Below are positions 1-64,000 of a stretch of 64,000 bases of DNA, piece after piece; position 1 is the stretch's first letter; each line of letters starts with the position of its first letter. The stretch comes from Leishmania infantum JPCM5. Its lineage: Eukaryota; Euglenozoa; Kinetoplastea; Trypanosomatida; Trypanosomatidae. Location of the stretch: contig NC_009419.2 of the NCBI RefSeq assembly GCF_000002875.2, positions 1,786,642 to 1,850,641 of the forward strand, in the 5' to 3' direction. The position numbers and the translations under genes were made by a program. The notes beneath the pieces are model-generated. The model did no database searches and was not told the DNA's origin. It saw nothing but the letters and a program-made list of their open reading frames with translations.

Positions 1-1
1 T

Positions 2-538
2 ACCGCCATGAGCTTCCTTGCGCGTGTGCCCATCGCCGGCTGCGTCAACCTCTCCCACATCGTCACGGCCTTCTACGCAGCCTCGTTCATCAAGATGGAG
101 CCGAGTGCGGGGACACTCTACACGCCAATGATAGCGGTCATGGAATACCTTGGCTCACGGGTGCTCATCCGCCACGTACCGAGCAGCATTGGGATTCATG
201 TCCTAGGCTGGGCAGCGCAGATCGTGGGGCACAAGTTTATCGAGGGTCGCCAGCCAGCCTTCATGGAGGATCCGCTGCAGGCAATCCACGCAGCGGTGTT
301 CTTTGTCTGGCTGGAGGTGCTCTTCTTTCTCGGCTACCGCCCCTCTATGAAGGCCGAGTTGGAGAAGATGATCGAGGAGCGAATCGCAACGATGAACGCG
401 GTGAAGAAAACTGAGAAAGCGCGGTGCGTGGAGGCAGCACCGAAAAAGGCTAACGCGTGGAAATCGACGGCGCCCGTCAGCGACATACCTGCCCCGCGTA
501 GGGCGGCGAAGGGAGAAGGAAGTGACGTGAGAAACTGA
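2..538 (+). CDS. DUF962 / Mpo1-like membrane protein, 5' truncated by window edge
   Basis: The frame is open from base 2 and ends at TGA 536-538; an ATG lies at 8, but the true start is probably upstream. The diagnostic part is the segment GHKFIEGRQPAF followed by a hydrophobic FFVWLEVLFFLGYRP stretch, which matches the second half of the DUF962/YGL010w (yeast Mpo1) family. In yeast, Mpo1 is an ER-membrane dioxygenase acting in alpha-oxidation of 2-hydroxy fatty acids. The first conserved His/Asn motif of the family is not present here and should lie before base 1. Three hydrophobic segments precede a Lys/Ala-rich soluble tail of about 60 residues. The family assignment is fairly firm. The enzymatic role is inferred from yeast, and other DUF962 members are uncharacterised. 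Confidence 0.7.
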   Translation, partial: TAMSFLARVPIAGCVNLSHIVTAFYAASFIKMEPSAGTLYTPMIAVMEYLGSRVLIRHVPSSIGIHVLGWAAQIVGHKFIEGRQPAFMEDPLQAIHAAVFFVWLEVLFFLGYRPSMKAELEKMIEERIATMNAVKKTEKARCVEAAPKKANAWKSTAPVSDIPAPRRAAKGEGSDVRN

Positions 539-1479
539 CGAGCAAAACGTTTACAGATGCTCGCCTCAGCTGACGCCTGTCCTTGCGTTCGCTTGCGCGT
601 CGCTGTCCATGGCGGAAACGTGCGGCGCACTGCTTTGTTAGCCAAGTACGTTGGTGTAGCTGCGTCCTGTTCTGACACTTTTTCGACTGTCGTCCGACGG
701 GTAATCGACGGTGCTTGCGGATGTTGCTTGCGGTACTTTGCCCCCCCCCTCTGTCTCCCCCTTTCCATCCTGCGCGCAGTGAAAGGGTAGTCTGCTGCTT
801 TGGTGTTGGACGGTTATGCGGTGCACTGCGCACCCTGCACTCAGTGACCGTGCCTGCTTTGCTCGCGCGCTCAGCCTCTCTGGCCATATATTCTTTTGGT
901 AGTCTAGTCTGCTGGTACCTTCTTCTGAGTCTATGTCAGTGCCTTCGGGGCCAGACCACGGCTTCCCGGCAGCCCAGCTCACTATCTTACAACCATTTCA
1001 AGAGCACCTCACGAAGATTCAAGTAGATTCTGTAGCCACCCGTCGCTCCTCCTTCTCGTGTCTGAGCCCAGTACCCATGGCACCAAATCGAGGATCTCTC
1101 TCAGTGGTATCGTAGCGCATGACACATTGTCGTGCCGCTTTTTTTTCAACTGCATAACGGCACGATATGACTATTCCTCCCCCCTCCCCCACCCCGCTTG
1201 TTTTGTGCGTGTGAGGAGGTCACTCTCCAATGCGTGAATGCTCCACGCATGCTTTTCGATAGACGCTGCTCCACCCTCGCTCTGAATCTCCTCTTGGGCA
1301 CTGCGCGCACTCGACTCTCCTCTTGCTCTCCCCTTCCCCCTCACCGGAAGGCACTTCAATCCGTCGAAGTGCACATCAAGGTTGGTGCGGAGTCGCTGTG
1401 AAAATGTGACGGCCCTGTGCGCACGCCGTCCCCATCTAGCTTTCCTGAAGATCCCTTTTGTTTTCCGTTTTCAGGGGCG
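539..1479. other. Intergenic region with C/T-rich tracts
   Basis: No ATG-initiated frame here looks coding. There are homopolymer C and T tracts (about 740-765, 1140-1146 and 1167-1195), as expected for 3' UTR, polyadenylation and trans-splicing signals between two co-transcribed genes. Confidence 0.6.
1455..1474 (+). promoter_or_regulatory. Putative spliced-leader acceptor, 5 nt before the kaptin-like ATG
   Basis: A T-rich polypyrimidine run ends in TTTTCAG with AG at 1473-1474, and the ATG follows at 1480. It looks like a trans-splice acceptor and would give a five-nucleotide 5' UTR apart from the spliced leader. The in-frame extension upstream begins with GTG at 1417, so this site supports the ATG at 1480. 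Longer alternatives upstream cannot be excluded. Confidence 0.4.
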
Positions 1480-3636
1480 ATGACCACCCTGAAGGGCTCA
1501 TCGATATCCGCAGCCCCAATCGGAGGAGTGGCAGCGCAGACAATGCTGCCCAGCACCTGCGGCGAGGAAACGGATCTGCCCGGCGTGCCACGCGTTGGCT
1601 GCGTGGCTGTCATCTCCTACAAGCCTCGCAGCCTACACGGCTTTTCCGCCTGCGTGGTCGGGATGGCCGACGGAATTGCCATTCTTGGCCCAGATCTCAC
1701 CCAGCGGCGCTATGGTCGCCACTGTCTCCTCACGCGGCTCCTCTGGCGGCCGGTGGCGCCGCTCGAGGGCGGAGGAGGGCGGTCAAACGCCACCGCGCGC
1801 GAGGGCGAGAGCGCGGCCGTATCTTGCAGTGGCACCGCCATACTACCGCACACGAAGGGAAGCTGTGCCAGCATTGTCGCTGTCACCGCCTGCCTCGTCG
1901 CAGGTGAGGATGGGAACGGTGCCCATGCAGCGCAGGCAACTGCCGAGGACGACACGATCGCTATTGTGGTTGCCTGGTCCGATGCCACGCTGCAGCACCA
2001 CATAACAGTCCTCATGGCTCAGTTGCGGTGTATCCTGGCGCCGACCTCGGCAGGCAATGTCGGCAGCAGCGGCGGACACGTGGAAGCAGGGCTGGTGCAT
2101 GTGGTGGCTCATGATGCCCTACCCTTGTGCCCGATGCAGTCTGTGCTTCGTTTGTTTTACCACCCTGCTATGGCAGCTTCCGAAAACAAGACGGCCCCAA
2201 ATCATGTTGTAATGTGCTCTGTATACTCCTCGTTAGGCTCGACGACGCTGTCTGCGGGGCACTTCGGCCAGTCCGACGTAGGGGCCAGCACCAACAGCGC
2301 GCCTGCCAACGCAGTCGTGAAGCAGTCGCACCCGACTGTCGGCAGTGCCGCCGCTGCAGCAGAGTTGGGCGGCACCTCGGCAGCAGCATCAACACGGCGG
2401 CGCGGCGAGCTGCTCTTCCTCACCGTCTCGGCCTGCCATGTCCGAGGCGCTGCTGAAGCGACGGCGGCTGCCTCCCCGTGTGTGGGCAGCGCTTGTGCCA
2501 ACTCCTGCATCCAAGTGCGTGCGGGGCCGTCAAAGGGCAAAGATGTGGCCCCGTGGCTGCTGCAGTTTCAGCCAGACCGCGTCATCTGCGCCTTCGCGGT
2601 GCAGTCGACCACGACAAGCGTGATCGCGGCGGCCGGGACGACTGACGGTCGGGTGTACCTGCTGGGACTCACCTCGCAGCGCCTGGTGCTGCGAATCAGC
2701 GGGCCCGTGGCCGATGTGATGTTTGTGCAGACGAAGCGGGCGAATGGCCGATCACAGACCCGCAACGCTGTCGTGGATGGCCTACTGGACGACGCCATGG
2801 AAGAAGACACGCGGAGGAACGGCAGTTTTTCGAGTCAGGCAGACGCGTTTGCGCAGCATGAAGGGATCGACTTCGCCGCACTGGTGATTCTCGATAGCGC
2901 CGGTCACCTTCTGGTGCTGCGCGCCATCAACAGCGGCGCCGCTATCACGCAAAGCGTCGCAGATATCCCGCAGGTCATCACACTTGCGAATGGGCAGCAG
3001 CCTACGTTCACAGCCGTGAACTCGTCAACGGCGAGCCTCGAGGGCGCGCCCATTAGCTCGAAAAACTTCCACGATTTGAGCACCCTGCGCCACTTCTTCA
3101 GTCCGCGCCGCCTCCCACTGTCGCAGCTCCAGCAACAGCAACAGCAACAGCAGCGGAAGCAGGGGCGGAGCGACCCCTCTCCTGCGAACCCGCCGCTTGC
3201 CTCTAGCAGCCTTACCACGTCCCCTGTGAATCAGAGTTTCTCGACCGGGGCGACAGGCGCCGAGGAGGCCACCATAGCGGGCCACATCCTGAGTCGTGGT
3301 CTGCTGTGCGTGACATGCGTCTACAACGCAAAGGGTGGTGCAGAGCTTGTCGTGAGCACGATGGGGCAGGTGGTCGTATCCGTGCCCTTCAGTCCCACGG
3401 ACGGGTGTTTCCGCATTGCCGGCTTCACCATCACGCCGGCCCCGATGTTCTACGTTGGCTTCGTGGACTTCTTCGCCGACGGCAATCCTACGCTAGTCAT
3501 GGCTGGGCTGACGAACGTGCTCGTAGCCAGTCGCCCGCAGTCGACCATCCGTGATCGCGTGCAGCTTCTACTGCGCCTGCTCGACAAGAAGGAGCGTGAG
3601 CAGCAAAACGTGGAGAACGGCATGGCAGACGGATGA
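1480..3636 (+). CDS. Kaptin-like beta-propeller protein (possible KICSTOR subunit homologue)
   Basis: 718 residues. The start is ATG 1480, because the longer frame begins with GTG. The protein alternates short beta-strand-like blocks with low-complexity Ala/Ser/Gly inserts, including a run of eight Gln near residue 550. The last 115 residues fit the end of kaptin in order and character: a LLCVTCVYNAKGGAELVVST strand pair, then a block around FYVGFVDFFADGNPTLVMAG, then a DRVQLLLRLL helix ending in Lys/Glu/Gln-rich sequence. A block around residues 365-420 (VICAFAVQ, GTTDGRVYLLGL, SGPVADVMF) fits the middle of kaptin. In animals, kaptin is part of KICSTOR, which tethers GATOR1 to lysosomes to restrain mTORC1; it also binds actin. 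The match is by eye and distant. The protein is about 280 residues longer than human kaptin, and another WD/FG-GAP-type propeller is possible. Confidence 0.55.
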   Translation: MTTLKGSSISAAPIGGVAAQTMLPSTCGEETDLPGVPRVGCVAVISYKPRSLHGFSACVVGMADGIAILGPDLTQRRYGRHCLLTRLLWRPVAPLEGGGGRSNATAREGESAAVSCSGTAILPHTKGSCASIVAVTACLVAGEDGNGAHAAQATAEDDTIAIVVAWSDATLQHHITVLMAQLRCILAPTSAGNVGSSGGHVEAGLVHVVAHDALPLCPMQSVLRLFYHPAMAASENKTAPNHVVMCSVYSSLGSTTLSAGHFGQSDVGASTNSAPANAVVKQSHPTVGSAAAAAELGGTSAAASTRRRGELLFLTVSACHVRGAAEATAAASPCVGSACANSCIQVRAGPSKGKDVAPWLLQFQPDRVICAFAVQSTTTSVIAAAGTTDGRVYLLGLTSQRLVLRISGPVADVMFVQTKRANGRSQTRNAVVDGLLDDAMEEDTRRNGSFSSQADAFAQHEGIDFAALVILDSAGHLLVLRAINSGAAITQSVADIPQVITLANGQQPTFTAVNSSTASLEGAPISSKNFHDLSTLRHFFSPRRLPLSQLQQQQQQQQRKQGRSDPSPANPPLASSSLTTSPVNQSFSTGATGAEEATIAGHILSRGLLCVTCVYNAKGGAELVVSTMGQVVVSVPFSPTDGCFRIAGFTITPAPMFYVGFVDFFADGNPTLVMAGLTNVLVASRPQSTIRDRVQLLLRLLDKKEREQQNVENGMADG

Positions 3637-4395
3637 CGGGGCAGCCGACGAGGTCGAACCGCGGCTGCTCATGTCGAGCGTCAAGGCTGTTCTCTGCGCT
3701 AAAACTCTTCGGTCATGGGTGGTCTCCGGCACATTACTATCAATCCCGCTACGTTGTGCTTTCGGAGCCTTCCCAAGAGGGCAACCGATTATTACAGAGC
3801 AAGCTTTACAGCAAAAGAGATATAGATGCGCAGCGACTCTTCGACAGGGTGTAAGTGCCCCACAGACTGGGTGGCCGCTCTTCCACCGCCGCGCAATCTT
3901 AGCAGCGGCAACAGGCGGCACCTATGAAGCCTCACTAAAAGCTGTTTTTTTGAGGGGGGAAGTATCGGCTCCCCCCCCTTCTCTGGTCTCTTTGCATTTC
4001 CACTACACATCCTTCCCTCACCTCTCGAGAGCTTCTCCTGGTCATATCAAGGGCGCATGGTGATGCGCTGCGGATATCCGTACAGACACTCTGCATCGCC
4101 GACATCACCGGCCTCCTACCTCATGTGTGAACCTTCGAAAGGCAGTTCGCAGAGGCACGCCCTCGCACGGAGGCACATCCCTTTTCACCTTCTTACGCTT
4201 TCACCGGTGCACGCCAACAACGCGCATGCACAGCGCAACGCTCTCTCTCTTTGCTCCCCCGCAGCACTTACTCGTTCTGTTGAATGTTCCTCTGCTCTTG
4301 ATCCGCTCACGGTGTGTGTGCTTGCGCGTGGCTTATCAGCGAGTGGATCCTCTTTTTCATCCGTCTTTTACTGTGTCGCGTCCATCTCACCCTTT
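3637..4395. other. Intergenic region upstream of SIDER2 copy 1
   Basis: 3' UTR and spacer of the kaptin-like gene. T-rich and C-rich tracts lie near 3945-3980. No supported gene. Confidence 0.6.
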
Positions 4396-5032
4396 GATGA
4401 CGGGAGGGGGCAAACACACCCCGGTGTGAGGTGTCCCGGATCCAGTAGTCTCCTTAACCCTCTGTGTGCATGGGAAGAGGCCAAGCAGCTCCTCCTCCAT
4501 CCCCTGCCAATGCAGCGCTGCACTTCCTCTGGTGCTGGCAGGGTCCACGTGCCCACGACGTAGGGAAGCCAGTGCGCTGCATCGCGACGGATGTCGGCGG
4601 TGTGTCAGGTCCTGGATGGCGTTGCGTCGGAGCGGCCTGCGGCAGTGCCGACGCGTCTGCGCGGCTCCAGCGCATCCGTCACCCGGCCCTCACCACCGCC
4701 TGCTGGTGTGGGGAGCCTGAGCGCCACCCCCTCCCTCTCCGAGGAGGGATGCCGCAGGTGGCGGCCGGCATGATGGGAGCGGCTGTGAGGCGGCCTGCGA
4801 GGCAGCGGGGGGGGGGCGGGAGGAGGTCGGTGGAGCTTGAGGCAGGGGGGCCGTGCTCTCGGATGGCTGAGTCGGCGCGTTGCCGCAAAGCGTGTGTGCC
4901 GCGCTGCGTCGCAGGACTCGGTGAGGCCTGTGGCCGGCCAGAGGGCGTGTGTGTGTGTGTGTGTGTGGAGTGGCGTTGACGTCATGGCTGGTGGCAGAGA
5001 CACGGGCGCGTTGACGAATAAGAAAAAAAAAA
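4396..5032 (+). mobile_element. SIDER2-type degenerate retroposon, copy 1 (diverged)
   Basis: The element begins with GATGACGGGAGGG and shares a core of over 500 bp with the elements at 31481 and 43927 (for example CTGGTGCTGGCAGGGTCC and CGGAGCGGCCTGCGGCAGTG). It differs from the other two in the first ~100 bp, carries an extra (GT)n run at about 4947-4968, and ends in an A tract (5023-5032). A 3' A tract, no long conserved reading frame, and a position in an intergenic/3' UTR region on the transcribed strand fit Leishmania SIDER elements, which are relics of ingi/L1Tc-clade retroposons. SIDER2 in 3' UTRs is known to promote mRNA decay; that it does so for the kaptin-like transcript is an inference. 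CTCACCCTTT before the start is shared with copy 3, so the true 5' end may lie some 10 bp further out. Confidence 0.8.
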
Positions 5033-5439
5033 CGGTATTCGCCCCGTTCAGCGCGTCGCTTCACTTTCTCCCTGTCTCTCTCATTTTCCGCTTCTTCTCT
5101 CTTGTTCGCTATGCTGCTGTGGTGTGCTCCACACACACATCTCCCTCCCTTCCACGATGGACCGAGAAAGAGCAGCCGTGTTTCCTCGTTTTTGGTCACT
5201 CTTCTTCGTCAGCGTTCGCAACGACATGTCAGCTGCGCAGAATACGCGTCGCTGTCAGTGGTCTCTTGTCGGTTCGTGTGTGTGTGTGTGTTGGTGACGG
5301 TTTGCTTCTGCAGCTCGCGAGCCGTCTCTTTCTGTGCATGTGTGTCACACACATAAGGTGGAGCGGAGCACGACAACCTACACGCCTTAGCCGCTACACG
5401 GATTTCATCCCCCCCCCCCCTTTCCCGAATAGCAGCGAG
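5033..5439. other. 5' leader region of the CLEC16A homologue
   Basis: C/T-rich with (GT)n at about 5276-5291 and a run of about 12 C ending near 5420, followed by TTTCCCGAATAG just before the ATG at 5440. Candidate spliced-leader acceptors are the AG dinucleotides between 5431 and 5439. Confidence 0.5.
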
Positions 5440-8217
5440 ATGGACAAGATAAAGGAAGCGTTTAGCCGAGTGGACAAGTTCTCCCTGGAGAATGCTAACC
5501 GGCTGTGCACGGAGGTGGAGCGTATCGAAGAAACACTTCTCAGTGACGCAGGCGATGCCGAACGCAAGAACAAGCTGATCGATGCCTCCCTTCAGCACAT
5601 GCGGGAGCTCACCGAGGTGCTCGTCTGGATGGACAGCAACCACCACGAGTGGTTTGAGCGGGTGCTGGAGCGCGACGTCATGAACACGTTCGAGCGCCTA
5701 GTCACCAATGGTCTAATGCCGTCGTCTGTAAAACTGCAGAGCCTGCAGAGTGTCACGTTCATGCTGCAGAACATGTCGCGGGCGCCGTCGCTCTACTACC
5801 TCTGCAGCAACAATCACATCAATCGCATGGTCGCCGTCGAGTTCGACATCCACGATGACGAATTCGTCTCGCTCTACGTGTCCTTCCTGAAGTCTTTAGC
5901 CCTGCGGTGTACACCCGACACAGTGCCGCTCTTCTTTGAAGTGCAAGATAGGGCCTTTCCGCTCTGGGATCGGGCTGTACGGCTGCTTTGCTCGGAGGAT
6001 GTCATGGTGCGCACCGCCGCCAAGCAGATCATCGTCACCATCGCACAGTTACAAGACACGGCGGTGTCTGCCTTCATAGACGCGTCCATCGCTGACGTCT
6101 TTCGAAGTGTGCTGCACTTCGTGAATGCGCAGATCGTGCGCCTTGCAGCACATGTGCCGTCCTGGATCACCCTACAAGGGACGGAGAGTTTCTCACGCGC
6201 TTCCAACGACCCCAGCGCGGCGGTTTTTCCCCTATCCTCGGACGCTGCTGCGACACCGCCGTCGCCTGCAGCTCGAGCCCCCCTATTGGTAAACACGCGT
6301 GTGCTGGCAATGCAACTGGAGGACGTGGAGGACGAGCTGCTCTATGTAAATGATCTTTGTCGCACACCGGTGTCGAACGCGGGTGCGCAAGCGGCGGCGG
6401 TGATGCAGCGAGTTCTCTTTCCACGCTTCCGCGGCGCCATCGAGGATGAGGTGGATTCTGCCGGCGTCGCCTTTGCCCCTTCGGCGGCGAGTGTGACGTG
6501 TGCCAAGTACGCGGCGCCTGGTGTTCAACCCAGCGGCTCGTATGCCCCTGCGTGCGTTGTGTTGGCGTTCCTCTTTTATTGGTCACAGGTGAACACCGAC
6601 GCCTGCGTTGCCGCCGCGTTAGTCGACTTCTTCTTGGAGCCGCTCAACTCATCCCCCGGGACCTCGCGCTTCACCGTGGCGTCCATGGTGTTGGAGTCCA
6701 CACGCGTGGACCTGCATGAGCCGGTGGTGGCCGTCTGTCGGCACGCGCTTTCGCGGGCAAGACCTCCGCCTACCTCATCGGTTTCGCCTCCGCCACCGTT
6801 GCGCTTCCCCAGCTCGCTTGCTCAGTTCTTCTACACCGAAACACCGTACCAGCACACGGGGATGGTGCTGATCGGTGGCCCAGGCTCCACGATTCTGCCC
6901 TCAAAGGAGAAGTTCGTTCGGAAAGTGTGGCCATCGCCGCGGACCGACACCCCCAATGCATTCGTGCCCCTCATCCCCCACGTAGTTGCCGCGCTTTATA
7001 CCCAAGTGAAGTACTTCCAGGCAGCTCGACTCAGCTGCGTGACTGCCTCGCTGTCGTTGCTGCTCGAAGTGATTCCGAGTGCAGCGCCGGGCAAGGCCGA
7101 CTGGGCAAACGTGTACCTTGAGATGATGAAGCTGGTACAGCGTCTGCTGCTGGACTGCGCGAAGCAGTACGCCTCGGCGATACAGAAGACGGTGCAGGAG
7201 CAGAAGGATGCGGACAGTGTCGTGCCGCTCTCTCGCATTTCCTTCCGCGACATCGAATCAGGGGACGAGGAGGCACCGCTGCCGATCCGAGACCCCTACG
7301 CGCCGATGTTTCTGAAGCTGAAGGAAGCAGCCATGTGGATGAAGACGGCAGAGCAAGCGCGTTCGCCGCTGCTGGAGACGGCGGTGCAGCACAACAGCAA
7401 GAAGGACCTGTACCTTTTTTTCCCCTCCTTTCCTCTTCTGTTGTCGGATGAGTGCAGTCTCGTCCTGAGCGCGTGGCCGCCGCTCCTCCTCAGATCTCAC
7501 CAGCAGCCGCGTGAGGCGGCACAATGGACGATCGCATACCACGCTCTGCAGGACAGCATCGTGCGCGCCTTTGACTACTCAACTCGCTCGCCGGTGTCGG
7601 ATGCCGAGTGTGAGCTGAATCTGTATCGCATTTTTCTCTTGATGCGGCGTGCGTTTGCGTGTCACATCCAGGGGAACGGAGTCGACCTGCTGCAAGCAAC
7701 ACTGCGGCAGCTTTCGCCTCAGCACACGCAATCGATGCACTTCAACTTGACTAACGCAACCACGGAGCTTTCCGTTCGGTGCGAGATAACCAGCGAGTGG
7801 CACTCGGACAGCCAAGCGCCTCCCATCGCGCCACCGGGAACGCCGGTCTGCATGGTGCTCCCTTCCGCGGCCGCCGGTACGGAGGGGAGGGAGTTACTTT
7901 TCTTGGAGATTCCCATCAGCGTTCCGGAGAGAGTGCGCTCGCAAGAGCTGCTAACAGGCGAGTACAAGCGGCGTGTCCTCTGGAGCTTAGATCTGGCCTT
8001 TGTGGGTATCGCTATCCACCCGCGGTACCCTTTCAAGGTTGTACTGTCCTACCAGCTCCCGGGGAACTTTGCGCAGCTGCACCTCGTCACCACCGGTGCG
8101 GCGATGGCGCGGATGATGGTGACGGACGTGGAGAAGGCGGCCAACGAGTGCCGCCAGCGGGGTGCGTCTTTCTGCTTTGGCATAATGAACTACAGGAGCG
8201 CCCTTGTCGACGAGTAG
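5440..8217 (+). CDS. CLEC16A/Ema homologue (FPL-domain protein)
   Basis: 925 residues from ATG 5440. The reading frame stays open upstream into the SIDER element, with in-frame ATGs, but similarity begins at MDKIKEAF and a polypyrimidine tract with AG directly precedes 5440. The N-terminal ~200 residues match the FPL domain of CLEC16A, Drosophila Ema and worm GOP-1: LTEVLVWMDSN near residue 60, SLYYLCSNN at 117-125, then FVSLYVSFLKSLALR and MVRTAAKQIIVTI. Metazoan CLEC16A sits on endosomes and lysosomes and acts in endosome maturation, autophagy and mitophagy (with Nrdp1 in mammals). The remaining ~700 residues are helical with Ala/Pro/Ser-rich inserts and no motif I recognise. The family assignment is strong; the cellular role here is inferred. 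Confidence 0.88.
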   Translation: MDKIKEAFSRVDKFSLENANRLCTEVERIEETLLSDAGDAERKNKLIDASLQHMRELTEVLVWMDSNHHEWFERVLERDVMNTFERLVTNGLMPSSVKLQSLQSVTFMLQNMSRAPSLYYLCSNNHINRMVAVEFDIHDDEFVSLYVSFLKSLALRCTPDTVPLFFEVQDRAFPLWDRAVRLLCSEDVMVRTAAKQIIVTIAQLQDTAVSAFIDASIADVFRSVLHFVNAQIVRLAAHVPSWITLQGTESFSRASNDPSAAVFPLSSDAAATPPSPAARAPLLVNTRVLAMQLEDVEDELLYVNDLCRTPVSNAGAQAAAVMQRVLFPRFRGAIEDEVDSAGVAFAPSAASVTCAKYAAPGVQPSGSYAPACVVLAFLFYWSQVNTDACVAAALVDFFLEPLNSSPGTSRFTVASMVLESTRVDLHEPVVAVCRHALSRARPPPTSSVSPPPPLRFPSSLAQFFYTETPYQHTGMVLIGGPGSTILPSKEKFVRKVWPSPRTDTPNAFVPLIPHVVAALYTQVKYFQAARLSCVTASLSLLLEVIPSAAPGKADWANVYLEMMKLVQRLLLDCAKQYASAIQKTVQEQKDADSVVPLSRISFRDIESGDEEAPLPIRDPYAPMFLKLKEAAMWMKTAEQARSPLLETAVQHNSKKDLYLFFPSFPLLLSDECSLVLSAWPPLLLRSHQQPREAAQWTIAYHALQDSIVRAFDYSTRSPVSDAECELNLYRIFLLMRRAFACHIQGNGVDLLQATLRQLSPQHTQSMHFNLTNATTELSVRCEITSEWHSDSQAPPIAPPGTPVCMVLPSAAAGTEGRELLFLEIPISVPERVRSQELLTGEYKRRVLWSLDLAFVGIAIHPRYPFKVVLSYQLPGNFAQLHLVTTGAAMARMMVTDVEKAANECRQRGASFCFGIMNYRSALVDE

Positions 8218-9769
8218 GGCAAACAAGAAAGCCCTGCAGATTAGGGCGTGGCAAAGATCGTCTTTCGAGGAGTGCGATGGGTAAGGTGGTCAACATGCGT
8301 GCACCCCCTCTCCCTCCATCCTTCTCGATATCCGCTGTTCAGAAGGGCGAGAAAAGCGGCGTTTGTTATTTTGATTTTTGCGAGAAACGTGCAGGAACAA
8401 AACATCACCGTTGCTCAGTCCAATGGTGCTCGAAAAAGTTTCGGCATGGACAGAGCCCCCTCACCTCCATCACTATTACCACACCGATCCTCGCGTCGTG
8501 CAGTTGTGTGTCGGCGCGCACCGCGCTCACATGCCTATCCTCTCATCTCACACTTACGCGCGCGCAAGCACGTTATGTGCGTCTGTATCGGATAATATCC
8601 CCGACGAGACAGCCGCGGTGAGGGTCACACAGGAGGGCGTGCGCGCCTTCCGCGCAGAACCTTATCCCTTCCTCTCTCTGACACAGGTGTCGGGCCGCTT
8701 ATTCATTTGTTTCACCGCATCTTCCCTCACTTCTCGCTGTCTCTCTCTCCCTCCATCACGCATAAACATTTTGCCTCTCTACTTGTTTGGGGCGGGGGGA
8801 CATCTTGCCCACATGTGAGTTCTTCAGTCGCCTTCACTGATGTCAAGCATAGCCCTGCACAGACCTTCTCTCCCTTTTTCCAAGGTGTTTTCCTCGTATT
8901 TGTTTTTTTTGTTTGCGTTTCACTTCTCCTTGGTCGTGCGTGTGTGTGCGCGCGCTTCTCTTTCAAAGAGAACTCTGTGCGGCGGTGTAGACGTTTGCGT
9001 CCACGACGGGCTCTCCGTCGCTTCGGTTTCGCGCCCGAAGCGACCTCCTCCGGTGTCCTCGCAGAATTCTTTGTTTGATAACGACGCCGCGCGCGTGCGC
9101 TGGCGGCCGCGCCCTTTCACAGTTCGCGTGGACAGTTGAGAAAAAAAAAAGAGGAGCACCCACGCAAGCCCACATCGCCCACCCTCACCAAAGTAGAAGA
9201 GCAAACCGCGAGAAGCAGCAGCAGAGAAAGCACGCACAGGACACACAGGCACGCACGCAAGCGTGTACGCAGTCGCCCCGCGTGCGTGTTCTTTATACTT
9301 TTAACGGTTTCCTTTTCGGCCCTCCGTGTCTTTTTGTTTGTGCTCTCCTCACTCCTTCCCCCTCTTGGTCAACGCATCTTCTCTTTTTTGTTTTTGTTCA
9401 TTGTCGCCTCTGACGCTGACCTCGTCTCGTCATCGCCGTCATCATCATAGACCGCAACTCGCACAAACAAGAAAGGAGGAAAGAGGCAAGGAGAAAGCAT
9501 CTGGCCTTCCATCCTTTTTTCCTTCCTCCCTCTCACTCATCTCTCTGAAAACGTTGTTAGACACCTATAGATATACTCTTAGCTGTGCCGCCCTCAACCA
9601 CAAGCAGGCGCCCGAGTCGACTCCGTCCGTTTTTCGCTTCTTCTTCCTGTGGCATCAACGGCGCGTTGTGCACAAGTCGGCAGTATATATTGCGTCACGC
9701 AAGCAATCACGAACACCGTGGTCCTTCCCCCACCCGACATCATTCTTTTTCCAGCGCTTCCTCGTCTGC
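8218..9769. other. Intergenic region, 1.55 kb
   Basis: Rich in C/T tracts (8700-8760, 8870-8960, 9290-9420), A runs near 9140 and a CATCATCAT stretch near 9440. The downstream reading frame is open back to about 9326 but has no ATG before 9770. No supported gene. Confidence 0.6.
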
Positions 9770-12700
9770 ATGAAGGCCGCCACTGCATTCGTCGTGGGGG
9801 ACATTGTCCTGCCCCTGCCTCGCACATTCTCTGTTTTCGAGAATCAGCTGGTGCTGCCGGACGGCATCACGGTGCGCCACGGCGATGATTTCAATGTCAC
9901 CATCATCAGCCACTTCCTCGTCGCCGTGAAGCCCTTAAGCGCCGATGCGGAGATCGTCGTGAACTTCAACTTGTGCTTCTACGACCTGCTAAAGTCGAGC
10001 ATGCCGCCAGCAATGTCGGCGAGCGAGAGGGAAGGCACACACACGCCAAACGCGAAGTCAGCGCACACCTTCGAGCGCCCCGTTGTGCCAGGCTTCCGCT
10101 ATCTCAAGGAGGAAGCCAAGCAGGAGCTGTACCGCTTCGCCGATGAGCAGGTGCGGCAGCAGGCCATCGACGACGGCTTCCTCCCGCGTGGCAGCGACGA
10201 GGGCCAGCTGACGGTGATGCGGGCGAAGGCTGGCGAGCCGGTGGCAGTCAGCACCAAAGAACACGAAGAAGGCGACGTCGTCTTCGAGACGACCGGCGTG
10301 CCGCTGCCGTTCCCGATTCGCAGCACTGTCGAGCTCCCGGGCGACTTGCATCTGCGGCTCACAGGCGGCTCCGAGTTCCTGCAGCACTCCTGCCTCCCGA
10401 ACGTTCGCCTCGAGATCAACGGTGTGCACATCCGCGGCATAGCCCTGCGCGCCATCGAGGCAGACGAAAAGCTGACCTACAACTACCTCACAACGGAGTG
10501 GGAAATCAGCAAGGTGTTTCACTGCTCCTGCAACGTGTACTGCTGCTACGGCTTGATCAAGGGATTCCGCTTCCTCGATCGCGAGCAGCAGGAGCACCTG
10601 CTGCCGCACTGCAGCCCCGCCGTGTGCGAAAAACACCGCTCGCCGCTGCTCTCAGGAGCTACTTTTGGCGCCTTGAATGGCAGCACAGCGCTGTTCACGA
10701 CGGCAGAGGGCCGCCTGACCTCACAGCGCGATCTTGCGGCGGGCACAGTGCTGTTCGAGGTCTGTGGCACCCCGCAGCTGCAGCAAAGCGAGCTTGTGCT
10801 TGAGCGGCTGCGCCTGTCGCACTCGTGTAATGCGAACACCGTCCTCGTGAATGGCCGCGTCGTCGCGTCTCGCCCGCTCTCCGTCGGCGATGCGGTCACT
10901 TGCAACCTGAACCTCCTCTACTACACGCTCTCGCCAGCCCTGCCGTGTGCCTGCGGCTCGGTCAGCTGCACTGGTCACGTCGAAGGCTTCAAGGCGCTTC
11001 CTGTCAAGACGAAGCAATTGTGGTGGAGCTCGGCACCGAATGCGGTGCGGGCGGCAGCGCTCGAGGACGGTTACGAGATCGTCTCGTCCAGCGCCTTCGC
11101 AGACGTGCGGCGCACGTCAACCATTGGCAACGCCACATTCGCAAGTCGCAACATCGCTGCCGGCACGCGTATCTTCCACGTCCACGGGCTGGTGCTCCCC
11201 TTCCCCACTGTGTACACCATCTACCTCGGTGAGGGGAAGCACCTGCTCTTTGCAGACGGGGCGCAGTGCCTCGCGCACAGCTGCGACCCGAACACGCGCG
11301 TTGTTGTGAATGCCGAAACAGGCAGCTTTGATTGCTTCGCGCTGCGCAATATCGCTGCGGACGAGCTGATCTCTTTCAACTACCTGACGACGGAGTGGGA
11401 CATGAGTGAGCCATTCACCTGTGCATGCGGCAGCAGCAACTGCCATGGCCGCATCGCCGGCTTCCGTCACGTGAAGCGGGAGGGTCAGCTGAAGCTCTGG
11501 AGCACCGCAACCCGAGCTGTGCAGTCCCTATTCGCACAGAGCATTCGGCAGACGGCAAGCACCCTGGCCACGCTCAACAGCACGCTTGTGGCCCCGGCCG
11601 ACATGAGCGGCGCTCTCTCGCTCTCTCAGGACCTACCGTCGGGCACGCTGCTCTTCGAGGCGGCGGCGGGCTTCGCCGTGGAAGGCGATCACGTATGCTT
11701 CGGCGACATCTTTCTCGCCCACTCCTGCAACGCCTCGGCTGTTCTCTTGGAGGGTCGTGTTTTGTTGAGCGATGCTTGCACGGCCGGAACCGTTGTCACC
11801 CTGAACGTGAACCAGCTGTGCTACAAGCTGGCAAAACCCTTCACATGCCACTGTAACGGGGCCGACTGCACACACGTCGTCGGAGGCTTCGCCGCGCTGT
11901 CAGAGAAGGAAAAGGAGCGCATTCTGCTGTGCACGGCGCCAGATGTGCGCGCAGAGGCGACTGCTGCCGGCTTCAGGACTCCCTGCACGTGCCCCTTGGT
12001 GACAGTGAAGGCGAACGGGGCGATGGGGCAGGCCACCTTCGCGGCACGCAGCATTCCTAAAGGCACCCGCTTCTTCAAGGTGAACGGGCTTGTGTTGCCC
12101 TTTCCGACTGTGTACACCATCCAGCTGGAGCGGGGCCGCCACCTGCAGTTTGCCGACGGTGCACAATGCCTTGCGCACAGCTGTACACCAAACGTGCGCA
12201 TCATGGTCGATGCAGAGAGCCGCTCGCTTGACTGCCTCGCCCTCCGCGACATTGAGGAGGGGGAGTTGGTCGCCTTCAACTACTTGACGACGGAGTGGGA
12301 CCTGAGTAGCCCGTTCTCGTGCGTGTGTGGTGCTGACGGTGCCTGCTTCGGGCGCATTCACGGCCTGAAGTATCTCTCCGGGGAGCAGCGGCAGCGACTG
12401 TGGTGGATGCTGACCCCAGCAATGCGCCAGCTGGCAGATCAGTCATTCAACTGGAGGGCGCTCTCCGGGGCGCAGCTGCGCACCGACCAAGACGGACGTG
12501 TGCGCGCCGCAAAGGAGCTGAAGGAGGGGCTCATCATTTTGGAGGCTTTGCAGGTGCAACTGCGAGTCGGCTGCGCGCTTGTGGGTGGCGTGCAGCTGAG
12601 GCACAGCTGCGTGCCGACGGCCGCGATAGTGGAAAGGCGTGTGATCGTGATCGGGACTGTCTGTGCCCAGACGGAGATCACGCTGGATCTGAACTGTCTG

Positions 12701-14209
12701 GCCTTCACCCTGGCGGAGCCGTTCACGTGCACGTGCGCCGCCGACGCGGCCCCGCACACGGTGAAGGGCTTTGCCGCTCTGTCCGCGGCGGCGCAGGCGA
12801 CACGGCTGATTCTCACCGAGCCATCAGTGCGTGCGGCAGCTCTGCGTGATGGCTACCAAGTCCCGTGCAGCTGTCCGCTTGTGGAGGTGCACGCGAACGG
12901 CGAAATGGGCCAAGCGACGTTTGCTGCCGTCGACATCGCAGCAGGCATCTGTTTCTTCCAAGTGAAGGGGCTGTGCATCCCGTATCCGACCCTGGACACC
13001 ATCATGTTGGACGAGGGTCGCCATCTGCTCTTTGCGGATGGGGCGCAGTGTCTCGCGCACAGCTGCGACCCCAACGTGCGCGTTCGTGTCGACGCAATGA
13101 ACAACATGCTCGAGTGCCAGGCGCTGCGGCCGATCAAGGCTGGCGAGCTCATCGCCTTCAATTATAACGCGACGGAGTGGGACATGAGCACGCCGTTTCG
13201 CTGCCTGTGCGGTTCGCCGCAGTGCTTGTACGAGATTCGCGGCTTCAAGCACCTCTCCCAGGCTCAGCGCGCGTTGCTCCAGCGCCAGGCGACACCGGCC
13301 ATCAAGGCTCTGGCCTCTGCTTACGCGGACGTGCAGCTGCCCGCGACGCTGCTGCGTGCGGCGCCGGATGGTCGCCTCAAGTCTGCGCGTGCGGTGGCCA
13401 AAGGCGACATCCTGCTGGAGGTAATGTACCTGGATGTGCAGCCGAATCAGATATGTGTCGGGCGTCACTACGTGGTGCCGCACGACACCGACCGGTACAA
13501 CTGTGTACTGGTCGAGGGGCGCCTCATCGCCAGCCGCCCCGTGGCTTCCGACGAGCAGCTCTCGGTGAACATGAACTTCTTCGTGTACGACATGACGGCG
13601 ATTTTCCCGCACACCTTCGACGACGCCTGCAAGGGGTTCAAGTTTATGGACGAGTCAGTCAAGCAGGAGTGCCTCTACCTCTGCGAGCCGCCGGTGCGTG
13701 CTCACGCAATGTGGGACGGCTGGATTGTGAAGAGTTCGCAGGACGCTCTCGTGGTGCGGCCCAACGGTGACATGGGCCAGACCGCCTACGCGCGCAAAGA
13801 CATCCCAGCTGGGACAAGGCTATTCCACTGCACCGGACTTGTGATACCCTTTCCCACCATGTACACCATCTGTGTTGGCGTTCATCGGCACCTGCTCTTC
13901 GGCGACGCTGCAGAGTGTATCGCCCACCATTGCGATCCGAATGTCGAGGTGCGCGTCGGCGAGTCTGGCGAGGGCACCTTTGACTTTGTGTCGATCCGTG
14001 ACATCGCGAGGGATGAGATGATCGCCTTCAACTACACGACAACGGAATGGGACATGAACACGCCATTTGTGTGCCTCTGCGGCTCACCCAAGTGTGCCGG
14101 GACGATTCAGGGCTTCAAGCACCTCCAGGAAGCTGAGCAGCAGCGGCTGTGGCCAATCACGTCAAAGGTGGTGAAGGATCAGTGGAAGCTGTACACCGCG
14201 TCCGCCTAG
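9770..14209 (+). CDS. Giant tandem SET-domain protein: ten SET-like units in five A-B pairs
   Basis: 1,479 residues from ATG 9770, the only ATG at the head of the frame. The protein is a tandem array with a period near 295 residues, each period holding two kinds of SET-like unit. B units have His at about 205, 503, 803, 1097 and 1386. They keep HSCxPN (HHCDPN in the last), then [YF]NYxxTEW (the catalytic-Tyr region) and a post-SET-like CxCGxxxC zinc motif followed by GF[KR] (GLK in the third). A units have His at about 37, 350, 650, 945 and 1238. They are degenerate: HSC survives in three but is HGD in the first and HDT in the last, the Tyr motif is replaced by N[LVMF]N or DLN, and the Cys cluster decays progressively. 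SET proteins methylate lysines of histones and other proteins using SAM. The unit resembles the stand-alone SET proteins of bacteria and fungi that end in TEWDM plus CxCG. Nothing else was recognised: no PHD, MYND or membrane segment. Which B units are active, and the substrate, are unknown. Confidence 0.85.
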   Translation: MKAATAFVVGDIVLPLPRTFSVFENQLVLPDGITVRHGDDFNVTIISHFLVAVKPLSADAEIVVNFNLCFYDLLKSSMPPAMSASEREGTHTPNAKSAHTFERPVVPGFRYLKEEAKQELYRFADEQVRQQAIDDGFLPRGSDEGQLTVMRAKAGEPVAVSTKEHEEGDVVFETTGVPLPFPIRSTVELPGDLHLRLTGGSEFLQHSCLPNVRLEINGVHIRGIALRAIEADEKLTYNYLTTEWEISKVFHCSCNVYCCYGLIKGFRFLDREQQEHLLPHCSPAVCEKHRSPLLSGATFGALNGSTALFTTAEGRLTSQRDLAAGTVLFEVCGTPQLQQSELVLERLRLSHSCNANTVLVNGRVVASRPLSVGDAVTCNLNLLYYTLSPALPCACGSVSCTGHVEGFKALPVKTKQLWWSSAPNAVRAAALEDGYEIVSSSAFADVRRTSTIGNATFASRNIAAGTRIFHVHGLVLPFPTVYTIYLGEGKHLLFADGAQCLAHSCDPNTRVVVNAETGSFDCFALRNIAADELISFNYLTTEWDMSEPFTCACGSSNCHGRIAGFRHVKREGQLKLWSTATRAVQSLFAQSIRQTASTLATLNSTLVAPADMSGALSLSQDLPSGTLLFEAAAGFAVEGDHVCFGDIFLAHSCNASAVLLEGRVLLSDACTAGTVVTLNVNQLCYKLAKPFTCHCNGADCTHVVGGFAALSEKEKERILLCTAPDVRAEATAAGFRTPCTCPLVTVKANGAMGQATFAARSIPKGTRFFKVNGLVLPFPTVYTIQLERGRHLQFADGAQCLAHSCTPNVRIMVDAESRSLDCLALRDIEEGELVAFNYLTTEWDLSSPFSCVCGADGACFGRIHGLKYLSGEQRQRLWWMLTPAMRQLADQSFNWRALSGAQLRTDQDGRVRAAKELKEGLIILEALQVQLRVGCALVGGVQLRHSCVPTAAIVERRVIVIGTVCAQTEITLDLNCLAFTLAEPFTCTCAADAAPHTVKGFAALSAAAQATRLILTEPSVRAAALRDGYQVPCSCPLVEVHANGEMGQATFAAVDIAAGICFFQVKGLCIPYPTLDTIMLDEGRHLLFADGAQCLAHSCDPNVRVRVDAMNNMLECQALRPIKAGELIAFNYNATEWDMSTPFRCLCGSPQCLYEIRGFKHLSQAQRALLQRQATPAIKALASAYADVQLPATLLRAAPDGRLKSARAVAKGDILLEVMYLDVQPNQICVGRHYVVPHDTDRYNCVLVEGRLIASRPVASDEQLSVNMNFFVYDMTAIFPHTFDDACKGFKFMDESVKQECLYLCEPPVRAHAMWDGWIVKSSQDALVVRPNGDMGQTAYARKDIPAGTRLFHCTGLVIPFPTMYTICVGVHRHLLFGDAAECIAHHCDPNVEVRVGESGEGTFDFVSIRDIARDEMIAFNYTTTEWDMNTPFVCLCGSPKCAGTIQGFKHLQEAEQQRLWPITSKVVKDQWKLYTASA

Positions 14210-15429
14210 ACCAGACACACGCACACGCATGCGAAAACGAAAAAAAAAAATGTTGTCGGCAGTGTGTATAATTGACGTAAACGGAAAGCGGATGGCTCGA
14301 AAGGTGGCGAGGCAGTGCCTCAGATAGCGATGCGCGCCTGAGTGCAAGCACGCCCAGAGAGAGAGATGGAGCACGAACGACGTCCCTCGCTGTGCTGCAC
14401 GTGTGTGAGGTCCCTCTCCCGTCCTTCTACTTTCTCCTGTCCTACTTTTGCTTGCCTTTTTACTTCCCCTAATATATATATATGCATACACGTATGTGTG
14501 TGTGTGTGTGTGACAGCGTGCGTGTGTTTACACAGATGTTGCGTTCGCGACCATCGCGCATCTTTTCCTTATTTTTTTTGTTCTCTTTCGTGTTTCGTCT
14601 CTTTTCTTCCTTTCCCACGCTCGCAACGTTTTTAGTGTCCGGCACGCATCTGTGGCGGCCGGTGGCTCTCCTGATATTCGGTTCTGGCTTCCTCTTCCCT
14701 TTTTTCCTTGCCGCATGGTACGTGGAAGCGTAGGAATGCGCCGTAGCAGCACAACAGGACAGAGAAGATGCAGCCATACTGAGTGGTGCTGTAGTGAAAC
14801 GTTTTGCGTCTGCAATACGCGAGTGCCATTTCTTTTTTTTTTTCACTTGGTTCGTGAAACAGAGACAGAGAGTCCCCCCTTTCGCCTCTTCCAGCTGCCT
14901 TTACCCTTCAATCATCTACTGGAACGTAACTCGGCCTCCACCACCCCCTCACGGCTCGTGTGTGTGTGTGTGTCGTTAACATCAACTGCGGCACCTTAAA
15001 GTCACCTTGCCTTCGCAAGACTCGCCCCTTCCCGGGTTGCTCGTCGGCAGCTGGCTACCCTGTGCAGCGTGCTAAAGGACTAGCATACACCCGAAGATGT
15101 GTACGCTCCCTCCTCTTCTTCCTTTATTCATGCCACTGCTTTTTTTTTCGCGCCGCGCTCAGAGAAAGCTAAGTAGCCGAGTGGCCCCCTGCAGTCTGCT
15201 CTTATCCGCAGAAACCGGAGAAGGGAGTGGGCGCTACACAAACGCATACGCTTACCAACAACTTTCAACCATATATATATACATATATACTCATAGATGC
15301 ATGCAAGAACGTGCGCCTCTGCCTCATTTACATGAGCATGCCCAACGGCAATTGCACCGGCGGATTGCATCTTTTATCGCTGTCGTGAGCATTCACGTAC
15401 TCACATATTGATGTGCCTCCGTCGGCACC
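14210..15429. other. Intergenic region, 1.2 kb
   Basis: Contains TA repeats (14471-14482 and about 15272-15290), GT repeats (about 14496-14511 and 14959-14973), and several T runs. No supported gene. Confidence 0.6.
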
Positions 15430-16782
15430 ATGTCGAGGGCAGTCAAGCCAGTGAAGCGAGTGACCTTTGGCCCGGTGACATACTTCTCGGCCCCTCTCAT
15501 CGAAGCCTCACAAGGCTCAGACTCACATGAAAGCAGCCGTCTCGTAGATGCGCTGGCGCTGCGCCAGCGCGTGTCGAGGCCAGCGACAGTGGCGATCGTC
15601 GCTTCTGGGGCAGCGCCGCCCCTACAGAATGAAGTGGACGGGCTCCTCAGGGCCGGAGAGCTGGAGGAGTACGCGGCGCAGCCAACGCTGTTCCTCGGCG
15701 CAGCCGTGGACAAACCTCATGCAGCACTGTCGTCTGTCCAACAGGCCGCTAATGTCGCCACTGAAGACAACTGGGAGGGAGGCGACACGGAGGACCAGAC
15801 GCCGGTGTCACATCCGCGCGCGACTCCCGCCACCTCATCGGTGACTCGACAGGAGTCGTCCGACGACGAAGCGTACGACACACCGGTGGAGAGCAGGCCT
15901 GCCACACGGCGCCATCTGATGCGTGCGGCAAGGCTAGACGGTGCGGGGACCCGTGAACCGCCACCGTCGATTTTGGAAAAGTCGCCTACGCTTTCGCAGC
16001 TGGTGTCCGCAGTGGACGACGTCCTTGGCGGCTCCCAGCGCACCCCACGCAGTCCTTTGGCTGCTTCCTCCTCTGCCTTTGCTCCTCGAGGCAGCTGCTA
16101 TTCAACGGAGGCCGCAGCGGAACGATCAAGCAGGACGAACTCTTTTCCGCCAACGCCAATGAGTCTGGCAAAGGTGCAAAAGGCCGACGCATATGACACG
16201 AGAGAAGCCGGCGGATGCGCCGACCCACTGCTCGCGGCAAGGTGCATGCTCTACCACCGGGAAGGAGACGAGAGCATCACCGCAAGCGGGTCGACCGTGG
16301 CGCTGATTGTGCCCCATAACGCAAGTGACAAGGTGCACCCATCCTTCTGCGTCTTCTGCGGCATCGGTGCGAACTGCGGGAATGCTCACGAGACACTTCC
16401 ACTCTGCTTCTCTGACGGCATCGCGTATCACACGGCGTGTGCCCTCTGGTGTCCAGAGGTCTTCTACGACATCGAACTCGGCACACTGAAAGGCATTGCA
16501 GACGCGGCGCACCGAGCTCGCCTTATCAAGTGCGCGTGGTGCCGCCAACCAGGAGCGGGGGTCGGCTGCGCCTGGCCAACGTGTCAGCTGAGCTTTCACG
16601 TCCCTTGCGCGGTAAAAGCGCGGGCGTCGATTAATGTGCAGACATTTGTGCTCTACTGTCCAGCCCATAGATCAGCCACCGTCAGCAGAACTGCGGCAGA
16701 TCAGCTTGGGCCCCCAGGCGGCGAGGCGGCTCTGAAGAGGACGAAGGTTGAAGAGCGCCCTGGCGCCTCTCGCTTCTTCTGA
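15430..16782 (+). CDS. Extended-PHD (ePHD) zinc-finger protein
   Basis: 450 residues from ATG 15430. The first ~300 residues are Ala/Ser/Pro-rich and probably disordered. From about residue 306 there is an extended PHD-type zinc module (zf-HC5HC2H class): CVFCG, a Cys before HETLPLC, then YHTACALWCPEV, an IKCAWCRQPGAGVGC segment, LSFHVPCAV, and a final CPAH. The order Cys4 - His/Cys - zinc knuckle - Cys4 - His - Cys - Cys-x2-His is that of ePHD domains in chromatin proteins such as BRPF, JADE, MLL and PHF6. These bind nucleic acid or histone tails, usually beside a canonical PHD, which is absent here. The function is probably chromatin- or nucleic-acid-linked. The SET-array gene is directly upstream, though neighbours in trypanosomatids need not cooperate. 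Confidence 0.72.
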   Translation: MSRAVKPVKRVTFGPVTYFSAPLIEASQGSDSHESSRLVDALALRQRVSRPATVAIVASGAAPPLQNEVDGLLRAGELEEYAAQPTLFLGAAVDKPHAALSSVQQAANVATEDNWEGGDTEDQTPVSHPRATPATSSVTRQESSDDEAYDTPVESRPATRRHLMRAARLDGAGTREPPPSILEKSPTLSQLVSAVDDVLGGSQRTPRSPLAASSSAFAPRGSCYSTEAAAERSSRTNSFPPTPMSLAKVQKADAYDTREAGGCADPLLAARCMLYHREGDESITASGSTVALIVPHNASDKVHPSFCVFCGIGANCGNAHETLPLCFSDGIAYHTACALWCPEVFYDIELGTLKGIADAAHRARLIKCAWCRQPGAGVGCAWPTCQLSFHVPCAVKARASINVQTFVLYCPAHRSATVSRTAADQLGPPGGEAALKRTKVEERPGASRFF

Positions 16783-17402
16783 GGAGCAGGCGCGACGAGC
16801 ATACGAGTTGTCTTTGGAGCCGGCACCGACGCCTTTCTCCTCCGCTACGATGTGCAAACCGGCAAGAATGCGGTACAACGCCGCTTTCAGAGGTAGACGC
16901 CGTTCGTCTTTTTCACGCCTGCCCTACCTGGGAGGACTGCCACAATCCCAAGCCAGTTTTGAAAGCAAACAGCACCACTGCTGCGGAATCGCGAGAAAGG
17001 CGTCAATGAAAGCGAGAGGCCCTCTATCGACGCTCACGAAGAGTCTCCAACGACTTTCCTTCTTCTGCTGTCGTGTTTTCTTTTTCTTTCGTGTCTGTGC
17101 ACCTTGCCACATCGGGGTACACGTCTGCCTGCACGCACCTCTCCCACAATGCACGGGTGTCTTCTCTCCGTGTCTTTCATCAGCATGAAATGTGCTTGCA
17201 TCTGCGCCTCGTATTTGATCAGCCGTCTCTCTATTTCTCATCTGCTCCTTTTGTTTCTCTTGCTCCTTCGTCGGCCATCGATTTCAGAACGCCCTTTTGC
17301 CCTTTCTTCTTATCCCTTGTGCGGACGTGAGCGTATCCAGCGCAGCAGCAACCACGACCGTCGTGTAAGATACGCCACCTCACTTGAAAGCCTTGCGTAA
17401 AG
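16783..17402. other. Intergenic region
   Basis: C/T-rich tracts at 17050-17110 and 17220-17320 likely serve trans-splicing of the next gene. No supported gene. Confidence 0.6.
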
Positions 17403-17819
17403 ATGCTATGCGCATCTGACCTCAACGGTGTCGTGAGCAGCGCCGTCGGCGACGGCGTTCTCATGGTGCTGTTGCTGGATGCCTCCGGCAATGCCATTGC
17501 GACCGCTTTTGCCGGCTCCGCTGCGCAGAAGGATATGATGTACGCGCCAGTGGTCGCAGCCACGGCGAACATGTGGCGCGCATACGCTCGCAGCGACCTT
17601 GCAGTGAACAAGTTCAACCTGGAGCTGGAGACCGAATCGCTCGAGCAGATGATGGTGATCTTCCCGGACAAGAAGATCTGCGCCATGTCTGTGGCGGACA
17701 CGGCAGTTGTGTCGCTCGTGTCGGTGGACAACTCTGTAACCGAGGGCTTTCTCAAGCTCAAGACGGCTGCGCTCCAGCGTAAGCTAGACCGGCTTCTGCG
17801 GCCTGTTATGACCGTGTAG
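17403..17819 (+). CDS. LAMTOR2-like roadblock/LC7 protein
   Basis: 138 residues from ATG 17403, close to the usual ~125 of LAMTOR2 (p14). The whole length follows the family: VLMVLLLDASGNAIA (strand, turn, strand of the roadblock fold), ATANMWRAYAR (the conserved central helix, IASNIWAAYDR in human), FPDKKICAMSVADTAVVSLVS (third and fourth strands), and VTEGFLKLKTAALQRKLDRLLRPV (C-terminal helix). LAMTOR2 is a Ragulator subunit that anchors Rag GTPases on lysosomes for amino-acid signalling to TORC1. Another roadblock protein, such as a dynein light chain or MglB-like protein, is the alternative, but the helix sequence favours LAMTOR2. Confidence 0.72.
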   Translation: MLCASDLNGVVSSAVGDGVLMVLLLDASGNAIATAFAGSAAQKDMMYAPVVAATANMWRAYARSDLAVNKFNLELETESLEQMMVIFPDKKICAMSVADTAVVSLVSVDNSVTEGFLKLKTAALQRKLDRLLRPVMTV

Positions 17820-18376
17820 AAACGGAAAAAAGAGGTAGCTGCGGCAGACACCCAGCAAGCAAGCTGCCGTGTCTGCGTGCACTCCTTTTGTCTTGGCTGA
17901 GTATCTCTGTCATGCTGATGAGGAGACACGTCAAGGACCTCTGAACCCTGCTTCTTCGTCTTCTCTTCTGCATTATACATACCTTTCCTTGGGCGGTGGA
18001 TGCATGGGTGCGCATGTGCGTTCGATGTCCGTTGTGGCATTGTCTGCCTCGTGACGGCGTCCGTCGCCTCTTTTCTCTTTCTCGACCTTCTACCGTGTGT
18101 GTGTATGTGCTAAAGTGTGAGTAACTCGTGGCAACGCTGTGCCTCTTCGGAGCTTTCCCCCGAGCACGCCTCTCGCTTCACGCTGTCCGATGCAGTCTGC
18201 CCTCTCCTCCTCCCTCTAGCGCCGGCACTCCGTCTCCCTGTGCCCCTTGGCGTAAGTCTCTCCTCTGCATAACCCCCTTCCACCGCTCCCCTTCCCCTGT
18301 TTCTGATTTCGTTCTCGTCGCGCTCAGTGGGCAACCGGCGGTGTGGGCAGCCTCGTAGGCCAAGATTGTACGGAGA
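17820..18376. other. Intergenic region
   Basis: C/T-rich, with candidate acceptor tracts at 18060-18100 and 18200-18310. No supported gene. Confidence 0.6.
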
Positions 18377-20053
18377 ATGATCCGCTGTTACCGCGCGCCG
18401 CGGCTGTTCGGGTCACCGAAGGCGCGGCTGCCGCCTTTGTCAAGTTTGCCTTGCATTGGACAAACCCCAGTCATGACCTGTCGGCACTACCATAGCGGCC
18501 CTGCCACTTCACCAGTGAGCTCTGTCGCCGGTGTTCTGGCGCCGCCTCAAGGCGCTCCCCAGACGTACCTGGACTTCATGGAACGCCTGTGGAACAGCAA
18601 GTGGTTCGGCACGGTGGATGGAAGCGCGGCCGCGGTTGCGAAGGCACACATCGCCTCCGCTGACCCTTCTCTGTTTACGCAGATGTTTCTCTCATGTCAG
18701 CAGGCACTAGGCATGGAGGCGGGCACGCTCCTTCTTCTCGCTGGCGCCCTCACACGCCTGTGCACCCTCTTCTTCTCGCTCTACGGGGAGCGAGCAGGGG
18801 AGCGGATGCGGCTGGCTCTGCCGGAGCTGAAGAAACCTCAAGAGGATTTCAATCGCGTCTACTTCAATGACTTGGCCTCCGCCATGGAAGTGCAGATTGC
18901 GGCGAGCGTGCTCAAGAGCCACCGCCGCGCGGTGTTTGGCAAGTATCACACCTCGAACCTCAAGTGCATTGCGTCTGTTGGCATGGCGCCGGTGATCATG
19001 ACGGGACTCTATCAAGTCTCCGCGCTGTGCGAGAATGCCTCCCTCGACGTAGGAACCTCCTCGTACCTGTGGTGCACTGCCCTGACGCTACCTGACCCGT
19101 TTGCCGTCCTTCCCACTCTCACGTGTGTCATCACGCTGCTCAACTTCGAGCTCTCCTTGTCGAAAGAGATCAAGACAGGCTGGATGCGAAACGTGATTTG
19201 GGGCGCGCGGCTGGGGTGCCTGTGCGTTATTCCCGTTCTGTCGTCATTCCGCTCTGGGGTGTGTCTCTACCTAGTTGGCATGAATGCGGTGGGCCTGCTG
19301 CAACCGCTGCTCTTGCGCTCTGCCGTCATTCGGCGCTGGCTCGGCTTCCCCTCAGCAGAGGAGATAGCCGCCGTAACGCCTCGCCGAAGCGCAACGGTAC
19401 CTCAGACAGCGGTCAGCGGTCGCGCTGCAACACTACGAGAGCGTATCGTGGCGGCTGTGGCGCCGGCAGAGAAGCCGGCGGCTGCCGGCGTGACTGTGAA
19501 GGCCAGTGATGCAGCGGCTGATGTATTGAAGACGAGTATGACCGCTCAGTTTCCCTATCTGAGCCATCTACTGAACCCGCAAGTCGACGAGTATCAAGAC
19601 CTTTTCGCTAAGGCCCCTACTAAGCAGTCAAAGCCAGACTTCAGTGGTCGTGGCCGCGGCGCATCGTCTTCTAACCGCTTGCAGGGGCAGCAGTGCACCG
19701 CTTTTGCGTACTCCGGCGCTGCACCTGCCCATGGCAGCCGCTATGCACGAGGTGCGAACCCGCTCATGCAAGAAACGCCCCTGCATCGTCAGGCACCGTC
19801 ATCTAGCCACGCATCGCCACACGAAAGCGGCGGAGCTGGAGACAGTAGCGGTGATGCTGCGCCTGCTGGGGAGACGTCTAGTGCCGCATCAATCGCTGCT
19901 GCAAAACGCCCACCGAAGCCGAAAGGGTCGGTGTTCGCGTCGAGTGGGTGGAAGAGTACACAGCTGTCATTCTCGGAGGCGGACTTTATTCCGACCTACT
20001 CAAGTGGAACTCCCTCACACCCTTCATCGCCATCGTCGCAGCCGCACAAGTGA
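18377..20053 (+). CDS. OXA1/COX18/YidC-type mitochondrial membrane insertase
   Basis: 558 residues from ATG 18377. The N-terminus is Arg-rich and lacks acidic residues over ~40 positions, as expected for a mitochondrial presequence. Five hydrophobic segments follow (about residues 114-135, 195-215, 236-256, 268-288 and 291-311), with a charged helical hairpin between the first two that begins LPELKKPQEDF. The last segment, GVCLYLVGMNAVGLLQPLLLRSAVIRRWLGFP, carries the hallmark of the family (YidC: LY.. .N....QQ...R...R..LG.P). The ~245-residue tail is low-complexity Ser/Ala/Pro with little similarity. OXA1 and COX18 insert mitochondrially made and re-imported proteins into the inner membrane; I cannot tell which paralogue this is. 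Confidence 0.78.
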   Translation: MIRCYRAPRLFGSPKARLPPLSSLPCIGQTPVMTCRHYHSGPATSPVSSVAGVLAPPQGAPQTYLDFMERLWNSKWFGTVDGSAAAVAKAHIASADPSLFTQMFLSCQQALGMEAGTLLLLAGALTRLCTLFFSLYGERAGERMRLALPELKKPQEDFNRVYFNDLASAMEVQIAASVLKSHRRAVFGKYHTSNLKCIASVGMAPVIMTGLYQVSALCENASLDVGTSSYLWCTALTLPDPFAVLPTLTCVITLLNFELSLSKEIKTGWMRNVIWGARLGCLCVIPVLSSFRSGVCLYLVGMNAVGLLQPLLLRSAVIRRWLGFPSAEEIAAVTPRRSATVPQTAVSGRAATLRERIVAAVAPAEKPAAAGVTVKASDAAADVLKTSMTAQFPYLSHLLNPQVDEYQDLFAKAPTKQSKPDFSGRGRGASSSNRLQGQQCTAFAYSGAAPAHGSRYARGANPLMQETPLHRQAPSSSHASPHESGGAGDSSGDAAPAGETSSAASIAAAKRPPKPKGSVFASSGWKSTQLSFSEADFIPTYSSGTPSHPSSPSSQPHK

Positions 20054-20781
20054 ATCGGCGTCCCTAAAAACTTTGACGCGGTGGTGATGTGGTTGGTCTC
20101 TCCCTCTCTCTCTCTGTGATCGTGTCTCCGATGAGGAGAGGGAGGACATGCCTCCGCGTATAACACAACGGAAAAACAATAATGATTCGAGCAAGAGCGG
20201 CAGATGTCAGCATTTAGCTTGCTGGCAGTGTGGAGGGACGTCGACTATATAGCCATCTGCATCGAGACCGCTTCGTTTTTCTCCCCCCCTGTAGTCCCCA
20301 GTTCGTGTAAAGAACCCTCTCTGTGAGGGATCAGTGCTGTACTGATTGCCGCCTGGAAGCACGAACACCCGACTGTGTGCTGAGCGGCAAACCGCGCCGC
20401 CCGCTGGCAAGCACGGGCCCCGCAAACCTTCACATGGGACGCCACGCACGCCTATGTAGACAGACCTCATGTTTCACGCTCTATCACCCCTGATCTTTGT
20501 TTTTTTTTTCTGGGGGGTGGGGAGGGGGCGTATCTTAATGTCGGCCCTCCTTCGCCACCCGCCCCTCCACTCTCTCAGCGCCCTTCTGCCCATCTCCTTC
20601 TCGGCTCCCATCGTGTGCTTTCTTGTCCCAGTCGCTCGCTGCTGTTCCACCGCTGCTTAGGCACCGACACCGGAGGGGTGGCGGATAAAAAGGCACGTAG
20701 CACTGTTTATGTTTCCGTGCGCACACGAAGCTCTTGAGTGTTGCAAGACGCACCCTCCCACAGTCGCAGCGCTGCACAGCA
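20054..20781. other. Intergenic region
   Basis: Contains a T run plus G-rich patch at 20500-20530 and C/T tracts at 20545-20650. No supported gene. An ATG at 20709 opens a frame that conflicts with the PSD frame and looks non-coding. Confidence 0.55.
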
Positions 20782-21840
20782 ATGGAGCTATTCCGCATCA
20801 CGGCTCCGTTGCGCTTTTACAAAAGCAATCGCGGCATCCGTCTCTCGAACCCGTCTCGTCGGTGGCTGTACAACCGCCTTTTCCTCGGTGGCATCGGCGC
20901 GTTTGGTTGTTACCTCACGCTGCGCTATCAACTCGCTGCGTGGGAAGCGTCTAGGAATCCGGAAGATGGAAACTGCCTGTGCTCCAGCGACATGGTCGAC
21001 TTCCTGCGCTACATGCCCTTCAACCTCTTCTCTAACGTCGTCGGCCGGCTTGTAGAAAACGAATCCGTACCGGCGTGGGTGCACAACTGGTTTGCGCAGG
21101 CTGTGGTTTACTGGTACGCACTTGACATGTCGGAGTCGGTGCAGAAGACCAACTTCGAGACCTTTCAGCAGTTTTACGTCCGCGACTGGACGCCAAAGGC
21201 ACGCCCAGTAGATGCGGCGGCCTCTGTTGTCGCCCCGTGTGACGGCCAAGTGTTGGCAGTGAACACGAATGTGGAGAGCACCTCGCTTGTGCAAGTGAAA
21301 GGACTTACCTACGGCATGCGCTCCCTCTTGCAGGAAACTCCTCCGCCGCTGGGCACGGACACGCACCGCCGAGTGGCCGTGGTGCTTCACATGCGCAACA
21401 AGGACTTTCATCATGTCATCGCACCACTATCATTTGCGTGCGAGAAGAGCATCTACGTGCCCGGCTCCCTGCTACCGACGACCGCGGCCGGCTATCATTG
21501 GATCCCTGCCGTTCTCACCCTCAACGAGCGCCTCGTACTACAAGGGAGGTCTAGCGACAAGGCACGGCTCCCGGTTTACATGGCCCTAGTTGGCAGCACT
21601 CTCACCGGACGCATCACGCTCTACATGGACAAGCGCGTTCGCACAAACTACCTCGACCCGCCAGCCTACGCCGTGCACTCGCCGTACGCGTCGAAGCCAG
21701 TTGTGGCGCGCGGTGAGCGACTGGCGACGTTCAACTGGGGATCATCTGTCGTGCTGGTAATGGATGTACCTAAGAGCTGCAAGCCGCTCAAGCGCGCAGG
21801 TGATGTAGTGAAGGCTGGCGAGGCCCTCTTCCAATTCTAA
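20782..21840 (+). CDS. PSD: Phosphatidylserine decarboxylase (pyruvoyl enzyme)
   Basis: 352 residues from ATG 20782; the longer frame starts with TTG at 20734. It converts phosphatidylserine to phosphatidylethanolamine, typically at the mitochondrial inner membrane. Visible features are a basic N-terminus followed by a hydrophobic segment (FLGGIGAFGCYLTL, residues ~34-47), the FYVRDW entry, VAPCDGQV at about 151-158, HMRNKDFHHVIAP (the conserved His pair), and near the C-terminus FNWGSS. Gly320-Ser321 is the expected self-cleavage bond: Ser321 becomes the pyruvoyl group of the short alpha chain. The usual bacterial and animal motif is LGST; here it reads WGSS. Everything needed for activity appears present. 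Confidence 0.9.
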   Translation: MELFRITAPLRFYKSNRGIRLSNPSRRWLYNRLFLGGIGAFGCYLTLRYQLAAWEASRNPEDGNCLCSSDMVDFLRYMPFNLFSNVVGRLVENESVPAWVHNWFAQAVVYWYALDMSESVQKTNFETFQQFYVRDWTPKARPVDAAASVVAPCDGQVLAVNTNVESTSLVQVKGLTYGMRSLLQETPPPLGTDTHRRVAVVLHMRNKDFHHVIAPLSFACEKSIYVPGSLLPTTAAGYHWIPAVLTLNERLVLQGRSSDKARLPVYMALVGSTLTGRITLYMDKRVRTNYLDPPAYAVHSPYASKPVVARGERLATFNWGSSVVLVMDVPKSCKPLKRAGDVVKAGEALFQF

Positions 21841-22759
21841 TGGCTGTGCTCCCCTTACGGTTCGTCTTTTGTCACAGTTTGTGTGTGTGTGTTTAAAGGG
21901 TTTACTTCACAGATATTTTTCGGCTCTGAGATCATCTCTCTCCCGGTGGCGCGAAACGGACGTTTTGCGTAGTCATTGACCATCTGCTTCGGTGGCGAGC
22001 GTACCATGCATCGCCGTCGTCTTGAGTGCACGCTGCCATCGTAAAAGCCAGCGCAATTTTCGCGCTGAAAGCCGCCGTGCGGGTTCTTGTATGGGTGTGC
22101 TGTTCGTGCGAAGTCGCCTCCACACACGCACACACCCTCCCCCAGTCCATTCCTCTGTGTCGTCGGGTTTCTTCGCCTTTCTGATGGATTTTTTTTTTTG
22201 GAGGGGAAGGGGGAGGGGCAGAAAACGATGCGGGATGGGGAGGCGACCTTGTAGGAACACCACAAGCAGCACGTGTTGCTCTGACGGTCTGTCTTTCGTG
22301 GGGATCGGCTTGCTTGAGCACTGGCATCTGTCCGTTGTGTGTATATATATATATATGTGTGTGTGTGTAGGTGTGTGTCTCTCTCTCTGGATAAGGCACA
22401 ATGCGCGTGCGCCAGTGCAGTTTATGTGCTGTTGCTATTGTCGTTCCTACACCACCACTTGTGCGCTTCTGCTATTCTCCCTCTCTTCCTCCCCGACGCT
22501 GTAGCGCTACACGAAACGCGCGCGTCTTTCACGCATCCCCGCCCACGGACGCTCTGGCCTCGACCCTTCCTCTGCCGCTAGCCCTTCATCCTCTCCTCCT
22601 TGCCAGGTTGTGCAGAGTTGAAAGGCGAGGCAACGAAAAAGGTACGCAAAGAGCGCTGCGAGTACAGCGGGGCGAAAAGCGCTTCCTTGCATCCATCCGG
22701 TGCGATGCGCAGCACCCGCTCGCTGCCTAGATACCCACACGCACACACACGCACATGCC
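21841..22759. other. Intergenic region
   Basis: Contains GT runs (21880-21892 and 22356-22376), a TA run (22343-22356) and a T run followed by a G-rich patch (22188-22220). No supported gene. Confidence 0.6.
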
Positions 22760-24298
22760 ATGTCACTCGCAGCTATTGACGATCATCAGAAAGGCGATGT
22801 CGTCCATCTGCAGTATCTCCTGCGCAAGCGGGAGTACCACTTGGCCGAGCTAATCAACGAGGTCGTTTTTGCGGAGCAGGAGCGTTACAAGGCGGTGCAG
22901 GAGGCACACGGCCTGCGCGAGCTTGCCACTGGCCTCGAGGACGTCATCAACAAGCTGCTGGAGTACCACATAGCTCTTCACAGAGAGGTGCTTCTCCCAG
23001 TGTTGAAAGATTCCGCCGGTAGCAGCGGCGACGCACGCAGCGTCGGGGCGTCCCCGGAAGAGAACTCCACAGCTGTAGGGTCTTCGAAAGACCTCCTCGA
23101 GGACCTTCTTGGCAAACCGCGTCTTCCCAGCGAAACGAAGAGGCTGCTTCAGACGGCTCTGCGACAGAAACAGAGAGGCGAGCGACTGTCGGGCGGTGGT
23201 ATAGGGCTGCACGGTAACTCTTCCCTTTGGCGGCCGCATGCCGACGCAGAGGCGCCAGTGCATCCAGCCACGCATCGTGCCATTGCTCTCAGTGCCTCTC
23301 TTCTGCAAAACCAAGAGAGACTGGCGCAACTGTTGCACAGCATTCAGACCCAAGCAAAGAATCTGCTCCATCACTGGGATGGCTTAGGCGGCACGGAGGC
23401 ACTAGACGGATGTCCGTCAATCAGCCAGCCCACTGTGCGACAGCAGGGGCCAACAAGCAACGTCGCGCCTTTCCGACTGGAGAACCTACACCAGCACAGC
23501 AACCGTGCGCGGGCAATCGAAGAGGCACTGCGAAGCGTTGAGAGGGAGCGGGATACTTTACAAATGCAGCTGCGCGAGCGCGATGCGGCTGCTGCCGCAG
23601 CTGCGGCGGCGAGCGCACCAACGCCGGTTGTGCAGCCAGACGACTCGTGGATGGAGGAGAGGGCACAGCTCCAGAAGGAGCTTGCCTACGCACAGGAACG
23701 CGTTCTGCAAGAGCAGGCGCGGAATCAGAGGCTGAAAAGGCAAGTCTCCCAACTGGAGAAAGTAGCGTCTGCGTCGCCGATTGCGCCATCTGCGGCGGGC
23801 CCATCCACCTGCACCCATTGCGAGAAGACGCGCGCAGATATGAAGAAACAACTGTCGGACTACCATGCCGCCAAGGCAGCGTGGAAGGCGGAGGAGCAGC
23901 GCCTGAAGGAAGATATTGCGTCCCTTCGACTTCAAGCGAAAGAGTCCGTCAAAGACGCTTCACTGCCGTCGGCGTCTCCGCCTGTCGGCGCATTGGCAGG
24001 CACACCTCAACGTGACCCATCGTGGCCCGCCAGTGAACGCAAGATTGGCCAGCTCGAGGCCAAAGTTGCCGCCATGAAAGCAGACCTTCAGATCATGGAG
24101 ATGCGCTTGGCAATCGTGCAGGATGAGCGGGACGCTGAACGGCGCCGCATCCTCGACGCACACGAGCGAGAGCGGCAGCGCCTGCGCGACGAGCGGGACG
24201 AGTGCCAGAGAATCATAGACAAAATGTCCCGCGAGCTGCAGAGCCTCTCTCGGATGAGCTACAGCGCGCCGCCGGCCATCACAAGCACCGCCGGCTAA
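22760..24298 (+). CDS. Coiled-coil protein of unknown function
   Basis: 512 residues from ATG 22760; the open frame extends to 22700 through GTG only. Residues ~10-80 and ~250-510 have heptad-like patterns of Leu/Ile/Ala with Glu/Arg/Lys/Gln. A ten-Ala run within the central coil and Pro/Ser linkers separate the blocks. The C-terminal coil is densely charged (repeated DERD and ERER-type text). A CTHCEKTRAD segment near residue 355 has one CxxC pair but no full zinc finger. I recognise no family; a cytoskeletal or basal-body-type structural protein is a plausible guess only. Confidence 0.75.
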   Translation: MSLAAIDDHQKGDVVHLQYLLRKREYHLAELINEVVFAEQERYKAVQEAHGLRELATGLEDVINKLLEYHIALHREVLLPVLKDSAGSSGDARSVGASPEENSTAVGSSKDLLEDLLGKPRLPSETKRLLQTALRQKQRGERLSGGGIGLHGNSSLWRPHADAEAPVHPATHRAIALSASLLQNQERLAQLLHSIQTQAKNLLHHWDGLGGTEALDGCPSISQPTVRQQGPTSNVAPFRLENLHQHSNRARAIEEALRSVERERDTLQMQLRERDAAAAAAAAASAPTPVVQPDDSWMEERAQLQKELAYAQERVLQEQARNQRLKRQVSQLEKVASASPIAPSAAGPSTCTHCEKTRADMKKQLSDYHAAKAAWKAEEQRLKEDIASLRLQAKESVKDASLPSASPPVGALAGTPQRDPSWPASERKIGQLEAKVAAMKADLQIMEMRLAIVQDERDAERRRILDAHERERQRLRDERDECQRIIDKMSRELQSLSRMSYSAPPAITSTAG

Positions 24299-25313
24299 CT
24301 GAACGCAAGTCGGAAAACAAGTGCAAGGCGCATCTGAGTTGAGCCTCGGACGTGTATGCCGATCATCGAAAGGCAATGGCCGCATTCTATCCCTTCTGTT
24401 CCTTGCTGTTGTTGTTTTTTTTTTCGCTTGTTTGTTAGCATCATCTTATTTTTGATTGCTGTTTTGCTACTTGCACCACTTGTACCGGTACGGGTGATGT
24501 ACGTCTGTGCTCCTGCTGCCAGCTGTCGCACAAACGCTCTCGCTCGCTCGCGTTTTTTCTCCCATGTATTCGCTCGTCCTTTCCCCATTTTTTTTGTTTC
24601 GTCTTTTTTTTTGCGGATCTGCTCATGCGCGCATGTTCCGCTGTGTTGGCGAGAGAAGAGATTGATGGCGCAAAACGAAAACGAAGACATGAGGGCCCGT
24701 TGGCATAGGAGGGACGCTAAAGGAAAGAGTCCTATGATGGTCGTGTTGAGCCTCGATTGCTGTATGGTCCCACTGGCACTGGGCACGAGCAGCACCGTCG
24801 GATATGTTTCACGCTGCTTGTCCCACCCATCCGTGCATTACGTGAGAGACATTGAGCCGGTCGCTCATGTACGCACGCAACTTCTCCGTCTCCGCCCACC
24901 GTTTGTGTTTCTTCACTCCACGTTCCTATTTCTCTCTTCACCTTCATCATTTTGCCTTTTTGTATTATTCTCATACTTCTTCACGATTCCGTTGCACCCT
25001 CGTCCTCCGGTACCCGCGCATGCACACGAGCCCACGACATCGTACATGGGAAGGAAAAGAAACGAGAAACACGCAAGCGCCACTCAGCGGCGCAGAGAGG
25101 AGTGTGGAGTCCGACTGCGAGAGAGACAGACAGGGAAACGCGGTGCCAGCTCATCTCACGGATTAGCCAGTCGTGCGTGTCTGTCGATCTGTGAGAGCGT
25201 GTGAATTTCTTCTTCCGTGCGTCGCTCCTATCGTCCGTCGCGATTGCCCTGTGCACTTTTTCTCTTGCGGTCTTTTTCGGATTTTTTTTCACTCGCTCTC
25301 ATGTTCAGGTGCA
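24299..25313. other. Intergenic region, 1.0 kb
   Basis: Long T tracts (24410-24425, 24580-24615, 25275-25290) and C/T-rich stretches. A TGTTCAG at 25302-25308 directly before the next ATG could be its spliced-leader acceptor. No supported gene. Confidence 0.6.
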
Positions 25314-26177
25314 ATGTCTAGCGTGACACCAACGATCCCTTTCAAGGCGTGGCTGAAGCTGCACGCCAAGGCGATTTGTCAAGCGCTGCCGCTTTCTCTT
25401 CTTATCGTGGTAGAGGCACGTGATCTCTACTACCGCGCCACCTGGGACGTCACCCCGGTGCCGCCGAGCAAGTTCGAGGTCGGGGATGTTATTGCGGTGT
25501 GCAACCGGTGGTACACACTACCCACCTGGAGCCACGTTGTGTACAGCTGGCTCTCTAAGGTGCTGCTCAAGTCGTGCTGGGACGATGTTGGCGTCATTTC
25601 ATCGGTGAGAAATGGCACGCCACACATCCTCTACGTAGACTTCCACGGCGTGCATGAGCAGCCCTTGGACGCGTTTCTGGAAGCGCGCTGCCCTCGCGGT
25701 GCGGCGGTTCGGAAGCTGCACCGGGACGAAGGCGTAGCATCGCCTAGCCCTGCTATCGCAGATCTCTTTCGCAAGGAGGTGGAGATGATCTCCGTGGAGC
25801 CGTGGTTCCTTTTCTCGGCAAGCATGCGTGGGGGCAACGAGCACAAGTACTACGAGTTCTGTGTCCGCATGCACGAGCAGCGGTGCAAGATACGCTCCAT
25901 GCTGCAGCGGCGACAGTCGCGGCGGGCGATTGAGGCACAGCAAACTTCCTTGCAGGAGATGGAGGTGATGCGGCAGCATCTCGCCAAGTTCGTGGAACCG
26001 GTGACACACTTTCACCTCTACAACGGCTCTCTCGTGGCGTCCTTGTTCGCCACGTACGGACTGCTTGACCGTGATATGCCCTCACCGTCGCGATACGTTC
26101 CACAGGACTTTGCCCACACAATCCCCTTCCTCGGCGCCACCACGCTCGATGAGCCCATTGTCTTCTTTAGGAACTGA
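25314..26177 (+). CDS. Peptidase C92 / YiiX-like permuted papain-fold protein, probably inactive
   Basis: 287 residues from ATG 25314; the frame upstream begins with GTG. A hydrophobic segment at ~18-32 may anchor it. The pattern FEVGDVIAVCNRW, then CWDDVGVIS (88-96), then GVHEQPLDAFL and AAVRKL follows the permuted NlpC/P60 (PF05708-like) fold. Near the C-terminus, YNGSLVASLFATYGLLDRDM (236-255) stands where the family has a CSELV..Y..LGLL motif. If this alignment is right, the catalytic His of the WSHVG motif is Asp91 and the catalytic Cys is replaced by Gly238, so hydrolase activity is unlikely. The alignment is by eye; an unrelated membrane-associated protein remains possible. Confidence 0.5.
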   Translation: MSSVTPTIPFKAWLKLHAKAICQALPLSLLIVVEARDLYYRATWDVTPVPPSKFEVGDVIAVCNRWYTLPTWSHVVYSWLSKVLLKSCWDDVGVISSVRNGTPHILYVDFHGVHEQPLDAFLEARCPRGAAVRKLHRDEGVASPSPAIADLFRKEVEMISVEPWFLFSASMRGGNEHKYYEFCVRMHEQRCKIRSMLQRRQSRRAIEAQQTSLQEMEVMRQHLAKFVEPVTHFHLYNGSLVASLFATYGLLDRDMPSPSRYVPQDFAHTIPFLGATTLDEPIVFFRN

Positions 26178-26835
26178 GCAGTGAAAGGCGGTGACTGCGC
26201 TTAACCGCTGCCGATGAGGTTGCGCAGGTGTGTCAGATTGTCCGACGATGTCTTCATGGGACGTGTGCCGAGTTGGAAGCGTAGCCCTGATCCGTCTCCA
26301 CACCATCCTCGACAAGAAACGCGAAGTGTAGCTGACGCAAATAGTTCAGGGAAGGAGTCCGTCACTAGTTTGGTGCAGGCTGTCATGATGCTCGAACTAC
26401 GCGAGTCGGAGCAGGTGCCCAGTTGCGGCGCTTAGCTTATCATGCAAAGATGCCGGCTTGCGTTGCCATCATGTCTCCTCCGCTGACTTGCGCAAGTGAA
26501 TCGTCTCTCTTTTGCTGTCTTGGTATTCTTTTCTTTGTGTGTGTGTGTGTGTTTCCACCTCTACAACGGCCACACACACACACACACACACCACTTCCCT
26601 CCTCTCACAAGGACGCTGCGTGGCACCTGTCACGGCGCGCCCCATACTGCTGTAGTTTGCATGTGGACCGTGTTGGTGCAAGAGAACAGGCAAACGGAAA
26701 CACAAGCACCGAGCGATTCTTCGCCCTCTACCTGTCCTGGGCAGACAGGCACTATCGGCGGCAAGGGGCGCTTGTAGCAACTGGGTTTCTTTCGACAGCA
26801 CGCGCCCGCAGCGCTACCACAAGCAAACTGGTGCA
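26178..26835. other. Intergenic region with complementary (TG)n / (CA)n tracts
   Basis: A TG run (about 26536-26552) is followed ~20 nt later by a CA run (about 26571-26591); the two are complementary and could form a hairpin in RNA. No supported gene. Confidence 0.6.
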
Positions 26836-27702
26836 ATGTTGGCCACGCCGTCTTTGCCGCCGCTCTCATCGTCCGGCAACCAGCAAGGCGCCTGGGCACG
26901 GCGCATCCTCAAATCGGATGTCTACCCCTCTTCACTAGAGGCCATCCGCGCACGGGTTGAGGCCCTGCGCGGTCGATGGCGAGATGGCGGGGCGGCACAT
27001 ATCGTCCCAATTACGCGGGTCGTGTGCACCCCGCTTTATCTGCGTTTGGAGGTGGATGAATCGCTGGCCCTAGAGCTGCTGGGGCCGCCGTGGGAGTACG
27101 AACGGCATAGCGCGCCGATGGGCGAACGTGACGCCGCTCTCTGTGTTTTGTCGGTTGCTCAGCTCCTGTCACGACTGCACGCAGTAGGCGTGGTGCATGG
27201 ACACCTGCAGGGAGGCGTAGTGTGGCACCACACAGGTGATGCGCTACGTATCGTTGTTACAGAGTGCGAACTGCCCATCACCGCCCTTGTTCCCTATGGA
27301 GGGGTAGGGAGTGAGGCGCGGCAGTGCGCCGCACCGGAGATTCTGCGAGGAGACCCCTACGCTGGCGCGGCTGATGTTTGGGGACTGGGTGTCCTCCTCG
27401 TCCAACTGCTCCTGGGGTCGTCGAAGCCGGTGTGCACGGCTGACCTCGAAAACTCTGATCTGTTGTCGCCGTTCATCTCCTCGTTGGGCCCAAGCGCTGC
27501 AAGTTTTGTGCTGCCGTGCGTGAAGAGTGACCCTCACGCTCGCCCGCTGCTGCTTCAGGTGCTGCAACATCCATTTCTAGCGTCGGCGCTGCCGGTGCAT
27601 GGAAACGAAGTCGGAGACGAGCAGAGAAACGATTGCAGCAGCGAGGACAGCAACACCAGTGAAGGCGAAGAACTGGAGGATAGCGACACCGACTCTACTT
27701 GA
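26836..27702 (+). CDS. Protein pseudokinase with acidic tail
   Basis: 288 residues from ATG 26836, about the size of a minimal kinase domain. C-lobe landmarks are clear: a helix LLSRLHAVGVVHGHL, in which the catalytic HRD is HGH (121-123) and the expected Asn is Val128; CAAPEILRG with an intact APE (166-168); and AADVWGLGVLLVQLLLG with the DxWxxG of subdomain IX (~180). No glycine loop, no evident VAIK lysine and no DFG are present. The last ~35 residues are Asp/Glu/Ser-rich. It is therefore a predicted catalytically dead kinase fold, perhaps a scaffold or allosteric partner. The parent kinase family cannot be named. Confidence 0.75.
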   Translation: MLATPSLPPLSSSGNQQGAWARRILKSDVYPSSLEAIRARVEALRGRWRDGGAAHIVPITRVVCTPLYLRLEVDESLALELLGPPWEYERHSAPMGERDAALCVLSVAQLLSRLHAVGVVHGHLQGGVVWHHTGDALRIVVTECELPITALVPYGGVGSEARQCAAPEILRGDPYAGAADVWGLGVLLVQLLLGSSKPVCTADLENSDLLSPFISSLGPSAASFVLPCVKSDPHARPLLLQVLQHPFLASALPVHGNEVGDEQRNDCSSEDSNTSEGEELEDSDTDST

Positions 27703-29946
27703 GCACCACGGAGGACCTCTTTCTCGCGTCAGCCGTCGTCTCCTTTTGATTGTGTCTTCTCTACGCTTTCCCCGTGTTGTTACGGCGATGAACTTGTATC
27801 AGCTGAGCCCTCACCCCCTTCCCCACATACACGCACGCATACACATAAATACTCAGAGAGACTGTACGGGGCACCATCAGCAAGCCGCTGTGACACCCCT
27901 CCGGAGAAAAAGCGTTATCGAAAGGGCGCACGCGTTGCCACCACTTGAGAGAATGCTGTTGGCGCACAGGTGACGCAACCTCCACCTGGTATTGCCGGTG
28001 ACTGCACTGCCCGGCCGCCTGCAGCGATAAAACGCTACCGGTGCGCAACATCGCTGCCACTTCTCTGTTCTTTCCTCCCCACTTCCCCCAACCCCTTTTT
28101 TTTTGCCATTCGACGGCTGTGCGCGCGCGCGCCGCCCAATAAGGCTCCACGATAGCCAGGCGAGATGAAGTTGATGTGATGGAAGTCAGCGCTCCGTCAC
28201 TGTACTCGCCCTCGCAGACGAAGTGCGACGGAGATACCCTTGTCCCCATCAGCGAGTAAGCTGGCTTGACCCTTTCCGGCATACGCCACAGAGAGCTATG
28301 GCACGCCGTAGTCTTTCTGCTACTGTGGCTGTGTGGGTTCCTGTCCACTCGAAAACGTGGTACATCTGCCCAAGTAGTGGTCTGTCGGTTTGTTTTTTTT
28401 AAGCGTCCAGGCGACGGCTTTGCGATAGGACGATCGAGAGACGAGAAGTACGGGTGGTAATCACGATGCATAGTGGCGTCACGAAGCGCTCTCCCTTACA
28501 CCTTTGTCACACCACTGACATCCGACAACGAAAGGCTCATCGGGTCTGCTTTACCTTTTCCGTTGGGGGCCCTTACCGTGGTATCAGGGCCTCATTATAC
28601 CCCCACTCTTTGTGGGGGACTGCAAGCAGCCTGCAGCCTGCCCTCGGGTACGGCTGGCGGGCTCTTGACGTCGGCGTACACGTCGGTATCGGCGCTGTGC
28701 GAAAGAGACACACGGCCACGATGACGCTTGGGCGAGCTCGCCACAAGCCGTGCCCGCGATGCAACGAATGCACGCATCCACCAGCAGCGTGCTTTTTTTC
28801 TGTCGTTGCTGCATTGCAGCGGTGTTGAGCGTACTCCTGGGCCTAGCGTATGCTGTATGCAGTGGCATTGCGGTGGGCTGAACGACACCCAGCAGCGCTG
28901 GCAGGCGCAGTTGCTTCACGGACACCTTTTTGTGGGGTTTTTCAGTGCACCATTTCAACATAAACACGTCAACAGGTATGTGCGCATCCACATCCACAGC
29001 TCGCCTACCTCTGCTGCACCGCGGCGGTGTCTTTTCTACCTCCAACCTCGTCCGCGAGACACATATCAAACGGCTCGAGCTCTCGTTACCCTTTGTTTTT
29101 CTTTTAGTTTGCCGAATCGTCACCTCTCCCACTCCGTTGATTCATAGCCTTTGTTGTCCCATTCTCCGGGCTTCGTGTTTGCCACGAGCTTGGCACACAA
29201 TCACCATACGCATATGGGTTCAGAGAGGCGGCAACGAGTTAACAGAGGAACCAAAAAAAAGGGGGGGCGAATATGTGCGTGCAACTCACTCGGTGTAGGA
29301 TCTGTGTTGCGGCCGTGGCAAAAAGAAAAATATGCGAGCGAGTGAGTGTGTCGGTGTTTAGTGTTAGGTATGCAACGCCCACTGCATTTTTGCCTCTCAC
29401 TATGCGCCTTCCCTCATTGTATTGTGCGACGGTGGCGTCTCGTCACGGTGTTGTCCTCACTTTTCAAACAACATCAAACATGTTTTCTGCTCGCTCGCAT
29501 CCGACGCTGCCGCATGCCCTGCGATTGCTGTGTCTCACTCTCTTTCCGCCTCTTTCTGGGCAACGCAATGAAACCCGCACATCGTCGGCCACTCTGCCAC
29601 CACAACGTTACCTGCTGCAATATGCGTGTAACATGACGGCCCTTGACAAGCAAGCACCCACACGTGCGGCTCCGAGGTACTGTGGTCTCCTTCACTCCTG
29701 CTGCTCCCACCCCAATCGCATTGTGCGCTTTGGTCGCCACCTCGCACAGGTAACCGCGAAGCAACCCTCTCCTCTGGCGGTCGTGCGTGTTTGTGCGTCT
29801 CTTCTGTTGCGCACTGTGCAGATAGACCTCAGCGCAGACATATATATATATATATCAGGGCACATTGGCAGCCGTTGTGGTAGCCTGTCCTCTCTATTTA
29901 TCCACCCTCCCCCCCCCTCCCCTCGAGAGCAGGCACACGCAGCACC
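27703..29946. other. Intergenic region, 2.24 kb, largest gene-free stretch
   Basis: Several open frames on both strands (for example 28454-28828 + and 27761-28471 -) have mixed codon use and no recognisable protein. A TA run lies at about 29838-29854 and a C-rich tract at 29900-29925 before the SEC63 ATG. A decayed retroposon or a short untranslated RNA could be hidden here; I cannot support either. Confidence 0.5.
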
Positions 29947-31422
29947 ATGGCAGAGGGTGGCATTGGCGGCAGCGACGAGAGCTTCATCTCGTTCGCGTTT
30001 GCGGTGACGTCGGTCATTCTCATTGTGCTCTACATACCATGGATGATCGGGAAGGCACGCCGGTTAGTGCTCTACTATCAGTCGACAAAGAAGGAGCAGG
30101 CGAGCATGGTAAACCCATTGACGGAGCTGTGGGACTCCGCAACGTACATTCCGCGTGTGCTGCACGCCGTCGCCCAGGACCCATTGACGATCGTTGCCGG
30201 TGCTAAGGTGTGCACTGCAGAGAAAGTCTTTTTTCTCCGTTGCGTGATGCCGAAGTTTCTTAAGTTTGTCATCCGCCCTCGCATACTGTTGCCGATAGTT
30301 TGGTTTGTACTCTTTTCCTCCGCCATGTACGCCTCCCTCACATTCGATCCGCACGCCATTCTTGGACTGCCATCCTCGGCCTCCACCGCTGAGATTCGGA
30401 AGACGTACCGTGCCCTCTCCAAGCGGTACCACCCCGATCACAACAAGACGGAAGGCGCCCGTGAGCTGTACGTTCAGGTGCGTCGCGCCTACAAGGCGCT
30501 CGTGGACCGTGAAGCATTTGAGGAGGAGGAGAGACAGACGGTTCAGGAGTTCTCTGTTGGTGTGGCGCTCCCGCGTTTTCTGACTTCTCGCGAGCATGAC
30601 GGGCTCGTGCTGTTTGGCCTCCTTGGACTTCTCATCGGTCTGCCCATCTACATCTGGTACACCTTCACAAACGACAAGAAAGTTCCGCGGCTGCTCTGGC
30701 ACATCCGCTTCGACAAGGAGCGCGTCGAGCACTTCCTGCAGCACTTCGGCATCCCTATCGATCCCAAGTACGTTGCGCGGCGCAACTCACGCCGCGCCAT
30801 TCTGCAGACCCTCGTCGCACTCAACATCGTGCCACCGAACGTGCGCGAGGACATTGTGAATGCGTTTCCTCCGCTCCCCGATTTCGTGCAGCGGTGCATC
30901 GAGGCCGAGAAGAACGCGGCGTTGTTCCGCAACTTGGGTCTCGATGCCAAGGCGGTCGGCACTCTGCAGTCGTACATGGCTGTGAACGGCGTCAAAATCG
31001 TGGACGAGTACGAGGCGGCGAACCCGCTGAATAGCGAGGAGCCCAAGGCGGACGACTTTCATCGTATTCCACTTTCAGCGTATCGTGCCACCCGCTATCT
31101 CTTCCAGCAGCACACGGTTCAAGTAGACCGTGCGCTGGAGGAGCTTCAGGTGGCGATGGGCGGCAACGTGCCAAGTGCCAAGAAACTGTTGAATCTGCAT
31201 GATGAGCTCTACGATCTGCTCGACATGGTGTACCTGCGCTCCGAGAAGCCCAACAAGCAACTCGTCATGAAGCTTATCGCGGTGCCCCAACGGGTGTCGG
31301 ACATTATCGACGCCATAGAGCCCGAGTTGCAGCTTGTCTACCACCGATACTACAAAAACTACATGAACCAGATTCAGCAGCAGCAGCGCGCCGCCCGCGG
31401 CGGGGGTGCGCGCCAGCACTAG
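29947..31422 (+). CDS. SEC63: SEC63, ER translocon J-domain protein
   Basis: 491 residues from ATG 29947, directly after a C-rich tract. Three membrane segments flank a J domain as in Sec63: TM1 ~15-36, TM2 ~118-138, J domain ~139-200 with HPD at 162-164, TM3 ~219-241. A C-terminal region of ~250 residues corresponds to the first part of the Sec63/Brl domain. In the family topology, the J domain is in the ER lumen, where it recruits BiP to the Sec61 channel for post-translational import. The protein is shorter than yeast Sec63 (663 residues) and ends in Gln/Arg/Gly-rich sequence, without the acidic tail used to bind Sec62. That may be normal for trypanosomatids. Another ER chaperone gene (GRP170-like) lies at 49194. 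Confidence 0.88.
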   Translation: MAEGGIGGSDESFISFAFAVTSVILIVLYIPWMIGKARRLVLYYQSTKKEQASMVNPLTELWDSATYIPRVLHAVAQDPLTIVAGAKVCTAEKVFFLRCVMPKFLKFVIRPRILLPIVWFVLFSSAMYASLTFDPHAILGLPSSASTAEIRKTYRALSKRYHPDHNKTEGARELYVQVRRAYKALVDREAFEEEERQTVQEFSVGVALPRFLTSREHDGLVLFGLLGLLIGLPIYIWYTFTNDKKVPRLLWHIRFDKERVEHFLQHFGIPIDPKYVARRNSRRAILQTLVALNIVPPNVREDIVNAFPPLPDFVQRCIEAEKNAALFRNLGLDAKAVGTLQSYMAVNGVKIVDEYEAANPLNSEEPKADDFHRIPLSAYRATRYLFQQHTVQVDRALEELQVAMGGNVPSAKKLLNLHDELYDLLDMVYLRSEKPNKQLVMKLIAVPQRVSDIIDAIEPELQLVYHRYYKNYMNQIQQQQRAARGGGARQH

Positions 31423-31480
31423 TACGTTTCTCATCGTCATGTCTTCCTTTTTTTTGCCCCGCATCTCATGATAGATCCTC

Positions 31481-32090
31481 GATGACGGGAGGGAGGGAAC
31501 ACACCTCAGTGCGGTGGTGTAACAGAGCTCAGTGCCCCAGCCCTTCGGGTGCATGGGAAGAAGCCAAGCAGCCCCTCCTCCATCCCCTGCCAATGCAGCG
31601 CTGCACTTCCTCTGGTGCTGGCAGGGTCCACGTGCCCACGACGTAGGGAAGCCAGTGCGCTGCATCGCGACGGATGTCGGCGGTGTGTCAGGTCCTGGAT
31701 GGCGTTGCGTCGGAGCGGCCTGCGGCAGTGCCGACGCGTCTGCGCGGCTCCAGCGCATCCGTCACCCGGCCCTCACCACCGCCTGCTGGTGTGGGGAGCC
31801 TGAGCGCCACCCCCTCCCTCTCCGAGGAGGGATGCCGCAGGTGGCGGCCGGCATGATGGGAGCGGCTGTGAGGCGGCCTGCGAGGCAGCGGGGGGGGGCG
31901 GGAGGAGGTCGGTGGAGCTTGAGGCAGGGGGGCCGTGCTCTCGGATGGCTGAGTCGGCGCGTTGCCGCAAAGCGTGTGTGCCGCGCTGCGTCGCAGGACT
32001 CGGTGAGGCCTGTGGCCGGCCGGCGGTGACGCGGAGTGGAGTTTGGCTCGTGTATGGCAGAGAATGGGCACGTTGACGCACGGGGATGTG
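31481..32090 (+). mobile_element. SIDER2-type retroposon, copy 2
   Basis: 610 bp, starting GATGACGGGAGGGAGGG and ending CACGGGGATGTG, after which (TA)n sequence begins. It lies in the 3' flank of SEC63, 58 bp after the stop codon, on the transcribed strand. By eye it is indistinguishable from copy 3 at 43927 over its whole length; the 165-codon frames read through both (31532-32029 and 43978-44475) are identical. Copy 1 is more diverged. There is no long A tail and I see no clear target-site duplication. Frames inside it are not conserved as protein in a way that suggests coding. Confidence 0.85.
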
Positions 32091-32886
32091 AATACATACA
32101 TATATATATATGTCCCATGCGCATAGTAGCGGCGGCAGCTGTGGAAGAAAACGAAGCAAAGAAAAAGGAGGCGAGGCGCACAGAGGGATCTCTCGAATGT
32201 GCGGTAGTTCTCTGGGACGTTTAGTTTATATGTGTATATGTGTGTGTGTATGTGCCGACGTTGGGGATTTTGTGTAGTGTTTGTGCCGATGACATGGTGT
32301 GATTTCTCTTGGGCCTTTTCATCACCGATGCGTAGCAGTGAAGGTACGCCTTGTTTGCTATAACGGAGGGAAGGAGGCGAAAGAGGTGCTGGAGGCACCG
32401 CTGATCATAGTTCAGCCTGCCACTCCTGTTTCCTTTTTATCAGCCTCCTTGTTGTGTAACGGGGGAAAGAGAGGCAGAGGGAGGGCTGGGAATGCACCAC
32501 TGGCACCGTGAAGCCGATGCTCTCCGAGAGCACAGGAGTGATGTACCTCGCACTGTATCGCACGGCTTCACAAAAGAGGGATCTGCACCCGCGACGGCGG
32601 CGGGTCGTCTCATTCATGTGTAACTAAGCGTTTCTTTTCCGTTTAGGCGGCAGCCCTACTTCGAATCTGTCCCCACGCATCGCTGGACCTACTTCCTTGA
32701 CGCAGATGTCGCTCATCTTCGGCGCTTTTTTTTCTTCGTCATGATCGTCACCCTCACGCCACTCTCCCCCTCTCCTTCCCCCCCCCCACACACACACACT
32801 TGATGCACATGCACACATGAGAAGTTTTGTACACTCGAGCGCATGCAAAGACCCCCTCTCATCGACCGACGAAAAAAAAAACAGCG
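32091..32886. other. Intergenic region between SIDER2 copy 2 and the CGR1-like gene
   Basis: TA and GT runs (32095-32111, 32226-32254), then C/T-rich sequence and a C run at 32780-32790 before the next gene. No supported gene. Confidence 0.6.
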
Positions 32887-33231
32887 ATGGCCAAGTTAGA
32901 GCAGCGCAGCCTTCAAAAGCCACGAGGGGAGCCAAAGCACAAGCTGGACTCTCTCAAGGCTAAGACCGGCGCCAAGCAGAGGTGGGACAAGAAGATGAAG
33001 GAGAAGGAGCGCATTCAGCGCGTGCGCAACTTGTCTCAGCAGCTCAAGGATGAGATCAACACGGAGCAGAAACGAGCCGCAGAGGCTCGCAAGGCAAATC
33101 AGCAGCGAAAGATCGAAAACGAAAAGAAGAGCATGGTTGTTCAGAACATCAAGAACGAAAAGGCAATTCGAAAGCTGAGCCCGAAGCACCGCCGTGCCGC
33201 GCGCATCTTCATGCTGCATGAGCTCAACTAG
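32887..33231 (+). CDS. CGR1/CCDC86-like ribosome-biogenesis protein
   Basis: 114 residues from ATG 32887; an open extension starts with TTG. Over 40 percent of residues are Lys, Arg, Glu or Gln, and nearly the whole chain after residue 30 is one charged helix. Order of features: a KLDSLKAKTG segment, a TGAKQRWDKKMKEKERIQRVR block, a RKANQQRKIENEKKS block and a terminal LSPKHRRAARIF. This matches the Cgr1 family (yeast Cgr1, human CCDC86), nucleolar proteins needed for 60S pre-rRNA processing, which end with a KMSKKQLRxI-type motif. The length matches yeast Cgr1 (120). The composition alone would fit many coiled nucleolar proteins, so the C-terminal motif carries the call. Confidence 0.62.
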   Translation: MAKLEQRSLQKPRGEPKHKLDSLKAKTGAKQRWDKKMKEKERIQRVRNLSQQLKDEINTEQKRAAEARKANQQRKIENEKKSMVVQNIKNEKAIRKLSPKHRRAARIFMLHELN

Positions 33232-34846
33232 AGACAGTAGTGGCCGCTGCTTGTTTACGCTCACCTTGTTCTGTTTTACCTCATCTTTTCTTTTCGCCCC
33301 TGCCGATGCTGCGAGTTTATCGGCATTTTTTTGTGCGTGTGTACACCATCCCTGTTCAGCTTAGATATGACGAGTAAGCTGATAATGTCAGGCGCTACAT
33401 ACAAGGGCAATCGTGTGCCGTCTTCTTAGTTTCACTGGTCGTACGCGACTCTCTTGTGTGTGGAAGGTTGGCCTTCCTTGGTGCTGCGCCGAGCACTGAC
33501 AACAAATCAAAGCAGTGCTGTTGTATTTACCCATGGTATTACGAGAGCCTACATGGCAGAAGTCACCCAAGCGAGCAGCCACTTCAGTTACACAATGCCA
33601 GAACTGTGGTCGACTTCCTAGAGTGTCCGTCTCTAGACACCTGCTCCCCCTCCCCGTTCGCTCCTCTCCGCACGCTCCCATAGTCTCCGCACACTCTCCC
33701 TCTCCTTCCATCTCCATACACCGTACTTCGGCCTCCTCCTCTGCGCCCTTGCTGCCGTTGCTTCTCCTCCGCCTCACGCGCAGGAAAGGTTGTTTTCTTT
33801 CGCTGCGTTCGCCCCCCCTCCCTGTCTCGCTCACTGCATTCGACTCACATGCTGTAGTTGCACTATCGCTCGCTGGCTGAAGCTTTGGTGTACCTGCGAT
33901 AAGTGAAGTGGTGGGAACGGTGCAGCAACGCAGAACGCAGATGTAATGCTGCTTTTCTTTTCCGCCTTTGTCGCTTTCTATCAGTCTGTAATCTGTCGGA
34001 CGAGCAACCACCGGTCATACGAGGTGTGTGGACTGTTTTCTTATTATTTCTTTGAGGCTCCTGTGCGACCACCGGTACCCTCGTCATCGCTGCCTGCTCC
34101 CCCTTTCTTCCCCCTGCTCGCATCTGCCTTGGAATCAGTCGCTGCTCTGTTTTCCTCTCTCTGCCCTCGTCTCATCCCTTATCATCGAAAAGGGCCGCCA
34201 GGAAAGACACGGCAGATAAAGGGCACGCGTAGCGTCACACGACTCGTGTGAAAGGTGTCTGTGTGTACACTATTTTTTTTTTCGTTCATCACTTCTTTCC
34301 CTCCCTTTTGTCTGCTCCCCAGACGCCTCACCTTTCTCCCTCACTGCATCGTTCGGGTCGTCCTTCGAAGGGGATCTCGCTTGCTCTCTGTGTAATCTGC
34401 AGCAGAGCCGCGTGTCTCCCTTGGGCATCGTGCGTGTGTGTGTGTCCCTATCGGTGTCCGTTTTCCACCCCAGCATTGCTTCCTCCCTTCGTGTCTCTTC
34501 TCCCTTTGGGGGATTTCTTCTTCACTCTGTGCTGTTGCTGTTGCACTTCATTTTTCACAGATAGAGTAGCTCTTGGTAGCAGTAGCTGCCCGCATAGACC
34601 CCCCCCCTTTACGTCACCCTCTCCTTCCTTTTAGTCTCTCACCCCCTCCTGTTGGTTCGCCGCCCCTCCTCAACCTCACAAGCGGCACGGAAACCGTTGC
34701 CGTCCTCCTCCTCTTGTGTTTCCGCAACATTGCTTGCTTTTCATTTTTGTTGTTGCTGTCGTTGAGCAGTTGGGGCCAACCGCGCTTCGGGGACGCGACA
34801 CGCATACGCGCACGCACCCTCGGCCAGAAGCACACCGACGCATCGT
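33232..34846. other. Intergenic region, 1.6 kb
   Basis: Heavily C/T-rich from 33640 to 34760. Many possible splice acceptors, including TTGAGCAG near 34763-34770. No supported gene. Confidence 0.6.
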
Positions 34847-35944
34847 ATGGATACACGGTGCTGCACCCCGCCGTCGATTGGCGGCGGTGATGATCTCTTT
34901 TTAGCCTCCTGCCGGCATCAGCTGTTCGTGAACGAGGAAGACGATCACGAGGTGGAGAACACGGCGCTGGAGGCGAGTGTGACCTTGCGACCGTCCGACA
35001 GCTTTCCGCGTCTCTCCCAATCGCACGCATCTGAGGAGACTCGGCCGAGCGACCCACTCGACACCAACGTGGAGCTTCCCTCGCCCATTCGCCTGCCACG
35101 CTCTCCGCGACGCGCCTTTCAGCCTATCCCGATCAACCTCCCCGGCGACAACTGCTTCGGCCGAACCGCCTTTCAGGGCTGGCCAGTGGAAGCGACTGCC
35201 AGCGACGGCATCACAAGCACACCCTGGCGGCCCCCGACCACGTCGGGGCAGCCCAGCGCCGCCCCCGCAGCAGCACCAGCAGCCCATGCGAGCATGGCAC
35301 ATCTGCAGACACCGGAAGTGCAGCGCACAAACTACGCCGTGGCCACTCCCAACATGATGGGGCACCTCCTCTACACGCCGCAGATATCGCCGGTGTGCCA
35401 GGCCTGGCGAACCAGCCTGGATACCGAGCTTGACAGCGTGAACACACGCTGGGCAGCCGACCAGCTGCCGTCCCTTACAACGCTCATCGACAACGCCCTC
35501 TACGTTGGCGGCTTTCCAGATTCGCAGACGGTGCCGCAGCTGTACGCGCTGGGCATCCGCCACATTGTCAACTGCTGCGCGCAGGACATTCGCACAGCCC
35601 CAGAAGTGGCTGAGAGCTTTCACCTGCACTACTTCGAGTCATATGACTCGGAGGAGTACTTGATTCTCCACCGCGACTACGACGCGTTCGCTGGACTGAT
35701 GTCCACCATTCTAGAAAATGGAGAGAAGGCCTTCGTGCACTGTATCGCCGGCGTGAATCGCAGTGTCGTGCTGTGCGCGGCGTTCCTCATGGACCGTCTC
35801 TCGCTGAATCCGGTGGAAGCGGTTCGTGTGTTCCGTGCCAATGGTCGCATGCGCATCTTGGACAACAAAGGCTTCCGCCATCAGCTCATTGACCACTACC
35901 TGCAAAGCATAGAGCCACAGAACGCAAGGGTAGGGCTGCTGTAA
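34847..35944 (+). CDS. Dual-specificity protein phosphatase
   Basis: 365 residues from ATG 34847. Residues 1-~190 are Pro/Ala/Ser/Thr-rich and probably disordered. The catalytic domain spans ~205-360: LIDNALYVGGFPDSQTVPQL, then IRHIVNCCAQD, HYFESYDSEEY (general-acid loop region), and the signature HCIAGVNRS at 298-306, giving nucleophile Cys299 and Arg305 (CX5R). The tail RILDNKGFRHQLIDHYL is typical of DSPs. This predicts removal of phosphate from Ser/Thr and Tyr in substrates. An atypical DSP without a MAPK-docking domain fits best. All catalytic residues are intact. Confidence 0.88.
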   Translation: MDTRCCTPPSIGGGDDLFLASCRHQLFVNEEDDHEVENTALEASVTLRPSDSFPRLSQSHASEETRPSDPLDTNVELPSPIRLPRSPRRAFQPIPINLPGDNCFGRTAFQGWPVEATASDGITSTPWRPPTTSGQPSAAPAAAPAAHASMAHLQTPEVQRTNYAVATPNMMGHLLYTPQISPVCQAWRTSLDTELDSVNTRWAADQLPSLTTLIDNALYVGGFPDSQTVPQLYALGIRHIVNCCAQDIRTAPEVAESFHLHYFESYDSEEYLILHRDYDAFAGLMSTILENGEKAFVHCIAGVNRSVVLCAAFLMDRLSLNPVEAVRVFRANGRMRILDNKGFRHQLIDHYLQSIEPQNARVGLL

Positions 35945-37692
35945 AAGGAAGAGACGGCCAAGTGTGAATGCTTCTTCTTTTAGCTTCTACTGTCGGTGAC
36001 TTTTGCTTTCTTTCGCCCTCCCCTCCCCGTTGGCGGCAGTAGTTTCTCCTGCCTATCACCCTCTCAAGGCGCGTTGCGAACCGTTTGTGTTGATTCGCTG
36101 ATACTCAAGCGCATCTGCTGCTGTTTCACCGTGCTGAAAGGCGGCACCACTCTCCTCCTCACCTTCACTCGCGCGCAGCGACGGACGCTTGTTACATTGC
36201 CACGCACACGGGAGAAAGTCCACTCCGTAATGCGCGCACCGAGACGCCGTGCTGCGCTTATCGTGTCTGCTGCCTCCTCTCTCTCTCATGTGTATGTGTG
36301 TGTGTGTGTGTGTGTGTCGATGCTGATTGCTGCCGGATCGTTTCGTTTTGGTTTCGTTTCTCTGGTGCTGTTCTTCTGTGTTGTTCCCCGCCCCCCCCCG
36401 TGGTCGACGTGTCTTGTCCTTGCTGCCGACGGAGCTGTTCTTTTCGATGTAGTTGGTAGATGGACACACAGATGCGTGTGTGTGGTTGTGTGCCCCCTAG
36501 TCGCCTCTTTGGGCCCTTTCTTGGTTGTTTGGACACACACACATACACACATAGACACTTACACGGGCAAGAGAGAAAACAACGCAAAGGGAAGGGGGTC
36601 TGAAGGAAAGACGCGTTGTCACCGGCTCTCCACTCACATGCTCGGTGGGTAGGAGAGGCATGTGCGGTCGCAGAAGCGCTGTGTTGCTACGGCTGCTGAA
36701 TGTGCAACCCGTCTGCGTTGCTTCGCGCCCCCCCCCTGTATTGTACACTGGTGTGCGGGAGATGCTTGCTAGAGAAAAGCAGAGGTGTGGGTGTATGCTC
36801 TCAGCGCTGTTGTTGGAGTCTTGCGTCTTCATTGTCGAAAACTCAGATGAAGCACACAGCCATGCAGTCAGAGAGGACAGCGTGTGCGCCTGTGGTTCCT
36901 GGTCAGATCCTTTTTGTTTGCAGTTTTTTTTTTCGTTTTCGTTCTCCCGGCATTTTCCCCACTCACCAGCCGCGCGTCTACTCCACGGGCAGCAAATGCG
37001 CGTATGCACGCGTATATCTAGACCTCCATGGAGCCTGACCCGAAGTCTGGCGTTGTGGTTGCTGTCGTTTTACGGCTCATTTTCCTCTTGTACATTTCTG
37101 TGTCTTCGTTCTTGCCATCTACTTTGTTTCCACTACTCTCTCGTTCTCGCAGCCCCGATCAGAAGAAGGCGGAATCACCCGGGTTGACCAACGCCCCACT
37201 CACGCATCCATGTCCTCGTCATGGGCCGGCACAAGTCACTTGCGGATTTTGTTAGTGTTCGTAAGGGCTGATGCACACGCTCGATCATGGATCGCCTTTA
37301 TGGAAAGGAAGTGGGAATTCGGGCAGCGCAAGGCGGTGGCGTCGCCTCTCTTACCCCGTCCTCTCCCTTGCAGTGGACAATAACGGTGTTCACTTGCCGG
37401 GCTATTTTGATACGCACTCGCAACAACAGCAGAGAAAAAAAATGGTATACCCAAGTGAACGGCAGAAGGCATGTCTAAGAGTATCTGTCCTCTCTCCGTC
37501 TCCGAACCTCTGCGAACCCTCTCCTAACTCTCCCCCCTCAACCTCCTGTTGCTCTCTTTCACCTGTTCCTTCAGCGCCGTCACCGGTCAGCTGGAATCAG
37601 GACAAGGAAGGCGCTTACGGTGCACCTGTTCACCACATAAAATACTTCTTGCGCTTTCTCCCTCCCCTCCCCCTGTTATCTCCGTCGCAGCG
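35945..37692. other. Intergenic region, 1.75 kb
   Basis: GT run at 36293-36317, a C run at 36390-36400, a CA run at about 36532-36551 and T runs near 36926. C/T-rich acceptor tract at 37653-37690. No supported gene; short ATG frames (36645, 37028) lack coding character. Confidence 0.6.
37653..37690 (+). promoter_or_regulatory. Putative spliced-leader acceptor for SNAP50
   Basis: A long C/T tract ends in TCGCAG (AG 37689-37690), two bases before the ATG at 37693. If used, the 5' UTR would be almost nil apart from the spliced leader. Acceptors further upstream may also be used. Confidence 0.4.
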
Positions 37693-39096
37693 ATGCACGC
37701 AAACGTATCGCCTGGCCGCTCCTTCCGTGTTGACCCGTTCACCTTCCTCGTGCCAGGCGGCCCCGGCCATCATGGTAGCAATGGATCCTCGCCGGCTGAA
37801 CCGATGACCCTGCGCCGGATAGCGCACGAGGTGGTCGGCATTCCTATAGAAGAACTGCGCGCCGTAAATGAGGACCCGCTGGCGAGCATGCCCGCCGATG
37901 CGGTTCTCGAGCCCGGCACGAAGGTGAGGTTGCCTGTGGTCTTGGACTATCAGGGCAGTCCCTACGGAATGGCGCTGCACCTGGGTAGTGCCGAGGCGCA
38001 GCTGCAGGACTGTGAGGCGCTCCTCGACTCTCTCGTGAGCTCGTGGGAGGGCGAATATGGCTCTCACAGTTTGGAGTGCCTTCCTCCACGTAAGGTGTGC
38101 TCGCAGACGGAGGCGGTGTTGGCCAAGGTGCACGAGGAGGCGATTCGGCAACTGCCCAAGGTCGACGCGGGTCTTCAGCGGTTGGGGAGCAGAGAGTCAA
38201 AGCTGCCGCTTCTGGTGGAAGTCGGGGCGATCAAGGCAGCCGAGCGCGCCATTGAGGAGTCGTTCCAGCGAGCCGTCGCGGGGCTCGAGAGTTTCAAGAA
38301 GGAAAATGAAGCTTGTGGAAGAGTCGCCCCGGCATCGTTGAGCTCTAACGACCTCACCCCGGCTTCCCTTCACACGAAGCGCGACGAGGGCGAAGACTAC
38401 TGCGTCCTGCACACGCATCGGTGGGAGTTCGCGGTTCATGGAGTGCGCTCGAAGGAACCGCGGGAGGTTTGGGCGGTGCTCTCCTGCCAGCCGCTCGTGG
38501 CGCTGCTGGACGCGATCGACTGCCCGGCAACACGAGACCCGCTCACCACCTCCCGAAATGCCTTCTTCTTCATCCACGGCGTCTTCTACATCGACGACCG
38601 GCATCGAGCACAAGCGGACTTTGTCGACCTCAGCGAGGTTATCCGGGGGAACGATCCTTTGCAGGACGCGTCGAGCTTTCACGCTCCCGAGCACCAGGGC
38701 TTTTCTCGGTGCCCCGTGAAGAGCGCAGCAGAGACCGCGTTCAAGGACCTCAACATCAAGATGGGTGAGTCGTGCCTGCTGCGGCACTGCGGCGGATGCG
38801 ACCACTACTTCTTCCTGTCGCATGCCCGAAGCCTAAGCGGCTACCCGCGCAAGGAGCGACATGAGTTCCCGCACCGTGTGGCCAAAGTACGAGACCAGGC
38901 AAGGCGGTGTCTGCTCTGTCGATTGTTTCCGGCCACGATCGCGCTCTACGAGGACCCACTTTCACCTGAGAGTCCGGCCTTTTACTGCGCGGTGTGCTTT
39001 GATCTTCTACACAGCGGCGACACCCCCGAGGAGGCGGCGCAGTACCAGCGGCGCGAAGCGAAGGACTTTGGTGAGGTTTACTTCAAGGCGACGTAG
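37693..39096 (+). CDS. SNAP50: SNAPc subunit 3 (SNAP50), snRNA/SL RNA gene transcription factor
   Basis: 467 residues from ATG 37693. The C-terminal third is the SNAP50 domain. AFFFIHGVFYIDDR is the family FxFFIxxxFYND-like segment. The zinc region runs CLLRHCGGCDHYFFLSHAR (~360-378), then RRCLLCRLFPATIALYEDPLSPESPAFYCAVCFDLLH (~404-440), keeping the CxxC...CxVC spacing seen in human SNAPC3. SNAPc binds the proximal sequence element. In trypanosomatids the tripartite complex with SNAP50 is required for spliced-leader RNA and small RNA transcription, so this gene supplies the factor on which every trans-spliced mRNA here depends. The N-terminal half has a ubiquitin-fold-like start and helical segments with no named domain. 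Confidence 0.85.
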   Translation: MHANVSPGRSFRVDPFTFLVPGGPGHHGSNGSSPAEPMTLRRIAHEVVGIPIEELRAVNEDPLASMPADAVLEPGTKVRLPVVLDYQGSPYGMALHLGSAEAQLQDCEALLDSLVSSWEGEYGSHSLECLPPRKVCSQTEAVLAKVHEEAIRQLPKVDAGLQRLGSRESKLPLLVEVGAIKAAERAIEESFQRAVAGLESFKKENEACGRVAPASLSSNDLTPASLHTKRDEGEDYCVLHTHRWEFAVHGVRSKEPREVWAVLSCQPLVALLDAIDCPATRDPLTTSRNAFFFIHGVFYIDDRHRAQADFVDLSEVIRGNDPLQDASSFHAPEHQGFSRCPVKSAAETAFKDLNIKMGESCLLRHCGGCDHYFFLSHARSLSGYPRKERHEFPHRVAKVRDQARRCLLCRLFPATIALYEDPLSPESPAFYCAVCFDLLHSGDTPEEAAQYQRREAKDFGEVYFKAT

Positions 39097-39986
39097 CCTT
39101 CCACCCAGCGCACACGCGCCCCCTTACTTTGGCACCGTTTAGCGTCTTTCTCGTCCACAGCGACGGCTGCGTGTCGGCAACGAGTGTCTTGAATCGTTCC
39201 AAACTTACACAAAATGCACAAAAGAGAAAAAACGGGATGGCTCGACCCTCCTCCTCCCTCAGCTTCACTGTGAGCGGCGAGGTTGGGGTCGGCACACGTG
39301 GTGCTACTCATAGAGCAAATAGGGCTGGGGGGGGGGTAAGCTGCCTGTAGGTGCACATACTCTGCTGTGCGGTGTATCTCACTCCCTCTCCCTTCCTGAG
39401 TGTGAGTGGTGTCTTAGACAACAGACTCGCTGGGCGCGTGCACATACATATATAATGCTGCCACAAACTTCTTTGTTTTTACTCCCTCGCCCCTCTCCGC
39501 ATCCTCTCGCTCTCTCTACGGCTGTCTTTTTGTGTTTTCGCCTTGGATCTCCTCCCTTCCACTGTCTCCTCTGCATTTGTGGGGGGAAACCACAGTTCCA
39601 TCGCGTTTTTTTACTCTGCACACAAACGTACGCACACACGCGCCGCTCTCCCTTCGCCCCCTCCACCCACTTACCCCCCCCCCCTACTCCCTCCCTCCCA
39701 AGTCTCCTACCTACCTAGAGGGGCTTTCGAAAGTGTCACTCTACACCCACACGTGTTTCCTTGGCAATCTCACGTGCGCAAAATCGTCCACCCTAACACT
39801 CTCTCGCTCGGACGAGATAGATTTGGTTACGGCAGGGTGCTCATTACTTGGGTTTCTCTGAAAGGTGAAGGCATGTGATGTTTGGGGTTTGAGCTGCGCC
39901 GCCGTTTGTTGCCCCCGTGTGCATGTCTACTTTCATGTGTGCCTGTGTCTTTTTCGTGAAGCGTTCATCAGCAGTTGTACCGTATC
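39097..39986. other. Intergenic region
   Basis: Contains a G run (39325-39336), C/T-rich tracts (39475-39560, 39670-39710) and no supported gene. The next reading frame is open before its ATG only through TTG at 39975. Confidence 0.6.
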
Positions 39987-41756
39987 ATGTTCTCTGTTTC
40001 CGAGCACCGGCTGCCATGCGACGCCCTGTACTCGCGCATTAGCGCCAGTCGTTCCAAACCCCTTGTGGGTTTCGGCGGCCGCGACGCCTCTATCCACGTC
40101 TACCCATTCATGGGATATACGCGGACTGCCTGGCTGCAGGGTCTATCGGAGCCTATCACAGCCCTCGGCTTTGACCCGGACCAGACGTCCGTGGTGGGCG
40201 GAAGCGACGCCGGCAAGCTGCAAATGTGGGACATCGGCTCTGAGGAGGTGGTGCGTGTCTTCACGCGCGGCCACGCCTCCACCGTGACCGACATCGATGT
40301 CTTCCGCAGCGGGCAGTTCTTTGCGACCGTTTCAACGGATAGGATACTGCGCATCTGGGATGTGCGAAAGTCGTCTGGCCGGCAGTCCTACAAGGATGCC
40401 ACCGCTCCATTATGTGCCGTGCAATTCTCGCCGAACGGCCGGTGGGTGGCCACCGGGTGTGCGCGCGGTATTGTGCGACTCTACGACCTCGTCGCTGGTA
40501 AGATTGTCCACAAGTTCGAACTGCACACCGGCGCCATCACGAGTCTCCACTTCCACCCGGACTTGTACTATTTAGTGGTGGGCAGCGGTGACGGTACGGT
40601 GTCGGTGTGGGATCTAGACTCCTTCGAGACGCGGTTCCACAGCAGCAGCCAGCACACACCCATCGATGCCGTCCACTTCAGCGGCACGCGCCTCCTCGCT
40701 ACATCGGATCACAACCTGCGTATCTTCGATACGTCGAACCTTAGTGACCGCACGGCAGTGTCGCTGGAGGCGCCGTGGATTATGATGGGTGACGTAGCCT
40801 ACGCAAGCGCCACGGACGAAGCCTGGTTCGTGGAAACGGCCGGAGCGACGGCAATGAAGTGCAAGTTGTCCTTGCGCGACATCCGCCGTCCCGGCGAAGA
40901 GGCGCCTCGCGCGGCAGCGGCGCCACCCGCATCTGCTCTAGTACCTGCCTCGCCCTCCCAGCGAGTCCCGGTGGCGACGCTGAACAGCAACAGTTCGATC
41001 TTCGCGGATGCGCGAAAGAAACCTGCAAATGGGTCTCGGCTCAGCCCAATGGACTCACCGGCGAAAACAACGGAAAATGACATGGCGGAAAAGGAGTTGC
41101 GCGCGGAGACGTCGGCACCGACGGCTTCGACCCTGCCACGGCCAGCATTCAGTAGCGGTGGACCATCTTTCCCACCGAGATCCGCCCCGCCGTCGAGTGC
41201 AGGCGATTCAGAGCTACAGATGGTACAGCAGCTGCGTCACGAGCACGGCACTGCCTCTACCACGCTGCAGAGGCGGCTCAACACTCTGCGCACCGTGCGC
41301 ACGCTCTGGATGCAGAACCAGCCTGAGGCAATGGCGCATGTGAGGCGGCTCTACGACGAGGGGCAGGAGTTTGGCCCGCTCTTCGATCTTCTAACCGTGC
41401 TGCAGCAGCCTCGCATGAAGGAGAAGTTGCTCACAGAGTCCATCGCTACTTTTTTGGACCTCGTCGAGATCGCTCTCAAGACGGACTACGAGCCGCTGAT
41501 CTTGTTAGGACTGCGCACGCTTCGCAGCATTTCCACGAAGTTCCGCGCAAGGATGGAGGAGGCACAGCGGCGGGCGCGCGCGTCGCAGAGCACAGGCTAC
41601 AACGATCCGCTCGGCATGAGTCAGCATCAGCGCATAACACAGAAGTTGCATAATTGCTGCCCGGTCGTCTTTGCGCTAGCGGAGCGCTGCGATGGCGTCG
41701 GAGAGGAGGCTAGGGCAGTCCTGCCAGACATGCCGCCGCCGCCGCGCACTCAATAG
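39987..41756 (+). CDS. KATNB1: Katanin p80 (WD40) subunit
   Basis: 589 residues from ATG 39987. Residues 1-~295 form a WD40 propeller; clear repeats include AGKLQMWDI, DRILRIWDV, GIVRLYDL, GTVSVWDL and HNLRIFDT. A disordered Pro/Ala/Ser linker follows (~300-410). The last ~180 residues match the con80 domain of katanin p80: LNTLRTVRTLWMQ, FGPLFDLLTVL, FLDLVEIALKTDYEPLILLGLRTLRSI and KLHNCCPVVFALAERCDG. p80 targets and regulates the p60 AAA-ATPase that severs microtubules, in spindles and at flagellar bases. Having both the propeller and con80 argues against a generic WD40 protein. Confidence 0.88.
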   Translation: MFSVSEHRLPCDALYSRISASRSKPLVGFGGRDASIHVYPFMGYTRTAWLQGLSEPITALGFDPDQTSVVGGSDAGKLQMWDIGSEEVVRVFTRGHASTVTDIDVFRSGQFFATVSTDRILRIWDVRKSSGRQSYKDATAPLCAVQFSPNGRWVATGCARGIVRLYDLVAGKIVHKFELHTGAITSLHFHPDLYYLVVGSGDGTVSVWDLDSFETRFHSSSQHTPIDAVHFSGTRLLATSDHNLRIFDTSNLSDRTAVSLEAPWIMMGDVAYASATDEAWFVETAGATAMKCKLSLRDIRRPGEEAPRAAAAPPASALVPASPSQRVPVATLNSNSSIFADARKKPANGSRLSPMDSPAKTTENDMAEKELRAETSAPTASTLPRPAFSSGGPSFPPRSAPPSSAGDSELQMVQQLRHEHGTASTTLQRRLNTLRTVRTLWMQNQPEAMAHVRRLYDEGQEFGPLFDLLTVLQQPRMKEKLLTESIATFLDLVEIALKTDYEPLILLGLRTLRSISTKFRARMEEAQRRARASQSTGYNDPLGMSQHQRITQKLHNCCPVVFALAERCDGVGEEARAVLPDMPPPPRTQ

Positions 41757-43001
41757 ACGTGTCCGACTGGTTGTCCTGGGCAGGGGGTACCTTCTAGCGG
41801 AAGAGCACGTAGCAGTACCGATACCGCCACCAGCAGGCAGTCGCTGTGCCGCTGCCGCTCGTCTGCTTCTTCTTTTTTTTGCCTCCTCCATTGGTGTACA
41901 TTTGTGAGACGTTTTTTTTTTCTGACTTCACGTGCGCTTGGTTGCTTCCTTTTGGATGGAGTTGGATGACTGCTGCTCAGCGATGTATCTCCCTGCACTT
42001 TGATTTATCGTGTCGCTCTAGGTGATGGTGTGTACAGTGGTGCACTTCCCTAGTGCCGACCCTCGGTCCCATGCTATTGTTCCTCTCCCTTGTTTCTCCA
42101 CCACAGAAGCGCTGTATTATGTCCTCCTCGTATTTATTTCTGTGGGTGTGGGTGGGTGGGTGCAGTCGTCCGTGCTCAGTGCACCTCTCTTCACGTCTCA
42201 TTCCTTTCTTTAGATCTCTTTGCTGATTTGCGCACACGGGTAGGTGGGTGTGTCCGCTCGTCTTTTGTTTTGGCGCCGTGCTGATGCCTTTCTCTTTCAC
42301 TTCGCCGGTGTGTCGTTCCCCCCCCCTCCTCCTCCTTCGACCACGTCCTGTTCTTGTTCTCTCCTTTTTCACATATATATATATGTATTGGTTAGAGCAC
42401 ACACACACACCACACGTGCGCGCCCCCCTCATCCCCACCTCTCACCCCGACCTCACTCCTGCCTCTTTGTCTGGGAGCTGCCATGATGGCCCCATCCCCC
42501 ACTTCTCTTTTGTTCGCCGTAGCGGAGATTTGGATGTCGGCTTGCCAAGTACCGGAACGCAACGGAACTCCAAAGCAAGACGACGAAAAAACAAAAGAGA
42601 CATGTGGTGATCCAAATCGAGCGACGCGCGCCGAGAGGAAAAGAGAACCGTCGCCTTGTGACTCTCCCGCGGTGTGGGAAGCGTACACTCGACCCTCGTG
42701 CCCCCTTTTTTATCAGCTTTACCTCTTCGTGGACAGCCCCGCCCGTGCCACCTGTCGCGGAAGGGACGAGTGAAGGGTGAAGCACACACAACTGCAGCGG
42801 TTGGCACCGTCACTTCCACGGTGCGTTCGGGGATAGATTCGGCTTGCTACTCCCTTTTCTGATCCTCTCTTTGTTTGCTCTCGTTTATGGGTATGTGTAC
42901 CGAGGACTCCTCTCACTCACCTTACTCTCATACTGTCCTTGCCGCCCTGCAACACGCGCTGCCAGCCACCGGCATGCAATAGCACTAAAGTAGCTCATGT
43001 A
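41757..43001. other. Intergenic region, 1.2 kb
   Basis: C/T-rich tracts, a TA run at 42374-42384 and a CA run at about 42400-42414. Candidate acceptors lie near 42966 and 42992. No supported gene. Confidence 0.6.
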
Positions 43002-43823
43002 ATGTCCTCGTCGCAGTCTGAAGAGGTGAGCGCAGCGGTCAGGCCTCTCAGCACTGCCGTGCAGGAGGCGCTGCAGGCGCCCCAAGATGCCCAACGGCAG
43101 CCGCAACTGCAAAGCCCGGCTGCACCAGCGCCCTAGTGTAGCCCCTCCCAATCCTGGACGCTTGATCTCGTGACTGAGCGCCTGCAGGCGTTCGAGAGCT
43201 TCATCATTCGACACACACGGGAGGAATCCTCTGGAGCGTTCGCGGGGGCCTCAGGCCAACTCGGCGAGCGTGAAACGAGCGCCGCGCGGTACATTCTGGC
43301 ACCTGCCGGAACCGGCACCCTGGCCTTTTGTGGTCTGCTGAGTGCACAAAGGCTGGAAGTTCACCTCGACGCGCAAGGAACGGGCGGGGCGGCGGTGGAG
43401 CAGCGCCTCGTGCACCTGGAGGCAAAGCTGAATGCCTTGAGAAATGCAGTGGCGCAGGCGCCAGCTGAAGTCCCCCATCGAAAACATTTTTTTTCCGCCG
43501 TGCATGCAAAACTTGAGGCGAGAATGTCATCTGTATGGGAGGTGGGCTCCTCCAGGAACGCATTCGAAGACGCAGATATGTCGCTCATCCATAACGTGAC
43601 GCGCGCGCTCGCCGCCATGAACGAGCGAGTCAAACAGCAGCACGCGGAGTTGGCGCGATGGCACCAGCAAAACGAGCAGATGCGCACGATGGTTATGCAG
43701 GTCAACTGGCGTGAGGAGGACAACCGTCAACTGCGCGATGCGCTGGCGAGCATTCGACAGCAGCTCGGACGTGTTGGCGTGCGTGGCAACGTTCCTATTC
43801 TGTGGTCACGCAGCGTAGAGTAA
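43002..43823 (+). pseudogene. Coiled-coil protein gene interrupted by an in-frame TAG
   Basis: ATG 43002 opens 44 codons that end at TAG 43134-43136. The same frame then continues without another stop for 229 codons to TAA. After the TAG there is no in-frame ATG for about 130 codons (next Met in ARMSSVWE), so a downstream restart is unlikely to give the whole protein. The downstream part has coding character: G/C-ending codons, and amphipathic helices such as LVTERLQAFESFII, RLVHLEAKLNALRNAV and a C-terminal coil. The N-terminal part is Gln/Ala/Pro-rich. I recognise no family. Possibilities are a recent nonsense mutation, a strain polymorphism, a base-call error, or read-through. One substitution would account for the break. 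Confidence 0.65.
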
Positions 43824-43926
43824 GGGACGACCGTTTGTGCAGTTGGAAAGAAAGCGCTGGCGGCACATCTTTTTTCGTTTGTGTCCGCCCGACAACCACT
43901 CCTGCAATCACTCTCTCTCACCCTTT

Positions 43927-44536
43927 GATGACGGGAGGGAGGGAACACACCTCAGTGCGGTGGTGTAACAGAGCTCAGTGCCCCAGCCCTTCGGGTGCAT
44001 GGGAAGAAGCCAAGCAGCCCCTCCTCCATCCCCTGCCAATGCAGCGCTGCACTTCCTCTGGTGCTGGCAGGGTCCACGTGCCCACGACGTAGGGAAGCCA
44101 GTGCGCTGCATCGCGACGGATGTCGGCGGTGTGTCAGGTCCTGGATGGCGTTGCGTCGGAGCGGCCTGCGGCAGTGCCGACGCGTCTGCGCGGCTCCAGC
44201 GCATCCGTCACCCGGCCCTCACCACCGCCTGCTGGTGTGGGGAGCCTGAGCGCCACCCCCTCCCTCTCCGAGGAGGGATGCCGCAGGTGGCGGCCGGCAT
44301 GATGGGAGCGGCTGTGAGGCGGCCTGCGAGGCAGCGGGGGGGGGCGGGAGGAGGTCGGTGGAGCTTGAGGCAGGGGGGCCGTGCTCTCGGATGGCTGAGT
44401 CGGCGCGTTGCCGCAAAGCGTGTGTGCCGCGCTGCGTCGCAGGACTCGGTGAGGCCTGTGGCCGGCCGGCGGTGACGCGGAGTGGAGTTTGGCTCGTGTA
44501 TGGCAGAGAATGGGCACGTTGACGCACGGGGATGTG
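43927..44536 (+). mobile_element. SIDER2-type retroposon, copy 3
   Basis: 610 bp, same ends as copy 2 (GATGACGGGAGGG to CACGGGGATGTG) and no difference from it that I can see. It lies 104 bp after the end of the interrupted coiled-coil gene, on the transcribed strand, followed directly by GAAAAC. CTCACCCTTT immediately upstream is shared with copy 1 but not with copy 2, which suggests that copy 2 lost, or never had, the extreme 5' end. Confidence 0.85.
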
Positions 44537-44969
44537 GAAAACTTCTTCATCCCTCCTGCCGTTTACTCGCTAACCACTGCGCTCTAGCGCTGCTGTACTT
44601 CGTGGATCCAGTGGCTTTGGTCCTCGGCCCACAGCGAAAATGTACATAGTGTGCTGTGTGTAAGAGCAGTCTTTCACGCTGTATGTGCGACGGAGCTACA
44701 CACACGCGCAGGAAGCTTTTCGTTGACTGTGCGCTACTCACGTACCTTCTCTCTTCCTCTCTTGTTGTGGAGCTTCGGCTATGTATGCGTGTGTGTGTGT
44801 GTGTGGTGGGGGGGTTGTGCGGCCAGGTGCGACGGCTCATTTTAGCGTAGAGCTCGAACGACGCAGCGCAACTGTTTTTCGTTAGCGGTGAAAGTCAAAG
44901 CAACGCGTCCATCAAGAGCGCGAAGCACACACGCACATCTAAGCATACGTACAAAGTAGTGTCCGACCC
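44537..44969. other. Intergenic region upstream of PACRG
   Basis: Contains a GT run at about 44788-44803 followed by G-rich sequence. No supported gene. Confidence 0.6.
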
Positions 44970-45914
44970 ATGCCCCTCTGCAAGACGTTTTCGCAGTCGG
45001 AGCGGGAGAAGCTCCGAAAGGATCGTAATGTACTGCCGCCGTTGAGCGACGGTCCGTTTGGGCCGTTCCCGAAAAAATGGAACCCGCGGGGGCGCGATGC
45101 GGCAAAGGCAACTGTGAGTACCAGCGTCAGCGTTTTGATGGCCAAGAACAAAGCCGCCGCCGGGCAACCGGCCGCTGCGGCTGCGCCGAAGGCAGCGCAA
45201 GCTGACATTCTCATCGGCCACACAGGCACGGGCGGGATGACGGTGAGCACCTTCAAAGGCACCGGCGGTGCGGACACGTCCCTAAGCAACGGGCGCTTCG
45301 GCGACCCGGCCGGCCCTGGCAAAGCTGGCGCCTACTCGAAGCAGCGCATGCCACCAACAGACTTTCGTCACCACTACGAGCGCAGCGACTTGCCACTGTC
45401 CATTCAGCACGGCGCGAAGCGCTCGCTTCTCTGGAAGGTGGACGTGTCAAAGCTGGACTACCACCACTATCTGCCCATCTTCTTCGATGGCCTGCGCGAG
45501 CTGGAGGAGCCCTTCAGCTTTGTGGCGTACCAGGGCAGCATGGACCTCCTTGAGGGCGGCGGCGCCAAGATCCTGCCGACGGTGCCGCAGCTCATCGTGC
45601 CGCTCAAGACGGCACTGAACAGTCGTCACCCCGACGTGCTGCGCAAGGTCTTTCACGTGATCCAGAAGCTAGTAGTGAGTAGCGATCACATTGGCGAAGC
45701 GCTTGTGCCATACTACAGGCAACTGTTGCCGGTGTTCAACATGTTTAAGAACCGCACCAAGAGTATGGGCGATCGCATGGACTACGGGCAGCGCAAAAGC
45801 CACGACCTCAGCAGTCTCATCAACGACACCCTGTACCTGCTAGAGCGCTACGGCGGCCCCGACGCGTACATCAACATCAAGTACATGGTTCCCACGTACG
45901 AGTCCTGCATGTGA
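44970..45914 (+). CDS. PACRG: PACRG homologue (axonemal doublet protein)
   Basis: 314 residues from ATG 44970. The first ~125 residues are Gly/Ala-rich and variable. From ~128 on, the chain follows PACRG closely: [41 protein letters not shown] (~155-180), a [22 protein letters not shown] block, [27 protein letters not shown], and the family-typical end [18 protein letters not shown] forms the inner junction of axonemal microtubule doublets with FAP20, so this is expected in the flagellum. Katanin p80 and a kinesin lie nearby, a microtubule-rich neighbourhood. This is one of the safest calls in the window. Confidence 0.93.
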
Positions 45915-46827
45915 ACTTGGCGGCACGTGGGGCACAGGTGGCACAGCCTGATGTAAAAAAAAGCGGCGCGTCTTCCTTTTCCCCTTCACCAAGCCAACGT
46001 CGGATCGTTTCTTTTTCTTTTTGCTGGTTTGCTTTTCCTAGACGATGTACCACGGTGAAATCACGCACCGCCTGCCAGCGAAGAACGCGGAGAAAGGTGA
46101 AACCAAAGGGGCCACGCGCAAATCAACCCCGAATGCTCTCCTTTCCCTTCGGCCCGCGCGCCAAAGCCTCGACCCCCCCTCCTCCGCCCGCCCCCAACCA
46201 TCACCCCCCAAACCCCCCCCTCCCCTGGCGTGGCCCCAGCTCAAAGGCGGCCACCTCCCTGCCCCCCCACGACACCCGTGAAAAGGGGCTTTTGCGCGAC
46301 GCGAGAACCACCCCGTGGGCGGACCCCCCCTCTCAGCGACGCCGCCCAGGCGAAGCAGAGCTGGCCGCAGGGAAAGGCAGCCAAGCCCAGGGCCAGCGCC
46401 TCGCCTTCGCGGAAGAGCATCGCCGCCAGCCGACCGAAACGCGACAACACAAATGTGTCGCGCACAAAAATGCGTTTTTTGTATGCACGAAGCTAGGTGT
46501 AACCGGGATGATCTGCCGAAGGCCGATCTCATTCGCGCAACGGCTAAACGCAGTCCTAAAAACGTAAAAGCACCTCCAAGCATCATGATGGACAACTTTT
46601 TGTATATTGGCAAGTGCCAGTCGTACGCAGAAACTGTGTTTCTAACCACCGATGTTTTCTCTATTCTCTGCTCCGTTTTTCCCTTCTCTCCACACACGCT
46701 CTTCTGCAAACGTCCTGCTTACAGTGGGTGTTAAGCGATTCCAAAGCACTGCATCTCATTACTTACTCAGCTGCACCGCTATCCTTATCTAGACCTAACT
46801 GAGGAAACTCTTGACAAAACTGAAGCC
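45915..46827. other. Intergenic region with C-run cluster and composition boundary
   Basis: 46173-46225 carries six C runs of three or more (up to eight), so the opposite strand is a candidate G-quadruplex. GC content falls sharply after about 46470. Frames through this region start with non-ATG codons or have low-complexity Pro-rich content; no gene is supported. Confidence 0.55.
46173..46225. repeat. C-run cluster (potential G-quadruplex / i-motif)
   Basis: C runs at 46173-46179, 46187-46189, 46191-46195, 46204-46209, 46213-46220 and 46222-46225, separated by 1-8 bases. The minus strand therefore has the G-run spacing of a G4-forming sequence. Confidence 0.55.
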
Positions 46828-48270
46828 ATGCCCAGCATTCCGTTAGTGACCGAGCTCGGGGCGAGGGCGGGTGAGTTTCAGCACATCTTGAACATGTCCA
46901 AAATTCCAGCCCAAGTGGAGCAAAAGCTCCGTCCTGCGATGGATCCTGGTGAGCTCTTCACTTATCAGGATTCGCGCATTTTTGTGCGCGCTCGCCCGAT
47001 CGTCGCACATGATATGGAAGATCCAAACAATCAGAGCATTGTTCAGAAAGTCGATGAAAACAGAGATCTCGTCGTGATGACGCCAAAAATATCACTTTCT
47101 GGCGAGTGTACGATTGATCCGTGCGTTGTCACTCTTGACGGCGTGTTCGTGGGAGCCCGTGACGATACAGAGCGAGTTTACCTAGAGTCATGCGCCCCAT
47201 TGGTCTCTCTCTCCGTTAACGGCGCATCTACGTGCGTGCTCTGTTACGGGCAGACAGGAAGCGGAAAAACCTATACAACCTCTGGTATTTTTCGCCTTGT
47301 CGCCCTGGATCTCGCGCCTGCTTTCGCCACTCATGATATCCTTCTCACTGTTCTTGAAATACAAGCACTCAAGAACATCGACCTGCTCACTGGCACGGAT
47401 GTTCAGGTTGTGGAGGATGTCTCAGGTGAGCTTAAGCTCCTGGGGACAGAGGCCTTTGAGTGCTCGAGTGCCGAAATGCTTCTCGCCGCTTTTGAGGAAG
47501 CTGCCTCACAGCGAACAACGCGGTCAACAGAGAGGAACGAAACGTCTTCGCGTTCTCACATGATCGCTCGAATCTCCATTGTTTCGAAGGAGACGAAGTG
47601 GGCGAAGCCTGGCGATTTATTCATCGTGGATCTTGCTGGTAGTGAAAACACCGCCGACAGCGCAACTCATGACAAAACTCGCCAAGCAGAGACCAAATTC
47701 ATCAACACCTCCCTCATGACTCTTAAGGATTGCATTCGGTCCCGCGCTCTTGCGTCTTCGAGTACGCAGCACCTGCACATCCCGTATAGGCGCTCGCCAC
47801 TTACGCTTCTTTTGCGCGACTGCTTTGAGATCGCCGTGCGTCGCCCAACGAAGACAGTTATGATCGCCTGTGTCTCGCCACTGCTTCGAGATTCACGGCA
47901 TACTATTAACACACTGCGGTACGCATCGATGCTTGCTGTGACGCCACCATCCAAAGTCCTCGCACCCGATCCGAACGACCCAAACAACTACACGCGCGAG
48001 CAGGCCCTCGACTTTCTTGTAAAAGTGTCGCATGGAAACATCACTGAGCCGGAGTACATTTTACCGGAGGGTGACGGGCGGACTCTCGTGCACATTCCAG
48101 AGGCGGAATTCATCCGTCGCATCGTGGAGAGCCATCCGCACATACCCGAGAAAAAGGCAAAACTTATTTATACTGCCGTGTGGAAGCGTGTTGTCGACGC
48201 GCGCACCAAAGGTCGAAAGCAGATGGTCGACGCAAAGCGGCATATTAAAGCACCACGCTGCGCTATGTAG
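46828..48270 (+). CDS. Kinesin, motor-domain-only, kinesin-13-like
   Basis: 480 residues from ATG 46828. The motor domain spans ~48-375: RIFVRARPI (first strand), GQTGSGKT P-loop (~139-146), ETSSRSH switch I (~238-244), DLAGSE switch II (~268-273), LKDCIRSRAL, IPYRRSPLTLLLRDCF and MIACVSPLLRDSRHTINTLRYASML. The last three resemble kinesin-13 (LKECIRAL, MIAxxSP, NTLRYA). Kinesin-13 depolymerises microtubule ends and helps set flagellum and spindle length. The ~47 residues before the motor are short, and the ~105 after it (TREQALDFLVKV onward) show no coiled coil, so it may act as a monomer. Codon use is unlike its neighbours: one 20-codon stretch counted by hand (from 47041) has 8 G/C third bases. 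The subfamily is tentative; the motor call is firm. Confidence 0.87.
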   Translation: MPSIPLVTELGARAGEFQHILNMSKIPAQVEQKLRPAMDPGELFTYQDSRIFVRARPIVAHDMEDPNNQSIVQKVDENRDLVVMTPKISLSGECTIDPCVVTLDGVFVGARDDTERVYLESCAPLVSLSVNGASTCVLCYGQTGSGKTYTTSGIFRLVALDLAPAFATHDILLTVLEIQALKNIDLLTGTDVQVVEDVSGELKLLGTEAFECSSAEMLLAAFEEAASQRTTRSTERNETSSRSHMIARISIVSKETKWAKPGDLFIVDLAGSENTADSATHDKTRQAETKFINTSLMTLKDCIRSRALASSSTQHLHIPYRRSPLTLLLRDCFEIAVRRPTKTVMIACVSPLLRDSRHTINTLRYASMLAVTPPSKVLAPDPNDPNNYTREQALDFLVKVSHGNITEPEYILPEGDGRTLVHIPEAEFIRRIVESHPHIPEKKAKLIYTAVWKRVVDARTKGRKQMVDAKRHIKAPRCAM

Positions 48271-49193
48271 CACATTTTGGCTGCTCATCTCTCACGTTTC
48301 GCGATTCTGGTATGGACACGTGTCTCGTACAATCTTTTTCCCCTTTTCAATTTGTATGCGGAAGATGCTTAGATGATTATAAAGTACTAGAGCGCGTTTT
48401 CTACTGGCTGTCTTCCTCTCTTTTTCTTTTGGCGTCTTAGCGTGCCAGAACCGGTGCAAGAGGGCGTTTTTTTTCTGTCTGTCATTGTCTGTCCAGTTTT
48501 TAACTGTAGAGGAGCTAGCTCATATTTTTCTGTGTTTTTTGTTGACGCTTTGTTTGATTCCATACATTCAGGTGATGCTCTTTCATTCCCTTCGTTTTCA
48601 CAGTTTCACTGCCAAGAATCAAAGAGCAATTGAACTCTTCTCACTTCTCTTCTGCTTTGAAAAAATGCTCTTGGGTATGAGAAAGGCCCTCGCTCACTAG
48701 GTTTTGTGCCTCTACCGCAGAGCGGTCGTTTCGCCTTTCCGGTTTCATGTATGCTCCCACTGCCATTTCTTGTTACCTGCCATGCTTCTGAAAAAAAAAT
48801 GATCGTAAGACAACACCCTCATGTGTTCACTCGCAGGTCGGAACAAAAGGGGGAAATAGCGCCTGGACTTACTCAGCTTTGGTGTGCTGTGATGGAATAA
48901 CTTGTCTATGGGAGATTTTACTGTGCCTGTGTTCCCTCCTTTCCTGCGCATTCATGCTTGCTTGCATCCAAGCCTTCTCACACTTTCTCGGCGAACGTGA
49001 CCCTTTCATCTTGCACGATTATTTCAGCTATTGAATCATCATCGTACCTGCCGAAAAAAAAAGCGAGGCGGGGACACGTACATTTCCGCTGATCACTTGT
49101 ACAACTTCTCAAGTAGCGAACCCTGCAATGCATATCTCTGGACTTCATTGCCGTCTCTTGTTTACCATCTAGAACTTTTCTGTTGTCGCAAGC
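48271..49193. other. Intergenic region, lower GC
   Basis: T-rich rather than C-rich, unlike most spacers in the window. T runs near 48410-48430 and 48468-48475. No supported gene. Confidence 0.6.
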
Positions 49194-51368
49194 ATGAAGC
49201 TAAAGTGCAAAGTTGCCTTTCTGGCATATGTGCTTGCGTGCCTTTTCATAGCACAGGCGTCGTTGGCTCACGTTATCGGTGTCGACTTAGGATCGGAGTA
49301 CATCAAAGTCGCCGGGCCACATGGTGACAAAGGCGTCGACATCGTTCTTAATGAGCAGTCGCGACGGAAAACGGACAATTTTATCGGTTTTCGTCGGAGC
49401 GATCTTTACATTGGCGACACGGCGAAGAGTCTGGCTGCACGGTTCCCTCTGTGCACTGCGAGCGCGGTGAACCAGCTTGTCAGAATTCGAAAGGACTCAA
49501 GCCTCCTTCCCTTTTTCCGTGATTTGCAGTACGAATACCACGTCAGTTTCAACAACCATGGCTCGGCGACTGTGAGCATCTGCGACACCAAGGACCCGTT
49601 TACCGCCGAAGAGCTCTATTCCATGGTGCTGTCGTACTGCAAAACCACTGCTGTGAAGGATGATGTTGTGGATCCAAAAGGTGTCGTCGTTACTATACCA
49701 TTTCACACGTCGCCGGCGGAGCGGCGGGCCATTCTGGATGCGGCTCGTCTTTCGGGGCTGAGTGTTCTGGGTCTCATGCATTCCACAACTGCTGCCGCCT
49801 TTTACTATGGTGTGCGGCATCGCGGCTTTGGCAACAACACCCTGAGGGTAGTGGTTTTCGATCTTGGCTCAACGCATACTGAGGTCGGCGTCTACGAATT
49901 TTTACCGGCTGCGCAGAAGGCACCACTTTCGAGTGCCTTTGGAACGCTTAGGACACTCGGTGTGGTCGAGGATCGCTCTCTCGGCGGTCGTGCGTTTGAC
50001 TTATGTGTTGCGCGGGTGATCGAAGCCGAGGCGCGTGCGAAGCTTAGCATCGGCCCGGTGCTGGGTGGGACAACTTCTGCACAGCTGAAGTCGCAGTTCT
50101 CGCTTCTCCGCGCTGCAAACAAGGTTCGTGAAACGCTCTCTGTGAACAGTAACACACCTTACACAGTGGAAGGCATTGCCCCGGATCGTGACTATCACTC
50201 CAGCATGACGCGCGCCACTTTCGAGGCCGAATGCGCCTCACTTTTCCAGCGTGTGAAGGATTTGGCAACGAGTGTAACAAAGGTCGTGAATATTTCATTC
50301 AAAGACCTCAATTCATTTGAGATGATGGGAGGGCTCTCGCGTACGCCAAAAATCATCGCAGACCTCTCCGAGGCCATTGGCCGAGATGTAGATCGCACTA
50401 TGAACATGGACGAAGCAGCGGCGATCGGTGCAGGCTACTATGCCGCGAAGCTGTCACCTCTTTACCGTGCAAAGTCGCTAAAGCTGGACGAGACGATCCC
50501 GTACGGAGTCGATTTCGAGGTAGAACCTCCGTTGAGCAAGGAAAAGCCCGCAGTGAGGCGCCCTTTATTTGGTGCTGACGGCTTTCTACTGGGCGATTCG
50601 GTGAGCTTAACGTTTAATCGGACAGAGGACTTTTCGCTCAATTTTTACATTGATGATGACGCCGCCAGGCCATTTGTGCGCGTCACCGTCACTGGGGTGA
50701 AGCAAGCGCTGACGGATATGAAGGCGTTGTCGCCTGCCGTCGAGCACGCAAACAACAGTCACATGGTTCGACTGCAGATCGTGCTGAACGAAACTGGCCT
50801 TGTGCAGGTCGAGCATGCGGAGGTGGTTGTGCGCTACGCCGAGGAGGTCACACAGAAGGTGACAGAAAATGTCACAGATAAGGCATCTGGCGAAAGGAAG
50901 TCAGTTGAGAAATCTGTTAAAGTAATCAAGATGCGCATCCGAGCAGCAGACGTGACTGCGACGCTTGCGTGGAAGAACCCTACTGGGCTGACGTCAGAAG
51001 AAATGGAAACTTCGCAAACCAAGCTGAAGACGATCTGGCAAGCGGAGCATGTGAAGCATCTCCGCGCCACGGCGAAGAACAATTTGGAGGCATACATCTT
51101 CTGGGCCAAGAATGAAGGTGTGTCCGATAACGCTGCGTTGACAGCCGCTGCTGGCGCAGCCGCCGTGCAGCGTGTCATTGACGAAGCCACAGCGATGCAG
51201 GAGTGGCTTGAAGAAGGCGAGGGTGCATCAGACAACTGCGCTGCCTCCCAGTACGAGTCGCGGCTGGAGAACCTTCGCGGTATGGTTGCGGAGCTGACGA
51301 AGCAGCCCGAGGAAGCCACGAAGACAGTTACAACAGATAGCGCCGATGACAACGAAGGCGATTTGTGA
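49194..51368 (+). CDS. ER-lumenal Hsp110/GRP170-type chaperone (HYOU1/Lhs1-like)
   Basis: 724 residues from ATG 49194. A signal peptide is evident (KLKCKVAFLAYVLACLFIAQASLA, cleavage near 25). The Hsp70 ATPase domain follows: VIGVDLGSEYIKVA (~27-40), VVVFDLGSTHTEVGVY (~220-235) and MMGGLSRTPKI (~379-389). The substrate-binding part is divergent, with a charged insert rich in Val/Thr/Lys/Glu and a helical C-terminus. The order, the secretory signal and the DLGSEYIKVA start fit GRP170/HYOU1/Lhs1, nucleotide-exchange factors and holdases for BiP. The C-terminus is EGDL. Trypanosomatid BiP is known to end in MDDL, so EGDL may be a retention signal. It likely works in ER import and folding with BiP and SEC63. 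G/C third bases are about 17 of 35 in a hand count, lower than most neighbours. Confidence 0.82.
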   Translation: MKLKCKVAFLAYVLACLFIAQASLAHVIGVDLGSEYIKVAGPHGDKGVDIVLNEQSRRKTDNFIGFRRSDLYIGDTAKSLAARFPLCTASAVNQLVRIRKDSSLLPFFRDLQYEYHVSFNNHGSATVSICDTKDPFTAEELYSMVLSYCKTTAVKDDVVDPKGVVVTIPFHTSPAERRAILDAARLSGLSVLGLMHSTTAAAFYYGVRHRGFGNNTLRVVVFDLGSTHTEVGVYEFLPAAQKAPLSSAFGTLRTLGVVEDRSLGGRAFDLCVARVIEAEARAKLSIGPVLGGTTSAQLKSQFSLLRAANKVRETLSVNSNTPYTVEGIAPDRDYHSSMTRATFEAECASLFQRVKDLATSVTKVVNISFKDLNSFEMMGGLSRTPKIIADLSEAIGRDVDRTMNMDEAAAIGAGYYAAKLSPLYRAKSLKLDETIPYGVDFEVEPPLSKEKPAVRRPLFGADGFLLGDSVSLTFNRTEDFSLNFYIDDDAARPFVRVTVTGVKQALTDMKALSPAVEHANNSHMVRLQIVLNETGLVQVEHAEVVVRYAEEVTQKVTENVTDKASGERKSVEKSVKVIKMRIRAADVTATLAWKNPTGLTSEEMETSQTKLKTIWQAEHVKHLRATAKNNLEAYIFWAKNEGVSDNAALTAAAGAAAVQRVIDEATAMQEWLEEGEGASDNCAASQYESRLENLRGMVAELTKQPEEATKTVTTDSADDNEGDL

Positions 51369-52353
51369 GCCCATTTTTGTTCGCATGTTCTCCTGCACCA
51401 TTCACCGTTTTTTTCTCGTTGCTTATACCACGGATTTCCAAAAGGTTGCTTGCGCTTTCTTTCGGCCTCACTTACCTCACACTTTCCTTTTTTGTGCTTC
51501 GCTGCTGTTCTGTTCTTGTTTCTGCACTTGTCTCTGCTCTGGACTCTCTCAATCGACGTAGTGCCAGCGGAACGGTCTGCTTGCCCTCCCGCTTCTTCGC
51601 TCCAGTCACTCTTCTCGAAGAGACTGTGATGGAATGAAGCGCAGGCGTTGGCATTGCTGTTCGCTTGCGTAGATGCTCAGAGGAAAGAGACGCGTGCAGG
51701 CAAGGATAAGGAATAGATGGCAAAAGCTGTGGACATGCATACTTGTTTTATTGCGGAGGAATCAACGTGGGCTCTTTTCGTTGTGGTAATGGGCACTCTG
51801 CAGCGAAACCAAACAAGCAGAAAAGGCCGGATTCGGGGACTCTCAAACGTTTCTCTGCCCTTTCCTGTACCTGGGACACCACCAAGTACACGATAGTAGC
51901 AAATAAAAGTGCGTGGTGAAGATCGGTTTGGCACGCACACGCTGGCAAGTAGTCAAGACTCAACTGAAAAGCTTGCGACAGTTTTCACGTCACCTAGGCT
52001 GACCTCTACTCCGTCCTTGCATTATAACATGCCTGTTTTACGCCCAACCATCACCACACACTCATACACACATACCTGCATACACATACGTACATGTGTT
52101 CTCGTGCACACACACACACACACACACACACCAACGCAAACCTGCGATCCGCTTCATGTGCCTCTCAACGCGACCCAGAAGCCACCTGCTCTTTTTTGTT
52201 CATCTTTCTTGCCATATAAAGGAAAGCCCCAAACCCCTCAATCATATCGCCACCAGAGCCTTTCAATAAGCTCGCCTTTTCCCCTCCTCTTTTCTTCCTC
52301 AACGAAAACACCAAAAAACATTTAACACTTCTCCCTACACACGACAGTCAACG
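51369..52353. other. Intergenic region
   Basis: T/C-rich after 51370; a CA run at about 52109-52132; CTACACACGACAG (AG 52346-52347) is a candidate acceptor seven bases before the GCVH ATG. No supported gene. Confidence 0.6.
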
Positions 52354-52770
52354 ATGCGGAGGGCTTTCGCTTCTGTATCTGTCGCTGCTGCCGCCTACCT
52401 GCGTTGCTATGCGACCAAGCACTTTACCGACAGCCACGAGTGGGTGATGCAGTGCGAGGATGAGATAACTATTGGAATCTCCAGCTACGCCCAGGAGAAT
52501 CTGGGTGACGTGGTGTACGTCTCTCTCCCGCAGGTGGGCGATACTGTCAAGGCGAAGGATGTCATAGGCGAGGTGGAGAGCGTGAAGGCCACGAGCAATG
52601 TGTACTCCCCGGTTGACGGCACCATCACCGCAGTGAACGAGAACCTGAAAGACCAGCCGGGCCTCGTTAATCAATCTCCTGAGGAGAAGGGCTGGCTGAT
52701 CAAGGTGAAATGCTCTGAGATTCCAAAGGGTCTCATGGACGAGGCGGCGTACAAGAAGTTCCTCGAGTAG
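52354..52770 (+). CDS. GCVH: Glycine cleavage system H protein, mitochondrial
   Basis: 138 residues from ATG 52354. Residues 1-~20 (MRRAFASVSVAAAAYLRCYA) form a mitochondrial presequence. The mature part follows H protein throughout: HFTDSHEWV, ITIGISSYAQENLGDVVYVSLPQVG, the lipoylation site GEVESVKA with Lys78 as the lipoyl-bearing residue, YSPVDGTITAVNENL, and the end EEKGWLIKVK. H protein shuttles the aminomethyl group between the P and T proteins and is reoxidised by the L protein, feeding one-carbon units to folate. Length and motifs are complete. The other subunits are not in this window. Confidence 0.95.
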   Translation: MRRAFASVSVAAAAYLRCYATKHFTDSHEWVMQCEDEITIGISSYAQENLGDVVYVSLPQVGDTVKAKDVIGEVESVKATSNVYSPVDGTITAVNENLKDQPGLVNQSPEEKGWLIKVKCSEIPKGLMDEAAYKKFLE

Positions 52771-53732
52771 TGACGTGCGCGCAGGTGTTTCGACAAGAGA
52801 GTATTTTAGTTTTTCGGTTCTCCTTACGTGTATCTCACCTTGCGCTTGTGTGTGTGTGTGTGTACCTTTTTTTTCTTTGGCTCTGCGGAAAAGAGAAAAA
52901 AATGACGCGACCAAGTCGGGTATGTGTGCGCGTAAGCGTGTGCCTACGTGTGCTTCTCAGAGTCTATGTATACGTGCATGCGTTCGAACGCCGCTTCTTT
53001 TCATCCACGAAGAGAAGCAGTGCCGCAGACTTTTTTTTTGAAAAAAAAAACGAATCGAAGGCGACTTGGCTTTTCAAAGCGCGTCGGTCTCAGCTGTGGA
53101 GGGGCCGTGCCTGCGGTGACCGAAAGACTAGGGAGTACGAGAGAGAAACTCAGAACCGAAAGAGACGACCGTGTAAGCGGCATCGACTAGATTAGCAGTG
53201 CCGGTGGAGTGACGGACAGCCACAACGGGTCGCGAGGGTTAGGGGGGGGGGAGGTGATGCCGCCAAGGAGCAACAGAGAAAATAAAAGTTGGAGACGCTT
53301 AGCGAAGGGGCGATCAGGTAACAGCTGCCGCGCTCACACGACGAGGTCGACCGCAATTCGTACATTTCATCTTGCATCTCTCCCCCTCGTGCCCTTTCCG
53401 CATTGCTCGAGGCTGACGTTTTCTCATCGCCTCATCACACCTGCCCATGCACAGGCAAGTAAGAGTGCAGGAGATCCACGTTGCAATCTGCCCCATAACG
53501 GCGAAGGCGCACCGCGACCTACTCTTACACTTATCGCCAAATAAAAAGAATTCATTCAGGTCAAAATAGCGCTAAAGAGGAAACAAAGAGTAGCCACAGT
53601 ATGATATGGCCCTCCTCATTCACTTGAGGGTCAAGAGGGGCTCTTTTTTTTGCTTTCTTCTTATATCTTCTACCTGCTTCAGTTTGGGAAAGTGATCACG
53701 CTCTTCTGGCCTCCTCCCTCTTCTTTTTTCGC

Positions 53733-53763
<31 letters not shown>

Positions 53764-54504
53764 TTGCCTGCGATGGTGTGTGGGGTTTCTTTGTGTGTGG
53801 GCCATTTCTCTTTCTCGCTCGTCTGTCTCTCTCCCCGCCCCTCCCTCCGACTCTTCTCTCTTGGACCTTTTCTCCCTCCTCCTTTCCTTTCCTTTCCTTT
53901 TCTTCCCCTTTCTTCAGAATGCTGTAGAGTTCCACGTGAAGAACTCTTGTTGACTCCATGAGATGAAAGGAGAACCCGACGCTGACACTTGGGCGATGCT
54001 CAGGTGAGGCTGGGCAGAGCGCATGGGCGGTGCGGCATGCGCTGCCCCAAGCGCAAGAATGTCTCTACTTGTAAGCATCCGTGGGCTCCCGATACACGTT
54101 TGTTTGAACCTCACACTCTTGCAAGTCGTTTGCGACTGCAACAAAACCATTTTTGTATGCAGCTCCGATCGGCTTTTGCCTTTCTTTGGAGGGAAACGGG
54201 CAAACAGGACTTGCAGCCGTCTGAGGACACGCGTTCGCATGGCGAGTCTTGCCGACTGCTGGTCTCCTTATTGAATGCCGCCTGTGGCAAGGCCGCTACT
54301 GGTGGTTCTTCGCTGAGCGTTCGCGTTGATAAAACCCCTCTGAATGTGCATGCGCTTGTGCGCTTGTTGTGCGATAGCTGGTTCTGTCCCTCTCCCCTTC
54401 TTCGTTTCTTCACCTCACGCAGCACACAGGCGTGCCATTGTCATCGTGCGGGACGTTTTTCTGTTTGCGTCTGCATCTTCACTCGATAGTTGACGCGGCG
54501 GTCA
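52771..54504. other. Intergenic region, 1.7 kb
   Basis: Contains GT runs (52846-52862, 53750-53763), a TA run (53733-53750), a (CCTTT)n run near 53884-53902 ending at a strong acceptor (AG about 53917), and a second acceptor tract at 54384-54422. Frames between the two acceptors do not look coding. Confidence 0.6.
54384..54422 (+). promoter_or_regulatory. Putative spliced-leader acceptor for the interrupted coiled-coil gene
   Basis: A polypyrimidine tract ends at CACGCAG. The first ATG after it is 54505, 82 bases on, with no intervening ATG. This supports 54505 as the intended start of the interrupted gene. Confidence 0.5.
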
Positions 54505-55230
54505 ATGGCGCTGGAAGTACCACGCCCGCTGCGCCTTTCCGAGTCGGATTAGCTCCTTGCATGGGAGGTGGATCTGGAATCGAGATGGTCGCAGCTCCAG
54601 CAGCGCCGCCGCAGAGCCGAGGAACTTCGAGCAAAGCAGATCCAGCGGGAGGCGTCTCTGCTGGAGCTGAGCAACGGGAATGTTGCAGCACAGTACGTTC
54701 TAGAAGAGCGCAGGCGCGCGTTGGCAACGCGCCGCACACAGCTGCGCGAATCAGAGGCCGCACTGAAGCAGCGCACCGTCGAGGACGCTAAGGCGTCTCG
54801 CCGAAAGCAGGAGTCGATGGCAGAGGGGGCCGCTGCAATTGACGCGGCGTGGCGGGAGCTAGAGCAGCGCACACGGCTAGAGGAGGCATCTCATGTACAG
54901 CAGATGCGTGCTCTGGACGCAAGAAAGCAAAGGGCTCAAGGGTGCGATGCAGACACACGACAGCGGCTAAGCGCACTACGCGAGGGGGAGACGCAGCTTG
55001 TGGCACAGAAAGAAGTACTGGGGTATCACCGACAGAGGTGCATAGATCTGCTGTGGCAGTCGCTCGGGCAGCTACAGCGCGAGGTGGAGGAACATAAAAC
55101 ACTTCTCACGGCTCTCGATGACATCAAAGAACCGGGAGAGGTTCTGCTGTTCTCCTCGGTGAGCTTCATTCCGTCACCTGCCTTGTGCGCCAATCCGAAG
55201 TTGAACTCGTATGTCTCTGTTTTTGTGTAG
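54505..55230 (+). pseudogene. Coiled-coil protein gene interrupted by TAG at codon 16
   Basis: ATG 54505 reads MALEVPRPLRLSESD and meets TAG at 54550-54552. The same frame then continues for 225 codons to TAG at 55228-55230. No in-frame ATG follows the internal stop for some 90 codons (next Met in KQESMAEG). The protein is one long charged helix: WSQLQQRRRRAEELRAKQIQ, EERRRALATRRTQLRESEAALKQR, AAWRELEQRTRLEE and CIDLLWQSLGQLQREVEEHKTLL. The last ~30 residues are non-helical. I recognise no family. Codon use and helical periodicity across the stop argue that this was one reading frame. A nonsense mutation, a base-call error or UAG read-through are all possible; the base after the stop is C, a context known to be leaky in other eukaryotes. 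Confidence 0.6.
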
Positions 55231-55967
55231 AAATGCGTTTCGAGCTGCTTGACTAAGGCTTCAGTTGAGAGCACTGACGATAGTGTCGGAATCGATGCGT
55301 GACCTTGCGCACGAAGATGAGGTTGAAGGACGGGTACCCGAAGGAGCGCAAAGTTGCCCAATGTAGTTTGATAAACATCTCTGCTAGTTTTCTTGCGAGG
55401 GGGCGTGACGCCTGCGACCGCGTTTCTCCGCGCGACTGCTCTTCTCTCCACTTCATTCTATATGCCCCCCCCCTTCCTCACTGCTTCCTTGGCCGGAATA
55501 GTTTTTAGGCAGCAGATGATTTACCAACACTGACACACTATTGCCGTCATTCAACGAGTACGTCAGACGTAAGGCGCGCATGGAGAAGAGGCGACATCGT
55601 CTTATGACGGCGGTGCTCTTGTAAGGGTGCCGCGTGCGTTGTGCACCTCTGGCCCGCACAACATACGGGAATGGCACTGTTTCAATGAGTTCGCTTTCAT
55701 CGACTTCACTTTCGTTCTTCGGTTGGTTTTCACCGTCGTTGTTTTCCTTGACGTGCTCGCGTGCGCCGCTCTCTCCCTCTCTCTGTGTCTCATCACTGTC
55801 TTGACGGCGCACGCACTGTTCTTGATCATGTGACTTCTGTGCACACACTTCCACGCATACGGTGACTTGTCGCAGCTCGATGTGGTAAGCCCATAGTCGT
55901 GAAGACGCAGGACACACACACACACACACACATACGACTGCTTGTTGTTCCCTCTTTTTTGTTCCGC
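55231..55967. other. Intergenic region
   Basis: Contains a C run near 55466-55475 and a CA run near 55912-55931, then T-rich sequence before the next ATG. No supported gene. Confidence 0.6.
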
Positions 55968-57017
55968 ATGTCAATCACTGTCGGCATCAACGGCTTCGGC
56001 CCTATCGGAAAGTCCGCCTTATTCGCGGCCCTAGCCGATCCGTTGTTCACCGTCACGGCAGTCGTTGATGCCTCCGTGTGTGCGGCCTACATTGCATATG
56101 TGATTGAGCAGGAGTATCCGCATCGCAACCCGACAGGGCCTCCGATTCGGGTGACGGACAAGCAGAAGGATCAGATTGTACTGAACGACATCCACGCCAT
56201 TCACGTGTCGGCCGCGCAAGATCCGCAGTCATCCACGTGGAAGAAATATGGTGTGCAGTACGTGCTAGAGTGCACAGGCCTCTACACCACACGTAGCCGC
56301 AGCTGGGGTCACGTGACAGGTGGTGCGGTGGGCGTCTTCATCGCCGCCGCCAGCGCTGATACGAACACAGTCATGGCATCAAGTGGCTTGGAAAGACTCG
56401 CGGCATCGTTGCCCGTGTGCGCCGTAGGAGCGCCCATCGGGGCCGTCGTAGCTCCAGTGCTGGACGCGCTGGCGAAGGTGTTGGAGATCGAGCAGGTGAG
56501 TTACACAGCCCTCTATGGGCCTCAGCCACAGCACCCAATCGGCGCTAAGTCGGACGACTCGCGCGACTGGCGGCAAGTACGACTGCAGCCATTTGCCAGC
56601 TGTGCGATGGCGTCCAGTCGCGACAACGGCGCTGAAACAGTTGGCGCGCTCCTGCCGCATCTGGCTGGCCACGTGAGTGCTAGCGCTTTCCAGGTTCCTG
56701 TGGCGCAAGGGTGTGCAATCGACCTCGTTGTCTACACGAAAGAGGCCGCGCCGGCTGATGTGGTGGCGAGCGCCTTCGCGCACGCCGCGGCGGGCTCGAA
56801 GCCGCTTTCAAAGGTATGCATCGCCAACGGACCCATGATCAGCGTTGACTGCATTGGCAGCTCAAGTGTCATACTCGACGCGGCTTCGTTGAGCAGCAGC
56901 ACCGAAGGCAAGGTGCATCGCATGGTATTGTGGGTGGACGTAGCGTGCTACTACGCTGCACTGCTGTTGTCATTGGTGAAGCAGGCTCACAGCATTCACG
57001 CGCCACCGTCGTCGTAA
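55968..57017 (+). CDS. GAPDH-fold protein lacking the catalytic Cys and His
   Basis: 349 residues from ATG 55968; the frame upstream begins with GTG. The N-terminal Rossmann start GINGFGPIG (6-14) is kept, though the usual GFGRIGR Arg residues are Pro12 and Lys15. VVDASVCAAYIAYVIEQEYPH fits the adenine-binding and following region, and YGVQYVLECTGLYTT fits GVEYVIESTGLFT. Where GAPDH has SCTTNCLAP, this protein reads GAPIGAVVAP, so the nucleophilic Cys is absent. The expected catalytic His region reads YTALYGPQ. The second half keeps the outline only: ASAFQVPVAQG for the FRVP segment, and LWVDVACYYAALLLSLV for WYDNEWGYS..VVDLV. Oxidation of glyceraldehyde 3-phosphate is not expected; an NAD-binding, structural or regulatory role is possible. 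There is no evident glycosomal PTS1 (the end is PPSS). Confidence 0.75.
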   Translation: MSITVGINGFGPIGKSALFAALADPLFTVTAVVDASVCAAYIAYVIEQEYPHRNPTGPPIRVTDKQKDQIVLNDIHAIHVSAAQDPQSSTWKKYGVQYVLECTGLYTTRSRSWGHVTGGAVGVFIAAASADTNTVMASSGLERLAASLPVCAVGAPIGAVVAPVLDALAKVLEIEQVSYTALYGPQPQHPIGAKSDDSRDWRQVRLQPFASCAMASSRDNGAETVGALLPHLAGHVSASAFQVPVAQGCAIDLVVYTKEAAPADVVASAFAHAAAGSKPLSKVCIANGPMISVDCIGSSSVILDAASLSSSTEGKVHRMVLWVDVACYYAALLLSLVKQAHSIHAPPSS

Positions 57018-58293
57018 GGAACACATCGTTCAGATGCATACAAGGCAAGCTCGGCGACTTTCTTCATCTCATGATCTCCCTCCGCCTTCTGTGTCGTCTA
57101 GGTCGCACGCGCAGTGTGGGCACGCGGCCATCTCTATCTGTATGCCACTTGAAGAACCACTGACGCGTCTTCACCCTCCGCTGTTGCACTGTTCTCGGTT
57201 GCCTTCGCCGTTTGTACTTTCGTGTGTGTGTGTGTGCTTTTCCACTTGTATGGTTTATGTTTTTTTTTTTCTTCGTTCTGGGGGAACGCAGGCCGTCTAT
57301 GTAGACAAGCTCTCTTTGTTTTCTTGTCCTTTTCTCTTCCCTCCTGGCACTTCCCGAAGATACGTGTATACATATACATATATACGTATGCGCCTGCATG
57401 GGCTGAGGCAACGTCTCCGCTCGCCTTCTTGCATGGACGACAAGACCAGAAACTAACATTGGCACTAAAACATGGAAAGAACCAAAGCAAACAACAGCAC
57501 CGATGTGGACTTCCCAATGCAGAAGGTGACAATAGCCGCTCCCAGTCTAGACGCGTTGCGTTACGTGAGTGGGTAGTGACGAGTGAGCGATGCACATTTT
57601 CGGCACCGAAGAGAGATAAAACGGAGTCATGCCCTTGCTGTTCGTTGATGTGGGATGACGCTCGATGAGTGGCTTCGCCTTCGATAGACATCCGGGTATG
57701 TGCGTGCTTGGGTGTGTGTCCTTCTCATTTGCTTCTTTTTGTTTGTTTTTGCTTTCGTGGCACTCCTGTCCCTCTACACCCTTTGCCGGTGACAGCGCGC
57801 CACTTTGTGGTGTATACCTACCACCCCCTAGGTGCTGTCTCGTGGCCTGTGTGCACCGTTGCATTCCACTCCCAGCAGCACATGCGCTCCCTCTCCACCA
57901 CTTCCATCTTGCGTTTTTCTTTTTTTTTGTCATTGATTTCGTCTGGACATGTGCCACGCTGCAGAGATCCGATCGCCACTCAGCACCAACACGCACACGC
58001 ATACACACAGGCAAAAACACCCTCGCACACACACACGCAAAACCATCGACGTGCATAGGAGAGAACCATAGAAGGCGCCCGATTCACGCAGCGAGTCCTT
58101 TTTTAGTTTTGTGCGCCTCACTGTACACCGGTGCTCTACTGATTTCTCATCTCTCATCTCTCTTTGTCTTTTTGTCCTTGTAACCTGCGCGTCGGACCTT
58201 CGTTGTCACTCACCTGTCCTCGCCTCCTCCAGAGTAAACAACACCCGACATCGAGGTATCTCTACACTTGCCCTCACCTCTGAAAACGCTAAA
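57018..58293. other. Intergenic region, 1.3 kb
   Basis: GT run at 57222-57236, T runs at 57259-57270, TA-rich TATACATATACATATATACG near 57366-57386 and C/T-rich stretches. No supported gene. Confidence 0.6.
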
Positions 58294-58740
58294 ATGGAGT
58301 TCATCATGAATTCTGTGTATGCGGTCGACCCCATCTACCTGCTGATGAGCGCCGTCGCCCAGCAGATGCTGGCAATGGCCTGGTTTGACTGCATTGTGGG
58401 CCAAATTGATCGCTACTATGTCGCAGCGGACAAGGGCGTGCGGCGGGTCGAGCACGCTATCACGCGCTACCCAGGCATAATGGTCTCTGCGATGACCTTC
58501 GCCTGCTCGCTGCTCCGCTCACTTGTTGTGCTGACGATGGTTAGCATGTGCAATTGCTCGACGCTCTACCAGTATCAGTCGGCTGCCATGGTCGCCGTGA
58601 TGATTGGCATGATGCGTGTCCACCGCACCTTCTCGTGTCACCGCCCCATCCAGATTTTTGTGACCGAGACCGGCTACGAGATGGCTGCGGCGATGACGGC
58701 GGCGGTGGTCTGTTACTACATGAAGAAGTACAACTTCTGA
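58294..58740 (+). CDS. DUF1761-like four-helix membrane protein
   Basis: 148 residues from ATG 58294. The open frame reaches 58111, but the upstream part looks like leader sequence. Hydrophobic segments lie at about 9-30, 60-85, 92-108 and 130-143. VDPIYLLMSAVAQQMLAMAWFDCIVG resembles the start of DUF1761 (VNxxxVLVAALxxFxLGxLWYSPLFG), and RPIQIFVTETGYEMAAAMTAAVV resembles its last helix (xxxLFLIDAGYxLVAxLIMGAI). The family occurs in bacteria and protists and has no established function. Both terminal blocks match in order and spacing, so the call is moderate. Confidence 0.6.
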   Translation: MEFIMNSVYAVDPIYLLMSAVAQQMLAMAWFDCIVGQIDRYYVAADKGVRRVEHAITRYPGIMVSAMTFACSLLRSLVVLTMVSMCNCSTLYQYQSAAMVAVMIGMMRVHRTFSCHRPIQIFVTETGYEMAAAMTAAVVCYYMKKYNF

Positions 58741-60537
58741 GGGAGGCCATCTGACGGTTCTCACTTCACTTGGGGTGCCAAGTCAATCGACCATCAACCT
58801 TCGCCGCTCACTCGACCGCCGTCGAGAGACATCTGTCGGCGTGTGTGGGTGTGGTTGGTACCTTCTCTGTACTCTTGTCTTCATTTTGGGTTCTCCCCTT
58901 CTTTTGTCGACGAGGTGGCAAGGAGGCTTACAGTCCTGTCTCTTCGTCTTTCTTCGTGTTTTCCACCTTTAGATGCAGCCACTTCCTCCTCCTTTTCCTT
59001 TTAGTCCTGCGAGTGCACTTGTGGGCAAGCTCGCGACGACTTCGATGCTTGTCTGTTCCTGCACATTGTTCCTGCATCCCCCGGTCGACTCTGTGTACTA
59101 TTGCTGCCTTTTTTTTTTCGTTACATAGAGAAGCGTATGGATGGTGAGGGCGGCGCAAAGGAATGCGCTGGCGCCGCGGAACGCGTCCACAGAGGTTGTA
59201 TGTCTATGAGTGAGGTGAGGAGGGGAGGGAGTGATGGGAGGGATGGGAGGGGGGGGGCAGGGAAGCAGCTGCAGGACATCGCAATGGAGGAAAAGGAGGT
59301 TTACTCATTTTTTCTTTCGCGTATCCGCCGCAACTTCGTTTTCCGCGTTTTTTTTTGTTTCGTGTGCTCTTCTCTCCCGTCTCCTCATTGTTTCCACCGT
59401 CGCTGACTTTTCTCTTGATCCATGCGTGCATCTGCGTGAGCCCCTGCACAGTCAATGGTGCCTATCCTCTAGTTTCAGCTGATCTTGTCCTCTTACCATT
59501 TGGCGCTTTTCATGCTAAGGGGCTTCCGGGAACCCCCGCGGCGGAGATGCGGTAGATGTCCTGTAAGTGCTCCTCAAGACTGCCCCTGGAAGGATTGATG
59601 TGCTGCACAGCATTGGATGCAATCAGCTCGGCATGGGTGGACGCGCTCGCACACATGCTCACCAGCCGTCTCGCGTGTTCGTTTGTGCATTCATTTAATC
59701 TTGACAAGATTGTGCCTAGAGCAAAGAAATGCAGTAATAAGGGGCAACAGAGTGGGTGAACGGACAGAGGACTTCCGTCGTTTTGGTCGCTGTGCGGCTG
59801 AGTAGCTTAGACGCACGGTGATGTCATGGAAAACGCGGAGGAAGCCCCGGTTGCGTTCTTAGCTATCACGAGTTCATTACTGCACACCCCTCCTGCGAGA
59901 TTCTTGATCATGCAGGAGGCGCCGCGTGTGAACATTATCACTGCTTTCCGTAGGGAGAAAGTGCAAGCGGTGTGGAGCAGCGCAGTTCAGCCGCTCCTCG
60001 AGCTCCCTGAGCCTGTGTGCCTGTCTCTCTCTTTCTGTGTGTGCCTTCGGCTGCTGGCGCCAGGAAGCCTCACGTTTCTGTTTTCCCATGCCTCCATCCG
60101 CATCCCCTTTCGCTGCTGGCCTTTTCTTGCACTCCTCTGTGCGTTGTGTACACGACGCACTCACTGCACCGCTTCCTTTTTCTTGTGCACTGGCGTGTGA
60201 CGCTCTCATTGGTTTGCACAGGATCATCATCGATTTACCACGCACACCACGCCCTCCTTCTTGAAGCACTGCACTAAGTACACACTCGCTTGCGTTCGAG
60301 CAGCTCTCCTGAGGATAGGCAGACGCCGGGTGCAGCGGAAAAACAAGCCAAAAAGAATAGAAAGGAAAGGAAGCGCGGCGTTACCCACAGTGGGACAGGG
60401 AAGGACGGAAGACCTCTGTACACCCGATCAGAGCCCAGACATTTCGCGGTTTGAACCACTAAACATAACAGTGCGCCTTCTTTTATCGTTTTTTTTTTCG
60501 TTTGCATTACCTGTAGACCTACACGCACGCAGACATC
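58741..60537. other. Intergenic region, 1.8 kb
   Basis: G-rich purine patch at 59215-59265, T runs near 59108-59118, C/T-rich tracts and a T run near 60490-60500 before the cyclophilin ATG. Small ATG frames (59556, 59826) and a minus-strand frame (59510-59707) are not supported as genes. Confidence 0.5.
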
Positions 60538-61602
60538 ATGCCGAACACGTACTGTTACTTGGACATCACCATTGGTGGGAAGCCGAAGAGGGAGCGGGTT
60601 GTGTTGGAGCTGTTCGCGGATGTGACGCCCAAGACGTGCGAGAACTTCCGCCAGCTGTGCCTCGGAAACGATGGCAAGAAGGTGGAGGGGACGGAGGTGC
60701 CCATGACGTACCAGGGTTGCACTTTCCACCGTGTCATCCCGGGCTTTATGATTCAGGGCGGCGACTTCACCAACCACAACGGCACCGGCGGCGTCTCTAT
60801 CTACGGCGAGAAGTTCGAAGATGAGAACTTCACTATTCCGTGCGACAAGAGCGGTCTGCTCGCCATGGCCAACGCTGGCGCCAACACGAACGGTTCGCAG
60901 TTCTTTATCACAACGGCGCCGGCGACACACCTGACGGGCCGCCACGTCGTTTTCGGTCGCGTGGTCCGTGGCATGAATACGGTGCGCGCAGTCGAGCAGA
61001 CCCCCACCGGCGCTAACGATAAGCCTGTGGCGGACTGCGTTATCGCCGGCTGCGGCACGCTGGATGCGCTGCCGGAGGAGGAGCCGGCTTCCGATGGCGA
61101 CATGTACCCTGACTACCCAGAAGACGCTGAGTCTCCTATGGTCGACGCCAAGCGCATCGAGGCAGGCGAGTCGATTCGCCAGATTGGCAACTCCCACTTT
61201 AAGAATGCCGCCTACGATTCGGCCATCGAGAAGTACGCGAAGGCAGTGCGCTACCTGAATCAGGTGGAGAACAAGGAGGTTCACCCCGAGGTCGACGAGA
61301 AGCTGATTGCCTGTTACAACAACCATGCAATGTGCGCCATCAAGCTCCAACAGTGGTCGGAGGCTCGCCACACAGCGTCTCTTGCGCTCAGTGTGGATGC
61401 GAAGAACGCCAAGGCGTTTTTCCGCCGAGGCACGGCAGCGCTGAAAGCTGGCGATGCAGACGGTGCTGTCGAGGACTTGACGCAGGCTCATCAGATTGAG
61501 CCGGAGAACGCCGAGATCACAGCAAAGCTGAGCGAGGCAAAGGAGAAGGTGAAGGCTCAAAAAGCGAAGCTGGCGGCCAATCTAAAGAAGATGTTCTCGT
61601 GA
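60538..61602 (+). CDS. CYP40: Cyclophilin 40 (PPIase plus TPR co-chaperone)
   Basis: 354 residues from ATG 60538. Residues 1-~178 form a cyclophilin domain: [28 protein letters not shown] (catalytic Arg and Phe), [15 protein letters not shown] and [11 protein letters not shown]. The position that is Trp in CyPA is His131, as in other CyP40s, which weakens cyclosporin binding. An acidic linker follows. Residues ~200-345 carry three TPR-type helical hairpins ([85 protein letters not shown]), the Hsp90-binding clamp. The length equals that recalled for Leishmania CyP40, which is linked to amastigote morphogenesis and Hsp90 function. Confidence 0.95.
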
Positions 61603-62861
61603 GGGTTGCGCCTGCCGGACAGAACGTGACGGGGCTGACATATGCGCCTGAACTGAGAGGATCGCTTTTCGAGGAGTGCATCGCAGAAGCCCCTCTCGTC
61701 TACAGGGCCAGCTTCGACGGCGCCACTATTTTGCCCTTGTTCTCCTCCCTTTATGTTTTCTTTTTGTACTTTTTTTTGTCTGGTGTTTAGGTATTCGGCC
61801 CTCTATTACGATGATACATATATATATATATATGTATATTTATATTCGCGCGTTGCCTGTCGCGTTTTTTCACACGGAGTTTTTTTTTGGTTATGATCTG
61901 AAAGACGAGAGACTGCTCTCGTTCTCTCCTCCTCTTTCTGTTTCTCATCCTTTGCTTTTTTTTTCTGCCTTGTGCGCCGTGTCTGTCACGATGTCACGAC
62001 GCCTGGTGCGTGGGAATGGATTTTGCGAGAAAGAAAAGCAACTGGTGGATAAAACAGAGAGAGACGAAGAGTTCACTGGAAGATATAATCCAAGCAGAAA
62101 CATGGAAAAAGGAAAAAGAAAATCTGGGCAGGACAGGCCATTGATGAACTCGTCTGTTGAAAGGGAAAAATGGCTAGGAGAGGGAGGGGAAGGGGGGGCG
62201 GCGCACATCGCTTTAATTATTACGGACTGACTGTTTTGTTCTCAACCTGGCAGCTCTCGGCATAGAGGACAGTTGGGTTTACTACTGTGTTTGTGTGTAC
62301 GTGCCGGCGCGTGCGTCTTTTTTTTTATTTTCATTTCCCGCAATGAACTACACACACTCGCACAGGCCCACCGCCTCTCTTTTCCCTCCTTAGGTGAGCG
62401 CGTGTTGCGCTCTGCCCCACGAGAGGTGGAGGGTCCCACCACCCATGGCTCGCTCTTTCTCCTCTCTTTGACGCCAGTACTGATTCTCTTTGATGCACAG
62501 ACGCACGCTCTGCTTTTCATCCATTATTTCGTCTCCCTCCCTCTTTTGCGCTTGATGACGGGTTTGGCGACGCGCTCTCATCATTGGACTGCTTGTGTGT
62601 CTGCGACTCGTGCGGTTGCGTGCACGTCTCACTCTTTCCCCTCTGCTGTTCACTCTCCAAAAGAAGAGGGCAAACAAACAGCGCAGGAGGCTGATGGTGC
62701 CGTACCTTTGTGTGTTCTTGTGATCGCACGCGTGCGTGTTTCTCTTCCCTACCGACGCTGGTGTTGCAGAAGGCACGATAAGCTGGAGCCGCAGTCGAGG
62801 CCTCACGCACGCACACACACATACACACACACACACCAAAAAAAAAACAGCAGCACAACTA
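61603..62861. other. Intergenic region, 1.26 kb
   Basis: TA run at 61817-61833, T runs (61768-61776, 61880-61890, 61956-61965), G-rich patch at 62175-62200 and a CA run at about 62812-62837 followed by A10. No supported gene. Confidence 0.6.
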
Positions 62862-63716
62862 ATGTGTGGGCAAACGGAGGTGCACGCCGATAATGTAGTG
62901 CCGGTGTGCTTTTCGAGCGAAGCGGTCGCCAGGACTTCTGCTGTGCTTAGGTTGGCGTTGCCCGTTGATGCGACGGGTAGTACAGTGACTGCTTTCGCTG
63001 GCCACTCGGGGGGCTGGCGTGTGCCAGTGGCCAGCATGCACGCGATCCCGCTACTGCCACCCTGCAAGGGGACAAAGGGTGACCTGAATCGAATCGATGC
63101 CGCGGCAGTCGATGGACTTACGCCAGCTACTCCCTCGCTCGCGGCAGGTAATACCGCACCTGCGCGCCAGGCTGCCTGCGGTGCGCTACGGCGGCAGGTG
63201 GGGCTGCCGTCAAAAAGTCGGTTCTCCATGTCTCTCACCTCACTCATGAGTTTTCTCTCGAGTAGGTGGGTTTCTGCCGCCGAGTTCACCACGAAAGCGA
63301 CAACAACGAACATCCCTTACGAGCTGGACGCGCACCGCACCGGCCTTTGCAGCTGGGCCTCTTCGTCGTTGACAACAGCCTTCGTGTCTCTAGTCTGCGC
63401 GTGGCTAGCGGTCGAGGCTGAAATGGCCACTCGCGCCCCAAGTTTCGTGGTTTGCAGCGCCGTAGTCGTGCGACACACCTTCTTTACCACAGCTCTATGT
63501 GCGTGCGTCGACTTTGCATCTGCTCAGGTACCGTTATGCACAATGTGGCTTTTGCTCCCTCTCATCGGATTCTCCCTGGAGGGTTTGGTACCGCCTCGAG
63601 TATGGCGCACGCTGATTGCCTGCTTTATCCCCATGAGCAGCACCGCTCTGTCAGGCCGCGGAGCGACGCCGGCATTCCCGGCGCTCCTTTGGGTGACGAG
63701 TGCCGTTGCGCACTAA
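62862..63716 (+). CDS. Putative multi-pass membrane protein, unknown family
   Basis: 284 residues from ATG 62862; the frame is open upstream through CA-repeat sequence that cannot be genuine coding. Residues ~1-150 are soluble and Ala/Thr/Pro-rich. The C-terminal half has about four hydrophobic segments: a SSLTTAFVSLVCAWLAV block, a FVVCSAVVVRHTFFTTALCACV block, CTMWLLLPLIGFSL, and a last one ending FPALLWVTSAVAH. No motif is recognised. The longer antisense frame (62390-63313) is less likely, because every other gene runs on the + strand. Codon bias is weaker than in the conserved genes, so this may be a fast-evolving gene or a chance frame. Confidence 0.45.
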   Translation: MCGQTEVHADNVVPVCFSSEAVARTSAVLRLALPVDATGSTVTAFAGHSGGWRVPVASMHAIPLLPPCKGTKGDLNRIDAAAVDGLTPATPSLAAGNTAPARQAACGALRRQVGLPSKSRFSMSLTSLMSFLSSRWVSAAEFTTKATTTNIPYELDAHRTGLCSWASSSLTTAFVSLVCAWLAVEAEMATRAPSFVVCSAVVVRHTFFTTALCACVDFASAQVPLCTMWLLLPLIGFSLEGLVPPRVWRTLIACFIPMSSTALSGRGATPAFPALLWVTSAVAH

Positions 63717-64000
63717 GTGGTGACTGTGTTCCATGTAGTATGCCGACAACTAAGGCTGCCAGACACAGCACCTCGAGCAAAGCAGCGCGTTATCCCTGGA
63801 ATGAGGTTAGCATGGATGCAGGAGGATACGAGCGCATGCAGATCGTATGCGCTCCGTGATACTCGTAGCGGCGACTCGCTTGTGGGCTTGTCACCCCTCT
63901 CCTTCCGAGTGTCAACATGAGAGTTCTTGCTTTCTGTACCTGCTCACCTCCCCACTCATACATCTGCCGGTACGTGCGCATGTGTGTCTCTCGAAACTCA
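63717..64000. other. 3' flank at window end
   Basis: No gene seen. Small frames around 63717-63920 look non-coding. Confidence 0.5.

Follow-up and report, generated by a model that had tools for sequence, protein, structure and literature searches.

Five tandem pairs of SET and pseudo-SET units, the SET units related to BurB, in one protein of Leishmania infantum

The window, that is the whole stretch of DNA analysed, is 64,000 nucleotides long and comes from Leishmania infantum JPCM5 (contig NC_009419.2, positions 1,786,642 to 1,850,641 of the forward strand); positions given below are those of the window. The gene under study lies on the + strand at 9770..14209 and encodes a protein of 1,479 aa plus stop, composed of five tandem A-B pairs. 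The reading frame extends without a stop from 9326; its first ATG lies at 9770, a start common to most of the aligned orthologs. The gene itself is not new, since databases already annotate it as a SET domain protein. Other + strand ORFs of the window encode a protein with an FPL domain (4837-8217), a PHD-like zinc-binding protein (zf-HC5HC2H; 15430-16782, the following ORF on the same strand) and a protein with a phosphatidylserine decarboxylase domain (20734-21840).

The order of units is A1 B1 A2 B2 A3 B3 A4 B4 A5 B5, with borders resolved by ortholog alignment and profiles. The motif His residues stand at 37, 206, 351, 503, 651, 803, 945, 1097, 1238 and 1386, each at most one residue off the position given in the first-pass annotation, which was made by a model from the DNA letters. 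B units consist of a SET and a post-SET part: B1, 10142..10621 (+), residues 125-284, H206 and Y239; B2, 11048..11524 (+), residues 427-585, H503 and Y538; B3, 11951..12424 (+), residues 728-885, H803 and Y838; B4, 12833..13309 (+), residues 1022-1180, H1097 and Y1132; B5, 13700..14206 (+), residues 1311-1479, H1386 and Y1422. A units are pseudo-SET units with another residue at the Tyr position: A1, 9770..10141 (+), residues 1-124, F66; A2, 10622..11047 (+), residues 285-426, L380; A3, 11525..11950 (+), residues 586-727, V680; A4, 12425..12832 (+), residues 886-1021, L974; A5, 13310..13699 (+), residues 1181-1310, M1268.

All ten units are SET-derived, as the first-pass annotation had proposed, and the number lies above the six that it had set as the least for its reading. 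The protein scores 133.2 bits with the Pfam SET model (PF00856; gathering score 22.4), and five stretches pass. In a SET search of the whole 32.07 Mb genome, 27 matches are over the cut-off; five of them fall in this gene, each in a different B unit. A units are assigned by profile comparison, A2 additionally by predicted fold; A1 compares with the B units at probabilities of 91.6-96.6. Against solved structures the A-unit profile gives weak matches (best 0.02); the ten matches listed are without exception SET enzymes, led by MLL1, SMYD3 and ASH1L, and the methyltransferase BurB is not the closest for A units. Besides SET, a weak SAF match is the sole Pfam domain of the protein. It reaches 26.1 bits (cut-off 21) with no single stretch passing, lies at about 13784-13822 (residues 1339-1351), inside B5, and probably reflects cross-matching to the beginning of the SET unit. 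Self-BLAST of the protein gave nothing beyond the trivial full-length match.

In a protein search, scoring covered the 7,994 candidates with the most words in common and gave 28 homologs in addition to the query; the best named homologs are from Leishmania. Counts are based on 25 full-length rows, query included, of 1,444-1,510 aa. Named members belong to Leishmania, Porcisia, Novymonas, Lotmaria, Leptomonas and Trypanosoma; ten further rows are taken as trypanosomatid from sequence identity. Omitted are P0026 and P0027, partial models of 960 and 901 aa (Strigomonas, Angomonas), and the more distant P0028 and P0029. The catalytic Tyr occupies 123 of the 125 B-unit cells (B1 to B5: 24, 25, 25, 24 and 25 of 25) and none of the 125 A-unit cells, so that the Tyr loss reported for the five A units holds throughout. 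Sole exceptions among B units are the Phe residues of B1 and B4 in P0024 (T. brucei equiperdum). The motif His, the motif Cys and the three post-SET cysteines are present in 25/25 rows in each B unit. Among the B hallmarks proposed earlier the Tyr stands, but CxCG does not hold for B1, which has CxCN. The Cys cluster of A units is complete in A2 (HxC and CxC..C, 25/25), kept in 24-25/25 rows in A3, reduced in A4 to HxC and CxC with the third post-SET Cys missing, and absent from A1 and A5. Cysteine loss is independent of position; the idea that A units decay step by step along the chain, implied by the word 'increasingly' in the first-pass annotation, is rejected.

A feature absent from that annotation is the shortened stretch between the conserved Gly and the motif His, 25-27 residues in A units versus 38-39 in B units, in 25/25 rows. 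The gap in the A2-B2 alignment takes out TVYTI, and that of the A3-B5 alignment spans the same place; in the alignments of A1 and A5 the gap is put elsewhere, which leaves its exact position uncertain in these two units. TVYTI of B2 aligns with residues 70-74 of BurB, of which Arg70, His72 and Thr73 touch methionine or SAM (PMC12542666). Mean pairwise identity is 0.59-0.71 for B units, with B5 the most conserved, and 0.46-0.57 for A units. A and B profiles alternate along the window gene, P0026-P0029 and P0089-P0092. Chance is excluded, because at the Tyr position A and B units differ in every aligned column of the 25 full-length orthologs and the profiles alternate in the distant homologs too. 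An assembly artefact is ruled out by a layout common to 25 distinct full-length sequences. The pairing of active and inactive units is thus a stable design across these orthologs.

It is improbable that the A units are functionless relics carried by tandem duplication. The loss of Tyr, the shortened pocket-side stretch and the missing cysteines of A1 and A5 would agree with decay, but none of the 25 full-length orthologs has lost an A unit from any of its five pairs, A2 retains HxC and the post-SET cysteines in every row, A5 has a mean identity of 57%, and in structure prediction the confidence of the A2 model rises when the neighbouring units are included. Improbable as well, somewhat less so, is a non-catalytic scaffold or sensor in which the SET units would bind SAM, S-adenosylhomocysteine or methylated ligands at five binding sites. 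The Tyr count in B units and their identity above that of A units are hard to explain without catalysis; that half of the units lack the Tyr, and that single sites can change, as B1 and B4 of P0024 indicate, are the points in its favour. BurB with Tyr changed to Phe retains >60% of its activity (PMC12542666), so the P0024 replacements need not mean lost activity.

A profiles resemble A profiles, and B profiles resemble B profiles. Together with the position-specific grouping of B1 and B5, which reaches Bodo or P0029, this likeness points to tandem duplication of an A-B pair, in agreement with the first-pass annotation. In a unit tree of 65 hand-chosen rows, the B1 units of Leishmania, T. brucei, Bodo and P0029 cluster together (100/97), as does B5 with the third B unit of P0029 (100/96); at least part of the tandem expansion is therefore older than the trypanosomatids. 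The kinetoplastid B units are not all recovered together, and 20 of the 62 inner branches are open. P0028 has five pairs and P0029 four, with near-identical internal copies, which suggests from the sequences that their pairs were recently duplicated or homogenised. A fragment from the free-living Bodo saltans, P0091, comprises A1-B1-A2 and the start of B2. The 301-residue P0092 contains a single A-B pair in which the A part scores weakly (19 bits); it may be a derived protein, not the ancestral pair. Two short proteins, P0037 and P0041, seem to include a partial second SET unit of this type, a hint that tandem SET proteins may exist elsewhere. P0093, of 186 aa, resembles kinetoplastid B units in its N-terminal half and has a BurB-like TTED..RQF in its C-terminal half; its grouping with BurB in the tree is weak (82/43). 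A relative of the protein was not found in the viral contigs scanned.

BurB is a SET-domain methyltransferase of free methionine (PMC12542666). For B units it ranks first by sequence, profile, Foldseek and VIA-align Z, and it is the best fold match of B2; among solved structures BurB/MSMT (PDB 9l4t, 9l4v) is nearest to the B units in sequence and fold rank, and it joins them in the tree on a branch of 90/91. Residues 17-157 of BurB span one B unit and the end of the preceding linker. Like the B units, BurB has an [ST]TE segment after the catalytic Tyr and is without Asn before the HSC motif. By these comparisons, B units and BurB fall in one branch of the SET family. Unlike the window protein with five active-type domains per chain, BurB has a single active domain of 180 aa, is without a pseudo-SET partner, and occurs as a dimer of two molecules in one crystal form (PMC12542666). 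Its SAM-contact side chains are Arg42, His72, His93, Arg133 and His138 (roles from PMC12542666); only His93 is kept in B2, where the other four positions are occupied by I, Y, E and A in an alignment read by eye. A SAM pocket, which had been expected in the B units, is accordingly borne out in the motif His and the catalytic Tyr but not in four of the five BurB contact side chains in B2.

ASH1L, MLL, SETD2 and EHMT share with the B units the SET fold, the catalytic Tyr and the post-SET CxC..C zinc site; they differ in having one SET domain each and rank under BurB for B units. SET-class protein lysine methyltransferases have an NHSC motif with Asn, and histone lysine methyltransferases with a post-SET part usually have further chromatin domains. 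The chromatin domains of ASH1L/MLL-type enzymes were not found by Pfam in the window protein. Across the B units of the 25 orthologs Asn never precedes the motif His; the residue is A/G/Q in B2, A/G in B3, A in B5 and mixed in B1 and B4. Asn is present at this position in 18 of the 22 other SET loci of the genome and in 8 of 10 prokaryotic relatives of the B units. As most of the prokaryotic relatives keep it, loss of Asn alone does not tell the substrate.

A multi-site protein lysine methyltransferase is a less probable but serious alternative. The B units would methylate a histone, a cytoskeletal or another repetitive protein, and the array would serve several sites or a polymer. Lysine methylation is the general assumption for trypanosomatid SET proteins (PMC10907163, PMC5976210), and it fits the conserved SET and post-SET parts with catalytic Tyr and three Zn cysteines in the B units, the Phe two residues before the Tyr in B2, B3 and B5, the lead of MLL1, SMYD3 and ASH1L among A-unit matches, and a B-unit fold that is also near ASH1L (rmsd lower than for BurB), SETD2 and MLL. 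It fits less well with the first rank of BurB in all four comparisons, with the absent Asn of the NHSC motif, which most other SET loci of the genome possess, and with the gene neighbourhoods described below. A further point against it is that only 8 of 29 T. brucei SET proteins are reported with some nuclear signal (PMC8559703), although the ortholog of the window gene was not matched to any one of the 29.

Prokaryotic relatives were sought in 84,980 species genomes with the pattern Y[LN]TTEW[DE][ML]. It gave 33 stretches, 23 of which encode a relative; as the pattern is strict, 23 is a lower bound, and TTEW is shared by construction. Amino-acid or peptide biosynthesis genes stand beside the SET gene in 11 of the 23 loci (five Pls-like NRPS, two PLP decarboxylases, four ATP-grasp-SET fusions), a count made within these loci only, with some of the neighbours named in the other 12. 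In L035, L036, L042, L043 and L047 a Pls/PosA-like non-ribosomal peptide synthetase (NRPS) follows downstream on the same strand, with ORFs overlapping or abutting. Its parts are adenylation, carrier and hexapeptide-type C-terminal. The adenylation-domain model is over the cut-off in 5/5, and the Pls/PosA terminal-domain model scores 314-379 bits, under its cut-off of 423. Because L042 and L047 are closely related and have flanks in common, the five loci count as roughly four independent cases. A TTEW-type SET gene upstream of an NRPS suggests a role in poly-amino-acid or related biosynthesis. L030 and L031 have a neighbouring PLP decarboxylase of the Orn/DAP family, under the lysA cut-off; a decarboxylase also follows BurB in the methionine pathway (PMC7496086).

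In L029, L032, L040 and L041 a fusion of an ATP-grasp domain (D-Ala-D-Ala ligase-like) with SET lies within about 2 kb of the TTEW-type SET gene. The fusion is confirmed by Pfam in L029, L032 and L040, and by alignment in L041, in the frame 4329-5924; two Pfam scans of the greedy ORF at 4255-5736 of L041 found no domain. Matches to the L029 fusion at 1e-20 occur in 7 of the 23 host genomes; five of the seven reach the SET part, and four of these five are the linked copy. L029 contains a further ATP-grasp ORF between the SET gene and the fusion, and in L032 an ABC transporter gene adjoins. Seven plasmid records had a match, and one of four from Streptomyces and the three others were viewed. L054, on a Tabrizicola piscis plasmid (1124-6128), has a BurB-like SET gene heading a possible amino-acid operon with a GHMP kinase, a PLP enzyme, a DMT transporter and an alanine-racemase-like gene. 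A clear adjacent pathway was not found on the plasmids of Streptomyces (one viewed), Deinococcus and Mesorhizobium.

The preferred reading, with a probability of about 0.5, is an enzyme that uses SAM to methylate at as many as five active sites, has pseudo-SET partners in its own chain, and acts on an amino-acid-like or short-peptide acceptor and not on a histone tail. Ordinary SET chemistry would take place at up to five sites, one per B unit, each B unit binding SAM and methylating. Each A unit would be an intrachain pseudo-subunit packed on a neighbouring B unit, which it may stabilise or regulate. This role is modelled on the prozyme of AdoMetDC in the same organisms, likewise a catalytically dead paralog with an active partner (PMC6221367). 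AdoMetDC and prozyme are two separate proteins forming a heterodimer, whereas the window protein has both kinds in one chain, five times over. The A units resemble a prozyme in being without catalytic residues yet conserved. The acceptor, the less sure part, would be an amino-acid-like molecule or a short peptide and not a histone tail; such a substrate is somewhat more likely than a histone, in view of the kinship of the B units to BurB and of the prokaryotic neighbourhoods. The first-pass proposal of a lysine methyltransferase, of its processivity, or of a methyl-lysine scaffold is not supported; the solved structure closest to the B units, like some of the neighbourhoods, speaks for amino-acid-like or peptide substrates. 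Free mono-, di- and trimethyl-lysine are labelled from methionine in T. brucei, and modified lysines rose with a stress agent (PMC5976210); free methyl-lysines may stem from protein turnover and are not counted as evidence.

The Leishmania genome holds both kinds of gene that adjoin in some bacteria, as follows from the window gene and from alignments of three other loci. L001 (C26, 987523-987837 region) aligns with the L029 ATP-grasp-SET protein at 37.6% over 487 aa (1.9e-98), L019 (C25:688753) at 31.7% over 479 (by alignment only), and L002 (C36:62574) mainly in the SET part. In L001 Pfam finds both the ligase domain and SET, in L002 just SET; as far as these comparisons go, the SET part of L002 is kept and its ligase part is degenerate. 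A bacterial-type module of which ATP-grasp-SET proteins are a part may have given rise to the window gene, or may still be its functional partner. A wider proposal, rather unlikely as it stands, is that kinetoplastids have a bacterial-type amino-acid or peptide methylation system in which L001, L019 and L002 would work with the five-site SET enzyme, each site paired with a dead copy.

Trypanosomatids have about 29 SET proteins, taken as lysine methyltransferases and few of them studied (PMC10907163, PMC7468196). Among the matches listed in the open-licence PMC literature, no description was found of a ten-unit active/dead SET architecture (searched with tandem or multiple SET domains and trypanosomatids), of the window protein (with small-molecule SET enzymes), or of 'ATP-grasp' and 'SET domain' together in these parasites. 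Chlamydomonas class IV-C proteins also have more than one SET domain per chain; unlike the window protein they have two, after SAD_SRA and pre-SET, with no active/dead alternation described in the available text of the source (PMC5725981). Three named proteins were considered as the window gene and rejected: LdSET7 (51.5 kDa) and LdSET29 (1.16 kb amplicon) are too small, and SET-J3C (LtaP35.2400) has one SET-like region, residues 70-227.

Five active/dead SET pairs are kept in all 25 full-length orthologs examined, and the array is a natural five-fold internal comparison for the support of an enzyme by a pseudoenzyme. Kinship to BurB and the prokaryotic neighbourhoods make small-molecule methylation by parasite SET proteins a testable question. 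If the wider proposal is true, part of the trypanosomatid 'histone methyltransferase' inventory would be metabolic, not epigenetic.
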